Of a DNA stretch of 49,245 nucleotides, positions 1-49,245 are shown piece after piece (position 1 is the stretch's first letter; each line of letters starts with the position of its first letter). The translations under genes were made by a program, and so were the position numbers. A model generated the notes under the pieces. The model was not told the origin of the DNA. It saw nothing but the letters and a program-made list of their open reading frames with translations, and did not search any database. This DNA comes from an uncultured Elusimicrobia bacterium. GTDB taxonomy: Bacteria > Elusimicrobiota > Endomicrobiia > Endomicrobiales > Endomicrobiaceae. The stretch lies in assembly GCA_947168325.1 (NCBI GenBank), contig CAMVLN010000002.1:1-49245 (forward strand), written 5' to 3'.

Positions 1-1
1 A

Positions 2-358
2 TTTAAAATAAAAACAGTTAATCAAATAAACGATTTTGCTATGATAAAAGAAGCAGTTTTTAGAAGGTATTCTGGAATTATAAGACGAAATGAAAAATTT
101 CCGGACTTGATTGTTATTGATGGTGGAAAGGTGCAACTTTCCTATGCACAATTGGCTCTTGATGAAATAGGAATTTATATTCCTATAATTTCACTTGCTA
201 AACAACAGGAAGAAATTTTTATTTGTGGAAAAACAAAATCAATAATATTGCCACGAAATTCATTAGCTTTAAGATTATTGCAATCAATAAGAGACGAAGC
301 TCATAGATTTGCAATTACATTTCATAAACAGTTAAGAGCCAAAGAATTTATTAGATAA
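2..358 (+). CDS. uvrC: Excinuclease ABC subunit C, C-terminal part (5' truncated by window)
   Basis: Open frame from the window edge: FKIKTVNQINDFAMIKEAVFRRY...LIVIDGGKVQL...IRDEAHRFAITFHKQLRAKEFIR*, characteristic of the UvrC RNase H-like nuclease domain. Confidence 0.93.
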   Translation, partial: FKIKTVNQINDFAMIKEAVFRRYSGIIRRNEKFPDLIVIDGGKVQLSYAQLALDEIGIYIPIISLAKQQEEIFICGKTKSIILPRNSLALRLLQSIRDEAHRFAITFHKQLRAKEFIR

Positions 359-483
359 GTATAAATTATTTGTTAGATGTTCACAATTACATTAATTGAA
401 ATTAATGTAAAATGATTGCTTTTTATACTAAATTATTATATTTTTGTATAATATAACAGTTGTGTATAAAATGGGAATCTTTT

Positions 484-2682
484 ATGGCTAAACAATCAAA
501 AAAAGAATTAGAAGAATATAAAGAGAGAAAAAGATTACTAAAATCGTGTATATGTTTTTTTGTTTCTATTTTTATTTTTATTTCATTGCTACAGGTTAGT
601 ATTACAGGTATTGTTGGGGCTGGAATAAAAAAAATTTTAGAAGAATGTATAGGAAATTCTTCTTATATTTTATCTATTATAATTTTTTGGTTTGCTATTT
701 TATATTTAATAAAAAATATAAATATTAGAACTAGGCTTGATATAATACTTGCAACTATTTCTTTAGTGTTTAGTTCTATATTTTTATCTCTATTAAATAT
801 TTTTTTAAAATTACCAATAAGTGGTGGCTATTTAGGAAATATGCTAGCTCCTTGTTTTTATGAACCAATTGGTATTTTTTCTTTACTTTTGGTTTTTTTT
901 ATTTTTATATTTTTCTTTGCACATTTTTTTAGAATTTCTCTTTTTAAAATAACAAAATATTTAATAGCTTCTACTATTAACGACATTAAGCAATGGTATA
1001 GCTATCAAAAAGCAAAAAAACAAGAAAAACCAAATATTATAGACAATATTAATAAAGGAAAAGATGGACAAAAAGCACAAACATTTAAGCAAATAGAAAA
1101 GCCAAGAATTATAGATAGCAGAAACAACAAAAAAGATGACGATTTTATAAAACAACAAATTAGTGAAACAACTTATCATGAGCATAAAGTTCCAAATATA
1201 ACAAAGAACACTGTTGAACAAGAAAAAATAGATACAAAAACTTTTAAATATACTTTGCCACCTGTAAAGCTATTAAGAGAAGGTTCTTTAAATACTCAAA
1301 TAAATGAAAAAGAGTTGCAAAAAAGGGCAGAGGATTTAAGAGAAACACTAAAATCCTTTAAAATAGATGCTATAGTTCAAGATATTATTCCAGGACCTGT
1401 TATTACAAGGTATGATATTGTTCTTTCTCCAGGTATAAAAATTCAGTCTGTAATGAATATAATGGACAATATTTCTCTTGCTATGAAAACTTCTGCTATA
1501 AGGATAGAACAAATTCCTGAAAAATCAGCAGTTGGTATAGAAATTCCCAATCCAAAACCTTCTTTAGTAAGTTTAAGAGACATTTTAGATACAAAGGGTT
1601 TTTACGAGTCAAAATCGTTGTTAACACTTGCTGTTGGAACAAAAACAGATGGAAGTGGATATATATCAAATTTAGCAAAAATGCCACACTTACTTATTGC
1701 AGGCTCTACTGGTTCTGGGAAAAGTGTTGGAGTTCACAATATAATTTTATCAATACTTTATAAGGCAAGGCCAGATGAAGTGAAATTTATGTTAATAGAT
1801 CCTAAAAGAGTGGAAATGACAGCTTATAAAGATATTCCTCACTTATATAATCCTTGTTGTATTGCAGATGATGCAGATGTTATAATAAATCCTAACGAAG
1901 CAGCAAATGCTCTTAAAAAACTTGTTGATATTATGGAAAATAGGTATGAAAAATATTCTCAAGAATCAGTAAGAAATATTGAAGAATATAATGCTAAAAT
2001 GGAACTTGAAAAAAAAGATAAAGATTATTATATAGTTGTTATAATAGACGAGTTGGCAGATTTAATGATGGTTTCAAAAAAAGAAATAGAAACTCCTATA
2101 ATAAGGATAGCTCAAAAAGCTAGAGCTGTTGGAATACATTTAGTTCTTGCAACTCAAAGGCCAACGGTAAATGTTATTACAGGTTTAATAAAATCCAATA
2201 TACCTGCTAGATTATCATTTCAAACGGTATCCGCAGTAGATTCTAAAGTTATTCTTGATACTATAGGGGCAGAAAGTTTAATAGGTAAAGGTGATATGTT
2301 GTTTTTACCACCTTCTGAACCAAGACCTGTAAGACTTCAAGGAGCTTTTGTCTCTACAAAAGAAATAGAACAGGTGGTAAAATTTATATCTAATCAAAAT
2401 TTTCCAAAAGTATATGAAGCCCCTATAAACGAAGTTTCTCAGTCTGCAGGATTAGCTCCGGAAGATAAAAATGAAAAAGATTTAGTTCCTGCTTTACGAC
2501 TTATTATTGAAAGAAGAGAAATTTCACAAGATTTATTAAAAGCAAATTTTGGTGGTTCTGCAAAGGCAACAAATTTGTTAAGTCTTTTAAGAATGAGAAA
2601 TTTTATATATAAGCCAGAGGGGAAAAATCGTTGGCAAATAAATTATGAATTGATAGAGGATTATTTAAGAATAAATGGATAA
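484..2682 (+). CDS. ftsK: FtsK/SpoIIIE family DNA translocase
   Basis: N-terminal TM segments, Walker A AGSTGSGKSVGVHN, Walker B VVIIDELADLMM, ATQRPTVNVITGLIKSNIPARLSF, C-terminal gamma-like winged helix. ATG at 484 preferred over the track start at 460. Confidence 0.95.
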   Translation: MAKQSKKELEEYKERKRLLKSCICFFVSIFIFISLLQVSITGIVGAGIKKILEECIGNSSYILSIIIFWFAILYLIKNINIRTRLDIILATISLVFSSIFLSLLNIFLKLPISGGYLGNMLAPCFYEPIGIFSLLLVFFIFIFFFAHFFRISLFKITKYLIASTINDIKQWYSYQKAKKQEKPNIIDNINKGKDGQKAQTFKQIEKPRIIDSRNNKKDDDFIKQQISETTYHEHKVPNITKNTVEQEKIDTKTFKYTLPPVKLLREGSLNTQINEKELQKRAEDLRETLKSFKIDAIVQDIIPGPVITRYDIVLSPGIKIQSVMNIMDNISLAMKTSAIRIEQIPEKSAVGIEIPNPKPSLVSLRDILDTKGFYESKSLLTLAVGTKTDGSGYISNLAKMPHLLIAGSTGSGKSVGVHNIILSILYKARPDEVKFMLIDPKRVEMTAYKDIPHLYNPCCIADDADVIINPNEAANALKKLVDIMENRYEKYSQESVRNIEEYNAKMELEKKDKDYYIVVIIDELADLMMVSKKEIETPIIRIAQKARAVGIHLVLATQRPTVNVITGLIKSNIPARLSFQTVSAVDSKVILDTIGAESLIGKGDMLFLPPSEPRPVRLQGAFVSTKEIEQVVKFISNQNFPKVYEAPINEVSQSAGLAPEDKNEKDLVPALRLIIERREISQDLLKANFGGSAKATNLLSLLRMRNFIYKPEGKNRWQINYELIEDYLRING

Positions 2683-3334
2683 AAAATTTTTTAATTTATT
2701 ATTAACTGTTGTTGTACTTTTTGTTAGTTCAAATGTTTTTTGTAAAGAACAAACAAAATTAGATATTGTTTTAAATAATTTAGAAAAAGAAAATAAAACA
2801 ATAACAGATTTTCAAACAAATTATTTTCAAACTATAACATATTTATCTACAGATGAACAGTTATATTCAGAAGGTATTTTTAAATATAAAAAACAAAATT
2901 ATATTTATTTAGAACAAACAAAACCTGCAAATCAATACATCTATATTGATGGTAAAAATATTACAACATATATCCCTGCAAATAGGCAAGCAATAGTAGA
3001 AAAATGGAAAGATGTTGTAAATAGCGATGTGATATTAACATCTGTTTTCAGATTCATAAATAATTGGAAAACTTTTAAAAAAGATTTTATTGTAGAACTT
3101 AAAGAAGAAACCAAAGTTAATTATTTGTTTTTAATAAAGTCGAAAGATGTAAAAGAAAAATGGGAAATGACAATTAATATAAGCAAAAATACTTTTCAAG
3201 TAATAAAAGTTTCTTTTAATAATGGAAATTTTACTGTTAATATTAAGCTTGTAAATTATAGATTAAATAATAATTTTTCAAAAGATATGTTTAAATTTGT
3301 AGTTCCAAAAAATATTGAGGTTATATGTTTATAG
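2675..3334 (+). CDS. lolA: Outer membrane lipoprotein carrier protein LolA-like
   Basis: Signal peptide plus TDFQTNYFQTITYLSTDEQLYSEGIFKYKKQNYIYLEQTKP LolA-type pattern; overlaps ftsK stop. Confidence 0.8.
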   Translation: MDKKFFNLLLTVVVLFVSSNVFCKEQTKLDIVLNNLEKENKTITDFQTNYFQTITYLSTDEQLYSEGIFKYKKQNYIYLEQTKPANQYIYIDGKNITTYIPANRQAIVEKWKDVVNSDVILTSVFRFINNWKTFKKDFIVELKEETKVNYLFLIKSKDVKEKWEMTINISKNTFQVIKVSFNNGNFTVNIKLVNYRLNNNFSKDMFKFVVPKNIEVICL

Positions 3335-3346
3335 AGGTATATTATT

Positions 3347-4645
3347 ATGTTAAATAGTCCGGGATCAATTTTACAACAGGTAAGAAATCAATTAGGATAC
3401 ACAATAGATGATGTTCATATTAAAACAAAAATAAAAAAAGAATATATTAAAGGACTTGAAAATGATGATATATCTGCTTTTCCTGCAGAACTTTATTATA
3501 AAAATTTTTTAAAATCTTATGCTTTATATTTAAAATTAAACCCTAATGAACTTATACAAATATATGAACAAAATAAAATAGAACATCAAAAAAATTTATT
3601 TAGGCAAGATAAAGATATTGAAAAAAATTTTGTTCGTTTTTATAAGAATAATAGAAATTTATTAATATATGTTGGATGGTCTGTTTGTATAATTTGTTTG
3701 TTAATCATAATTATAGTAAATCTACCAAAAACAATTGTAATAAATAAAACAAAACAAGAACAGAGTATAGATAGAAATAGTATGGTAGTTTCTACATTGA
3801 CAGGAGTTGTTTCTCCCAAAGCAGAAGAAATAAAAAAACTAACGGTACAAAATAAACAAAAATTGTATATTAAAGCACTCGCTGATACATGGATAAAAAT
3901 AGTAGCTGATAATAAAGATATTTTTGAGGGAACTATTACAAAACATTTTGAATATAAGGCAAACGATGAATTTATAGTAAAAATAGGTAATATTAATACA
4001 GTAGAAGTATATTTTAATGATAAACTTGTTGATATTAAAGCTGGTAAAAATTCGAAAAGTAATGTAAGAACTATAAAATTATTAAAAAATAAAATAGTAC
4101 ATTTAACAAATATGTCAGATGTGATTAATAAAGAGCAAGAACAGAAATCATATGGAAATAATATAGTAGTTTCTACATTGACAGGAGTTGTTTCTCCCAA
4201 AGCAGAAGGAATAAGACGACAAACAGAAAAGCAAAGCAAACAAAAAATATATGCCAAAGAAGCAAATACAGCAGGTATTATTAAGAAAGAGCAAGAAGAG
4301 AAAGCAGATGGAAATAAGATAGTAGTTTCTACATTGACAAAAGTTGTTTCTTCCAAAGCAGAAGAAATAAAAAAACTAACAGGACAAAATAAACAAAAAT
4401 TATATATTAAAGCACTTGCTGATACATGGGTAAAAATAATAGCTGATAATAAAGATGTTTTTGAGGGGACTGTTAGAGAACACTTTGAGTATATTGCTAG
4501 TGATGAATTTATAATAAAAATAGGTAATATTGATACAGTAGAAATATATTTTAATGATAAACTTGTTGATATTAAAGCTGGGAAAAATTCAAAAAGTAAT
4601 GTAAAAACTATAAAATTATCAAGAAATAAAAATGAACAAGAATAA
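3347..4645 (+). CDS. RodZ-like protein: N-terminal HTH, TM helix, two copies of the C-terminal DUF4115-like domain
   Basis: GSILQQVRNQLGYTIDDVHIKTKIKKEYIKGLENDD RodZ HTH; single TM (LLIYVGWSVCIICLLIIIIVNL); periplasmic domain LYIKALADTWIKIVADNK... present twice. Confidence 0.85.
   Translation: MLNSPGSILQQVRNQLGYTIDDVHIKTKIKKEYIKGLENDDISAFPAELYYKNFLKSYALYLKLNPNELIQIYEQNKIEHQKNLFRQDKDIEKNFVRFYKNNRNLLIYVGWSVCIICLLIIIIVNLPKTIVINKTKQEQSIDRNSMVVSTLTGVVSPKAEEIKKLTVQNKQKLYIKALADTWIKIVADNKDIFEGTITKHFEYKANDEFIVKIGNINTVEVYFNDKLVDIKAGKNSKSNVRTIKLLKNKIVHLTNMSDVINKEQEQKSYGNNIVVSTLTGVVSPKAEGIRRQTEKQSKQKIYAKEANTAGIIKKEQEEKADGNKIVVSTLTKVVSSKAEEIKKLTGQNKQKLYIKALADTWVKIIADNKDVFEGTVREHFEYIASDEFIIKIGNIDTVEIYFNDKLVDIKAGKNSKSNVKTIKLSRNKNEQE
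3785..4629 (+). repeat. Intragenic tandem repeats within the rodZ-like gene
   Basis: gtagtttctacattgacaggagttgtttctcccaaagcagaag at 3785 and 4166, near-identical at 4322; about 300-nt long near-identical units at about 3785-4085 and 4322-4629. Confidence 0.9.
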
Positions 4646-5930
4646 TGTATGTATTATCACTTTAGGATGTTCAAAAAATACTGTTGAAGCTGAAACTGTT
4701 GCAGGTTTATTTGTAAAAGAAGGTTTTAAAATAATAAGTAATGTTGAGGAAGCAGATATTATTGTTATACATACTTGTTCTTTTATTCAAGATGCACAAA
4801 AAGAATCTAAGTATCAAATCCAACAAGCAGGACTTTTAAAACAAAAAAATAAAAATTTAAAAATATTTGTATCCGGTTGTTTAGCCCAGTTATTACAAGA
4901 CAAAATTAAAAAAGAGTATCCTTTTATTGATGGATATGTTGGAACCGGTAATTTTGATAAAATTGTAAAACTAATACAGGAAAATAAATTTTTTTTCAAA
5001 ACGAAAGTTGCTGGGGGAGTAACAAATTTTAAAACAAGAGTGTTATCAACAAATTTGCCATCCACATATATAAAAATATCAGAAGGTTGTAATCATAAAT
5101 GTAGTTATTGTATAATTCCCAATATTAGAGGGAGTTTTACTAGTAGACCTGTAAAGGCAATTGTAGATGAAGCAAAGTTTTTAGCAGATTCTGGAGTTAA
5201 AGAACTTAATATTATTGCACAAGATACAACATCTTATGGAATAGATATTTATCAAAAACTGTCTCTTTCAAAACTTCTTAAAGAAATATCTAAAATTAAC
5301 CAATTTAAATGGATACGTTTATTGTATGCTTATCCTTCTACAATAAATAAAGAATTATTAGAAACTATTTATGAAAAAGAAAATATTTGTAATTATATAG
5401 ACATTCCTATTCAACATGTAAGTAAAAATGTTTTAAAAAATATGAGAAGACCTACTAATACAAGGCAAATAATTGAAAGTATAAAAAATAGTTTTCCTAA
5501 CATTATTTTAAGAACATCATTAATAGTAGGGTTTCCTAACGAAACAGATGCTGATTTTAAAGAGCTTGTGGCATTTATAAAACAAAATTATTTTGAACAT
5601 GTTGGAATTTTTGCATACTCTGATCAAAAAACTGCCATATCTTATAAATTTAAAAATAAAATTTCTAAAGAAATTATAGAAGAAAGATTGAATATATTAG
5701 CAACAGAACAATTTAAAAATGTTATAAAAAATAATAAAAACAAAATAGGAAAAACTTTTGAAGTTTTACCTGAGTTTGTTTCAAAAAATAAAGTTTGGGG
5801 TAGAGCTTATTTTCAAGCTCCAGAAATAGATAATATGATTATTGTAAGTAAAAGAGATGATATTAGTTTAGGTCAATTTACAAACATAAAAATAAAAGGC
5901 TATAAAGACTACGATTTAATTGCAAAATAA
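4632..5930 (+). CDS. rimO: Ribosomal protein S12 methylthiotransferase RimO
   Basis: MTTase N-domain LGCSKNTVEAETVAG, radical SAM CNHKCSYCIIP, C-terminal TRAM-like region. Confidence 0.93.
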   Translation: MNKNNVCIITLGCSKNTVEAETVAGLFVKEGFKIISNVEEADIIVIHTCSFIQDAQKESKYQIQQAGLLKQKNKNLKIFVSGCLAQLLQDKIKKEYPFIDGYVGTGNFDKIVKLIQENKFFFKTKVAGGVTNFKTRVLSTNLPSTYIKISEGCNHKCSYCIIPNIRGSFTSRPVKAIVDEAKFLADSGVKELNIIAQDTTSYGIDIYQKLSLSKLLKEISKINQFKWIRLLYAYPSTINKELLETIYEKENICNYIDIPIQHVSKNVLKNMRRPTNTRQIIESIKNSFPNIILRTSLIVGFPNETDADFKELVAFIKQNYFEHVGIFAYSDQKTAISYKFKNKISKEIIEERLNILATEQFKNVIKNNKNKIGKTFEVLPEFVSKNKVWGRAYFQAPEIDNMIIVSKRDDISLGQFTNIKIKGYKDYDLIAK

Positions 5931-6059
5931 TGTATAATCTATACTTAGTTAATTAAAGTTTACAAGTATAAAAATTTCATTATTGTTGTTGATTGTTATT
6001 TTACAATCAGTATTTGTGTATTAGAATATAATCTCAATATCTGCTTGAGGGATTTCTTT

Positions 6060-6686
6060 ATGAATTTAGCAAATAAATTTACAATGTTTAGAGTTTTGTT
6101 AGTTCCTATATTTATTGTTTTTGTAACAATAGATTCTTTTTGGACTAATATTTTTGCTTTAGTTGTTTTTGTAATTGCAGCAATTACAGATTGTTTTGAT
6201 GGGATTATTGCAAGAAAATATAATTTGGTAACAACTTTTGGTATATTTTTAGATCCTTTAGCAGATAAACTATTAGTTACATCTGCTTTCATTTCCTTTG
6301 TTGGCAAGTATACACTGAATATTCCTGCTTGGATGGTAATTTGTATAATAGCAAGAGAATTTATTATTACAGGTTTAAGGTCAATAGCTGCTTCAAAAAA
6401 TATTATTATTACAGCAAGTGTATATGGAAAAATAAAAACAACATCTCAAATGTTTACAATTATAGCAATACTTGTCGTTTTGATAATAAATGCAATGTTA
6501 GCAAAATTCTATTTTTTAACACCCTACGAATTATTGGAATTATCTGTTTGGCAACAATGGTTAGGATTATTTCTTCTTTATGCTCCATATTGGTTGATGT
6601 TTATAACAACCATGCTCACACTATATTCTGGGTTTACTTACCTATTAGAATATAAAAAAATACTTTTAAATAAAATAAAAAAATGA
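6060..6686 (+). CDS. pgsA: CDP-diacylglycerol--glycerol-3-phosphate 3-phosphatidyltransferase
   Basis: CDP-alcohol phosphatidyltransferase motif: TDCFDGIIARKYNLVTTFGIFLDPLADKLL. Confidence 0.92.
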   Translation: MNLANKFTMFRVLLVPIFIVFVTIDSFWTNIFALVVFVIAAITDCFDGIIARKYNLVTTFGIFLDPLADKLLVTSAFISFVGKYTLNIPAWMVICIIAREFIITGLRSIAASKNIIITASVYGKIKTTSQMFTIIAILVVLIINAMLAKFYFLTPYELLELSVWQQWLGLFLLYAPYWLMFITTMLTLYSGFTYLLEYKKILLNKIKK

Positions 6687-7303
6687 TACAAACAACTTCT
6701 GTAGTTTCAGGTAGTTTTCAAGTAAATTGTTATATTGTTTATGATAGTATTTTAAAAAAAGCTATTATTATTGATCCTGGTGAACAAGCACAAAAGGTAA
6801 TAAATAGAATTGAAGAACTTAATTTAAATCCAGAACTTTTAATAAACACACATGGACATTTTGATCATATTTTTTCAGATGATATTATTAGAGAGAAATA
6901 TCATATTCCACTAGCAATTTTTAAAGATGACACTGGAATGTTATTAGATGGAAACTTAAATTTTTCTCAATATATGGATAAAACTGTAATAATAAAACAA
7001 GCTGACATTATTTTTGATAAAGAGGGAATAAAAGAAACTTCTTTTTGTAAATATAGAGTAATTCATACACCAGGTCATAGCAAAGGATCAATATGTATTT
7101 TGATAGATAACATTCTTTTTTCTGGAGATACAGTTTTTAAAAATTCTATTGGAAGGACAGATTTAATAGGTGGCAATTATAATGAGCTTATACAATCTTT
7201 AGATAAAATAAAAAAACTTCCAGAAGATATAATTGTTTACCCAGGTCATGGTCCGTTTACAAATTTAAAAGATGAAATGAACAATAATCCATATTTTAAA
7301 TAA
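6683..7303 (+). CDS. Metallo-beta-lactamase fold hydrolase (hydroxyacylglutathione hydrolase-like)
   Basis: THGHFDHI, HTPGHSKGSICI, FSGDTVFKNSIGRTDL, YPGHGP metal-binding motifs. Confidence 0.9.
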   Translation: MIQTTSVVSGSFQVNCYIVYDSILKKAIIIDPGEQAQKVINRIEELNLNPELLINTHGHFDHIFSDDIIREKYHIPLAIFKDDTGMLLDGNLNFSQYMDKTVIIKQADIIFDKEGIKETSFCKYRVIHTPGHSKGSICILIDNILFSGDTVFKNSIGRTDLIGGNYNELIQSLDKIKKLPEDIIVYPGHGPFTNLKDEMNNNPYFK

Positions 7304-7306
7304 ATT

Positions 7307-8173
7307 ATGCAGTATTTAGATGATTTTATTAATTATATTTTAATAGAAAAAGGACTATCAAAAAATACTGCTCTTGCATATAAAACAGATTTAAATATAT
7401 ATTTAAAATTTCTTGAAGATAAAGGTATAAATTATAAGAACATAAGCCATTTAGAGATTACAGATTTTTTGTGGCATTTAAAAACTTCAAAATCCAGTCC
7501 TAGAACTATTTGCAGGATGATAGAATCTATAAGACAATTTTATAAATTTCTAATTTCAGAAGATTATATACAAACTAACCCAACAATATATCTTGCAACT
7601 CCAAAAATTCCTACAATACTTCCAGATATGCTTTCTATAGAAGAGATAGATAAGTTACTAAACTCTGTATCAGATAGCGACAAAATTTCTATTAGAAATA
7701 GGGCAATGCTTGAATTATTGTATGCTACAGGGCTTAGAGTTTCAGAACTTATAAATTTAAAGTTTTCCAATATAGACATAAACGAATGTTATATAAAAAT
7801 TTTAGGTAAAGGCAATAAAGAAAGAATAGTCCCTTTTGGAGAAAAAACACAATTGTATTTAAAAAGATATTTAAAAATTAGAAAAAATATTAATTTGGAA
7901 TATGTTTTTTTAACAAAATTAAATAAGCCTATCTCAAGAATAGAATTTTGGAGGCAATTAAAAAATATAGCATTAAAAGCAGGCATAACCAAAAATATTA
8001 CCCCTCACACTTTAAGACATTCTTTTGCAACACATTTACTTACAGGAGGAGCAGATATTAGATTTGTTCAAGAAATGTTAGGGCACAGTTCTATTTCTAC
8101 AACTCAAATATATACTCATTTAAGTCAAGAAACATTGCAAGAACAACATAAAAAATATCATCCTAGAGGATAA
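7307..8173 (+). CDS. xerD: Tyrosine recombinase XerC/XerD
   Basis: SAM-like N-domain; ATGLRVSEL, HTLRHSFATHLL, GHSSISTTQIYTH catalytic R-H-R-H-Y motifs. Confidence 0.9.
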   Translation: MQYLDDFINYILIEKGLSKNTALAYKTDLNIYLKFLEDKGINYKNISHLEITDFLWHLKTSKSSPRTICRMIESIRQFYKFLISEDYIQTNPTIYLATPKIPTILPDMLSIEEIDKLLNSVSDSDKISIRNRAMLELLYATGLRVSELINLKFSNIDINECYIKILGKGNKERIVPFGEKTQLYLKRYLKIRKNINLEYVFLTKLNKPISRIEFWRQLKNIALKAGITKNITPHTLRHSFATHLLTGGADIRFVQEMLGHSSISTTQIYTHLSQETLQEQHKKYHPRG

Positions 8174-8248
8174 AAATAATAAGTACAAGATGTAAATTTT
8201 ATAGTATAATAATAAATATAAATAAAATAGAATAAAAGGTATTGAATT

Positions 8249-10078
8249 ATGTGTGGAATAGTTGGATATATTGGCAAAAAAAATGCTGTTGATGTAATAT
8301 ACTGTGGACTTGAAAAACTTGAATATAGAGGGTATGATTCTGCAGGTATAGCTGTTATTGATAATAAAAAAATTCAAAGAAGAAGAAGTATAGGAAAACT
8401 TAAAAATCTTCAAGAAAATATAAAAACAAATTCTATTTACGGCAACATTGGTATAGGTCATACTAGATGGGCAACACATGGAAAACCTAGCCAAGAAAAT
8501 GCTCATCCTCATACTGATTGTAATGAAAAAATAGTTGTGGTTCATAACGGTATAATTGAAAATTATATAGAACTAAAAAAATCTTTACAAAACGAAGGGC
8601 ACAAATTTTCTTCACAAACAGATACAGAAGTTATTGCACATTTAATTGAAAAATATTATAAAAACGATTTGTTAGTTGCAGTGAAATTGGCACTTAAAGA
8701 TATTAGAGGTTCTTATGCTATTTGTGCAATATGTAAAGAAGATAAATCAAGAATTGTTGTTGCAAGAAAAGATGCTCCTTTAGTTATAGGTGTTGCTTTG
8801 GGGGAAAAATACATAGCTTCAGATGTGTCTGCATTACTTCAATATACAAAAGATGTAATTTTTCTTGAAAATGGTGATGTAGCAGAAATTAAAGAAGATT
8901 CTATAAAAATATTTGATATAGATGATAATGTAGTTGATAGAAAATCTCAAAAAATATTGTGGAATGCGATACAAGCAGAAAAATGTGGTTATAAACATTT
9001 TATGCTAAAAGAAATTTTTGAACAAGCTCAAACCACACAGGATACTTTTAGAGGAAGAATTTCTGATGAATTAAACAAAATAATATTAGAGTCTATAAAG
9101 CTTACTAAAAAAGAAATTTTAAGTATATCAAGGATTTGTATAGTAGCATGTGGAACATCTTATCATGCTGGGCTTATATCAAAATTTCTGTTTGAAAAAT
9201 TTACAGAAATTCCTACAGAAGTAAATATAGCTTCCGAATTTAGATATTGTAGCCCTGTAATTGATGATAAAGTGCTAACAATATTTATTTCTCAATCTGG
9301 AGAAACGGCAGATACTCTTGCAGCATTAAGACTTGCAAGGGGGAAAAAATCAAAAACAATTGCTATATGTAATGTTGTTGGCTCAAGCATAAGCAGAGAA
9401 GCTAATTACACTTTATACACACATTGTGGTCCTGAAATTGGTGTAGCATCAACAAAAGCTTTTACAGGTCAATTGACAGCACTATATTTATTAGTAATGT
9501 ATATAGCATCAATTAAAGAAGTTATTTCAAACGAACAATTAGCAAATTTCATAAGCGGGCTAAGAGATATACCTAACAAAATTTCTGAAACATTGAAATT
9601 ATCTTCACAAATTGAAGAAATAGCAAAATTATTTCAAAACACAAAACAATTTATATATTTAGCTAGAAATATTAATTATCCTATAGCACTTGAAGGGGCA
9701 TTAAAATTAAAAGAAATATCTTATATTTATGCTGAAGGTTATCCTGCAGGAGAAATGAAACATGGTCCTATTGCATTGATAGATGAAACTATGCCAGTAA
9801 TGGTAATAGCAACAAATAGTAAAGTTTATGAAAAAGTATTAAGCAATATTGAAGAAGCTAAAGCAAGAGGTGCAAAAATAATTGCAATAGCAAATAAAAG
9901 TAATAACGATATAGTAAAAAATTCAGATTATCAAATTTTTGTTCCTGAAGTTGATGATTTCTTTTCACCATTGATTAATGTTATACCGTTACAATTTTTT
10001 GCATATTTTGTATCAGTAATGAAAGGTTGCGATGTTGATCAACCAAGAAATTTAGCTAAATCTGTCACTGTAGAATAA
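8249..10078 (+). CDS. glmS: Glutamine--fructose-6-phosphate aminotransferase (isomerizing)
   Basis: MCGIVGYIG N-terminal nucleophile Cys, GHTRWATHG, SIS domains ISQSGETADT, C-terminal NLAKSVTVE. Confidence 0.97.
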   Translation: MCGIVGYIGKKNAVDVIYCGLEKLEYRGYDSAGIAVIDNKKIQRRRSIGKLKNLQENIKTNSIYGNIGIGHTRWATHGKPSQENAHPHTDCNEKIVVVHNGIIENYIELKKSLQNEGHKFSSQTDTEVIAHLIEKYYKNDLLVAVKLALKDIRGSYAICAICKEDKSRIVVARKDAPLVIGVALGEKYIASDVSALLQYTKDVIFLENGDVAEIKEDSIKIFDIDDNVVDRKSQKILWNAIQAEKCGYKHFMLKEIFEQAQTTQDTFRGRISDELNKIILESIKLTKKEILSISRICIVACGTSYHAGLISKFLFEKFTEIPTEVNIASEFRYCSPVIDDKVLTIFISQSGETADTLAALRLARGKKSKTIAICNVVGSSISREANYTLYTHCGPEIGVASTKAFTGQLTALYLLVMYIASIKEVISNEQLANFISGLRDIPNKISETLKLSSQIEEIAKLFQNTKQFIYLARNINYPIALEGALKLKEISYIYAEGYPAGEMKHGPIALIDETMPVMVIATNSKVYEKVLSNIEEAKARGAKIIAIANKSNNDIVKNSDYQIFVPEVDDFFSPLINVIPLQFFAYFVSVMKGCDVDQPRNLAKSVTVE

Positions 10079-10279
10079 ATTTTAAATTTTTAAATATATT
10101 TTACAATATATATAAGATAATTCTATTTATAAAAAACAAATAGAAATAAAGTCCACACTTTTTTATCTAATACAAAATAAAATATTTAATTTATTTATTT
10201 TTAATAATTGATTTAGTGGGTGCTATTTTATAAAATCATTAGATTATTAAATTTTATAATATAGGGTTGATATATTCAC

Positions 10280-13200
10280 ATGAAAAATTTAATAAAAATT
10301 TTTTTTAGCAGGCAATATCTATACTTTTATATATCTCAACTTTTAGGAATTTTTAATGATAATTTTTTTAGAATAGCATTAGTCACATATATAATGCTAG
10401 ATAATAAATCTTTTTATGCACAAACAACAAGATTGTTTATAGCTTCGTCTTTAATAGCTGTATTTATGTTACCTTCTCTACTTTTTTCAGCAACAGCAGG
10501 AGAAATTATAGATAAATATAGAAAAGATATAATAATAAAATTAGTAAAACTAGCACAATTTTTAGTTGCTTTTATTGTAATAGCTTGTTTTTTATTAAAA
10601 AGTATATGGTGTTTAGTTATAGTTTTATTTGTATCAGGTATATTATCTGTTCTATTAAATAACACGAAGTTTAGTGCAGTTCCAGAACTTTTAAATAAAG
10701 ATAACTTAGTTTTAGGAAATAGCCTTATTCAAGCAGGAACATATATTGCAATCCTTTTAGGTAATGTTTGTGGGATATTGGTTTATTCTGTTAATAAAAA
10801 ATGGCTTTTTTTCATACATTTGGCAATAGCAGTTATTGGTTTAATATCTTCTTTTTTTATACCTAAACTAAAATCAAATACACAAAAAATTAATATATCA
10901 AAAAATTTTATTAAAACTATATATAACAATATGTTCTATTTTAATTACTCAAAAGATATTTACTTATGTATTTTAGGTATTTCTTGGTTTTGGTTTCTTG
11001 GTGTTATTTTAGTGTATCAAATTCCAAACTTTGCAGAGATTATATTAAACGGTCAACAAAATTTATATATTGTTTTAACAACATTGTTAGCTTCAGGAGC
11101 TTTTGTTGGTTCACTGTTTTCATATTTTTTATTGAAAAAAGAAATATCAATAAAATATATTCCTATATCAGTAATTTTTATGACAATATTTATAGTAGAT
11201 TTATCTTTTTGTGCGGACTATGTATATATGGCACTAACTACTGATATTTTGTTAAGAGACTTTTTATCTACTTTTTTGGGAATACGAGTTATTATAGATG
11301 TTTTTGCATATTCTTTATTTGCTGGATTATATATTGTTCCTTTGATAACTGTATTACAAGTTGTGGCTAATAGAAAAATTAGAGCTAGAGTTTTTGCAAT
11401 AAACAACATTGTAAATATTTTGTTTATGATTGCGGGTTCTATAATTTGTTTTAGTTTTATAAAAATGGGGCTTTCTTTTCCAGTAGTTTTAAGTATAATT
11501 GCATTGGTTAATATTATTGTTGCAATGTATATTTGTAGCATTTTGCCTGCACATTTGTTAAGAATTATAGCTAAAAGATTTATTGGTATATTTTATAAAA
11601 TTGAAATCGTAGGACAAGAAAATTTTGATAAATGTAAAGGCGGCACTTTAATTGTTGCTAACCACACATCGTTGATAGATGGGCTTATTCTTTCTGTAGT
11701 TTTTGGTGAGAAACTTTCTTTTGCTATAAATACAAATGTAACAAAAAAGTTTTGGATAAAACCTTTTTTGAATATGATAAAATTTTTTCCAATAGATAAT
11801 ACAAATGTAATGGTGGTAAAATCTATTGTTGATGAAATAAAAAAAGGGCATATTGTTGTAATATTTCCTGAAGGAAGAATTACAACTACTGGTGGACTTA
11901 TGAAAGTTTATCCAGGTCCAGCAGTTATAGCAGATAAAAGTAATGCTGATATTTTGCCTATATGTATAGAGGGTATACAATATTCAGATTTTTCATATTT
12001 TGGGGCAAAAACAAAAAATAAAAGGCAAAGAAATATTAAACTCACAATATTACATCCAAGAAAATTAAATGTAAATCAATCTTTATCAGATACTAGAAGG
12101 AGAAATATTGCTGTTACAAAACTTTATGATATTATGTGTGAAATGAAATTTGTTAGCAACTTTTCCAATAAGACTTTGTTTGAATCCTTAATAAATAATT
12201 TATCTTTTGTAGGTAGAAGGAAAAGAATTTTAGAAGATATAAATAGAACTTCTATCACACTGGGAAGATTTATTTGTAAAGTGTTTACTCTTACTCATAA
12301 GATAATTAAACAAACAGAAGATAAAGAATTTGTAGGTATAATTGCAACAAATGCTAAATCTACAATAGAAATATTCTTTGCATTATCGGCACTTAATAGA
12401 ATTCCTGCAATGATAAATTATACAGATACAATAGAGAATATACTTTTTAATATAAAAAATGTTGGAATTAAAACAGTATATACAGCCACATTTTTTATAA
12501 AAGTTTTGAAATTAGAAAATTTAATAATTGCTTTAAAAAATAATAATATAACTATTATTTATATAGAAGATATAGAGGATAATTGTACAATATTTAACAA
12601 GATGTCGGCATTTGTAAAATCTTTTTTCCCAAGAACATATTATAAAAATATTTGTTCAAATTTTGATGTAAACTCTCCAGCTGTTATTTTATTTACTTCT
12701 GCATTAAAAGGAAAAAGTAAATCCGTAGTTTTAACACATAGGAATATTCAAGCTCAAATGGCACAAATTTCAAGTGTTATGGATTTTGGTATTTTAGATA
12801 GTTTTTTTAATGCTATGCCAATATTTTCATCTTTAGGGTTTGTAGCAGGAACACTTTTGCCATTGATTAGAGGAATAAAAGTATTTCTGTATCATTTGCC
12901 ATTGCAATATAAAATGATTTCAGAGTTAGTTTATGATACAAACTCAACTGTTCTTTTAGGAACAGACACTTTCTTAAATGGGTATGCAAAAAATGCACAT
13001 CCTTACAATTTTTATGCTATTAGGTATGTGATAGCTGGTATAGAAAAACTTAAAGAAGAAACTATAAAAATTTGGGAAGATAATTTTGGAAAACGAATTT
13101 TTGAAGCTTATGGAACTACAGAAACATCATCAACAATATCAATAAATACTCCAATGTATTTTAAAGAATATAGTGTAGGAAAATTTTTGCCATCTATAGA

Positions 13201-13693
13201 ATGCAAATTGGAATCTACAACGGCTTTTATAGGAGCTAGTCATTTATTGGTAAAAGGTCCTAATATAGCAAATTGGTATATAGAAAAAAAACAACTAGTT
13301 TCTACAAAAGTTGATGGCTTGTGGTTTGATACTGGCGACATTGTAGAAATTGATAACGATAAATTTATATTTATAAAAGGAAAATCTCAAAGGTTTACAA
13401 AAGTTGATGGGGAAAGTGTTTCGTTAACAGAATTAGAATTTAATATATCAAATATATGGAAACATTCTAAGCATGCATTGCTTTCACTTTTGGTTGACGG
13501 TAAAAAAGAAATAGTATTGTTTACTACAAATCAATCTGCAACTTTACAACAGTTGGAGAAAAAAGTTCAAGAGCAAAAAATTGAAAACTTTGTGTTGCCT
13601 AATAGAATAATAATTGTTGAAAGAATTCCTATAATAGGAACTGGTGCTACAGATTATGTTAAGTTGCACGAAAAATTTAAGGAACTTAAATGA
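10280..13693 (+). CDS. Fusion: MFS (LplT-like) + PlsC-type acyltransferase + AMP-forming ligase-like domain (degenerate P-loop)
   Basis: N-terminal 12-TM MFS-like region; NHTSLIDG and FPEGRITTTGG PlsC motifs; C-terminal adenylation fold (EAYGTTET, DTGDIVEID) with TSALKGKSKSVV at the P-loop position. Confidence 0.85.
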   Translation: MKNLIKIFFSRQYLYFYISQLLGIFNDNFFRIALVTYIMLDNKSFYAQTTRLFIASSLIAVFMLPSLLFSATAGEIIDKYRKDIIIKLVKLAQFLVAFIVIACFLLKSIWCLVIVLFVSGILSVLLNNTKFSAVPELLNKDNLVLGNSLIQAGTYIAILLGNVCGILVYSVNKKWLFFIHLAIAVIGLISSFFIPKLKSNTQKINISKNFIKTIYNNMFYFNYSKDIYLCILGISWFWFLGVILVYQIPNFAEIILNGQQNLYIVLTTLLASGAFVGSLFSYFLLKKEISIKYIPISVIFMTIFIVDLSFCADYVYMALTTDILLRDFLSTFLGIRVIIDVFAYSLFAGLYIVPLITVLQVVANRKIRARVFAINNIVNILFMIAGSIICFSFIKMGLSFPVVLSIIALVNIIVAMYICSILPAHLLRIIAKRFIGIFYKIEIVGQENFDKCKGGTLIVANHTSLIDGLILSVVFGEKLSFAINTNVTKKFWIKPFLNMIKFFPIDNTNVMVVKSIVDEIKKGHIVVIFPEGRITTTGGLMKVYPGPAVIADKSNADILPICIEGIQYSDFSYFGAKTKNKRQRNIKLTILHPRKLNVNQSLSDTRRRNIAVTKLYDIMCEMKFVSNFSNKTLFESLINNLSFVGRRKRILEDINRTSITLGRFICKVFTLTHKIIKQTEDKEFVGIIATNAKSTIEIFFALSALNRIPAMINYTDTIENILFNIKNVGIKTVYTATFFIKVLKLENLIIALKNNNITIIYIEDIEDNCTIFNKMSAFVKSFFPRTYYKNICSNFDVNSPAVILFTSALKGKSKSVVLTHRNIQAQMAQISSVMDFGILDSFFNAMPIFSSLGFVAGTLLPLIRGIKVFLYHLPLQYKMISELVYDTNSTVLLGTDTFLNGYAKNAHPYNFYAIRYVIAGIEKLKEETIKIWEDNFGKRIFEAYGTTETSSTISINTPMYFKEYSVGKFLPSIECKLESTTAFIGASHLLVKGPNIANWYIEKKQLVSTKVDGLWFDTGDIVEIDNDKFIFIKGKSQRFTKVDGESVSLTELEFNISNIWKHSKHALLSLLVDGKKEIVLFTTNQSATLQQLEKKVQEQKIENFVLPNRIIIVERIPIIGTGATDYVKLHEKFKELK

Positions 13694-15864
13694 TTAATTC
13701 AATAATAAAAGTTTTATTTAATAAAAAGTTGATAATTGCTTTATCTAAACTTTTTTTAAGAGTTCAAGTAAAAGGGTTAGATAATATAAAAAATTTGCAA
13801 GATAAAGTTTTGTTTATTGCAAACCATAATTCTTTTATAGATACTTTTTTATTGTGGGCATTTATTCCTGAAAATTTATGTTTTACAATAAATCCTATAG
13901 TTGCAAAAAAGTGGTATGTAAAACCATTATTAAACATCACAAAATTTTTTAAGATAGAACCGAACAACCCGATGGCAGTAAAATCTATTATAAAAGAAAT
14001 AAATAAAGGGCACAAACTTGTTATTTATCCAGAAGGTAGAGTTACTTCTACAGGAAACATGATGAAAATTTATCCAGGTCCTGCTATGATTGCAGATAAA
14101 ACAAATGCTTATATAGTTCCCATATACATAGATGGAACACAGTATACAATTTTTTCTTATTATAGAAACAAAATTAAAATAAAACCGAAAATAAATATTA
14201 TACTAAACATTTTTAAACCTACAAAATTAAATGTAGATGAAAATTTAAAAGGCAAAGAAAGAAAAAAAGAAATTACAAAACAGATTTTTGATATTATGAC
14301 AAATGCAAATTTTTTTTCTTTAAGTGACAAAAAAACTTTGTTTGAATCTTTAATAGAAGCTAAAAATTTTGTAGGAAGAAGAACAAAAATTATAGAAGAT
14401 ATAGAAAGGAAACCTATAAGTTATGGACAACTAATAACTGTTGCTTTTGTGTTAGGGAAACAATTCATAAAACATAGTAAGCAAAAAGAAAAGGTAGGTT
14501 TTTTAATGCCAAATGCTGTAGCATCGGTTGTTGCAATTTTTGGTATGCAAGTATATAATCTTATTCCTTGTATGTTAAACTTTTCAACAGGAACAAAGAA
14601 TATGATTTCTTGTTGTAAAACCGCTGCAATTAAAACAGTTTATACATCAAAACAGTTTGTTATAAAAGGTGGTTTTACAGAACTTATAAAAACAATGGAA
14701 GATGAGGGTTTACAAATAATTTATCTTGAAGATTTAAAAAAAGAAATAACTCTACAAGAAAAACTTATAGGTTTATTTGCTTCCTTTTTTCCAAAATATT
14801 ATTACAATAAAATTAAAGGGGATGTTACAGCAGAAGACCCTGCTGTAATTCTTTTTACCAGTGGGTCAGAAGGTGTCCCTAAAGGAGTAGCTTTAAGTCA
14901 TAGAAATATTCAGGCAAACTTGAATCAAATAAGATCTGTTTTATTCTTTGATGTTTTAGATAGATTTTTTATGGCATTACCGATATTTCATTCGTTTGGG
15001 TTTACTTGTGGAATGATATTACCTATAACAAGTGGTATAAAAGTTTTCTTTTATCCTACACCATTGCATTATAAAATTATTCCAGAACTTATTTACGATA
15101 CAAATTCAACAGTTACATTTACTACACCTACTTTTTTTAGTGGGTATGGCAAAAGTGCACATGCCTACGATTTTTATTCCATAAGAATAGCAGTTGTAGG
15201 TGCAGAGAGAGCTAAAGAAGAAACAATAAAAAGTTTATTTACAAATTTTGGTATAAGTCTTTTGGAAGGATACGGAGCAACAGAAACAGCTCCAGTTCTT
15301 TCTGTAAATACACCGATGTATCATAAAAAAGGAACAGTTGGTAGAATTTTTCCAGGCATACAAATGAGATTAGATGAAGTACCTGGAATAAAAGACGGCA
15401 AAAAGTTAGTAGTTAAGGGAAGAAATGTTATGTTAGGTTATATAAAGAGTGATAAACCGGGAGTAATACAGCCGTTGGAGGATGGTTGGTATGATACTGG
15501 TGATATAGTTTCTGTAGATAAAGATGGCTTTATTACAATAAAAGGGAGAGCAAAAAGATTTGCAAAAATTGCCGGTGAGATGGTGTCTTTAACTGCCGTA
15601 GAAGAAATGATAACAGATTTATGGAAAGATTATCAACATGCAGTTGTATCAATTCCTGATGAAAAAAAAGGGGAACAGTTAATACTGTTTACTACTAGGT
15701 CTAACACAACTTTTAGTGAAATTAGTTCTGCCTTTAAGTTACAAGGGGCAAGTGATTTGTTTGTTCCTAAAAAAATTAAAGTGTTAGAAGAAATGCTTTT
15801 ACTTGGGACAGGTAAAATTGATTATGTAAGTTTAAATAAAAAAGCAAAAGAACTTTTTAATTAA
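13690..15864 (+). CDS. Bifunctional acyltransferase / acyl-ACP synthetase (Aas-like)
   Basis: NHNSFIDT, YPEGRVTSTG PlsC motifs; TSGSEGVPKGVALSHRN, EGYGATETAP, WYDTGDIV AMP-binding motifs. Confidence 0.88.
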   Translation: MINSIIKVLFNKKLIIALSKLFLRVQVKGLDNIKNLQDKVLFIANHNSFIDTFLLWAFIPENLCFTINPIVAKKWYVKPLLNITKFFKIEPNNPMAVKSIIKEINKGHKLVIYPEGRVTSTGNMMKIYPGPAMIADKTNAYIVPIYIDGTQYTIFSYYRNKIKIKPKINIILNIFKPTKLNVDENLKGKERKKEITKQIFDIMTNANFFSLSDKKTLFESLIEAKNFVGRRTKIIEDIERKPISYGQLITVAFVLGKQFIKHSKQKEKVGFLMPNAVASVVAIFGMQVYNLIPCMLNFSTGTKNMISCCKTAAIKTVYTSKQFVIKGGFTELIKTMEDEGLQIIYLEDLKKEITLQEKLIGLFASFFPKYYYNKIKGDVTAEDPAVILFTSGSEGVPKGVALSHRNIQANLNQIRSVLFFDVLDRFFMALPIFHSFGFTCGMILPITSGIKVFFYPTPLHYKIIPELIYDTNSTVTFTTPTFFSGYGKSAHAYDFYSIRIAVVGAERAKEETIKSLFTNFGISLLEGYGATETAPVLSVNTPMYHKKGTVGRIFPGIQMRLDEVPGIKDGKKLVVKGRNVMLGYIKSDKPGVIQPLEDGWYDTGDIVSVDKDGFITIKGRAKRFAKIAGEMVSLTAVEEMITDLWKDYQHAVVSIPDEKKGEQLILFTTRSNTTFSEISSAFKLQGASDLFVPKKIKVLEEMLLLGTGKIDYVSLNKKAKELFN

Positions 15865-16002
15865 TGAGTTTAAATTTATAAATAGTTTAATATACAATTT
15901 ATTTTGTATTTTATATAATTTAGACATAATTAAAATGTTGTGTGTTTGTATATTATATATATAAATTTATAAGGTAGAATTCGTTTAATAAAATAAATTG
16001 CT

Positions 16003-16602
16003 ATGAAGAAAAAGGGAATGATTATTATTGTATCTGCTCCTTCTGGTGCAGGTAAAACAAGTATTTGCAACTCTTTGATTAAAAGTGATAAAAATATTGT
16101 TTATTCTATATCTACTACTACAAGGCAACCAAGAAAAGGTGAAAAAAATGGTAAAGAATATTTTTTTGTAGATAACAAAAAGTTTAAAGATATGGTAAAA
16201 AAAAATTTATTTGTTGAATATGCAAAAGTCCATAACTATTTCTATGGAACTTCTAAGAAAATGTTAGAAGAAACTTTAAATAAGGGTAAAGATATTTTAT
16301 TAGATATAGATGTTCAAGGTGCAATAAAAATAAAAAAACAATATAAAGATGCTCTTATGATATTTATAACAACACCTACTTTAAAAATATTAAAGGAAAG
16401 ATTAATAAAAAGAAATAAAGATTTGCTTGATGTTATAAATACAAGAGTTAAAAATGCTAAAAAGGAATTAATGTATTTACCAAGATATGATTATTTGGTA
16501 TTGAATGATAAGTTAGATATAAGTATTGAAAATGTTAAATCTATAATTAAAGCAGAAAGATTATCGATAAAAAGAAATAAAAATATAATTGGGGGAAAGT
16601 AA
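16003..16602 (+). CDS. gmk: Guanylate kinase
   Basis: MIIIVSAPSGAGKTSICNSL...STTTRQPRKGEKNGKEYFFV...DIDVQGAIKIKK. Confidence 0.95.
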   Translation: MKKKGMIIIVSAPSGAGKTSICNSLIKSDKNIVYSISTTTRQPRKGEKNGKEYFFVDNKKFKDMVKKNLFVEYAKVHNYFYGTSKKMLEETLNKGKDILLDIDVQGAIKIKKQYKDALMIFITTPTLKILKERLIKRNKDLLDVINTRVKNAKKELMYLPRYDYLVLNDKLDISIENVKSIIKAERLSIKRNKNIIGGK

Positions 16603-16603
16603 A

Positions 16604-16885
16604 ATGGCTGTTGTTGAAGAAAAACCTGTAGAAGAGTTATTCTTTGATTCTGGAAAAGGAAAGTATGAAGTTACAAAACTTGCAATTGAATGGATAAAAG
16701 TAGTAAAAGACAAAGATGATTATAACAATTTATCTCAAACAGAATTGATAGATAAAGCATTAAGAGATGTTTTAAGTGGTGTAGCTACTTATGAAAAAAT
16801 AGAAGAACTAAAGAAGAAAACGGTTGTTGCAACAGCACCAGCACAAAAACAAGAAGAGCAGGCTCAAGAAAATGCAGAACAATAA
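16604..16885 (+). CDS. rpoZ: DNA-directed RNA polymerase omega subunit-like
   Basis: Small acidic protein (MAVVEEKPVEELFFDSGKGKYEVTKLAIEWIKVVKD...) between gmk and coaC; call relies mainly on the conserved gmk-rpoZ-coaBC gene order. Confidence 0.65.
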   Translation: MAVVEEKPVEELFFDSGKGKYEVTKLAIEWIKVVKDKDDYNNLSQTELIDKALRDVLSGVATYEKIEELKKKTVVATAPAQKQEEQAQENAEQ

Positions 16886-17423
16886 TTTAAAAAATAAAAA
16901 TATTATTATAGGAATATGTGCTGGGATTGCAATATATAAAGTTTGTGATTTGGTTAGAGAGCTTATAAAATTAGAAGCTAGTGTTACATGTGTTATGACC
17001 AGGGATGCAACAAAATTTGTTACACCTTTAATGTTTCAGTCTTTATCAAAAAACAAAGTAGTATATGATATGTTTGACACTTCTTATTTTGAAATAGAAC
17101 ATGTTTCTCTTGCACAAAAAGCAGATGTTTATGTTATAGTTCCTGCTACAGCAAACACTATTTCAAAATTGGCAAGTGGTATGGCAGATAATTTGGTTAC
17201 CTCTACTGCAATTGCAACTACTGCAAAAATTATAGTTTGCCCGGCAATGAACCATAATATGTACCATCATAAAGCTATAGAAAATAATATACGAATTTTG
17301 AAAAATTATGGTTATAAAATAGTTGATTCCAAACAAGGTCTTCTTGCTTGTGGAGTTGTTGGTGATGGATGTTTGGCAGATAATTCTAAAATTTTAGAAG
17401 AAATAAAAAATCAATTAAAATAA
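16872..17423 (+). CDS. coaC: Phosphopantothenoylcysteine decarboxylase (CoaC moiety)
   Basis: IIIGICAGIAIYKVCDLVREL, PATANTISKLASGMADNLVTS, CPAMNHNMY flavoprotein motifs. Confidence 0.92.
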   Translation: MQNNNLKNKNIIIGICAGIAIYKVCDLVRELIKLEASVTCVMTRDATKFVTPLMFQSLSKNKVVYDMFDTSYFEIEHVSLAQKADVYVIVPATANTISKLASGMADNLVTSTAIATTAKIIVCPAMNHNMYHHKAIENNIRILKNYGYKIVDSKQGLLACGVVGDGCLADNSKILEEIKNQLK

Positions 17424-18080
17424 ATGGCTATAAACATACTTATTACTTCAGGGCCAACTAGAGAATATATAGATCCTGTTAGGTTTATATCTAATGCTTC
17501 GTCCGGCAAAATGGGAAAAGCATTAGTAGATGAAGCATTAAAGCAAAATTGTAAAGTGATAGTTGTTAAGGGCACTTCTAGTATAGATATACAGAATACC
17601 AAAAATTGTAAAGTCATAGATGTTGTTAGTGCAAAAGATATGTTATTGGCTGTTAAGAAAAATTTAAAAAGTGCAGATATATTTATTGGTGCAGCAGCAG
17701 TTTCTGATTATAGACCGGCAGTTGTTGCTAAAAATAAAATAAAGAAAAAAGATATTGGTAATGAAACAATAACTTTAAAACTTGTAAAAAATCCAGACAT
17801 TATTAAATATGTTTCTTTACATAAAAAAAATCAAGTAGTAGTTGGTTTTGCTTTAGAAACAAAAAATTTAATATCTTATGCAAAAACAAAACTTAAAGAA
17901 AAGAAATTAGATATGATTGTTGCTAATAGTTCATCAACAATTTCTTCTAAAAATTCAGCTCCTACATTAATTTTTAAAAGTGGGAAAGTAAAAAAACTTG
18001 AGTTATTGTCTAAAGAAAAAGTTGCAAAAGAGATAATCAATGAATCAATTAGAATATTTAAAACTATTAAAACTTGCTAG
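17424..18080 (+). CDS. coaB: Phosphopantothenate--cysteine ligase (CoaB moiety)
   Basis: ILITSGPTREYIDPVRFISNASSGKMGKALVDEA, GAAAVSDYRP, KNPDI, VGFALET. Confidence 0.92.
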   Translation: MAINILITSGPTREYIDPVRFISNASSGKMGKALVDEALKQNCKVIVVKGTSSIDIQNTKNCKVIDVVSAKDMLLAVKKNLKSADIFIGAAAVSDYRPAVVAKNKIKKKDIGNETITLKLVKNPDIIKYVSLHKKNQVVVGFALETKNLISYAKTKLKEKKLDMIVANSSSTISSKNSAPTLIFKSGKVKKLELLSKEKVAKEIINESIRIFKTIKTC

Positions 18081-18858
18081 AACTGCACTAGAAGAATACA
18101 AAAATTGGGATGAAGAGGAACTGGTTATAGATAATTCTATGATGCAAAATAATACAGAGCAAAAAAAAGTAGAACCAAATGTTGAAAAAATAAATAAAGA
18201 AGAAATTAACAATTTAGAAAAACAAGAAGAGGCAATTGATACTATAACTAAAAATGTTCAAACAAAAAATGCCGAACAGAAATTAGAAGATTTAAAAAAA
18301 CAAATTATTGGTTGTAAAAAATGCGACCTTGGCAAATACCGTCTTAATGCTGTATTTGGAAGTGGTGATGCTTATGCAGATATTATGTTTATAGGGGAAG
18401 GACCTGGCTTTCAAGAAGACCATAAGGGGCAACCTTTTATTGGTAAAGCAGGTGATTTATTAACAAAAATTATAATTGCAATGGGTTTTACTAGAGAAAC
18501 TGTTTATATTGCAAATATAGTAAAATGTCATCCTATGAAAAATCCGCAAGAACCAGAATTAAAAAGCAATGATAGGCCACCAACAATAGAAGAAATGCAA
18601 GTATGCCAACCTTATTTAGATGAACAAATTAAAATAATTAAACCTAAAGTTATTGTAACATTGGGGGCATCTTCTACAAGAGCTTTATTAAAAACAGATG
18701 AGGTAATAAGTTCATTAAGAGGTAAGTTTACAACTTATTTAGCAATACCATTAATGCCAACATATCATCCAGCAGCTTTGTTGAGAAATCCTAAATTGAA
18801 AAAAGATGTATGGATTGATATGCAAAAGGTAATGGCTTTAGTAAAAAAGAAAGGTTAA
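18040..18858 (+). CDS. Uracil-DNA glycosylase, family 4 (Fe-S type)
   Basis: IIGCKKCDLGKYRLNAVFGSGDAYADIMFIGEGPGFQEDHKGQPFIGKAG, ANIVKCHP, LGASSTRALL, TYHPAALLRNP. Confidence 0.93.
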   Translation: MNQLEYLKLLKLARTALEEYKNWDEEELVIDNSMMQNNTEQKKVEPNVEKINKEEINNLEKQEEAIDTITKNVQTKNAEQKLEDLKKQIIGCKKCDLGKYRLNAVFGSGDAYADIMFIGEGPGFQEDHKGQPFIGKAGDLLTKIIIAMGFTRETVYIANIVKCHPMKNPQEPELKSNDRPPTIEEMQVCQPYLDEQIKIIKPKVIVTLGASSTRALLKTDEVISSLRGKFTTYLAIPLMPTYHPAALLRNPKLKKDVWIDMQKVMALVKKKG

Positions 18859-18859
18859 A

Positions 18860-20848
18860 ATGAAAGTTGTAGAAGTAGTTTTACCTGTTCCACTAAATAA
18901 ATCTTTTTATTATACAATCCCAGAAATTTTACAAAATAAGGAAATAAAATATAGACGAGTAAATGTTGATTTTGGAAATAGAACTCTTGTAGGATATGTA
19001 ATATCTATAATAGAAAATTATCAACCACAAGAAAATATAAAATTAAAAGATATAAATGCTATTATAGATGAGTGTTCAATTCTTACAGATGAAATAGTAG
19101 CACTTTCAAAATGGTTATGTGAAACTTATTTATGTTCTATTGGTGAAGCATTAGCAACAATAGTTCCCATATCATTACAAGTTCCAAAAAGAATATCTAA
19201 AGTAAAAATTTTGAAAAATGAAATTTGTAATCCAAATTTTGATATGACTATTTATCAAAAAAATGCAGTAGAACAGATAGAAAAATCTATAAAAAATAAT
19301 ATTAGTGATAATTTTTTAATACATGGTGTTACAGGTTCTGGGAAAACTGAAGTTTATTTAAAAAGTATTCAAACAGCAATAGATAATAACAAATCTGCAA
19401 TATTTTTGTTACCAGAAATTGCACTTACTCCACAATTTATATCAATACTTAAAAAAAGGTTTGGAAATATTGTTGCATTATGGCATAGTGGGATAACAAC
19501 AATACAAAAATATAAAATATTTAATGCTATACAAAACGGTGAAATAAAAATTGCTGTTGGTGCAAGGTCAGCAATTTTTTTGCCATTTACAAATTTAGGA
19601 TTAATAATAATAGATGAAGAACATGAAAATACTTATAAACAAAACAATAAACCATCTTATGATGCAAAAGAAATTGCTTTATGGAGAGCAAAATATAATA
19701 ATTCTGTTGTAGTTTTTGGTTCGGCCACTCCGTCAATAGAAACTTATTATAATACTTTAACAAAAAAATATAAATTGTTAGAAATGCCATATAGAATAGA
19801 TAAAAAAGATATGCCTTCTATAAAAATGATTTCATTAAAGGAAATAAAATTGACAGTTTCTGTTTTTTCTAAACCTATGTTAGAAGCTATAAAAAGAGCT
19901 TTAGCAAGAAGAGAACAAGTAATAATATTTTTAAATAGAAGGGGTTTTTCTCCATCAATAATTTGTAAAGAATGTGCTACAGTAATACAATGTCCTAATT
20001 GTTCTGTTGCTATGGTATATCATAAATATCCTGAACATCTTGAATGTCATTATTGTGGTAAACAATTTAAATTTCCATTAAAATGTCCTGTATGTGAAAA
20101 CAAAGAATATAAAATTATAGGAATAGCAACACAAAGAGTTGAAGAAGATTTAAAAAAATTATTTCCATATACAAAAATTTTTAGATTAGATAGAGACACC
20201 GCTACATCCAAAAAGGTTTATACAGATGTTTATGAAGGAATAAAAAATGAAGAATATTCTATACTGTTAGGGACACAAATGGTAACTAAAGGTTTTGATT
20301 TTCCTAGGGTATCATTAGTTTGTGTAGTAGATGCAGATACATCTTTATATCTTCCAGATTTTCGTTCTTCAGAAAGAACCTTTCAACTTATTACTCAAGT
20401 TGCAGGTAGATGTGGCAGAGCAGATATAAAGGGACAAGTTTTAGTTCAAACTAAATATCCAAATAATTATTCGTTAGCTTTTGCCCAACAATATAACTAT
20501 AAAAAATTCTATGAACAAGAAATAGAATACAGAAAAGATTTAGCTTACCCTCCATTTTGTAATATTGCAAAAATTACATTAAGAAATAAAGATAATAACA
20601 AAACTTTTGAATTTACAGAAAAAGTTTATAAATTTATAGAAGAACAACTTAATATCACAAATTATAAAATTTCTTTATTGGGACCAGCACAATCATACAT
20701 TTTGAAATTAAACGGAACTTTTAGATGGCAAATAATATTAAAAGGTAAAAGAAAAGAGTTAAAAGAAATTTTAGAAAAAGTAATGACATTAAGATTACCT
20801 TACGAAACTTTTATAAATATAGAACTAGACCCCAGCGATTTGTTGTAG
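18860..20848 (+). CDS. priA: Primosomal protein N' (PriA helicase)
   Basis: HGVTGSGKTEVYL, IIDEEHENTYKQ, zinc-binding Cys clusters CKECATVIQCPNCS...CHYCG...CPVC, TQMVTKGFDFPRV. Confidence 0.96.
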   Translation: MKVVEVVLPVPLNKSFYYTIPEILQNKEIKYRRVNVDFGNRTLVGYVISIIENYQPQENIKLKDINAIIDECSILTDEIVALSKWLCETYLCSIGEALATIVPISLQVPKRISKVKILKNEICNPNFDMTIYQKNAVEQIEKSIKNNISDNFLIHGVTGSGKTEVYLKSIQTAIDNNKSAIFLLPEIALTPQFISILKKRFGNIVALWHSGITTIQKYKIFNAIQNGEIKIAVGARSAIFLPFTNLGLIIIDEEHENTYKQNNKPSYDAKEIALWRAKYNNSVVVFGSATPSIETYYNTLTKKYKLLEMPYRIDKKDMPSIKMISLKEIKLTVSVFSKPMLEAIKRALARREQVIIFLNRRGFSPSIICKECATVIQCPNCSVAMVYHKYPEHLECHYCGKQFKFPLKCPVCENKEYKIIGIATQRVEEDLKKLFPYTKIFRLDRDTATSKKVYTDVYEGIKNEEYSILLGTQMVTKGFDFPRVSLVCVVDADTSLYLPDFRSSERTFQLITQVAGRCGRADIKGQVLVQTKYPNNYSLAFAQQYNYKKFYEQEIEYRKDLAYPPFCNIAKITLRNKDNNKTFEFTEKVYKFIEEQLNITNYKISLLGPAQSYILKLNGTFRWQIILKGKRKELKEILEKVMTLRLPYETFINIELDPSDLL

Positions 20849-20995
20849 TTGAGAGGTTGTAAATTAAAATATCAAATTATTATTAAACTATTTAAAAATA
20901 GAAAAATAAGTTAAAACATTAAATTAAAATTTTAATAATAGTAAATAATACTTGAATTTAGTAAAATGAATACAATATAAATTGAAGTATAAATT

Positions 20996-23272
20996 ATGAC
21001 AAATAAATTAAAAATTCAAATTAAAGATAATAAAATCTATTCCTTCATTAGAGATACCTGGTTAATTTTTACCCCTGAAGAACAAGTTAGGCAGCAATAT
21101 GTTGCAAAACTTGTCAATTTTTATGGTTATTCATTAGAGCAAATGGCAGAAGAACTTAAAGTTAATAATTCTAAAAGAGGGCAGGGAAAAGCAAGAGCAG
21201 ATATTGTAATTTGGAAATCAAAAAAAGAAAAAATAGATGAAAAATCGGCATTTATTGTTGTTGAATGTAAAGCAGAAAAAATAACAGTAAAAAAAGAAGA
21301 TTATTATCAAGGAGCAAACTATGCAGCTTGGGCTGGTGCAAGTTTTTTTGTAACAACAAATGAAAAAGAAACAAAGTTTTTTCGTGTAGATAAAGATTCT
21401 ATGCCTAAAGATTTGAATGAAATTATAGATATACCAAAAGCATCAATTATAAACAATCAAAAAGAGATTAATAAAATACTATCTCAAACAAAAGCTTTTT
21501 CAAGAGATGAATTTGCTAAACTACTTCAAAAATGTCACAACATAATAAGAAATAATGATAAGTTGTCTCCTGAAGCTGCTTTTGATGAAATAAGCAAAAT
21601 TTTATTTATAAAAATAAGATATGAACGAAATCCTGACGAAGATGTTATTTTTTCTTTAGACAAATTTCAAAGAGATGAAAAGAATTTTGAAAAAAATATA
21701 AAAAAAAATTTACCTTTAGAATATCAAATGCCATATATGCAGTATTTGTTTAAGGCAACAAAAGATGAATTTAGTGAAGATAAACTTTTTGATTTTTATG
21801 ATACAATAAAAATTAAGCAATATAGTTTTGAACAAATAGTAAAAGAACTAGAAAAATATAATCTATCTGCAACATCAGATGATGTTAAAGGTATTGCTTT
21901 TGAACAGTTTTTAGGAACAACATTTAGGGGCGAATTAGGACAATTTTTTACACCAAGAACAATAGTAGATTTTATGGTAAAAATTCTTGATACTCAAGAA
22001 GGAGAAATAATTTGTGACCCTTGTTGTGGAAGTGGCGGTTTTTTAATAGGAGCTTTCGACTATATTAGAAGTAAAATAGAGTTAGATATTGAAAATTGTA
22101 AAAGAGAATTTAAAACTAAACTATTTGATAAAAACTATGAAAATCTTTCAGAAAAAAAACAATTAGAAGTTAATAATCAATATAATAATATCTTAAAAAA
22201 ATTAAATTCAGAAATTAATGTTCCAAACAAAGCTTATTCAAAACAAACTGAAGCTGAAAAAAACAGAAGAATTTCAAAATTATCTTCAAACTGTATTTAT
22301 GGAACAGATGCTAATCCAAGAATGGCAAGAACTTCAAAAATGAATATGATAATGCATGGTGATGGACATGGTGGAGTTCATCATCACGATGGTTTAATAA
22401 ATGTGGATGGAATATTTGAAGAAAGATTTGATGTTATTTTAACTAATCCTCCATTTGGTTCAAGAATAGATAAAGATTATGAACTTAGCGATACTGACCG
22501 TTTTAATGACGAAGCAAAAATAAAGAAAAATGAAGAGCTTTACGGATACAAATATACTGAACAAATAAAAGAATTAAATTCTGCTATCAAAAGAAAGCAA
22601 AAAGTTATTGATAGATTTGAGCTTGGCAAAATAAGTAATTTAACAGAAGTTTTGTTTATGGAAAGATGTTTAAAGCTTCTTAAGAAAGGTGGAAGAATGG
22701 GGATAGTTCTTCCTGAAGGAGTATTAAATAATTCTAACTTACAGAAAGTTAGAGATTTTTTTGAGGCTAAAGCAAAAATATTATTAATTACTTCAATACC
22801 TCAAGATGTTTTTATTGCTTCAGGTGCAACAATAAAACCAAGTTTACTATTTTTTAAAAAATTTACACAAGAGGAAGAACTACAATATAAAAAAGCTAGA
22901 GAGACAGCAGAAATAGAAGTAAATAAAAAATATGCAGATGAAATTGAGCAAATAGAAATAAAATTTAAAAAAGATAAAAAAGCTAAAAATAAAGCATTAA
23001 AAGAAATAAAAATAAAACAAGAAAAAGACATTAAAGAAAAAATTAAAGAATTGTTTAATTATGAAATTCCTATTGCTCAAGTTAAAAAAGCAGGTATAAC
23101 CACAACTGGTGCAAAGTGTGAAAATGAATTGATTATTGTTGCAGAAGAATTTAAAAAGCATAGGGATTCAAATAATTTGTGGACTGTAAATACTCCTAAA
23201 ATAATTTATAATTTAATTGAAAATTTAATAATAAGAAAAACGAATGAAAAAGAAGAGGAAATAGATGAATAA
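20996..23272 (+). CDS. Type I/IIB-like R-M subunit: HSDR_N-type PD-(D/E)xK nuclease fused to N6-adenine DNA methylase
   Basis: N-terminal ARADIVIW...FIVVECKAE nuclease motif; DPCCGSGGFLIGAF (SAM motif I) and LTNPPFGSRID (catalytic NPPF). Confidence 0.88.
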   Translation: MTNKLKIQIKDNKIYSFIRDTWLIFTPEEQVRQQYVAKLVNFYGYSLEQMAEELKVNNSKRGQGKARADIVIWKSKKEKIDEKSAFIVVECKAEKITVKKEDYYQGANYAAWAGASFFVTTNEKETKFFRVDKDSMPKDLNEIIDIPKASIINNQKEINKILSQTKAFSRDEFAKLLQKCHNIIRNNDKLSPEAAFDEISKILFIKIRYERNPDEDVIFSLDKFQRDEKNFEKNIKKNLPLEYQMPYMQYLFKATKDEFSEDKLFDFYDTIKIKQYSFEQIVKELEKYNLSATSDDVKGIAFEQFLGTTFRGELGQFFTPRTIVDFMVKILDTQEGEIICDPCCGSGGFLIGAFDYIRSKIELDIENCKREFKTKLFDKNYENLSEKKQLEVNNQYNNILKKLNSEINVPNKAYSKQTEAEKNRRISKLSSNCIYGTDANPRMARTSKMNMIMHGDGHGGVHHHDGLINVDGIFEERFDVILTNPPFGSRIDKDYELSDTDRFNDEAKIKKNEELYGYKYTEQIKELNSAIKRKQKVIDRFELGKISNLTEVLFMERCLKLLKKGGRMGIVLPEGVLNNSNLQKVRDFFEAKAKILLITSIPQDVFIASGATIKPSLLFFKKFTQEEELQYKKARETAEIEVNKKYADEIEQIEIKFKKDKKAKNKALKEIKIKQEKDIKEKIKELFNYEIPIAQVKKAGITTTGAKCENELIIVAEEFKKHRDSNNLWTVNTPKIIYNLIENLIIRKTNEKEEEIDE

Positions 23273-24629
23273 TATAGATTTTTCTTATTTGAAATTTATT
23301 GGTTTTTCAAATCTTCTTCTTTGGGATTTTAAAAGATTTTCATCGGCTAATTTAAAATCAAGATATAATATTGTTAAATTATCAAGCTATATTAAAGAAG
23401 AGAATATTAAAATTAAACCTTTTGAAAACCCAGAACAACAATATGAAATTTTAGGAGTTAATAACAACATAGGTTTATTTGATGCTTATGTGGAATTAGG
23501 CAAAAATATTAATCAACCATATAAAATTGTAAAAAACGGTTTTCTGGCATATAATCCATATCGTGTAAATGTTGGTTCTGTTGGATTAAAAACAGATAAT
23601 CAAAAATATAAATATATAAGTCCTGCTTATGTCGTTTTTAGTTGTAAAGATGGGTTATTGCCAGAATTTTTATACATACTTTTTAAAACTAATAGATTTA
23701 ATGAATTAATAAGAGAAAATACAACAGGTTCCGTTAGACAGTCTTTATCTTTTTCATCAATGGGGAATATTGATATTCCTTTACCATCAATTAAAGAACA
23801 ACAAAGAATAATAGAAAAATATAATAGTAGAATTAAACTTGCAGAAAAACAAGAAAAAGAAGTTTTTGATTTAGAAAATGCTATTGAGAACTTTTTGTTT
23901 CTTAAATTGAATATTCCTAAAGATTTTCAAAAAACTGAAGCAGAAAAATTTTCAAAAATAAAATTTATTGATATTAAATCACTCTCTAGATGGGGAGTTG
24001 AATTTTTGCTAAATCAAAAAAAAGACTCTATTTTATTAAAATCACAAAATATACCTATGAAAAAATTAGGTGCTATTGTAGATATTGATCCAAAAAGTGA
24101 TTTTTCTATATTAGATAAAAAATTAGAAATGTCGTTTATTCCTATGCATTGTGTATCTGATGAGTATGGCGAAATTATAAATTTAGAAGAAGGAATTAAT
24201 GAAAAATCAAAAGGGTATACAAAGTTTCAAGATAACGATTTAATATGGGCAAAAATAACACCTTGTATGCAAAATGGTAAATCTGCAATATTAAGGGGGT
24301 TAAAAAATGGTTATGGATATGGCTCTACAGAATTTTTTGTAATAAGAAATTCCAATCCAAATGTTTTATTGGATTATGTTTATCATATTTTAAGAACCAA
24401 GTTGGTTAGACAAAATGCAGTTAAATTTTTTACAGGGTCATCTGGCCAACAACGAGTTCCAAAAAGCTATTTGCAGAATTTAGAAATTCCTTTGCCAAAT
24501 ATAAAAAAACAAAAATATATATCAGATGAAATTTATAAAATAAAAAATAATATTAAGCAATTAAAAAAAGAAGCTGAACAAAATAAATTGTTAGCTCAAA
24601 CAGAATTTGAAAATGAATTGTTTTTATGA
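23265..24629 (+). CDS. hsdS: Restriction-modification specificity subunit (HsdS, two target-recognition domains)
   Basis: Two TRD halves each ending in conserved helix IPLPSIKEQQRIIEKYNSRI / IPLPNIKKQKYISDEIYKI; overlaps methylase stop. Confidence 0.9.
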   Translation: MNNIDFSYLKFIGFSNLLLWDFKRFSSANLKSRYNIVKLSSYIKEENIKIKPFENPEQQYEILGVNNNIGLFDAYVELGKNINQPYKIVKNGFLAYNPYRVNVGSVGLKTDNQKYKYISPAYVVFSCKDGLLPEFLYILFKTNRFNELIRENTTGSVRQSLSFSSMGNIDIPLPSIKEQQRIIEKYNSRIKLAEKQEKEVFDLENAIENFLFLKLNIPKDFQKTEAEKFSKIKFIDIKSLSRWGVEFLLNQKKDSILLKSQNIPMKKLGAIVDIDPKSDFSILDKKLEMSFIPMHCVSDEYGEIINLEEGINEKSKGYTKFQDNDLIWAKITPCMQNGKSAILRGLKNGYGYGSTEFFVIRNSNPNVLLDYVYHILRTKLVRQNAVKFFTGSSGQQRVPKSYLQNLEIPLPNIKKQKYISDEIYKIKNNIKQLKKEAEQNKLLAQTEFENELFL

Positions 24630-24894
24630 TAGGCATAATTATACAGTATAGTATTACGAAGTATTTATTTGCAAAATATAATAAAAAATTAAATATTGTT
24701 TTTGAAGAGTTAAATAACTTAAAGTAATTTAAAAAAATAATTATAATTGGGATAACTTTTATCAAATATTAAACTAGCAAACTTTGTATAAAATAAAGAA
24801 TATTGTTAGTTATAAGTCAACAAAAGATAATGGAATACAATAATATAAAATAATAAGAATTTATTTATAGAGCAAAAAATCTAAAAAATAAAAT

Positions 24895-24926
24895 CCACGA
24901 AAATATTTTTATAAATATTTTCGTGG
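24895..24926. terminator. Bidirectional terminator-like hairpin between convergent genes
   Basis: Perfect 14-bp inverted repeat CCACGAAAATATTT-ttat-AAATATTTTCGTGG between hsdS (+) and the SPFH gene (-). Confidence 0.75.
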
Positions 24927-24965
24927 GCTTATCAGAACAAAAACAAAATAATATTATAGTACAAA

Positions 24966-25883
24966 TTATTTTTGTGTATTATTATCTTTTTTATCTTTAA
25001 AAAGTTCTGCTATACCACCAAGTGAAGCAGTAATACCTGAAGTTTCTAACGGTAAAAATATTTTTGAAGCTTTACCGTCAGCAACTTTCCCTAAAGTTTC
25101 CATATATTTTATTGCCAACAAATCATTAGTAGGATTTCCTTGATGTATTGCATTATAAACTGTATCTATTTCATATTTTTGAGCATCAGCAACCCTTTTT
25201 ATAGCTTCCGCTTGTCCTTCTGCTTCAAGAATAGATTTTTGCTTTTTTGCTTCAGCTTCCAAAATAACAGCTTGTTTTTCACCCTCTGCTTTTAATATAG
25301 CAGATTGCCTAAACCCTTCAGCTTCCAAAATATTAGCTCTTTTTTCTCTTTCAGCTTTCATTTGTTTTGACATTGAGTCTGTAATATCTCTTGGAGGGTC
25401 TATTTTTTGAATTTCTACTCTTGTAATTTTTACTCCCCATTTGTCTGTTGCATCATCCATAACAGTTCTTAATTGTGTATTAATTTTTTCTCTTGATGTT
25501 AAAGTTGCATCAAGTTCCATATCGCCAATAACATTTCTTAAATTTGTTTGTGCAAGTTTAAGTGCTGCCATTGCAAAGTTGGCAACATTATATACTACTT
25601 TTACAGGGTCTGTAATTTGAAAATATATAATTGCATCTACCGTTACAGTAACATTATCTTTTGTAATAACATTTTGTGGAGCAACATCCATAACTTGCTC
25701 TCTCATATCAATTTTTTTTAATGTTTGAAACAAAGGAATAACTATTGTTACCCCTGCACCAACTGTTCCTGAATATTTTCCCAAAGTTTCAATCAAACCT
25801 TTTTCGTACTGCTGAACAATCCTTACTGTATTTGCAACAAAAATAAACAGCACTACTATTATACCAATCCATAACCCTACCAT
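24966..25883 (-). CDS. SPFH/Band 7 (stomatin/QmcA-like) membrane protein
   Basis: N-terminal TM; RIVQQYEKGLIETLGKYSGTVGAGVTIVIPLFQ; IDPPRDITDSMSKQMKAEREKRANILEAEG coiled coil. Confidence 0.93.
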   Translation of the reverse strand: MVGLWIGIIVVLFIFVANTVRIVQQYEKGLIETLGKYSGTVGAGVTIVIPLFQTLKKIDMREQVMDVAPQNVITKDNVTVTVDAIIYFQITDPVKVVYNVANFAMAALKLAQTNLRNVIGDMELDATLTSREKINTQLRTVMDDATDKWGVKITRVEIQKIDPPRDITDSMSKQMKAEREKRANILEAEGFRQSAILKAEGEKQAVILEAEAKKQKSILEAEGQAEAIKRVADAQKYEIDTVYNAIHQGNPTNDLLAIKYMETLGKVADGKASKIFLPLETSGITASLGGIAELFKDKKDNNTQK

Positions 25884-25907
25884 TTTAATTTTCCTCCATA
25901 TATTATT

Positions 25908-26330
25908 TTATTTTTTAATACTAACTACTAATTTTGTTCCATCAACAGCATCTATTATAACTTCTTTGCCAACTTCAACATTTTCTTTGCAAACTGCAAG
26001 CCAAATTTCACCACCAACTTTAATTTTTCCACTATACTTTGTTTTTATTTCTTCTACAACAACTGCAGGAGCACCTATTAAAGAATCAACATTTGTTTCT
26101 ATTTTTTTCTTTGCAAAATATTTTTTAAATAACGGTCTTATAAGTAATATGGAAACCAAAGATATACAACTAAAAATAATAAGTTCTATTTGTATTCCTA
26201 CTCCTAGCAAAGAAAATATCATTGCAAACATTGCTCCTGTAGAAAAACATAAGAAGAAAAATATTCCTGTAGTAACAATTTCTAATCCTAAACATAACAA
26301 AAATATGAACATCCAAATATACCAAGTCAT
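25908..26330 (-). CDS. NfeD family protein
   Basis: Membrane region plus C-terminal OB-like domain (VDSLIGAPAVVVEEIKTKYSGKIKVGGEIWLAVC); paired with SPFH gene. Confidence 0.85.
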   Translation of the reverse strand: MTWYIWMFIFLLCLGLEIVTTGIFFFLCFSTGAMFAMIFSLLGVGIQIELIIFSCISLVSILLIRPLFKKYFAKKKIETNVDSLIGAPAVVVEEIKTKYSGKIKVGGEIWLAVCKENVEVGKEVIIDAVDGTKLVVSIKK

Positions 26331-26427
26331 TGATTCCTCCTTAAAAATTGATAAACAATTGTTGGAAGATTAGAGAATTTGAATCTTTAAGTTGTAAATG
26401 GGTAATTATAAAATTTGTTTTGCAAAT

Positions 26428-26465
26428 CTAAATCTAGAAACATTTCATTTTAGATTTATTTCTAA
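26428..26465. terminator. Possible terminator hairpin downstream of lepB
   Basis: AAATCTAAA...TTTAGATTT inverted repeat just 3' of the lepB stop (approximate coordinates). Confidence 0.45.
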
Positions 26466-26469
26466 TCTT

Positions 26470-27246
26470 CTATTTTATATACTTAATTCTTTTAATTGGC
26501 CAATAGTTTACAAGTGCTTGCCCTTTTAAATATTTATCTGGTAGAGGTCCCCAAAACCTTGCATCAAAAGAAGCATCTCTATTATCACCTAAAACCATAT
26601 AATGCCCTTTAGGAACTATTACCGGTCCAAAGTTATCTCTTACACAAGATGTAGGAAGTGTAGCAAACTGTCCTTCTTCCCAAGCTTTTTGATACTCTTC
26701 TGGTGTTTCAAACAGATTAATATTTGAATATATATTGGAATCTTCATAATTTACATAGCCTTCTTTTTGTTCAACATCATTTACAAAAAGTTTTTTATTT
26801 TTTATTTCTACTTTATCTCCTGCAAGGGCTACACATCTTTTAATGTAATCTTTTTTAATTCCTTGAGCTCTTTCAATAACACTTAGTGCCGATGGTGGAC
26901 ATTGGAATATAACTATATCCCCAGCTTTTACATTTTTTATAGGTAATATCCTTTTACCATCAGAGAAAGGAATTCTAAAGCCATAAATAAATTTCATAGC
27001 AAATAAATGATCTCCTTCTAGCAATGTCATTCTCATACTTCCTGTAGGAATTTTAAATGCTTGTATGACAAAATACATTATTATTGAAGCTATTATAAGA
27101 GCTGTCCATAAAGTATCAACCCAAGAATAAACCTCTGTAAAGGCTCTGTTAGGTTTCTGCCCTTTAAAAAATTTGTTTTTTGCTAGTTGCATAATGCCAG
27201 CAATCACTAAAAATATACATCCTGCTACAAATAATTTAATTTCCAT
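26470..27246 (-). CDS. lepB: Signal peptidase I
   Basis: IPTGSMRMTLLEGDHLFAMKFIYG, DYIKRCVALAGDKVEIKN, VLGDNRDASFDARFWGPLP. Confidence 0.95.
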   Translation of the reverse strand: MEIKLFVAGCIFLVIAGIMQLAKNKFFKGQKPNRAFTEVYSWVDTLWTALIIASIIMYFVIQAFKIPTGSMRMTLLEGDHLFAMKFIYGFRIPFSDGKRILPIKNVKAGDIVIFQCPPSALSVIERAQGIKKDYIKRCVALAGDKVEIKNKKLFVNDVEQKEGYVNYEDSNIYSNINLFETPEEYQKAWEEGQFATLPTSCVRDNFGPVIVPKGHYMVLGDNRDASFDARFWGPLPDKYLKGQALVNYWPIKRIKYIK

Positions 27247-27482
27247 TTTATAATCCTAATTAAATATAATTAAACTTATAAAGTAGTATAATGATACTAA
27301 AATATTATTTATTTGTATACTAATAGATGGAATAAGTGGCATATTATGTCTATCTTATATCTTAAGTAATATATAAAAGATAAATCCTTAAAATTTTACT
27401 TTAATCTAGAAGAAGCTAGAAGCTAAATTTTTAGAGATATTTTAGATAAAACAAAGATTAAAGGTTGAAAAAATATAAAAAA

Positions 27483-27517
27483 CATATACACGAAATAATA
27501 ATATTTCACTGTATATG
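27483..27517. terminator. Hairpin downstream of the citrate synthase-like gene
   Basis: CATATACacGAAATAataaTATTTCactGTATATG inverted repeat 9 nt past the stop. Confidence 0.65.
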
Positions 27518-27525
27518 CAATGTTT

Positions 27526-28902
27526 CTATTTAAGCAAAATATATTTTTTTATAAGCTCTATCATTTCATCTTTTGTCAATGGGTTTCTTCTGTCACCCTT
27601 AAATAATTCGTCAATATATTCTTTTATCTTCAAAACACCAGGATGAGTTTTATCAATTTTATTTTTGCTATCTTTAAAGTTTGGATGTTGTGTGTTTATC
27701 CAATAAGCAATTCCAGCAAGACCAGCCCTATCAGTAATAGAAACTTCTGGGGGTCTATTTAATATTGAATCAGTATCAAAAACATTATAAATTTCTTGTT
27801 CTTTTAACAAGCCATCTGCATGAATACCTGCCCTTGTAGAATTAAAGTGTGCACCAACAAAAGGTTGCATATTAGGAACTTCATATTTTAGCTCTTTTTT
27901 AAAATAATCTGCAATTTCTGTAATTGCTGACAAGTCCATACCATTATGGCTACCTCTGAAAGCAATATACTCTATTGCAAGTGCTTCTATTGGAGTATTT
28001 CCAGTTCTTTCTCCTATACCTAACAATGTAGCATTTATTCCAGAACAACCATAAAGCCATGCAAAAGTAGAATTTGTTAATGCTCTATAAAAATCATTAT
28101 GTCCATGCCATTCCAACCATTCTGAAGGAACTCCTGCATGATGTGTTAGTCCATACATAATACCATTAACATTTCTTGGTAAAGATACACCAGGATATGC
28201 AACACCAAAACCTAATGTATCACATGCTCTTATTTTTACCGGCATTTTTGCTTCTTTTGAAAGTTTCATCAACTCTTTTGCAAAAGGTATAACAAAACCA
28301 TAAAAATCTGCTCTTGTAATATCTTCAAAATGACATCTAGGAATTATACCATCCTCCAAGGCACTCTTGACTATATCAAGATACATATCAAGTGCTTCTC
28401 TTCTCGTTTTTTTAAGTTTTAAAAATATGTGATAATCTGAACAAGATGTTAAAATGCCTGTTTCCTTTATACCCATCTCTTTAACTAATTTAAAATCGTT
28501 TTTATTTGCTCTAATCCAAGAAGTTATCTTAGGAAACTCATATCCTTTTTCTTGACATTTTCTAACAGCTTTTTTATCTTTATCGGAATATAAGAAAAAT
28601 TCTGTTTGTCTTATCATCCCGTTAGGCCCGCCAAGTTTATGCATTAAATCAAATAAATGAGATATCTGTTCAACTGTAAAAGGTGGAAAAGCTTGTTGTC
28701 CATCTCTGAATGTTGTATCTGTCATCCAAATATTTTCAGGGGGATTCATTGGAACAACAGTATTATTAAAAGCAATTTTTGGAATATCTGTGTAAGGGAA
28801 TGTTTCCCTTAGTAAGTTTGGCTCTTTAACATCTTGAAGTTCAAATTTATATTCTTCAGGTTCAAGAGTTTTTTTTATTTTATTGTAAACTAACATTAAC
28901 AA
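27526..28902 (-). CDS. Re-type citrate synthase / isopropylmalate-homocitrate synthase family protein
   Basis: HMGL-like TIM barrel: MTDTTFRDGQQAFPPFTVEQISHLFDLMHKLGGPNGMIRQTEFFLYSDKDKKAV..., WLEWHGHNDFYRALTNSTFAWLYGCSGINATLLGIGERTGNTPIEAL, RAGIHADGLLK. Pattern recalled as Re-citrate synthase subgroup. Confidence 0.8.
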   Translation of the reverse strand: MLMLVYNKIKKTLEPEEYKFELQDVKEPNLLRETFPYTDIPKIAFNNTVVPMNPPENIWMTDTTFRDGQQAFPPFTVEQISHLFDLMHKLGGPNGMIRQTEFFLYSDKDKKAVRKCQEKGYEFPKITSWIRANKNDFKLVKEMGIKETGILTSCSDYHIFLKLKKTRREALDMYLDIVKSALEDGIIPRCHFEDITRADFYGFVIPFAKELMKLSKEAKMPVKIRACDTLGFGVAYPGVSLPRNVNGIMYGLTHHAGVPSEWLEWHGHNDFYRALTNSTFAWLYGCSGINATLLGIGERTGNTPIEALAIEYIAFRGSHNGMDLSAITEIADYFKKELKYEVPNMQPFVGAHFNSTRAGIHADGLLKEQEIYNVFDTDSILNRPPEVSITDRAGLAGIAYWINTQHPNFKDSKNKIDKTHPGVLKIKEYIDELFKGDRRNPLTKDEMIELIKKYILLK

Positions 28903-28946
28903 AAACCTCCAAGCATGACAATATCCAGCATTATATTAAAAATTTG

Positions 28947-29585
28947 CTATATTTCAAAATTGTTGTGGTTACATAAATATTTTATGGGGCATAAAAAACA
29001 TTTAGGTCTTCTTGCTATACAAACTCTTCTACCTAATGTTTGAATAACGAAAGAAATATTATGCCAAAATTTTTTAGGGACAATGTTCATTAAATCTTTT
29101 TCAATTTTTTTTGGATCCGAATTTTGTGATAAACCGATAAGGTTAGTTAATCTTATAACATGGGTATCTACAGCTATGCCAACATATATTCCATAACCAC
29201 TACCTAAAACAATATTTGCTGTTTTTCTTGCAACCCCTTTAAGAGTAAGTAATTCGCCCATTGTTTTAGGCACTATACCATTGAATTTATCTAATATGAT
29301 ATTTGCAGTAGTTATAATATTTTTTGCTTTATTCCTATAAAAACCTGTAGATTTTATATCTTTTTCAAATTCTTCTAAGTTTGCCTTTGCATAATCTTTG
29401 ATAGTTTTATACTTTTTAAATAATGTTGAAGTTACAATATTTACTCTTTTATCTGTACATTGTGCAGAAAGAATTGTGGCAACTAAAAGTTCAAACACAT
29501 TTGAAAAATTTAATGCAATATCTACATTTCCGTACTCTTTCTCAAGGATTTTTATGATTTTATCAATTTTTTCTTTTTTTATCAT
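28947..29585 (-). CDS. nth: Endonuclease III
   Basis: LLVATILSAQCTDKRVN, TLKGVARKTANIVLG, VDTHVIRL, C-terminal 4Fe-4S CIARRPKCFLCPIKYLC. Internal Met start preferred. Confidence 0.94.
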   Translation of the reverse strand: MIKKEKIDKIIKILEKEYGNVDIALNFSNVFELLVATILSAQCTDKRVNIVTSTLFKKYKTIKDYAKANLEEFEKDIKSTGFYRNKAKNIITTANIILDKFNGIVPKTMGELLTLKGVARKTANIVLGSGYGIYVGIAVDTHVIRLTNLIGLSQNSDPKKIEKDLMNIVPKKFWHNISFVIQTLGRRVCIARRPKCFLCPIKYLCNHNNFEI

Positions 29586-29786
29586 AAGGCTAGTATAATA
29601 AATAACAAACAATAAGTTTAGAAATAGATATTTACTAAATATTCATCCGATAATGATTGGAAAATTAAGAAACACAATATCTAGTACTTCCACATCAAAA
29701 TATTATTACTGTTTTTTCACAAAATTTTCAAAACAAGTAACAGCAGATACTTTAACATTAAGCTACTCTTCAATAATCAAAAAAAA

Positions 29787-29868
29787 TGCTGGGGACGGGA
29801 CTTGAACCCGTACCCTGTTAAGGACACGCACCTCAAACGTGCGCGTATGCCGATTCCGCCACCCCAGC
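29787..29868 (-). tRNA. tRNA-Leu (anticodon GAG)
   Basis: Minus strand GCTGGGG-TG-GCGGAATCGGCATACGC-G-CACGT-TTGAGGT-GCGTG-variable arm-ACGGGTTCAAGTCCCGT-CCCCAGC-A; long variable arm; loop TTGAGGT gives GAG; no encoded CCA. Confidence 0.95.
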
Positions 29869-29878
29869 AAAATACATT

Positions 29879-30187
29879 TTACTTGTTATTTTGTTGAGTA
29901 GTGTTTGCTATAGGTATTTTTGCTATTTGATCAACAACGGACTTCATACTTATTCTAGAAGACACCAATGTTAATGTCAAAGAGGTTACCATAAAAACAA
30001 CAGCACAAGCAACAGTAAGCTTTTTTATGAAAGCCATTCCACTAGGAGCACTAAACAATTGGTCAGATCCCCCACCACCAAAAATACCTGCCATTCCACC
30101 GCTCTTACCTGCTTGAAGAAGAACGATGACAATCAGTGCTACACAAACGATAAAATGTAATGTTATAACCATATAATAAAATATCAT
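29879..30187 (-). CDS. secG: Preprotein translocase subunit SecG
   Basis: VIVLLQAGKSGGMAGIFGGGGSDQLFSAPSGMAFIKKLTVACAVVFMVTSLTL. Confidence 0.95.
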   Translation of the reverse strand: MIFYYMVITLHFIVCVALIVIVLLQAGKSGGMAGIFGGGGSDQLFSAPSGMAFIKKLTVACAVVFMVTSLTLTLVSSRISMKSVVDQIAKIPIANTTQQNNK

Positions 30188-30841
30188 AACTCCATAATTC
30201 TATAAAAAAATTTTATTTTTTACAACATTGATAATGTCAAAATATATATTGCCGTTTTTTATAAAATAACAGAACGAACAGAACGGAGGGGGAAAAAAGA
30301 ATTAGAAAATTTAGTAATTGTTATGCAAAAATTTATCTTTTGTACATATTAAACCGCTACAAATTTTTCCTTTTAATGTTAAAGAAATTCAAGCTGATTA
30401 AGTTAAAGAGTTTGTTTATGGATGATTTTGAATAATTTTGCTAAGATAATAATATTAAATTAGTAATCCTACATCATAAAAAGAAAAGCCTAAAATTAAT
30501 AATAATGTTTGAGGGGGCAATAGAAACTATTTGAGAGGCTATTATTTACCATTAAAAACTAATATTTCTTATTTAAGACTATTTACAAAACAAATTTAAA
30601 ATCATTATAAATTTATCAAACTTCATAGAAATCTTAAATTTAGTAATAGATTATTTTTCTCCTATGGATTTTTTTATCTATCAAAAAATAGCAAATGCAA
30701 CATCTCATAAATTTCATTACAATATATACCTAATAATTATAAAAACTGAGTTTGTGTTTGTTCAAAAACACTTATTGCACACTAATGTGTTTTTATATAT
30801 AATTTCACCGGTTATAATAAGTATAATTTAATGGGATATTT

Positions 30842-32365
30842 ATGATTTCTTTTTCACATTCTGCAACAGTTTTTGGAATAGATGCTTGTCTTATAGATGT
30901 AGAAGTTGATATTTCATCAGGACTTCCTATGTTTTCTATTGTTGGGTTGCCTGATGTTTCAGTGAAAGAATCTAGAGATAGGGTTATTTCTGCTATAAAA
31001 AATTCTGGTTTTGATTTTCCTACAAAGAAAATTACAGTAAATCTTGCTCCTGCCGATATAAAAAAAGAAGGAGGAATATTTGATTTATCAATAGCTCTAG
31101 GAATACTTGCTTCTAGTGGAGCATTAGAAAAAGAATCTTTACAAAATATGTGTGTATTAGGGGAGTTATCTCTTGATGGGAAAATTAGACCGGTAAAAGG
31201 AATTTTACCTATAGTACTAAGTTTACATAAGTTTGGAATTACTCAGGTAATAGTTCCAGAAAAAAATAAAAATGAGGCTTGTGTAGCAAAAGATATTAAT
31301 ATATATCCTTTTACAAATTTGCAAGATGTAATAAAATTTTTAAAAAAAGAAATTAAAGTTGACACTTTTAAACAAAAAGATTTTTTTACAAACAATTCAA
31401 TGCTAAAAACTTCTATAGATTTTTCAGATATTAAGGGACAGTTTTTTGCTAAAAGAGCAACAGAAGTAGCTTGTGCTGGAGGGCACAATATGATTATGAT
31501 TGGTCCTCCGGGTTCAGGAAAAACAATGATTGCTAAAAGAATACCAACATTATTGCCACCGATGAATTTTGAAGAATCGGTAGAAACCACAAAGATATGG
31601 TCTGTATCAGGTCTTATCAAAGCAGGAGAAAGTTTAATTACTAATCGACCTTTTAGAAGTCCACATCATACTACATCATCTGTAGCTTTAATTGGTGGGG
31701 GCTCTTATCCTAAACCCGGTGAAGTTAGTTTAGCTCACAATGGAGTTCTTTTTCTTGATGAACTAACAGAGTTTAAAAGAGATGTTTTGGAAGTATTAAG
31801 ACAACCTTTAGAAGATAAAGTTGTAACAATATCAAGAGCAAAACATACTTTAACTTTTCCTGCTTCATTTATGTTGATAGCTTCAATGAATCCTTGTCCT
31901 TGTGGCAATTATGGTAGTGATAAGGAATGCCTTTGTAATCCTTATCAAATAAAAAAATATAGAGCTAAAATTTCTGGACCTTTAATGGATAGAATAGACA
32001 TTCAAATAGAAGTTTCTGCTTTAAAAATAGATGAATTTACATCAAATAGTAATGTTGCTGTAGAAACTTCTAAACAAATAAAAGAAAGAGTAATTAAAGC
32101 TAGGAATATTCAGTATAAAAGATTTGAAGGTAGAAATATTTATTGTAATGCACAGATGGGACCAAAAGAAATAAAAAAATATTGTACACTAGAAGATAAA
32201 GCTAAAGTAATGTTACATACAGCCATAGAAAAATTAGGGTTTTCTGCAAGAGCTTATGATAGAATATTAAAAGTTGCAAGAACTATTGCAGATTTAAATA
32301 GTAGTTGTGAAATAAATGCTAAACATATAGCTGAAGCTATTAAATATAGAAATTTAGATAAATAA
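30842..32365 (+). CDS. comM: YifB/ComM family Mg-chelatase-like AAA ATPase
   Basis: IVGLPDVSVKESRDRV, MIGPPGSGKTMIAKRIPTLLPP, RPFRSPHHTTSSVALIGGGSYPKPGEVSLAHNGVLFLDEL, zinc CPCGNYGSDKECLC. Confidence 0.96.
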   Translation: MISFSHSATVFGIDACLIDVEVDISSGLPMFSIVGLPDVSVKESRDRVISAIKNSGFDFPTKKITVNLAPADIKKEGGIFDLSIALGILASSGALEKESLQNMCVLGELSLDGKIRPVKGILPIVLSLHKFGITQVIVPEKNKNEACVAKDINIYPFTNLQDVIKFLKKEIKVDTFKQKDFFTNNSMLKTSIDFSDIKGQFFAKRATEVACAGGHNMIMIGPPGSGKTMIAKRIPTLLPPMNFEESVETTKIWSVSGLIKAGESLITNRPFRSPHHTTSSVALIGGGSYPKPGEVSLAHNGVLFLDELTEFKRDVLEVLRQPLEDKVVTISRAKHTLTFPASFMLIASMNPCPCGNYGSDKECLCNPYQIKKYRAKISGPLMDRIDIQIEVSALKIDEFTSNSNVAVETSKQIKERVIKARNIQYKRFEGRNIYCNAQMGPKEIKKYCTLEDKAKVMLHTAIEKLGFSARAYDRILKVARTIADLNSSCEINAKHIAEAIKYRNLDK

Positions 32366-32366
32366 A

Positions 32367-34184
32367 ATGTCATGGAACAATAGTGATAAATATGAATATG
32401 AATGTTTTTTAGAAAAATATAAAAATATAATGCTAATTTTTGTATTTTTTTTCATAGTATTATCTGTGAGATTATTTTATTTACAAATAATAAAAGGTAG
32501 TTATTATAGAAACATTTCTGACATTCAAAGGCTTAATAGAACTTATGAAAAGGCTTTTAGAGGATTTATTTATGATACAAACGAACAGATAATTGTTAAT
32601 AATAGCACAAATTATGTTGCATTATTTTATCCGTTTGAACAACAATATGAACCTACAAAAGAAAGCATAAAAAAATTAAATGATATCTTAAAAAGAGATA
32701 TCTCTCATTCTATTGAAAAAAGTTGGAGATATGGCAGAGTAGTAAAACTTGCAGAAAACTTAACAATAGAAGAAGTTTTTAAAATACAAGAAAATAGACT
32801 TTTTTTACCTGGAATACATATAGTTAGAGATCCTAAAAGAATCTGTTATAATTCAATAGAGAATGCACATATTATAGGGTATGTAAATGAACTTAAATTT
32901 GAAGAAATAGAAAATATTGAAGACACAGATCTGAAAGTTGGTGACATTATTGGCAGATGCGGAATAGAACAATACTATGATAAATATCTAAGGGGTAAAA
33001 CAGGAGGTTTTTATTTTGAAGTAAATGCTAGAGGTAGGCATAACAAAACTTTTACTTACGAACAACCTGTAATGGGAAATCATTTATATTTAACAGTAGA
33101 TTCTAAACTACAAACTGTGGCTTATGAAGCCTTAAAAAATTCTTCTTCAGGAAAGGGGGCAGCTGTTGCAATAGATGTTAGGACTGGTGCAATAAAATGT
33201 TTTGTATCTTGTCCAAGTTATGATTTAAATAAAATTTCCTCACCAAAAAATTATAGAACATATTTAAAAGATAAAAATTTGCCATTTTTTAATAGATGTA
33301 TTCAAGCTTTGTATCCACCGGGATCAATATTTAAAATAATTACTTTTATTGCTGCACTTGAATATTTAAACTATAATCCTTATATAATACAATATTGTAC
33401 AGGATACTTTGAACTTGGGGATAGAGTTTACTCATGCTCATTAAGAACTGGGCATAAAAAAATAAACCTTATTTCTGCTATGGCTTATTCTTGTAATACC
33501 TATTTTTATACATTAGGATTAGAACTTGGGGTTAGAGTTATTGTTGAATATGCAAAAATGTTTAGATTAGGAGAAAAAACTGGAATAGATATTGCTTCAG
33601 AAAAAAAAGGATTTATTCCTACACCTGAATGGAAAAAATCAAAAATGAAAATGGCATGGTTAAAAGGAGATACTGCAATTCTAGCTATAGGGCAAGGTGC
33701 CTTGTGGGTGACTCCTTTACAAATGGCAAATTTAATGGTAACCATAGCAAATAGAGGAAGATCTTATAAACCGTATCTTGTTGAAAAAATAGTAGATTCC
33801 AACACAAAAGAAATAATATTTCAGCATCAATCAATAGAAAATGCAAGAATAGAACTTGATGAATACACTTGGCAACAGTTACATAAATCTTTAGAAGCTG
33901 CTGTTGATTATGGTTCAGCAAAAAGAACAAAATTTAAAAATATTAAAGTTGCTGCAAAAACAGGAACAGCAGAAAATCCACATGGCAAAGATCATGCTTG
34001 GGTAGTAGCTTATGCTCCTAGCGATAATCCCAAACTTGCACTTGCAGTTATAGTAGAAAATGGTGGATTTGGTGGCAAAGTTTCTGTCCCAGTAGCAAGA
34101 AAAATTTTTAAACAATATTTTAATATTGTTGATGAGCCAGAAGATATAGAGTTGATTCAAGAGGGAAAAAATGTCAAAAATTAA
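32367..34184 (+). CDS. mrdA: Penicillin-binding protein 2
   Basis: Transpeptidase motifs PPGSIFK (SxxK), SCN (SxN), KTGTAENP (KTG); N-terminal TM and dimerisation domain. Confidence 0.94.
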   Translation: MSWNNSDKYEYECFLEKYKNIMLIFVFFFIVLSVRLFYLQIIKGSYYRNISDIQRLNRTYEKAFRGFIYDTNEQIIVNNSTNYVALFYPFEQQYEPTKESIKKLNDILKRDISHSIEKSWRYGRVVKLAENLTIEEVFKIQENRLFLPGIHIVRDPKRICYNSIENAHIIGYVNELKFEEIENIEDTDLKVGDIIGRCGIEQYYDKYLRGKTGGFYFEVNARGRHNKTFTYEQPVMGNHLYLTVDSKLQTVAYEALKNSSSGKGAAVAIDVRTGAIKCFVSCPSYDLNKISSPKNYRTYLKDKNLPFFNRCIQALYPPGSIFKIITFIAALEYLNYNPYIIQYCTGYFELGDRVYSCSLRTGHKKINLISAMAYSCNTYFYTLGLELGVRVIVEYAKMFRLGEKTGIDIASEKKGFIPTPEWKKSKMKMAWLKGDTAILAIGQGALWVTPLQMANLMVTIANRGRSYKPYLVEKIVDSNTKEIIFQHQSIENARIELDEYTWQQLHKSLEAAVDYGSAKRTKFKNIKVAAKTGTAENPHGKDHAWVVAYAPSDNPKLALAVIVENGGFGGKVSVPVARKIFKQYFNIVDEPEDIELIQEGKNVKN

Positions 34185-35508
34185 ATCTATTTTTGTTAGA
34201 ATTATAGATAATATAGATTTAACTTTTGTAATATCATTAGCATATTTATTATTTATAGGATTTATTGCAATATATTCTGCAAGCTCAAATATTTCTGGTA
34301 ATAAGTATATAACTACACAGTTTGTTGCATTATTTATTGGTTTGATAGGTATGTTTTTACTTGTAAATTTTAATTATCAGTACTATAAATATATTGGAAA
34401 ATTTATATATTTATTTTCTTGTATATTATTAGTTTTGGTATTATTTTTTGGAACAGAACATAAAGGAACAAAAGGATGGTTTGATTTACCTTTTTTCTCT
34501 TTTCAACCAGTAGAAATAACTAAACTTATGTTGATTTTATCAATCGCTACCTTTATTGACAAGCATTGGAAAGAAGTAACAAAAATATCTGTGTTTATAA
34601 AAACATTGTGTTTTACTATAATTCATTTTCTCCTTATAATGTTACAACCTGACTTTTCATCAACATTATCTTATTTCCCTATAACACTTGTAATGTTGTA
34701 TGTTGCAGGAGCAAAGTTAACACATATTTTTAGTGTAATTTTGTATGGTTCAATTTCAGTGGTTATTCCCCTTCTTATAACTTTTTTTAAACTTCAACCT
34801 AACATTGTTCAAAGTAGTTCAATATTAAGTTTTTTTGTTAATGTCCCATCAAGCTTACAAAGTATAGCATTTATTTCCTGCTCTATAATTTTGATTATAG
34901 TGTTAATAAAATGGTTTTTATGTAAGATTAAAATTAATATTAGTTGGAGATATACTATAATATTTTTCTGTATTATTATTGCGGGGGCACTTTCTTCTGT
35001 AGTTGTAAACAAAACATTGAAAGAATATCAAAGGAAAAGATTAATAGTTTTTTTAAATCCAGTAATAGATTCTAGAGGAGCAGGCTATAATATTATACAA
35101 TCCAAAATAACTATTGGATCAGGAAAATTTTCTGGGAAAAAATTTTTTAAAGGACAACAAACACAGTTAGGTTTTTTGCCAGAACAAAGAACAGACTTTA
35201 TTTTTTCAGTAATAGGTGAAGAGGGTGGATACTTTATTGCACAACTTACACTATTGTTTTATTTTCTGTTTATCTGGAGAGCTTTAGTTGTTGCAAAACA
35301 AGCAAAAGATAGATTTGGTTCACTTGTTGCAATTGGTATAGCTACAATGTTTGCTTTTTATAGTGTGATTAATTTAGGAATGGTTATGGGGCTTATGCCT
35401 GTAACTGGACTTCCTCTGCTTTTGGTATCTTATGGTGGCTCAAGTATGATGTCATCAATATTTGCAGTAGGAATTTTAGTTTCAATACATATTAGAAGAT
35501 TTTATTAA
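34171..35508 (+). CDS. rodA: Rod shape-determining protein RodA (SEDS)
   Basis: Multi-TM; KGTKGWFDLPFFSFQPVEITKLMLIL, GQQTQLGFLPEQRTDFIFSVIGEEGG, GLPLLLVSYGGSSMM; adjacent to mrdA. Confidence 0.95.
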   Translation: MSKIKSIFVRIIDNIDLTFVISLAYLLFIGFIAIYSASSNISGNKYITTQFVALFIGLIGMFLLVNFNYQYYKYIGKFIYLFSCILLVLVLFFGTEHKGTKGWFDLPFFSFQPVEITKLMLILSIATFIDKHWKEVTKISVFIKTLCFTIIHFLLIMLQPDFSSTLSYFPITLVMLYVAGAKLTHIFSVILYGSISVVIPLLITFFKLQPNIVQSSSILSFFVNVPSSLQSIAFISCSIILIIVLIKWFLCKIKINISWRYTIIFFCIIIAGALSSVVVNKTLKEYQRKRLIVFLNPVIDSRGAGYNIIQSKITIGSGKFSGKKFFKGQQTQLGFLPEQRTDFIFSVIGEEGGYFIAQLTLLFYFLFIWRALVVAKQAKDRFGSLVAIGIATMFAFYSVINLGMVMGLMPVTGLPLLLVSYGGSSMMSSIFAVGILVSIHIRRFY

Positions 35509-35611
35509 AAAAGAACTATAAAATTTATTAATTATTATATGCAAAATAAAGTGGATAAGAATAACCTGCTGAAATTAAATATTTTTAGCAAACATAATTT
35601 TAATTTTGTAA

Positions 35612-36934
35612 ATGAATAACAAAATATCTTTGATTGGTAAAGCAATACAAAAAAAATTTTCTCTTTTTGGTATAAATAAAAGTAGAGAAATAACTAGACT
35701 TGTGTTTGAAATTTCTAAAAGAGATAGCATAGATTTTATAAGTGTAATAAATTCTATACAAGAAACTAAATATGAAAAAGTAAAAAATTTTCTTTTAGAA
35801 AAAAGGTATCCTAAAAGTTATGCTATATCTAAAAAAAATAATTTCTATTTGCCGGATTTAGATATAGATGATAATAATAAAGCAAATTTAAATTTATCAA
35901 AATTTAACCCTAAAAATGTTTATTACACAAAAGAAGTTATAAATTCACATTTGTACAATAGAATAAAAATTTTTTATCCTAACTCAAATTTTGTTGAAAT
36001 AGAAAATTTAAAAAATTTTTTAAAAGAAAATAAATTTTCTATACAAAAATATAACAATAGAAAAGAAAATCTTTTTTTAATCAACGAAAAATATGATTTT
36101 TTTAAACCATGTCCATGTAGTAAAAATGTAAAAAGTTGTGCTTACTCGATATTAAACATCGGATACGGTTGTTTGTATGAATGTAGTTATTGTTTTTTGC
36201 AGGGATACCAAAATGTTGCAGGAATAATTTTGCCTTGCAATTTAGTAGATTTTTTAAGCATAGAAAAAATAAAACCTGTAAACAATAAAATGTTTTTTTT
36301 ACCTAGAGTTGGTAGCGGAGAATTTACAGATTCTTTAATTTTTGATGATATAACACTTTTTTCCTATGATATAGTAAAATTTTTTAAAGATAACAAAAAT
36401 ATTAGTTTTGAATTTAAAACTAAAAGTGTAAATATAGATAATTTATTAAAAATTGGTGGGCAAGAAAATATTGTAGTGTCATGGTCTATAAATACAAAAG
36501 AAATGATACAAGAAAACGAACATTGTACTCCACAGTTAGAAGAAAGATTAAAAGCTGCTCAAAAATGTGCAAAAGCAGGATACTCTGTTGGCTTTCATTT
36601 TGATCCGGTTATATTATATTCAAATTGGAAGCAAGGATATAAAAAAACAATAGAAGAGATATTTGATTTTATAGATATAAAATATATAAAATGGATAAGC
36701 ATAGGTTCATTAAGAATGGTATCTTCACTTAAAAAAATTATAGAAAATAGATTTGTAGATAACAAAATTTTAGATGAAGAGCTTCTGTTGTCTTATGATA
36801 ATAAACTAAGATATGAAGAGAATACTAGAGTAAAAATATATAAATATTTAGTTGAAGAGATAAAGAAAAAGAACAAGGATATAGTTGTATATTTGTGCAT
36901 GGAAAATTCTGGTATTTGGAATAAAATTTTTTAG
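35612..36934 (+). CDS. Spore photoproduct lyase-like radical SAM protein
   Basis: Radical SAM CLYECSYCFLQGY, PRVGSGEFTDSLIFD, FKTKSVNIDNLL, GFHFDPVILYSNWKQGY; SPL family pattern. Confidence 0.85.
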   Translation: MNNKISLIGKAIQKKFSLFGINKSREITRLVFEISKRDSIDFISVINSIQETKYEKVKNFLLEKRYPKSYAISKKNNFYLPDLDIDDNNKANLNLSKFNPKNVYYTKEVINSHLYNRIKIFYPNSNFVEIENLKNFLKENKFSIQKYNNRKENLFLINEKYDFFKPCPCSKNVKSCAYSILNIGYGCLYECSYCFLQGYQNVAGIILPCNLVDFLSIEKIKPVNNKMFFLPRVGSGEFTDSLIFDDITLFSYDIVKFFKDNKNISFEFKTKSVNIDNLLKIGGQENIVVSWSINTKEMIQENEHCTPQLEERLKAAQKCAKAGYSVGFHFDPVILYSNWKQGYKKTIEEIFDFIDIKYIKWISIGSLRMVSSLKKIIENRFVDNKILDEELLLSYDNKLRYEENTRVKIYKYLVEEIKKKNKDIVVYLCMENSGIWNKIF

Positions 36935-36953
36935 AATAGGGAGATATTTTGTT

Positions 36954-37478
36954 ATGAAAAAACTTTTGGGTTTATTTTTAATGTTTATTTTTGTTGTTGG
37001 CTGTTCTTCAAGACAAAGTGATTTGTCAAATTATGCAAAAGGTATAGAAGCTACAAAATCTAAACAATATGAACAAGCAATAAATTTTTTTAATAAAGCT
37101 GTAGATGAAGAAACAAATGTAGAAATAAAAGCTAGTGCTTTGTATAATATTGGTTTTTGTTATGGTATTATGAAAAATTATGAAAAAGAAATAGAATACT
37201 ATAAAAAATCTGTTGATGTATTTCCTGATTTTCAAGCAGGATTATATGATTTAGGCAAATACTACTATGATAACAATAATTTTGAAAGTGCATCAAAAAT
37301 GTTCTCTCATTTGGTTGAAGTAAATGATATTCATGAGGGGGCATATTATATGTTAGCATTAGTACAACTTGAGTTGAAAAAAAATGAAGAAGCTATGGCA
37401 AATATGAAAAAGGCAGCAGAATTAGATAGTCCAGAGGCAAAACAATTTTTAGAACAACAAGATAAAAATAGCATATAA
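36954..37478 (+). CDS. TPR-repeat lipoprotein
   Basis: Lipobox MKKLLGLFLMFIFVVGCSS; TPRs EQAINFFNKAVDEETN..ALYNIGFCYGIMKNYEKEIEYYKKSVDVFPD. Confidence 0.85.
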   Translation: MKKLLGLFLMFIFVVGCSSRQSDLSNYAKGIEATKSKQYEQAINFFNKAVDEETNVEIKASALYNIGFCYGIMKNYEKEIEYYKKSVDVFPDFQAGLYDLGKYYYDNNNFESASKMFSHLVEVNDIHEGAYYMLALVQLELKKNEEAMANMKKAAELDSPEAKQFLEQQDKNSI

Positions 37479-37484
37479 GGGCAA

Positions 37485-40145
37485 ATGATTATGGAAATGG
37501 AAAAAGTTTATGATTCAAAAAGAGTAGAAGAAAAATGGGTAAAATATTGGATAGAAAATAAAACATTTTCTTCTAAAATAGATAAAGATAAAAAATCTTT
37601 TACAATAGTTATTCCACCTCCAAATGTTACAGGTTCTTTACATATGGGGCATGCTTTAAATGATTCTTTGCAAGATGCGATTATAAGATTTAGAAAAATG
37701 CAAGGTTTTAATACATTGTGGGTTCCAGGAACAGACCATGGCGGAATTGCAACACAAACAGTTGTAGAAAAACTGCTTAAAAAAGAAGGTAAAACAAAAT
37801 ATGATTTAGGTAGAGAAAAATTTGTTAAAAAAATGTGGCAATGGAGACAAGAAACTGGTGACACAATTTTAGATCAATTGAAAAAGTTAGGTTGTGGACT
37901 TGATTGGGATAGAACAAGATTTACTATGGATGAGGCATGTTCTAAAGCTGTTAAAAGAGCATTCAAACAGTTTTATGATAAAGGTTTAATTTATAGAGGG
38001 AAAAGACTTGTTAATTGGTGTCCTAGGTGCAACACAGCATTGTCAGATATAGAAGTAGAATATCATCCTGAAAAAGGCAATTTATGGTACATAAAATATC
38101 CTATAAAAAATTCTAATGACTTTTTAACAGTTGCAACAACAAGACCAGAAACAATGATAGGAGACACAGCAGTTGCAGTTAATCCTAACGATGCTAGATA
38201 CAAAGATATTGTAGGCAAAACAATAATTCTTCCTTTAGTAGGCAGAGAAATAAAAGTAGTTGCAGATTATATTGTAGATATGCAGTTTGGAACAGGTGCT
38301 GTAAAAGTAACTCCTGCACATGATAATGTTGATTATGAAATAGCAAGAAGACATAATCTTGAAATACTTGAGGTTATAGATTCTAACGGTAATATGACGA
38401 ATTTAGTTGAAAAATATAAATGTATGCCTGCAAAAGAGGCAAGAGAAGCTATAGTCAGCGATTTAAAAGAGCAAGGGTATCTTATAAAAATAGAAGACTA
38501 TAGCCATAGTGTTGGCAAATGTTATAGATGTGGCACAACAATAGAACCTATAATGTCAGAACAATGGTTCTTAAGAGTTGAAGAAATGTCTAAAAGAGCA
38601 TCACAAGTAGCGAAAAACGATAAAGTAAAATTTTATCCTGCATCTTGGAAAAAGCCTTACACATTGTGGTTAGATAATTTAAGAGATTGGTGCATAAGCA
38701 GGCAAATTTGGTGGGGGCACAGAATACCTGTTTTTTATTGTATTGACGAAAAAGGTGATAAAACAAGTTGCCCACCTATAGTTGAACAAAATACACCAAC
38801 AAAATGCCCCAATTGTGGAAATACCCATTTAGTTCAAGATAACGATGTATTAGATACATGGTTTTCTTCTGCTATGTGGCCTTTTAGTGTTTTTAATTGG
38901 GGAGAAAAACCTGACAATGAAGAACTAAAATACTATTATCCTACAGGGGTTCTTGTAACTGGTCATGAGATACTTTATTTGTGGGTAGCAAGAATGGTTC
39001 AGATGGGACTTGAATTTTTAGATGATATTCCATTTAGTGATGTTTTTATTCATGGTATAGTTAGAGATAAACATGGACTAAAGATGTCTAAATCTAAAGG
39101 TAATGTTATAAATCCACTTGAAATTATGAATGAATTCGGGACAGATTCGTTAAGATTTGCTCTGTCACAATCAGCAGCACCTGGACGAGATATGCAAATA
39201 TCAAATGACTCGTTTTTAGCAGCAAGAAACTTTGCAAACAAAATTTGGAATGCTTCAAGATTTATTTTTATGAATAAAGGTAATATTGAAGTGCCACAAG
39301 AACCAATAGTTAAAGAAACATCAGATAAATGGATTTTAGATGAATACAATAAAACAATTAAAACAGTAACCTATTCGTTTGAACATTATGATATAGATGT
39401 TGTTTCAAGAACACTTTACGATTTTGTTTGGACAAAATTCTGTGATTGGTATATAGAACTTTCAAAAATTAGAATGACTTCTATAAACATTGAAGAAAAG
39501 AGACAAGTGTTATCTGTTCTTATATATATTTTGAAAGGTACAATAAAAATGTTAGCACCTATTATGCCATTTATTTGCGATGAGTTATGGTCAATATTAA
39601 ATAATACTAAAGAAAGTATTGTAAAATCATCTTTTCCAATATACAATGAAAAGTTTGTTTTTTCAAACGAAGCAAATCAAATGGCAATAGTTCAAGAAAT
39701 AGTTTCTAAAATAAGAAATGTTAGAAGTGAAATGAATATTTCACCAGCAGCTTTTATTACAACAAAAATAAATGTACTGGATGAAAGCAAATTGCCAGTG
39801 GTAGATTTTAATAAAAATTATATTAAAGCATTAGGTAAAATAAAAAATTTGATTATTGGCAAAAATATAGCAAGAGAAAAAAATTCTGCTTTAACAGTTG
39901 CTACGGGATTGGAAATATTTATACCTTTAGAAGGACTTATAGATATAGAAAAAGAAAAAACAAGAATTTCAAAAGAAATAAAAAATATTATATTAGAGCA
40001 AGAAAAGTATAATAAAAAATTGTCTAATCCAAACTTTATTGCAAAAGCTCCCAAAACAGAAGTTGAAAGAATAAAACAGAAACTTTTAGATACACAAAGT
40101 AAAATTGCTACATTAAAAGAAACTTTAAAGAATTATGAAAAATAA
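37485..40145 (+). CDS. valS: Valyl-tRNA synthetase
   Basis: PPPNVTGSLHMGHALN (HIGH), KMSKSKGNVINP (KMSKS), WVPGTDHGGIATQ, C-terminal coiled coil. Confidence 0.97.
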   Translation: MIMEMEKVYDSKRVEEKWVKYWIENKTFSSKIDKDKKSFTIVIPPPNVTGSLHMGHALNDSLQDAIIRFRKMQGFNTLWVPGTDHGGIATQTVVEKLLKKEGKTKYDLGREKFVKKMWQWRQETGDTILDQLKKLGCGLDWDRTRFTMDEACSKAVKRAFKQFYDKGLIYRGKRLVNWCPRCNTALSDIEVEYHPEKGNLWYIKYPIKNSNDFLTVATTRPETMIGDTAVAVNPNDARYKDIVGKTIILPLVGREIKVVADYIVDMQFGTGAVKVTPAHDNVDYEIARRHNLEILEVIDSNGNMTNLVEKYKCMPAKEAREAIVSDLKEQGYLIKIEDYSHSVGKCYRCGTTIEPIMSEQWFLRVEEMSKRASQVAKNDKVKFYPASWKKPYTLWLDNLRDWCISRQIWWGHRIPVFYCIDEKGDKTSCPPIVEQNTPTKCPNCGNTHLVQDNDVLDTWFSSAMWPFSVFNWGEKPDNEELKYYYPTGVLVTGHEILYLWVARMVQMGLEFLDDIPFSDVFIHGIVRDKHGLKMSKSKGNVINPLEIMNEFGTDSLRFALSQSAAPGRDMQISNDSFLAARNFANKIWNASRFIFMNKGNIEVPQEPIVKETSDKWILDEYNKTIKTVTYSFEHYDIDVVSRTLYDFVWTKFCDWYIELSKIRMTSINIEEKRQVLSVLIYILKGTIKMLAPIMPFICDELWSILNNTKESIVKSSFPIYNEKFVFSNEANQMAIVQEIVSKIRNVRSEMNISPAAFITTKINVLDESKLPVVDFNKNYIKALGKIKNLIIGKNIAREKNSALTVATGLEIFIPLEGLIDIEKEKTRISKEIKNIILEQEKYNKKLSNPNFIAKAPKTEVERIKQKLLDTQSKIATLKETLKNYEK

Positions 40146-40303
40146 TAAAAAATATATTGATTCCACAATTTTTTAGAAAGTAGATAGCAGTAAATGGATG
40201 TTTTTTGATGGATATGAAAAGCAAGAAATTATAAATATTATTAAAAAGTATAATTTAAAAATTATTAAATCGTAAATTACAGCTTACAGATGTTTTTTAT
40301 AGC

Positions 40304-40339
40304 AATTACAAATGTCGTTGTATCTTTACAACTGTAATT
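40304..40339. promoter_or_regulatory. Hairpin upstream of the PqqA-like peptide ORF
   Basis: AATTACA-aatgtc-GTTGTA-tctt-TACAAC-TGTAATT bulged stem-loop, followed by A10T8 tract at 40362-40379. Confidence 0.5.
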
Positions 40340-40420
40340 ATAAATGATTGCACAATGTTGCAAAAAAAAAATTTTTTTTCTAGAATTAAAAAGATTGAAT
40401 TAAAATATTAAGAGGTATTT

Positions 40421-40528
40421 GTGAATAAAAAAATAAATAAAAAAAGTAAAGTCTGGATAAAACCAAAACTTATGAAGATAAAAACAGGGTTGGATTCGGC
40501 AATAACAGCGACTGATATGTCATATTAG
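40421..40528 (+). CDS. Candidate PqqA-like RiPP precursor peptide (35 aa, GTG start)
   Basis: agaggt SD 5 nt before GTG; MNKKINKKSKVWIKPKLMKIKTGLDSAITATDMSY*; W-x-K-P-x5-(I/L)-(K/R)-x-G-L-(D/E) as in PqqA; followed 44 nt later by radical SAM gene. Not in the ORF track because of length. Confidence 0.65.
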   Translation: MNKKINKKSKVWIKPKLMKIKTGLDSAITATDMSY

Positions 40529-40572
40529 TAAATAACAGTTTAATGTAAACTATTTAAAAATGGGGGAATTTT

Positions 40573-42183
40573 ATGAATAATACGGAGTTAGCAAAAGGAT
40601 TAATAAATAGTAATAAATTAAAAGAAGCAGAAAGCATATTATTGGGCTTGGAAGATAAGTATTCTGTGTTTGAATTGGCAAGGTTAAGACAAATACAAGG
40701 AAAAGATATAGAAGCTGAAAAATTATTTTTGAAAACACTTCAAATATCTCCAGAAATAAAAGGGCAAATAGAAAGTGATACAAACTTAGAGTTAGCAAGA
40801 ATCTATGCAAGGCAGAGAAAAGTAGATTTAGCTACTCAGATGTATTTGAAGGTAACAGATAGGATAAATAGTGAAAGGAACATATATAAAGAATTAGGAA
40901 ATTTATATATGCAAGTAAGGGATTATCCGAAAGCTAGAGATAGTTATAAAAGAGCATTATCAATTTTTCCAAAAGATATAGATGTAGCACTAAATTTGGG
41001 AATAGCATATAGAATGTTAGGGCAAGATGAAAAAGCAGAGGAATTGTTTAGTGCTTTGTTAAAAATAAAAGAAATAAGACAAGATAAGTTTATGTATAAC
41101 AAAGTATTAAATGAATATGAGATATTGTTAAAGAGAGAATATTTGGAGTCTCATCCTAGCCAAATAATGAATACAATAACAAACAGATGTAATATAGGAT
41201 GCAGATCATGTGATATATGGAAAGATAGCAATTGGCAACAGAATGAAAAAAGAATGAAAGAAGTAGTGGATTTGTTCCCATATTTGGAGCAAGCATCATG
41301 GTTAGGAGGAGAAGCTTTTTTGTACAAAGGTTTTGAAGATATATTAGAAGAAGGGTTTAAATATAAAAATATGGAGCAAACGATACTAACAAATGGGTTG
41401 TTGTTGACAAAAAATAGTTTAGAGAAGTTGTTAAAAGAGAAAGTTGTATTGTGGATATCGATAGATGCAGGTAAAAAAGAGACCTATGAGTATTTAAGAA
41501 GAGGTGCAAGTTGGAATAAACTTTGTAAGAATTTAGAGATGATAAAAGAAGCAAAAGAGTCAAGAAAGAGCAGTGGAAACAAAGTAAATATGAAGACTTT
41601 GTACAATGCAGTAATAAGTAAGAGTAATTATACCGAGATGATGGAAATGTTAGAAATGGCGAAGAAATATTCTTTTGATAGAATAAGATTTCAACCAATA
41701 TTTGGGACAGGAGAAGAAAATATATTTTTAAACAAAGATTTGAAAGCAATCAAATATATATATGATTTATTAGATTTGTTAAAAGCAAGAGCAGAAGAAT
41801 ACGAAATAGAAGTAATATTTGACTCTTTATTTCCAACAAAAGAGCATCCGATATATAGAGATTTAAATATGAAGTATGTGGAAAATAATAATTATTCGTT
41901 GAGAAAGACAGCAAGAAAAGTAGTAAGTTGTATGTCTCCATGGAAGAAAGTGGTAATAGATAGTAAAGGGACGATGAGAATGTGTATAAATAGTAACGAT
42001 TATTTAGGCGACAGTGAAAAAGAAACGATAAAAAATTTTTGGAACAATGAAGGAATGCAAACATACAGAAGATGTTTTGGCAAGCTAATGGGATGTTCAG
42101 GAAAATATTACAAGATGAGTTTTAGTGGGCCTGAAGATGTTCTTGATGATGTTGATACTGATATTGATGTAGCAGAATGTTAG
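40573..42183 (+). CDS. TPR-repeat radical SAM protein with SPASM-like C-terminal domain
   Basis: N-terminal TPR-like repeats (EKLFLKTLQISPE, DSYKRALSIFPKDIDVALNLGIAYRMLG); CNIGCRSCDIW CxxxCxxC; C-terminal SCMSPWKKVVIDSKGTMRMC...CFGKLMGC; SD gggggaa. Confidence 0.9.
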   Translation: MNNTELAKGLINSNKLKEAESILLGLEDKYSVFELARLRQIQGKDIEAEKLFLKTLQISPEIKGQIESDTNLELARIYARQRKVDLATQMYLKVTDRINSERNIYKELGNLYMQVRDYPKARDSYKRALSIFPKDIDVALNLGIAYRMLGQDEKAEELFSALLKIKEIRQDKFMYNKVLNEYEILLKREYLESHPSQIMNTITNRCNIGCRSCDIWKDSNWQQNEKRMKEVVDLFPYLEQASWLGGEAFLYKGFEDILEEGFKYKNMEQTILTNGLLLTKNSLEKLLKEKVVLWISIDAGKKETYEYLRRGASWNKLCKNLEMIKEAKESRKSSGNKVNMKTLYNAVISKSNYTEMMEMLEMAKKYSFDRIRFQPIFGTGEENIFLNKDLKAIKYIYDLLDLLKARAEEYEIEVIFDSLFPTKEHPIYRDLNMKYVENNNYSLRKTARKVVSCMSPWKKVVIDSKGTMRMCINSNDYLGDSEKETIKNFWNNEGMQTYRRCFGKLMGCSGKYYKMSFSGPEDVLDDVDTDIDVAEC

Positions 42184-42989
42184 TAGTTAGAAATATTTGC
42201 TGGTTAGAGTTTCATCTAACGAGTCTGATGTTGTAGGATTTTGTTAGTTTTTTAAATTACTTGTGAGTTGTTTTAGGAAGTTTTATAATTTTTTTTAAAG
42301 TGTGTTTTAAAGTGCAGTGTTTTAAAAAAAATTCTCTTTGAGAAGTTCTGTGTTTGGTTAAAGTCTTTTTAGTGTTTTTATTTTTATAAAGTATTATCAG
42401 TTAGGATCTTTTTATGAAAAAGAATTGATTGGTTTGCTTTATGAGTTATAAGTTTCTCTTTTTTCCCTTTTTTAAAAAGAAAATGCTTGTGTTTAGATGT
42501 ATTTAAAAATAACAAACAGAACAGTGTAATATAGAAACAGTTTAAAGTATTTTTATGTTTGTAAATATATAAATGTGCAATTATATTCAGTTTCAACAAA
42601 TAAAATAATTCATCTTATGTTATAGATTTCTTAAGTATTCAAACTACTATTATTTTTTGTGAGTAACTTTGTGGAAAATATAGAAAAATTATGCTTGATA
42701 ATTAATGGTTTTGTAGTTCTGTAGAAGGAACTAAATAAAAAGTTTCTTGCTTTATAAAAAATATAGTAAGATGATTATTGTTTTTTCTTTACACATGCAC
42801 TTTAGTTTGTGATGAAATTATAATGACAGAACATTGTACAAGAGAAACTTTTCTTTTACATATAAATTCTTTTAATTCTATAATGTAATATTAATTCGTT
42901 TATATTAGCCTTTCGTCCTTTTTTAGTTTATAAAAAGTTTATTTTTGTTTTTGTTGCTGATTCCTTTTTTATTTGATAAAATGGGCACA

Positions 42990-43466
42990 ATGAAGCTTTG
43001 TATTAAGAAAATTTTACAGAAAAACAACATTGCATATCTAAAGTTTATAGATAAGAAAAATTCTTCTGTAGCAGAAAAATTTAAAAATATTCCTTGTCAA
43101 GAAAGGGCAGTTTTACTACCACATTGTATGAGGAATAGCAAACAATGTAAAGCACTAGATGAAGGAACTTTTTATAGTTGTGCTAAGTGTGGTTGCTGTA
43201 AAATAGCACAAATACAAAAACTTGCAGAAGAACTTGGTTATCGAAAAGTTTATATAATGAAAGGTGGAAAAGCAATACATAATATTTTAGTTGAACAAAA
43301 AATAAAGGCAGTTGTTGCTGTTGCTTGTCACTTTGAGGGTGTGCAGGGTATAAAAATGACAGACAGTTTAAAAGTGATAGCACAATTTATACCGTTGCTT
43401 AAAGATGGTTGTTATAATACAGATGTTGATGTTAATGATGTTGAAAAAATAATGAATATAATTTAG
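42990..43466 (+). CDS. DUF116 family protein
   Basis: LLPHCMRNSKQCKALDEGTFYSCAKCGCCKIAQIQKLAEELGYRKVYIMKGGKAIHNILVEQKIKAVVAVACHFEGVQG...KDGCYNTDVDVNDV. Confidence 0.8.
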   Translation: MKLCIKKILQKNNIAYLKFIDKKNSSVAEKFKNIPCQERAVLLPHCMRNSKQCKALDEGTFYSCAKCGCCKIAQIQKLAEELGYRKVYIMKGGKAIHNILVEQKIKAVVAVACHFEGVQGIKMTDSLKVIAQFIPLLKDGCYNTDVDVNDVEKIMNII

Positions 43467-43629
43467 CAGAATTTTTGAGAGTTTATTGTAAAAAACACTT
43501 TATGCTTTTTAAGTTTATAATTTATGATATAGAATGTTAAAGGTACAAATTTTTCTGTTGTATTATAAATTTTATACAAAGTAAGAAAGTTTTTATATAT
43601 TATATTTTTATACTAAATTGGAGTTGTCA

Positions 43630-45282
43630 GTGGATAAATTAAAATTTACAGAATTAAATTTAAGTCAAGAAATATTAAAAGCGGTGACTGATATGGGTTT
43701 TGAGGAAGCAAGTCCTATACAATCGCTTGCAATACCAAAAATGATAGAAGGTGTAGATATTATAGGACAAGCACAAACAGGGACTGGAAAAACTGCAGCA
43801 TTCGGTATTCCTATTCTTGAAAAAATTTCGCCAAAAGAAAAAAAAGTTCAAGCTCTTATTATGTGCCCTACAAGAGAATTAGCAATACAAGTTGCAGAAG
43901 AGTTAAAATCTTTGTCAAAATATAAAAAAGGAATAAATATTGTTCCCGTTTATGGTGGGCAACCGATAGGTAGACAAATGCTTGCACTTAATAAAGGTGC
44001 ACACATTGTTATTGGCACACCGGGAAGAATAATTGATCATATAGAAAGGAAAACAATAAAATTAGATAACACAAGAATTGTTGTTTTAGATGAAGCAGAT
44101 GAGATGCTTGATATGGGTTTTAGAGATGATATAGAACTAATACTTGGCTCGTTGCCACAACAAAAGCAAACAGCATTTTTTTCTGCAACAATGCCAAGAG
44201 AATTTTTATCTTTAACAAGAAAATATCAAAAAAGTCCAATAAATATAAAAGTTGTTCACGAAAAACTTACAGTTCCACAAATAGAGCAATTGTACTGTGA
44301 AGTTAGAGAACATCAAAAACTTGAAGCTCTTGCAAGATGTATAGATATGGCAGATGCAAAACTTTCGTTAGTATTTTGTAATACTAAAAGAAGGGTGGAT
44401 GAAGTAACAGCACAACTACAAGTTAGAGGATATTCTGCAGATGCTATTCATGGGGATATGACTCAAACTCAAAGAGATAGAGTTATGGACAAGTTTAGAA
44501 ATTGCAAAATAGAAATTCTTGTTGCCACAGATGTTGCAGCAAGGGGTATAGATGTTGATGATGTTGAGGCTGTTTTTAATTTTGATATTCCACAAGATAT
44601 AGAATCTTATGTTCACAGAATAGGTAGAACAGGCAGGGCAGGAAGAACGGGTAAAGCATATAGTTTTGTGGCTGGTAAAGATATTTATAAAATTAGAGAT
44701 ATCCAAAGATATACAAAAGTTAATATAACTAGAATGCCGGTTCCTTCTCTTGCAGATGTTGAAAATATTAAAATATCTTCGTTTATGGAAAAACTTAAAG
44801 AAACTTTAAAGAAGAATACTTTTGAAAAGTATGTTTCAAAAATAGAATCTTTAATAACAGATAATACTACATCTGTAGATGTTGCAGCAGCATTGTTTGA
44901 AATGATGTTACAAGTAGAAAATCCTGAAAAACACGAAGATATAGATATGAATGTAAATTATCATAAAAGAGACTTTTTTAGAGATAAAAATTTAAAACAG
45001 AAAAATTCAAGAAACAATAGAAACAGACATGGATTAGAAACAGGAATGGCTAGACTTTTCATAAATATAGGTAAAAATAAAAATGTTAGAGCTGGTGACT
45101 TTGTTGGTGCAATAGCAGGTGAAGCACAAATGAATGGCGATTTAGTTGGAGCAATAAATATATTTGATAAGTATACTTTTGTTGATGTTCCAAAAGAATA
45201 TGAACAAAAAGTAATAGATGCTTTAAATAATAGTAATATAAAAGGTAACAAAGTAAAAGTAGAAAAAGCTCAAAGTAGATAA
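43630..45282 (+). CDS. deaD: DEAD-box ATP-dependent RNA helicase with DbpA-type RNA-binding C-terminus
   Basis: AQTGTGKTAAF, PTRELAIQV, VLDEADEMLDMGF, SATMP, HRIGRTGRAGRTG; C-terminal ARLFINIGKNKNVRAGDFVGAIAGEA. GTG start at 43630 with GGAG upstream preferred. Confidence 0.93.
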   Translation: MDKLKFTELNLSQEILKAVTDMGFEEASPIQSLAIPKMIEGVDIIGQAQTGTGKTAAFGIPILEKISPKEKKVQALIMCPTRELAIQVAEELKSLSKYKKGINIVPVYGGQPIGRQMLALNKGAHIVIGTPGRIIDHIERKTIKLDNTRIVVLDEADEMLDMGFRDDIELILGSLPQQKQTAFFSATMPREFLSLTRKYQKSPINIKVVHEKLTVPQIEQLYCEVREHQKLEALARCIDMADAKLSLVFCNTKRRVDEVTAQLQVRGYSADAIHGDMTQTQRDRVMDKFRNCKIEILVATDVAARGIDVDDVEAVFNFDIPQDIESYVHRIGRTGRAGRTGKAYSFVAGKDIYKIRDIQRYTKVNITRMPVPSLADVENIKISSFMEKLKETLKKNTFEKYVSKIESLITDNTTSVDVAAALFEMMLQVENPEKHEDIDMNVNYHKRDFFRDKNLKQKNSRNNRNRHGLETGMARLFINIGKNKNVRAGDFVGAIAGEAQMNGDLVGAINIFDKYTFVDVPKEYEQKVIDALNNSNIKGNKVKVEKAQSR

Positions 45283-45476
45283 GGGTATCAATGATATTTT
45301 TTATACAAAAGTGGAAGATTAAAAAATTGTTTAAAAAGTTGAATTGTAGTATAAAAAGTTAAAACAATTTTATAGTTGAAGCAGTTTAATGAATAAGGTA
45401 GTTAATCATATTTCATCATTGATTAAATTTATTATAGTATATAGGCTAAAAGTTGCGAACCAGTTTTGGAGGTATT

Positions 45477-45707
45477 ATGCCATTGTTTGAGTTTGTTTGT
45501 AAAAAATGTGGAAATAAATTTGAAAAAATAGTTTTTTCAATAAATAACGAAGAAATAAAATGTCCTAGTTGTAATAGTAAAGAATTAGAAAAACAATTTT
45601 CTACTTTTTCTTCAGCTTCTTCAAATAGTAGTTGCTCGAATAAAGGGTCTAGCGACTGCATTTCTAAACAACAAAATCATTGTTGTAATGGTTGTTGTCA
45701 TCATTAA
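45477..45707 (+). CDS. FmdB family zinc-ribbon protein with Cys/His-rich tail
   Basis: MPLFEFVCKKCGNKFEKIV...IKCPSCNSKELEKQFSTFSSAS then CSNKGSSDCISKQQNHCCNGCCHH; GGAGGT SD. Confidence 0.85.
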   Translation: MPLFEFVCKKCGNKFEKIVFSINNEEIKCPSCNSKELEKQFSTFSSASSNSSCSNKGSSDCISKQQNHCCNGCCHH

Positions 45708-45854
45708 TAAAATTTTATATTTGTTATCTAAACAAAATTGTATTAAACAACAAGTATGAATTCAAGTTGCTAATGCAACTGGGAATGTAGATTGCTTTTT
45801 AAAAATTTTTTAGATGGTAGCTATACTTATTCTTTTTTTGATTTTAAATAATAT

Positions 45855-46292
45855 TTATTTTTCAGGAATTAAAAATCCTCTATTAATATCTTCTTGGTAA
45901 ATAAAACTAACTTTTGCCATAACTTCTTCTTCACCAATAATTTCAGTAATATTATCTATTAATCTCTTAAGAGCTTCTTGATTATGGTAATAAATGTTAA
46001 TTTTATAGTTTTTTCTTACTTTAAATATATGTTTTAATATATTGTGGTCTGATTCGGCTAGAGAATGCCCTACTACATGAAATGTAAGAGTTTCGTTAAC
46101 TGGTAGATTACCTAACATTATTAATAGATTTTGGTAATCTTCTATTGTTGCATATCTGTGCCGTTGATTATGTTTTTTAAACACATTAAATTCAACATTA
46201 ATTTCTTCTTTGTCATTTAAACCTTTTCCTAAAATTAAAACATCCATATATATATGTAATATCCCCATTTTTTTAATACTGTTAATTCGCAT
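45855..46292 (-). pseudogene. AbiH-like C-terminal fragment (possible remnant of abortive-infection gene)
   Basis: TFHVVGHSLAESDHNILKHIFKVRKNYKINIYYHNQEALKRLIDNITEIIG resembles the AbiH C-terminal GHSL-x-SD-x2-IL region; N-terminal nucleotide-binding-like GNGFD segment absent. Confidence 0.6.
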
Positions 46293-46392
46293 TATTATAC
46301 CTTATTATTTAAAGTGGGACTAATTTTTTCTAAAAATTTTAGTATTAGAATGTATAAGATATGAAATAAAATAAAATTTTGGACTAAAAATT

Positions 46393-46431
46393 AAAGTGGT
46401 TGAAGCATATCTTATGCGGTTCAACCACTTT
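46393..46431. terminator. Strong terminator hairpin
   Basis: AAAGTGGTTGAA-GCATA-tct-TATGC-gg-TTCAACCACTTT followed by T-run on + strand; downstream of gdhA (-). Confidence 0.8.
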
Positions 46432-46472
46432 TTTTAAAATTCTTACAAAGTTGTTTTGTATTTTTTTATAAA

Positions 46473-46495
46473 ATCCCGATAAAAACTTTCGGGAA
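46473..46495. repeat. Short palindromic element tcccgataaaaactttcggga(atgaca)
   Basis: 6-bp GC-rich arms TCCCGA/TCGGGA in AT-rich intergenic DNA, resembling dispersed ATTCCC...GGGAAT-type palindromic repeats. Confidence 0.4.
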
Positions 46496-46656
46496 TGACA
46501 AAGAATAAAAATTTTTTATTTTTAGATTTTTTGTTTTAAAAAAAACTTATTATTTAGTTTTTCTCTTTTTCTTTTCTAAAAATCTAATTATTACATTTTC
46601 TTTCTATTCTTATTTCTTTATCCTTTCATACATCTTACTTTAATATTCCAAAGATT

Positions 46657-48006
<1,350 letters not shown>

Positions 48007-48070
48007 TTATATAAATTTTTTCATAAAAAAAGAATAATTCAAATTTGTGCTTTTTCTTAAAAGCATTGTT

Positions 48071-48202
48071 AGAAAGCATTCTTACTTTCTACAGAGCTTA
48101 AGGACTCTTTATATTTTACAAAAGCTCTGTTAAAAAAGAAACTTACTCTTTAGCCAGCCTATTAGAGTTTCCTCTCTTTTTGGAAAGCCCAATTTCAAAA
48201 AG
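48071..48202 (-). promoter_or_regulatory. Candidate structured leader upstream of gdhA
   Basis: Four consecutive inverted repeats: 48071-48090, 48091-48130, 48138-48171, 48176-48202, all 5' of gdhA on the minus strand. Confidence 0.5.
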
Positions 48203-48311
48203 CCCCTTTGCTTCCTTGAATTATTCAATTATTATATAAAATTTTTAAGTTTTATTAGAAAATATTCTACATCTTTGTTTTTTTAGTTGTCAATATACCA
48301 AACATCTAGCT

Positions 48312-49245
48312 TTAGTCGTATCTTAAAGCTTCAATTGGGGAAAGTTCAGAAGCTTTTTTTGCTGGCCATAATCCAAAAACTATACCAACAATAGCAGAAA
48401 ATCCTACTGACAAAACTATAGAAAATGTTGAAATAAAAGTAGTCCACCCTGCAACTTTTGAAATAATAACAGAAATACCTACACCTAAACTTACACCTAA
48501 TATTCCACCAAGCAATGATAACACTGAAGATTCTATTAAAAACTGTAACAATACTGCTATCTTTGTTGCACCTATAGCTTTTCTTAAACCAATTTCTCTA
48601 GTTCTTTCACTAACACTTACAAGCATTATATTCATAATACCTATACCACCAACTATTAATGAAATACCTGCTACTGCACCTAAAAGCATTGTCATGGTTT
48701 TTGTAGTAGATGTAAGCATTTTAATCATATCCGACATATTTCTTATTCTAAAAGCATCTGCTTGTTCAGCTGTAAGTTTATTTCTTTCAAGCATTGTTTT
48801 TAATAGATAAGTTTCTGTTTCTTCTAATTTTCCCTTTTGAACTTCTACAGCAACACTAGAAATATATTTTGTTCCAAGCAATCTTTTCATTGCAGTATTT
48901 AATGGAACTATTACAATATCATCTGCATCTCTATATCCTTGTGCACCTTTTACCGGTAATATTCCTATAACTCTAAATTTTTTTCTATTTATTTTTATAT
49001 ATTTACCAACTGGATTTTCGTTACCAAAAAGATTTTTTACAACAGTTGTTCCTATAACACAAACTTTTGACAGCTTCTCATTTTCAGATTTTGTAAAAAA
49101 TCGTCCATATTGTGGAACTGCATTTTGTAGATACTGATATACTGGGGTTGCCCCTGTAATAGATGTGTTCGTATTCTTGTTGCCATAAACTACTTGCACT
49201 GAACCACTAACATTAGGATCTATATTTTTTATTAACTCTGTATTT
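48312..49245 (-). CDS. MacB-like ABC transporter permease (5' truncated by window)
   Basis: VCVIGTTVVKNLFGNENPVGKYIKINRKKFRVIGIL, GGIGIMNIMLVSVSERTREIGLRKAIGATKIAVLLQFLIESSVLSLLGG; frame open to the window end. Confidence 0.93.
   Translation of the reverse strand, partial: NTELIKNIDPNVSGSVQVVYGNKNTNTSITGATPVYQYLQNAVPQYGRFFTKSENEKLSKVCVIGTTVVKNLFGNENPVGKYIKINRKKFRVIGILPVKGAQGYRDADDIVIVPLNTAMKRLLGTKYISSVAVEVQKGKLEETETYLLKTMLERNKLTAEQADAFRIRNMSDMIKMLTSTTKTMTMLLGAVAGISLIVGGIGIMNIMLVSVSERTREIGLRKAIGATKIAVLLQFLIESSVLSLLGGILGVSLGVGISVIISKVAGWTTFISTFSIVLSVGFSAIVGIVFGLWPAKKASELSPIEALRYD

Follow-up and report, generated by a model that had tools for sequence, protein, structure and literature searches.

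The 35-aa open reading frame (ORF) at 40421-40528 of the window, the whole 49,245-nucleotide stretch of DNA analysed here, is probably the one precursor from which an RRE-dependent, radical SAM-modified peptide is made, the genes for precursor, RRE and TPR/radical SAM/SPASM enzymes being scattered in the genome. The first-pass annotation had proposed a radical SAM-modified peptide system made of this ORF and the gene that follows it. The peptide, its leader type and the SPASM enzyme stand, whereas the peptide and enzyme genes as a conserved cis unit do not.

The peptide gene and its conservation

The window is contig C2 of G000, an assembly of 175 contigs that totals 1.5 Mb. The product of the ORF is MNKKINKKSKVWIKPKLMKIKTGLDSAITATDMSY, and its features are the following:

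40411..40416, + strand: AGAGGT Shine-Dalgarno-like site of the peptide gene (from the sequence)
40421..40528, + strand: 35-aa precursor-like peptide gene that starts with GTG and stops with TAG (orthologues and purifying selection)
40454..40471, + strand: leader motif W-I-K-P-K-L ([WY]xxPx[LI]) of the RRE-recognition type (orthologue alignment; lasso B1 motif)
40487..40525, + strand: putative core GLDSAITATDMSY (alignment; boundary inferred)

The GTG-start ORF, its agaggt site, the 44 nt that separate it from a TPR-radical SAM gene and the gggggaa that precedes the ATG of that gene at 40573 had all been annotated beforehand; the sequence bears out each of them, and Pfam the domains of the enzyme.

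Genome sets of 78 members of the family and 342 of the phylum were searched for the peptide. A single-sequence search of 61 relatives recovered six orthologues (E 6e-13 to 2e-6), and a profile matched 7 of the 78 family genomes at E 6e-18 or better, with exactly one copy in each. These carriers are the window genome (G000), G001, G009, G016, G020, G026 and G029, which leaves 71 non-carriers in the family. Over the 342 phylum genomes the profile gave nothing below E 0.004 beyond the seven carriers, the remaining matches being weak and unconvincing. The orthologues are 32-35 aa long, with identities to the window peptide of 82% (G009), 66% (G020 and G029), 62% (G016), 60% (G026) and 55% (G001), and AGAGGT also precedes the gene in G009, G020 and G029. 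No Pfam or NCBIfam family matches the peptide at E<=1.

In the alignment of the seven orthologues, residues W, K, P and K of the leader are invariant, as are D, I, A, D, M and the C-terminal Y of the putative core, giving the overall pattern K-x-W-x-K-P-K-x2-K-I-K-x3-D-x2-I-x-A-x-D-M-x-Y. Over the 25 C-terminal codons, the ratio of nonsynonymous to synonymous differences per site is 0.20 when summed over all orthologue pairs, and G016 and G026 differ by 8 synonymous and 0 nonsynonymous changes. The peptide gene is therefore real and kept by purifying selection, which supports the earlier proposal of a genuine leader peptide and answers clearly its question about selection at the codon level. 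The profile orthologues together with this selection rule out a chance ORF.

A discrete PqqD-type RRE co-distributed with the peptide

The window genome encodes, unlinked to the peptide, a discrete 86-aa PqqD-family protein (G000:C1:35204-35464) that begins MKYxIxKxVLWQExDGE and scores above the PqqD Pfam cut-off. Orthologues are found in six of the seven carriers (all except G009) and in 0 of the 71 other family genomes; their scores are 1e-46 to 1e-48, against 1e-16 for the next match among the 342 phylum genomes. The earlier suggestion that the N-terminal TPR of the enzyme replaces a PqqD-type RRE is thus unnecessary, since within the family such an RRE occurs only in peptide carriers. As for G009, the neighbouring PPIase gene is absent there too, as it is in G018, while it is present in 15 of 15 other genomes tested; the missing RRE of G009 is hence best read as an assembly gap.

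Co-occurrence of peptide and RRE across the 78 family genomes has a Fisher p of 2.7e-8, a value that overstates the independence of the events. In this regard, the non-carriers of the genus form one clade when placed on a valS tree, which indicates one joint loss rather than many independent ones. The gene order in G001 is lexA-RRE-PPIase, and in G003, a member of that genus without the peptide, the lexA-PPIase synteny and a promoter-like stretch are kept while the RRE coding sequence is cleanly deleted.

Among solved structures, the RRE sequence is nearest to TbiB1 (5e-8). Its AlphaFold model (pLDDT 91) superimposes on TbiB1-TbiA leader complexes with a TM of 0.92, followed by another lasso B1-leader complex and then by PqqD. 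Lasso B1 RREs require the Tyr, Pro and Leu of a YxxPxL leader (PMC10368454), and the W-x-K-P-K-[LI] of the peptide has the same spacing. The family and fold of the RRE, its co-occurrence with the peptide and the joint loss of both are established.

The small number of independent gain or loss events behind the co-occurrence counts against our interpretation. Together with a core that is conserved like the leader and with the stand-alone transcription of the gene in relatives (see below), it would also fit an ORF whose product is a small conserved protein of different function and undergoes no modification, the co-occurrence reflecting only shared retention in gene-rich lineages. The exact co-distribution with a discrete RRE, the presence of a leader motif of the kind that such RREs read and the precise deletion of the RRE in a non-carrier make this a distinctly unlikely account.

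Genomic context of the peptide and the adjacent enzyme

The adjacency of peptide and enzyme genes is seen in G000 only. In five carriers the peptide gene lies directly 5' of acpS, and in G009 it lies near accA; a strong hairpin follows it in the five acpS-linked carriers (z -2.9 to -4.7). In relatives, the peptide gene is a stand-alone transcription unit with its own terminator, usually before acpS. Most genomes of the same genus have valS-rph where the window has valS-peptide-radical SAM gene, so that the window junction is a rearrangement. No hairpin or terminator separates the peptide and enzyme genes in the window, which makes their co-transcription plausible in this genome only.

The enzyme gene has these features:

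40573..42183, + strand: TPR/radical SAM/SPASM protein, 536 aa (Pfam; orthologues; AlphaFold model with mean pLDDT 81.9)
40579..41127, + strand: N-terminal TPR-type helical region, about residues 3-185, without an RRE domain (Pfam TPR; helices in the model)
41173..41553, + strand: radical SAM core, residues 201-327, with CNIGCRSC (PF04055, E 9.8e-16)
41929..42069, + strand: SPASM/twitch region, residues 453-499 (PF13186, E 3.7e-6)

The CxxxCxxC motif and the Radical_SAM and SPASM domains place the protein among radical SAM/SPASM enzymes, as had been annotated; Cys 206, 210 and 213 are invariant among orthologues, and the best Pfam TPR match has an E of 4.7e-16. In the model, a TPR superhelix precedes the radical SAM/SPASM fold, which is nearest to the peptide maturases SuiB, SkfB, TigE and CteB, with SuiB and SkfB best; BlsE, a small-molecule enzyme, also matches. 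The enzyme reaches no NCBIfam equivalog cut-off, that of PqqE included. Since it lacks an RRE of its own, a separate one would fit, and it is our first candidate for the maturase.

Scanning the genome contigs with the window enzyme gave one locus only. Orthologues are found in G009 (84% identity), in G020, G026 and G016 (42-43%) and in G038 (38%), all other members of the enzyme's family being paralogues below about 38%. The first-pass annotation had looked to homologous radical SAM loci for a conserved small ORF upstream, and this expectation failed: none of the orthologues, including the 84%-identical one in RUG658/G009 and those in the arrays, is preceded by such an ORF, and in relatives the peptide sits elsewhere. 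A cis-conserved pair is thereby rejected. The first-pass model of a self-contained pair, in which the leader would be bound by the TPR of the enzyme and the core altered by that enzyme without any RRE, would suit the 44-nt gap, the uninterrupted window junction, the common binding of peptides by TPR repeats and the lack of an RRE in the enzyme. The restriction of the adjacency to one genome and the co-occurrence of a dedicated RRE with the peptide argue against it, and we consider it unlikely.

Several observations on the enzyme weigh against the preferred reading, a scattered RRE-dependent pathway. Carriers G001 and G029, whose assemblies are both fragmented, yielded no orthologue, and G038 has an orthologue but not the window peptide. 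The C-terminal cysteine spacing of the window enzyme is atypical, its orthologues having DxCxxEC, and in the 84% orthologue of G009 the frame changes by one base close to codon 45 (L041 about 8290-8340, G009:C56), which is either a sequencing error or a real frameshift. Decay of the window enzyme is unsupported, its dN/dS between G000 and G009 being 0.11 against 0.08 for valS in the same pair. In favour of the preferred reading, few array genes were recovered in these two sister genomes, yet the peptide and the enzyme orthologue are both retained (dN/dS about 0.11 each).

Radical SAM arrays and a second conserved locus

All seven carriers have genes of TPR/radical SAM arrays, and arrays are found at the following loci:

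L037, L038 and L125 (G016:C23, about 231.7-273.5 kb): 28 radical SAM genes in a row
L135, L035 and L036 (G026:C38): 27 radical SAM genes in a row
L039 and L122 (G020:C2): 19 radical SAM genes, the array being cut by the ends of the contig

The array marker is strong in 7 of 7 carriers, and among the 71 other family genomes it is strong in G018 only and weak in G006 (Fisher 3e-9 against the peptide, again an overstatement of independence). The arrays run on a single strand and are mostly of TPR/SPASM types. On one side they are flanked by lptF/lptG in G016 and G026, and on the other by a long, repetitive, beta-helix-like ORF that runs off the contig and has no Pfam match. The array of G038 lies near an ABC polysaccharide exporter. 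Given these lptF/lptG and exporter neighbours, the arrays may act on something else. A bolder extension of our interpretation, in which one 32-35-aa peptide is the substrate of the whole TPR/radical SAM battery (up to 28 genes per array) and yields a heavily modified cofactor- or signal-like product from parts encoded apart, seems to us improbable.

A second conserved locus is present in every carrier (L184-L189 and L191; G000:C68, G001:C16, G029:C35, G020:C12, G016:C21, G026:C105, G009:C170). It contains an STM4011-like radical SAM gene and a B12 radical SAM gene akin to RiPP C-methyltransferases, to which the better assembled carriers add a Wzm/Wzt-like exporter, a twitch radical SAM gene, a GT2 and an HprK-related kinase-like gene. 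The best score of the B12 enzyme is with TIGR03975, a RiPP maturation C-methyltransferase; the kinase-like gene has weak HprK_rel_A similarity in one orthologue (E 9e-4) and none in another, and the GT2 is weakly MftF-like.

With its RiPP-like B12 methyltransferase, this locus is a serious rival maturase: the peptide could be bound by the RRE and matured here, the TPR/radical SAM arrays and the window enzyme acting on another substrate. The presence of its radical SAM genes in all carriers and the similarities just listed agree with such a role, as does the lasso cluster in which a kinase is paired with a discrete RRE (PMC10368454). However, G018 has the locus too, although the searches gave no peptide and no RRE there (that genome is 78% complete and its PPIase region is missing), radical SAM genes of the same type are present in G038, and the peptide is never adjacent to the locus in any genome. 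We give this reading a minor, though real, chance of being correct.

Comparison with known systems

The system resembles that of PQQ (PqqA/PqqD/PqqE) in its tiny precursor with WxKP near the start, its discrete PqqD-type RRE, its SPASM radical SAM enzyme and a precursor that is conserved throughout. It differs in that no pqqBC genes lie nearby, the parts are unlinked, the enzymes have an N-terminal TPR, and all matches to PqqA and PqqE models stayed under the cut-offs, the other radical SAM enzymes scoring far below that of PqqE. The PqqA likeness noted in the first-pass annotation is real, only 6 of 5000 shuffles reaching the score against the PqqA quoted there, but it is confined to the leader and is explained by the same kind of RRE-read leader. 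The E-x3-Y cross-link pair of PqqA is absent, the aligned positions being D and T/S in all seven orthologues. With no PqqA profile match, no E-x3-Y and no PqqE-type enzyme, the peptide is not a PqqA, and PQQ, as had been anticipated, is not the expected product.

Mycofactocin (MftA/MftB/MftC) offers another parallel, with a short precursor that ends in Tyr, a discrete RRE, a SPASM enzyme and a conserved core. The same elements are found here, although there is no equivalog-level match to Mft models and the genes are unlinked. SuiB, SkfB, CteB and TigE, whose solved structures come nearest in fold to the window enzyme, have a domain like an RRE at the N-terminus, whereas the window enzyme has a TPR at that end.

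The likeness to lasso B1 proteins is closer for the RRE, with a TM of about 0.9 to TbiB1 and a [Y/W]xxPx[L/I] leader in the peptide. A lasso pathway with a TbiB1-like B1 protein could account for these features and for the resemblance to lasso PqqD-family chaperones. Nevertheless, no B2 peptidase (PF13471) was found over the cut-off in 11 genomes, all seven carriers included, the RRE falls below the lasso equivalog cut-offs, the short conserved core is too short for a lasso peptide and lacks the usual boundary residue, and radical SAM genes are present instead, which renders a lasso product very improbable. In this regard, only about 4,000 of the almost 8,000 proteins best matched by the discrete lasso-RRE model of RRE-Finder co-occur with lasso enzymes (PMC7470986). 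The RRE described here is like the orphans of that survey in being of lasso type without lasso enzymes, and unlike them in that co-distribution names a likely, unlinked precursor partner.

Short ORFs whose leader is of this type, for example MEKKNNEKKKMYKKPLLKKY... and MSKKKRYIKPKMKTQ..., occur with other cores elsewhere in the phylum, at loci that have a PqqD-like protein close by, as in G038 (MEKKNNEKKKMYKKPLLKKYKLGNKLSVSPTMFLTAC and MKQQKKFKKPYKKPNIVSEKIIETAALACGKC...) and G206 (MSKKKRYIKPKMKTQKVFETAALACGKC...). In G038:C26, where the peptide differs from that of the window but its leader is of the same kind, L170:4858-13491 looks like a clustered RiPP locus: a GT2-PqqD fusion is followed by a 37-aa ORF whose leader is of the RRE type, two B12-type radical SAM genes, a discrete PqqD, a protein without a Pfam match that looks S24/S26-peptidase-like by eye, and one more radical SAM gene. 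PqqD/radical SAM/S26-like cassettes are found at L171:6027-8135 (G038:C3) and L178:44-1752 (G206:C23), and their short ORFs have a common ETAALACGKC core of the cysteine-containing RiPP type. Within the window itself, Type I restriction-modification-like genes occupy 20996-24629, with an HsdR_N/N6-methylase fusion and a specificity subunit. The literature on Elusimicrobia with radical SAM or RiPP contained nothing evidently relevant by title and abstract.

Proposed model and implications

Taken together, two traits of an RRE-dependent RiPP are found here, namely a short, selected precursor with an RRE-type leader and an RRE in the same genome; clustering is not, the peptide, RRE and radical SAM genes lying on separate contigs or far apart. 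In the model that we favour, the WxKPxL leader would dock on the RRE as an additional beta strand, and the RRE would present the core of roughly 13 residues (LDSxISASDMxY type) to a TPR/SPASM radical SAM enzyme. This enzyme would abstract hydrogen from core residues and introduce cross-links or another C-centred change. Four parts of the model are ones that we infer: leader binding, which enzyme serves as maturase, the chemistry that it performs and the product that results. Because the core is as strongly conserved as the leader, one conserved product that acts like a cofactor or signal, in the manner of PQQ or mycofactocin, fits better than a variable antimicrobial.

The mining of RiPPs assumes that precursor, RRE and enzyme adjoin, and a cluster-based search would miss a set such as this one, in which three scattered parts are tied by co-distribution, a common recognition motif and joint loss. 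It is this scattering that sets the system apart from known RRE-dependent radical SAM peptide systems. Unlinked precursors also provide a testable explanation for some orphan lasso-type RREs (PMC7470986). If the model is correct, a little-studied gut phylum would have a peptide pathway of the radical SAM kind, the product of which may be conserved and cofactor-like.
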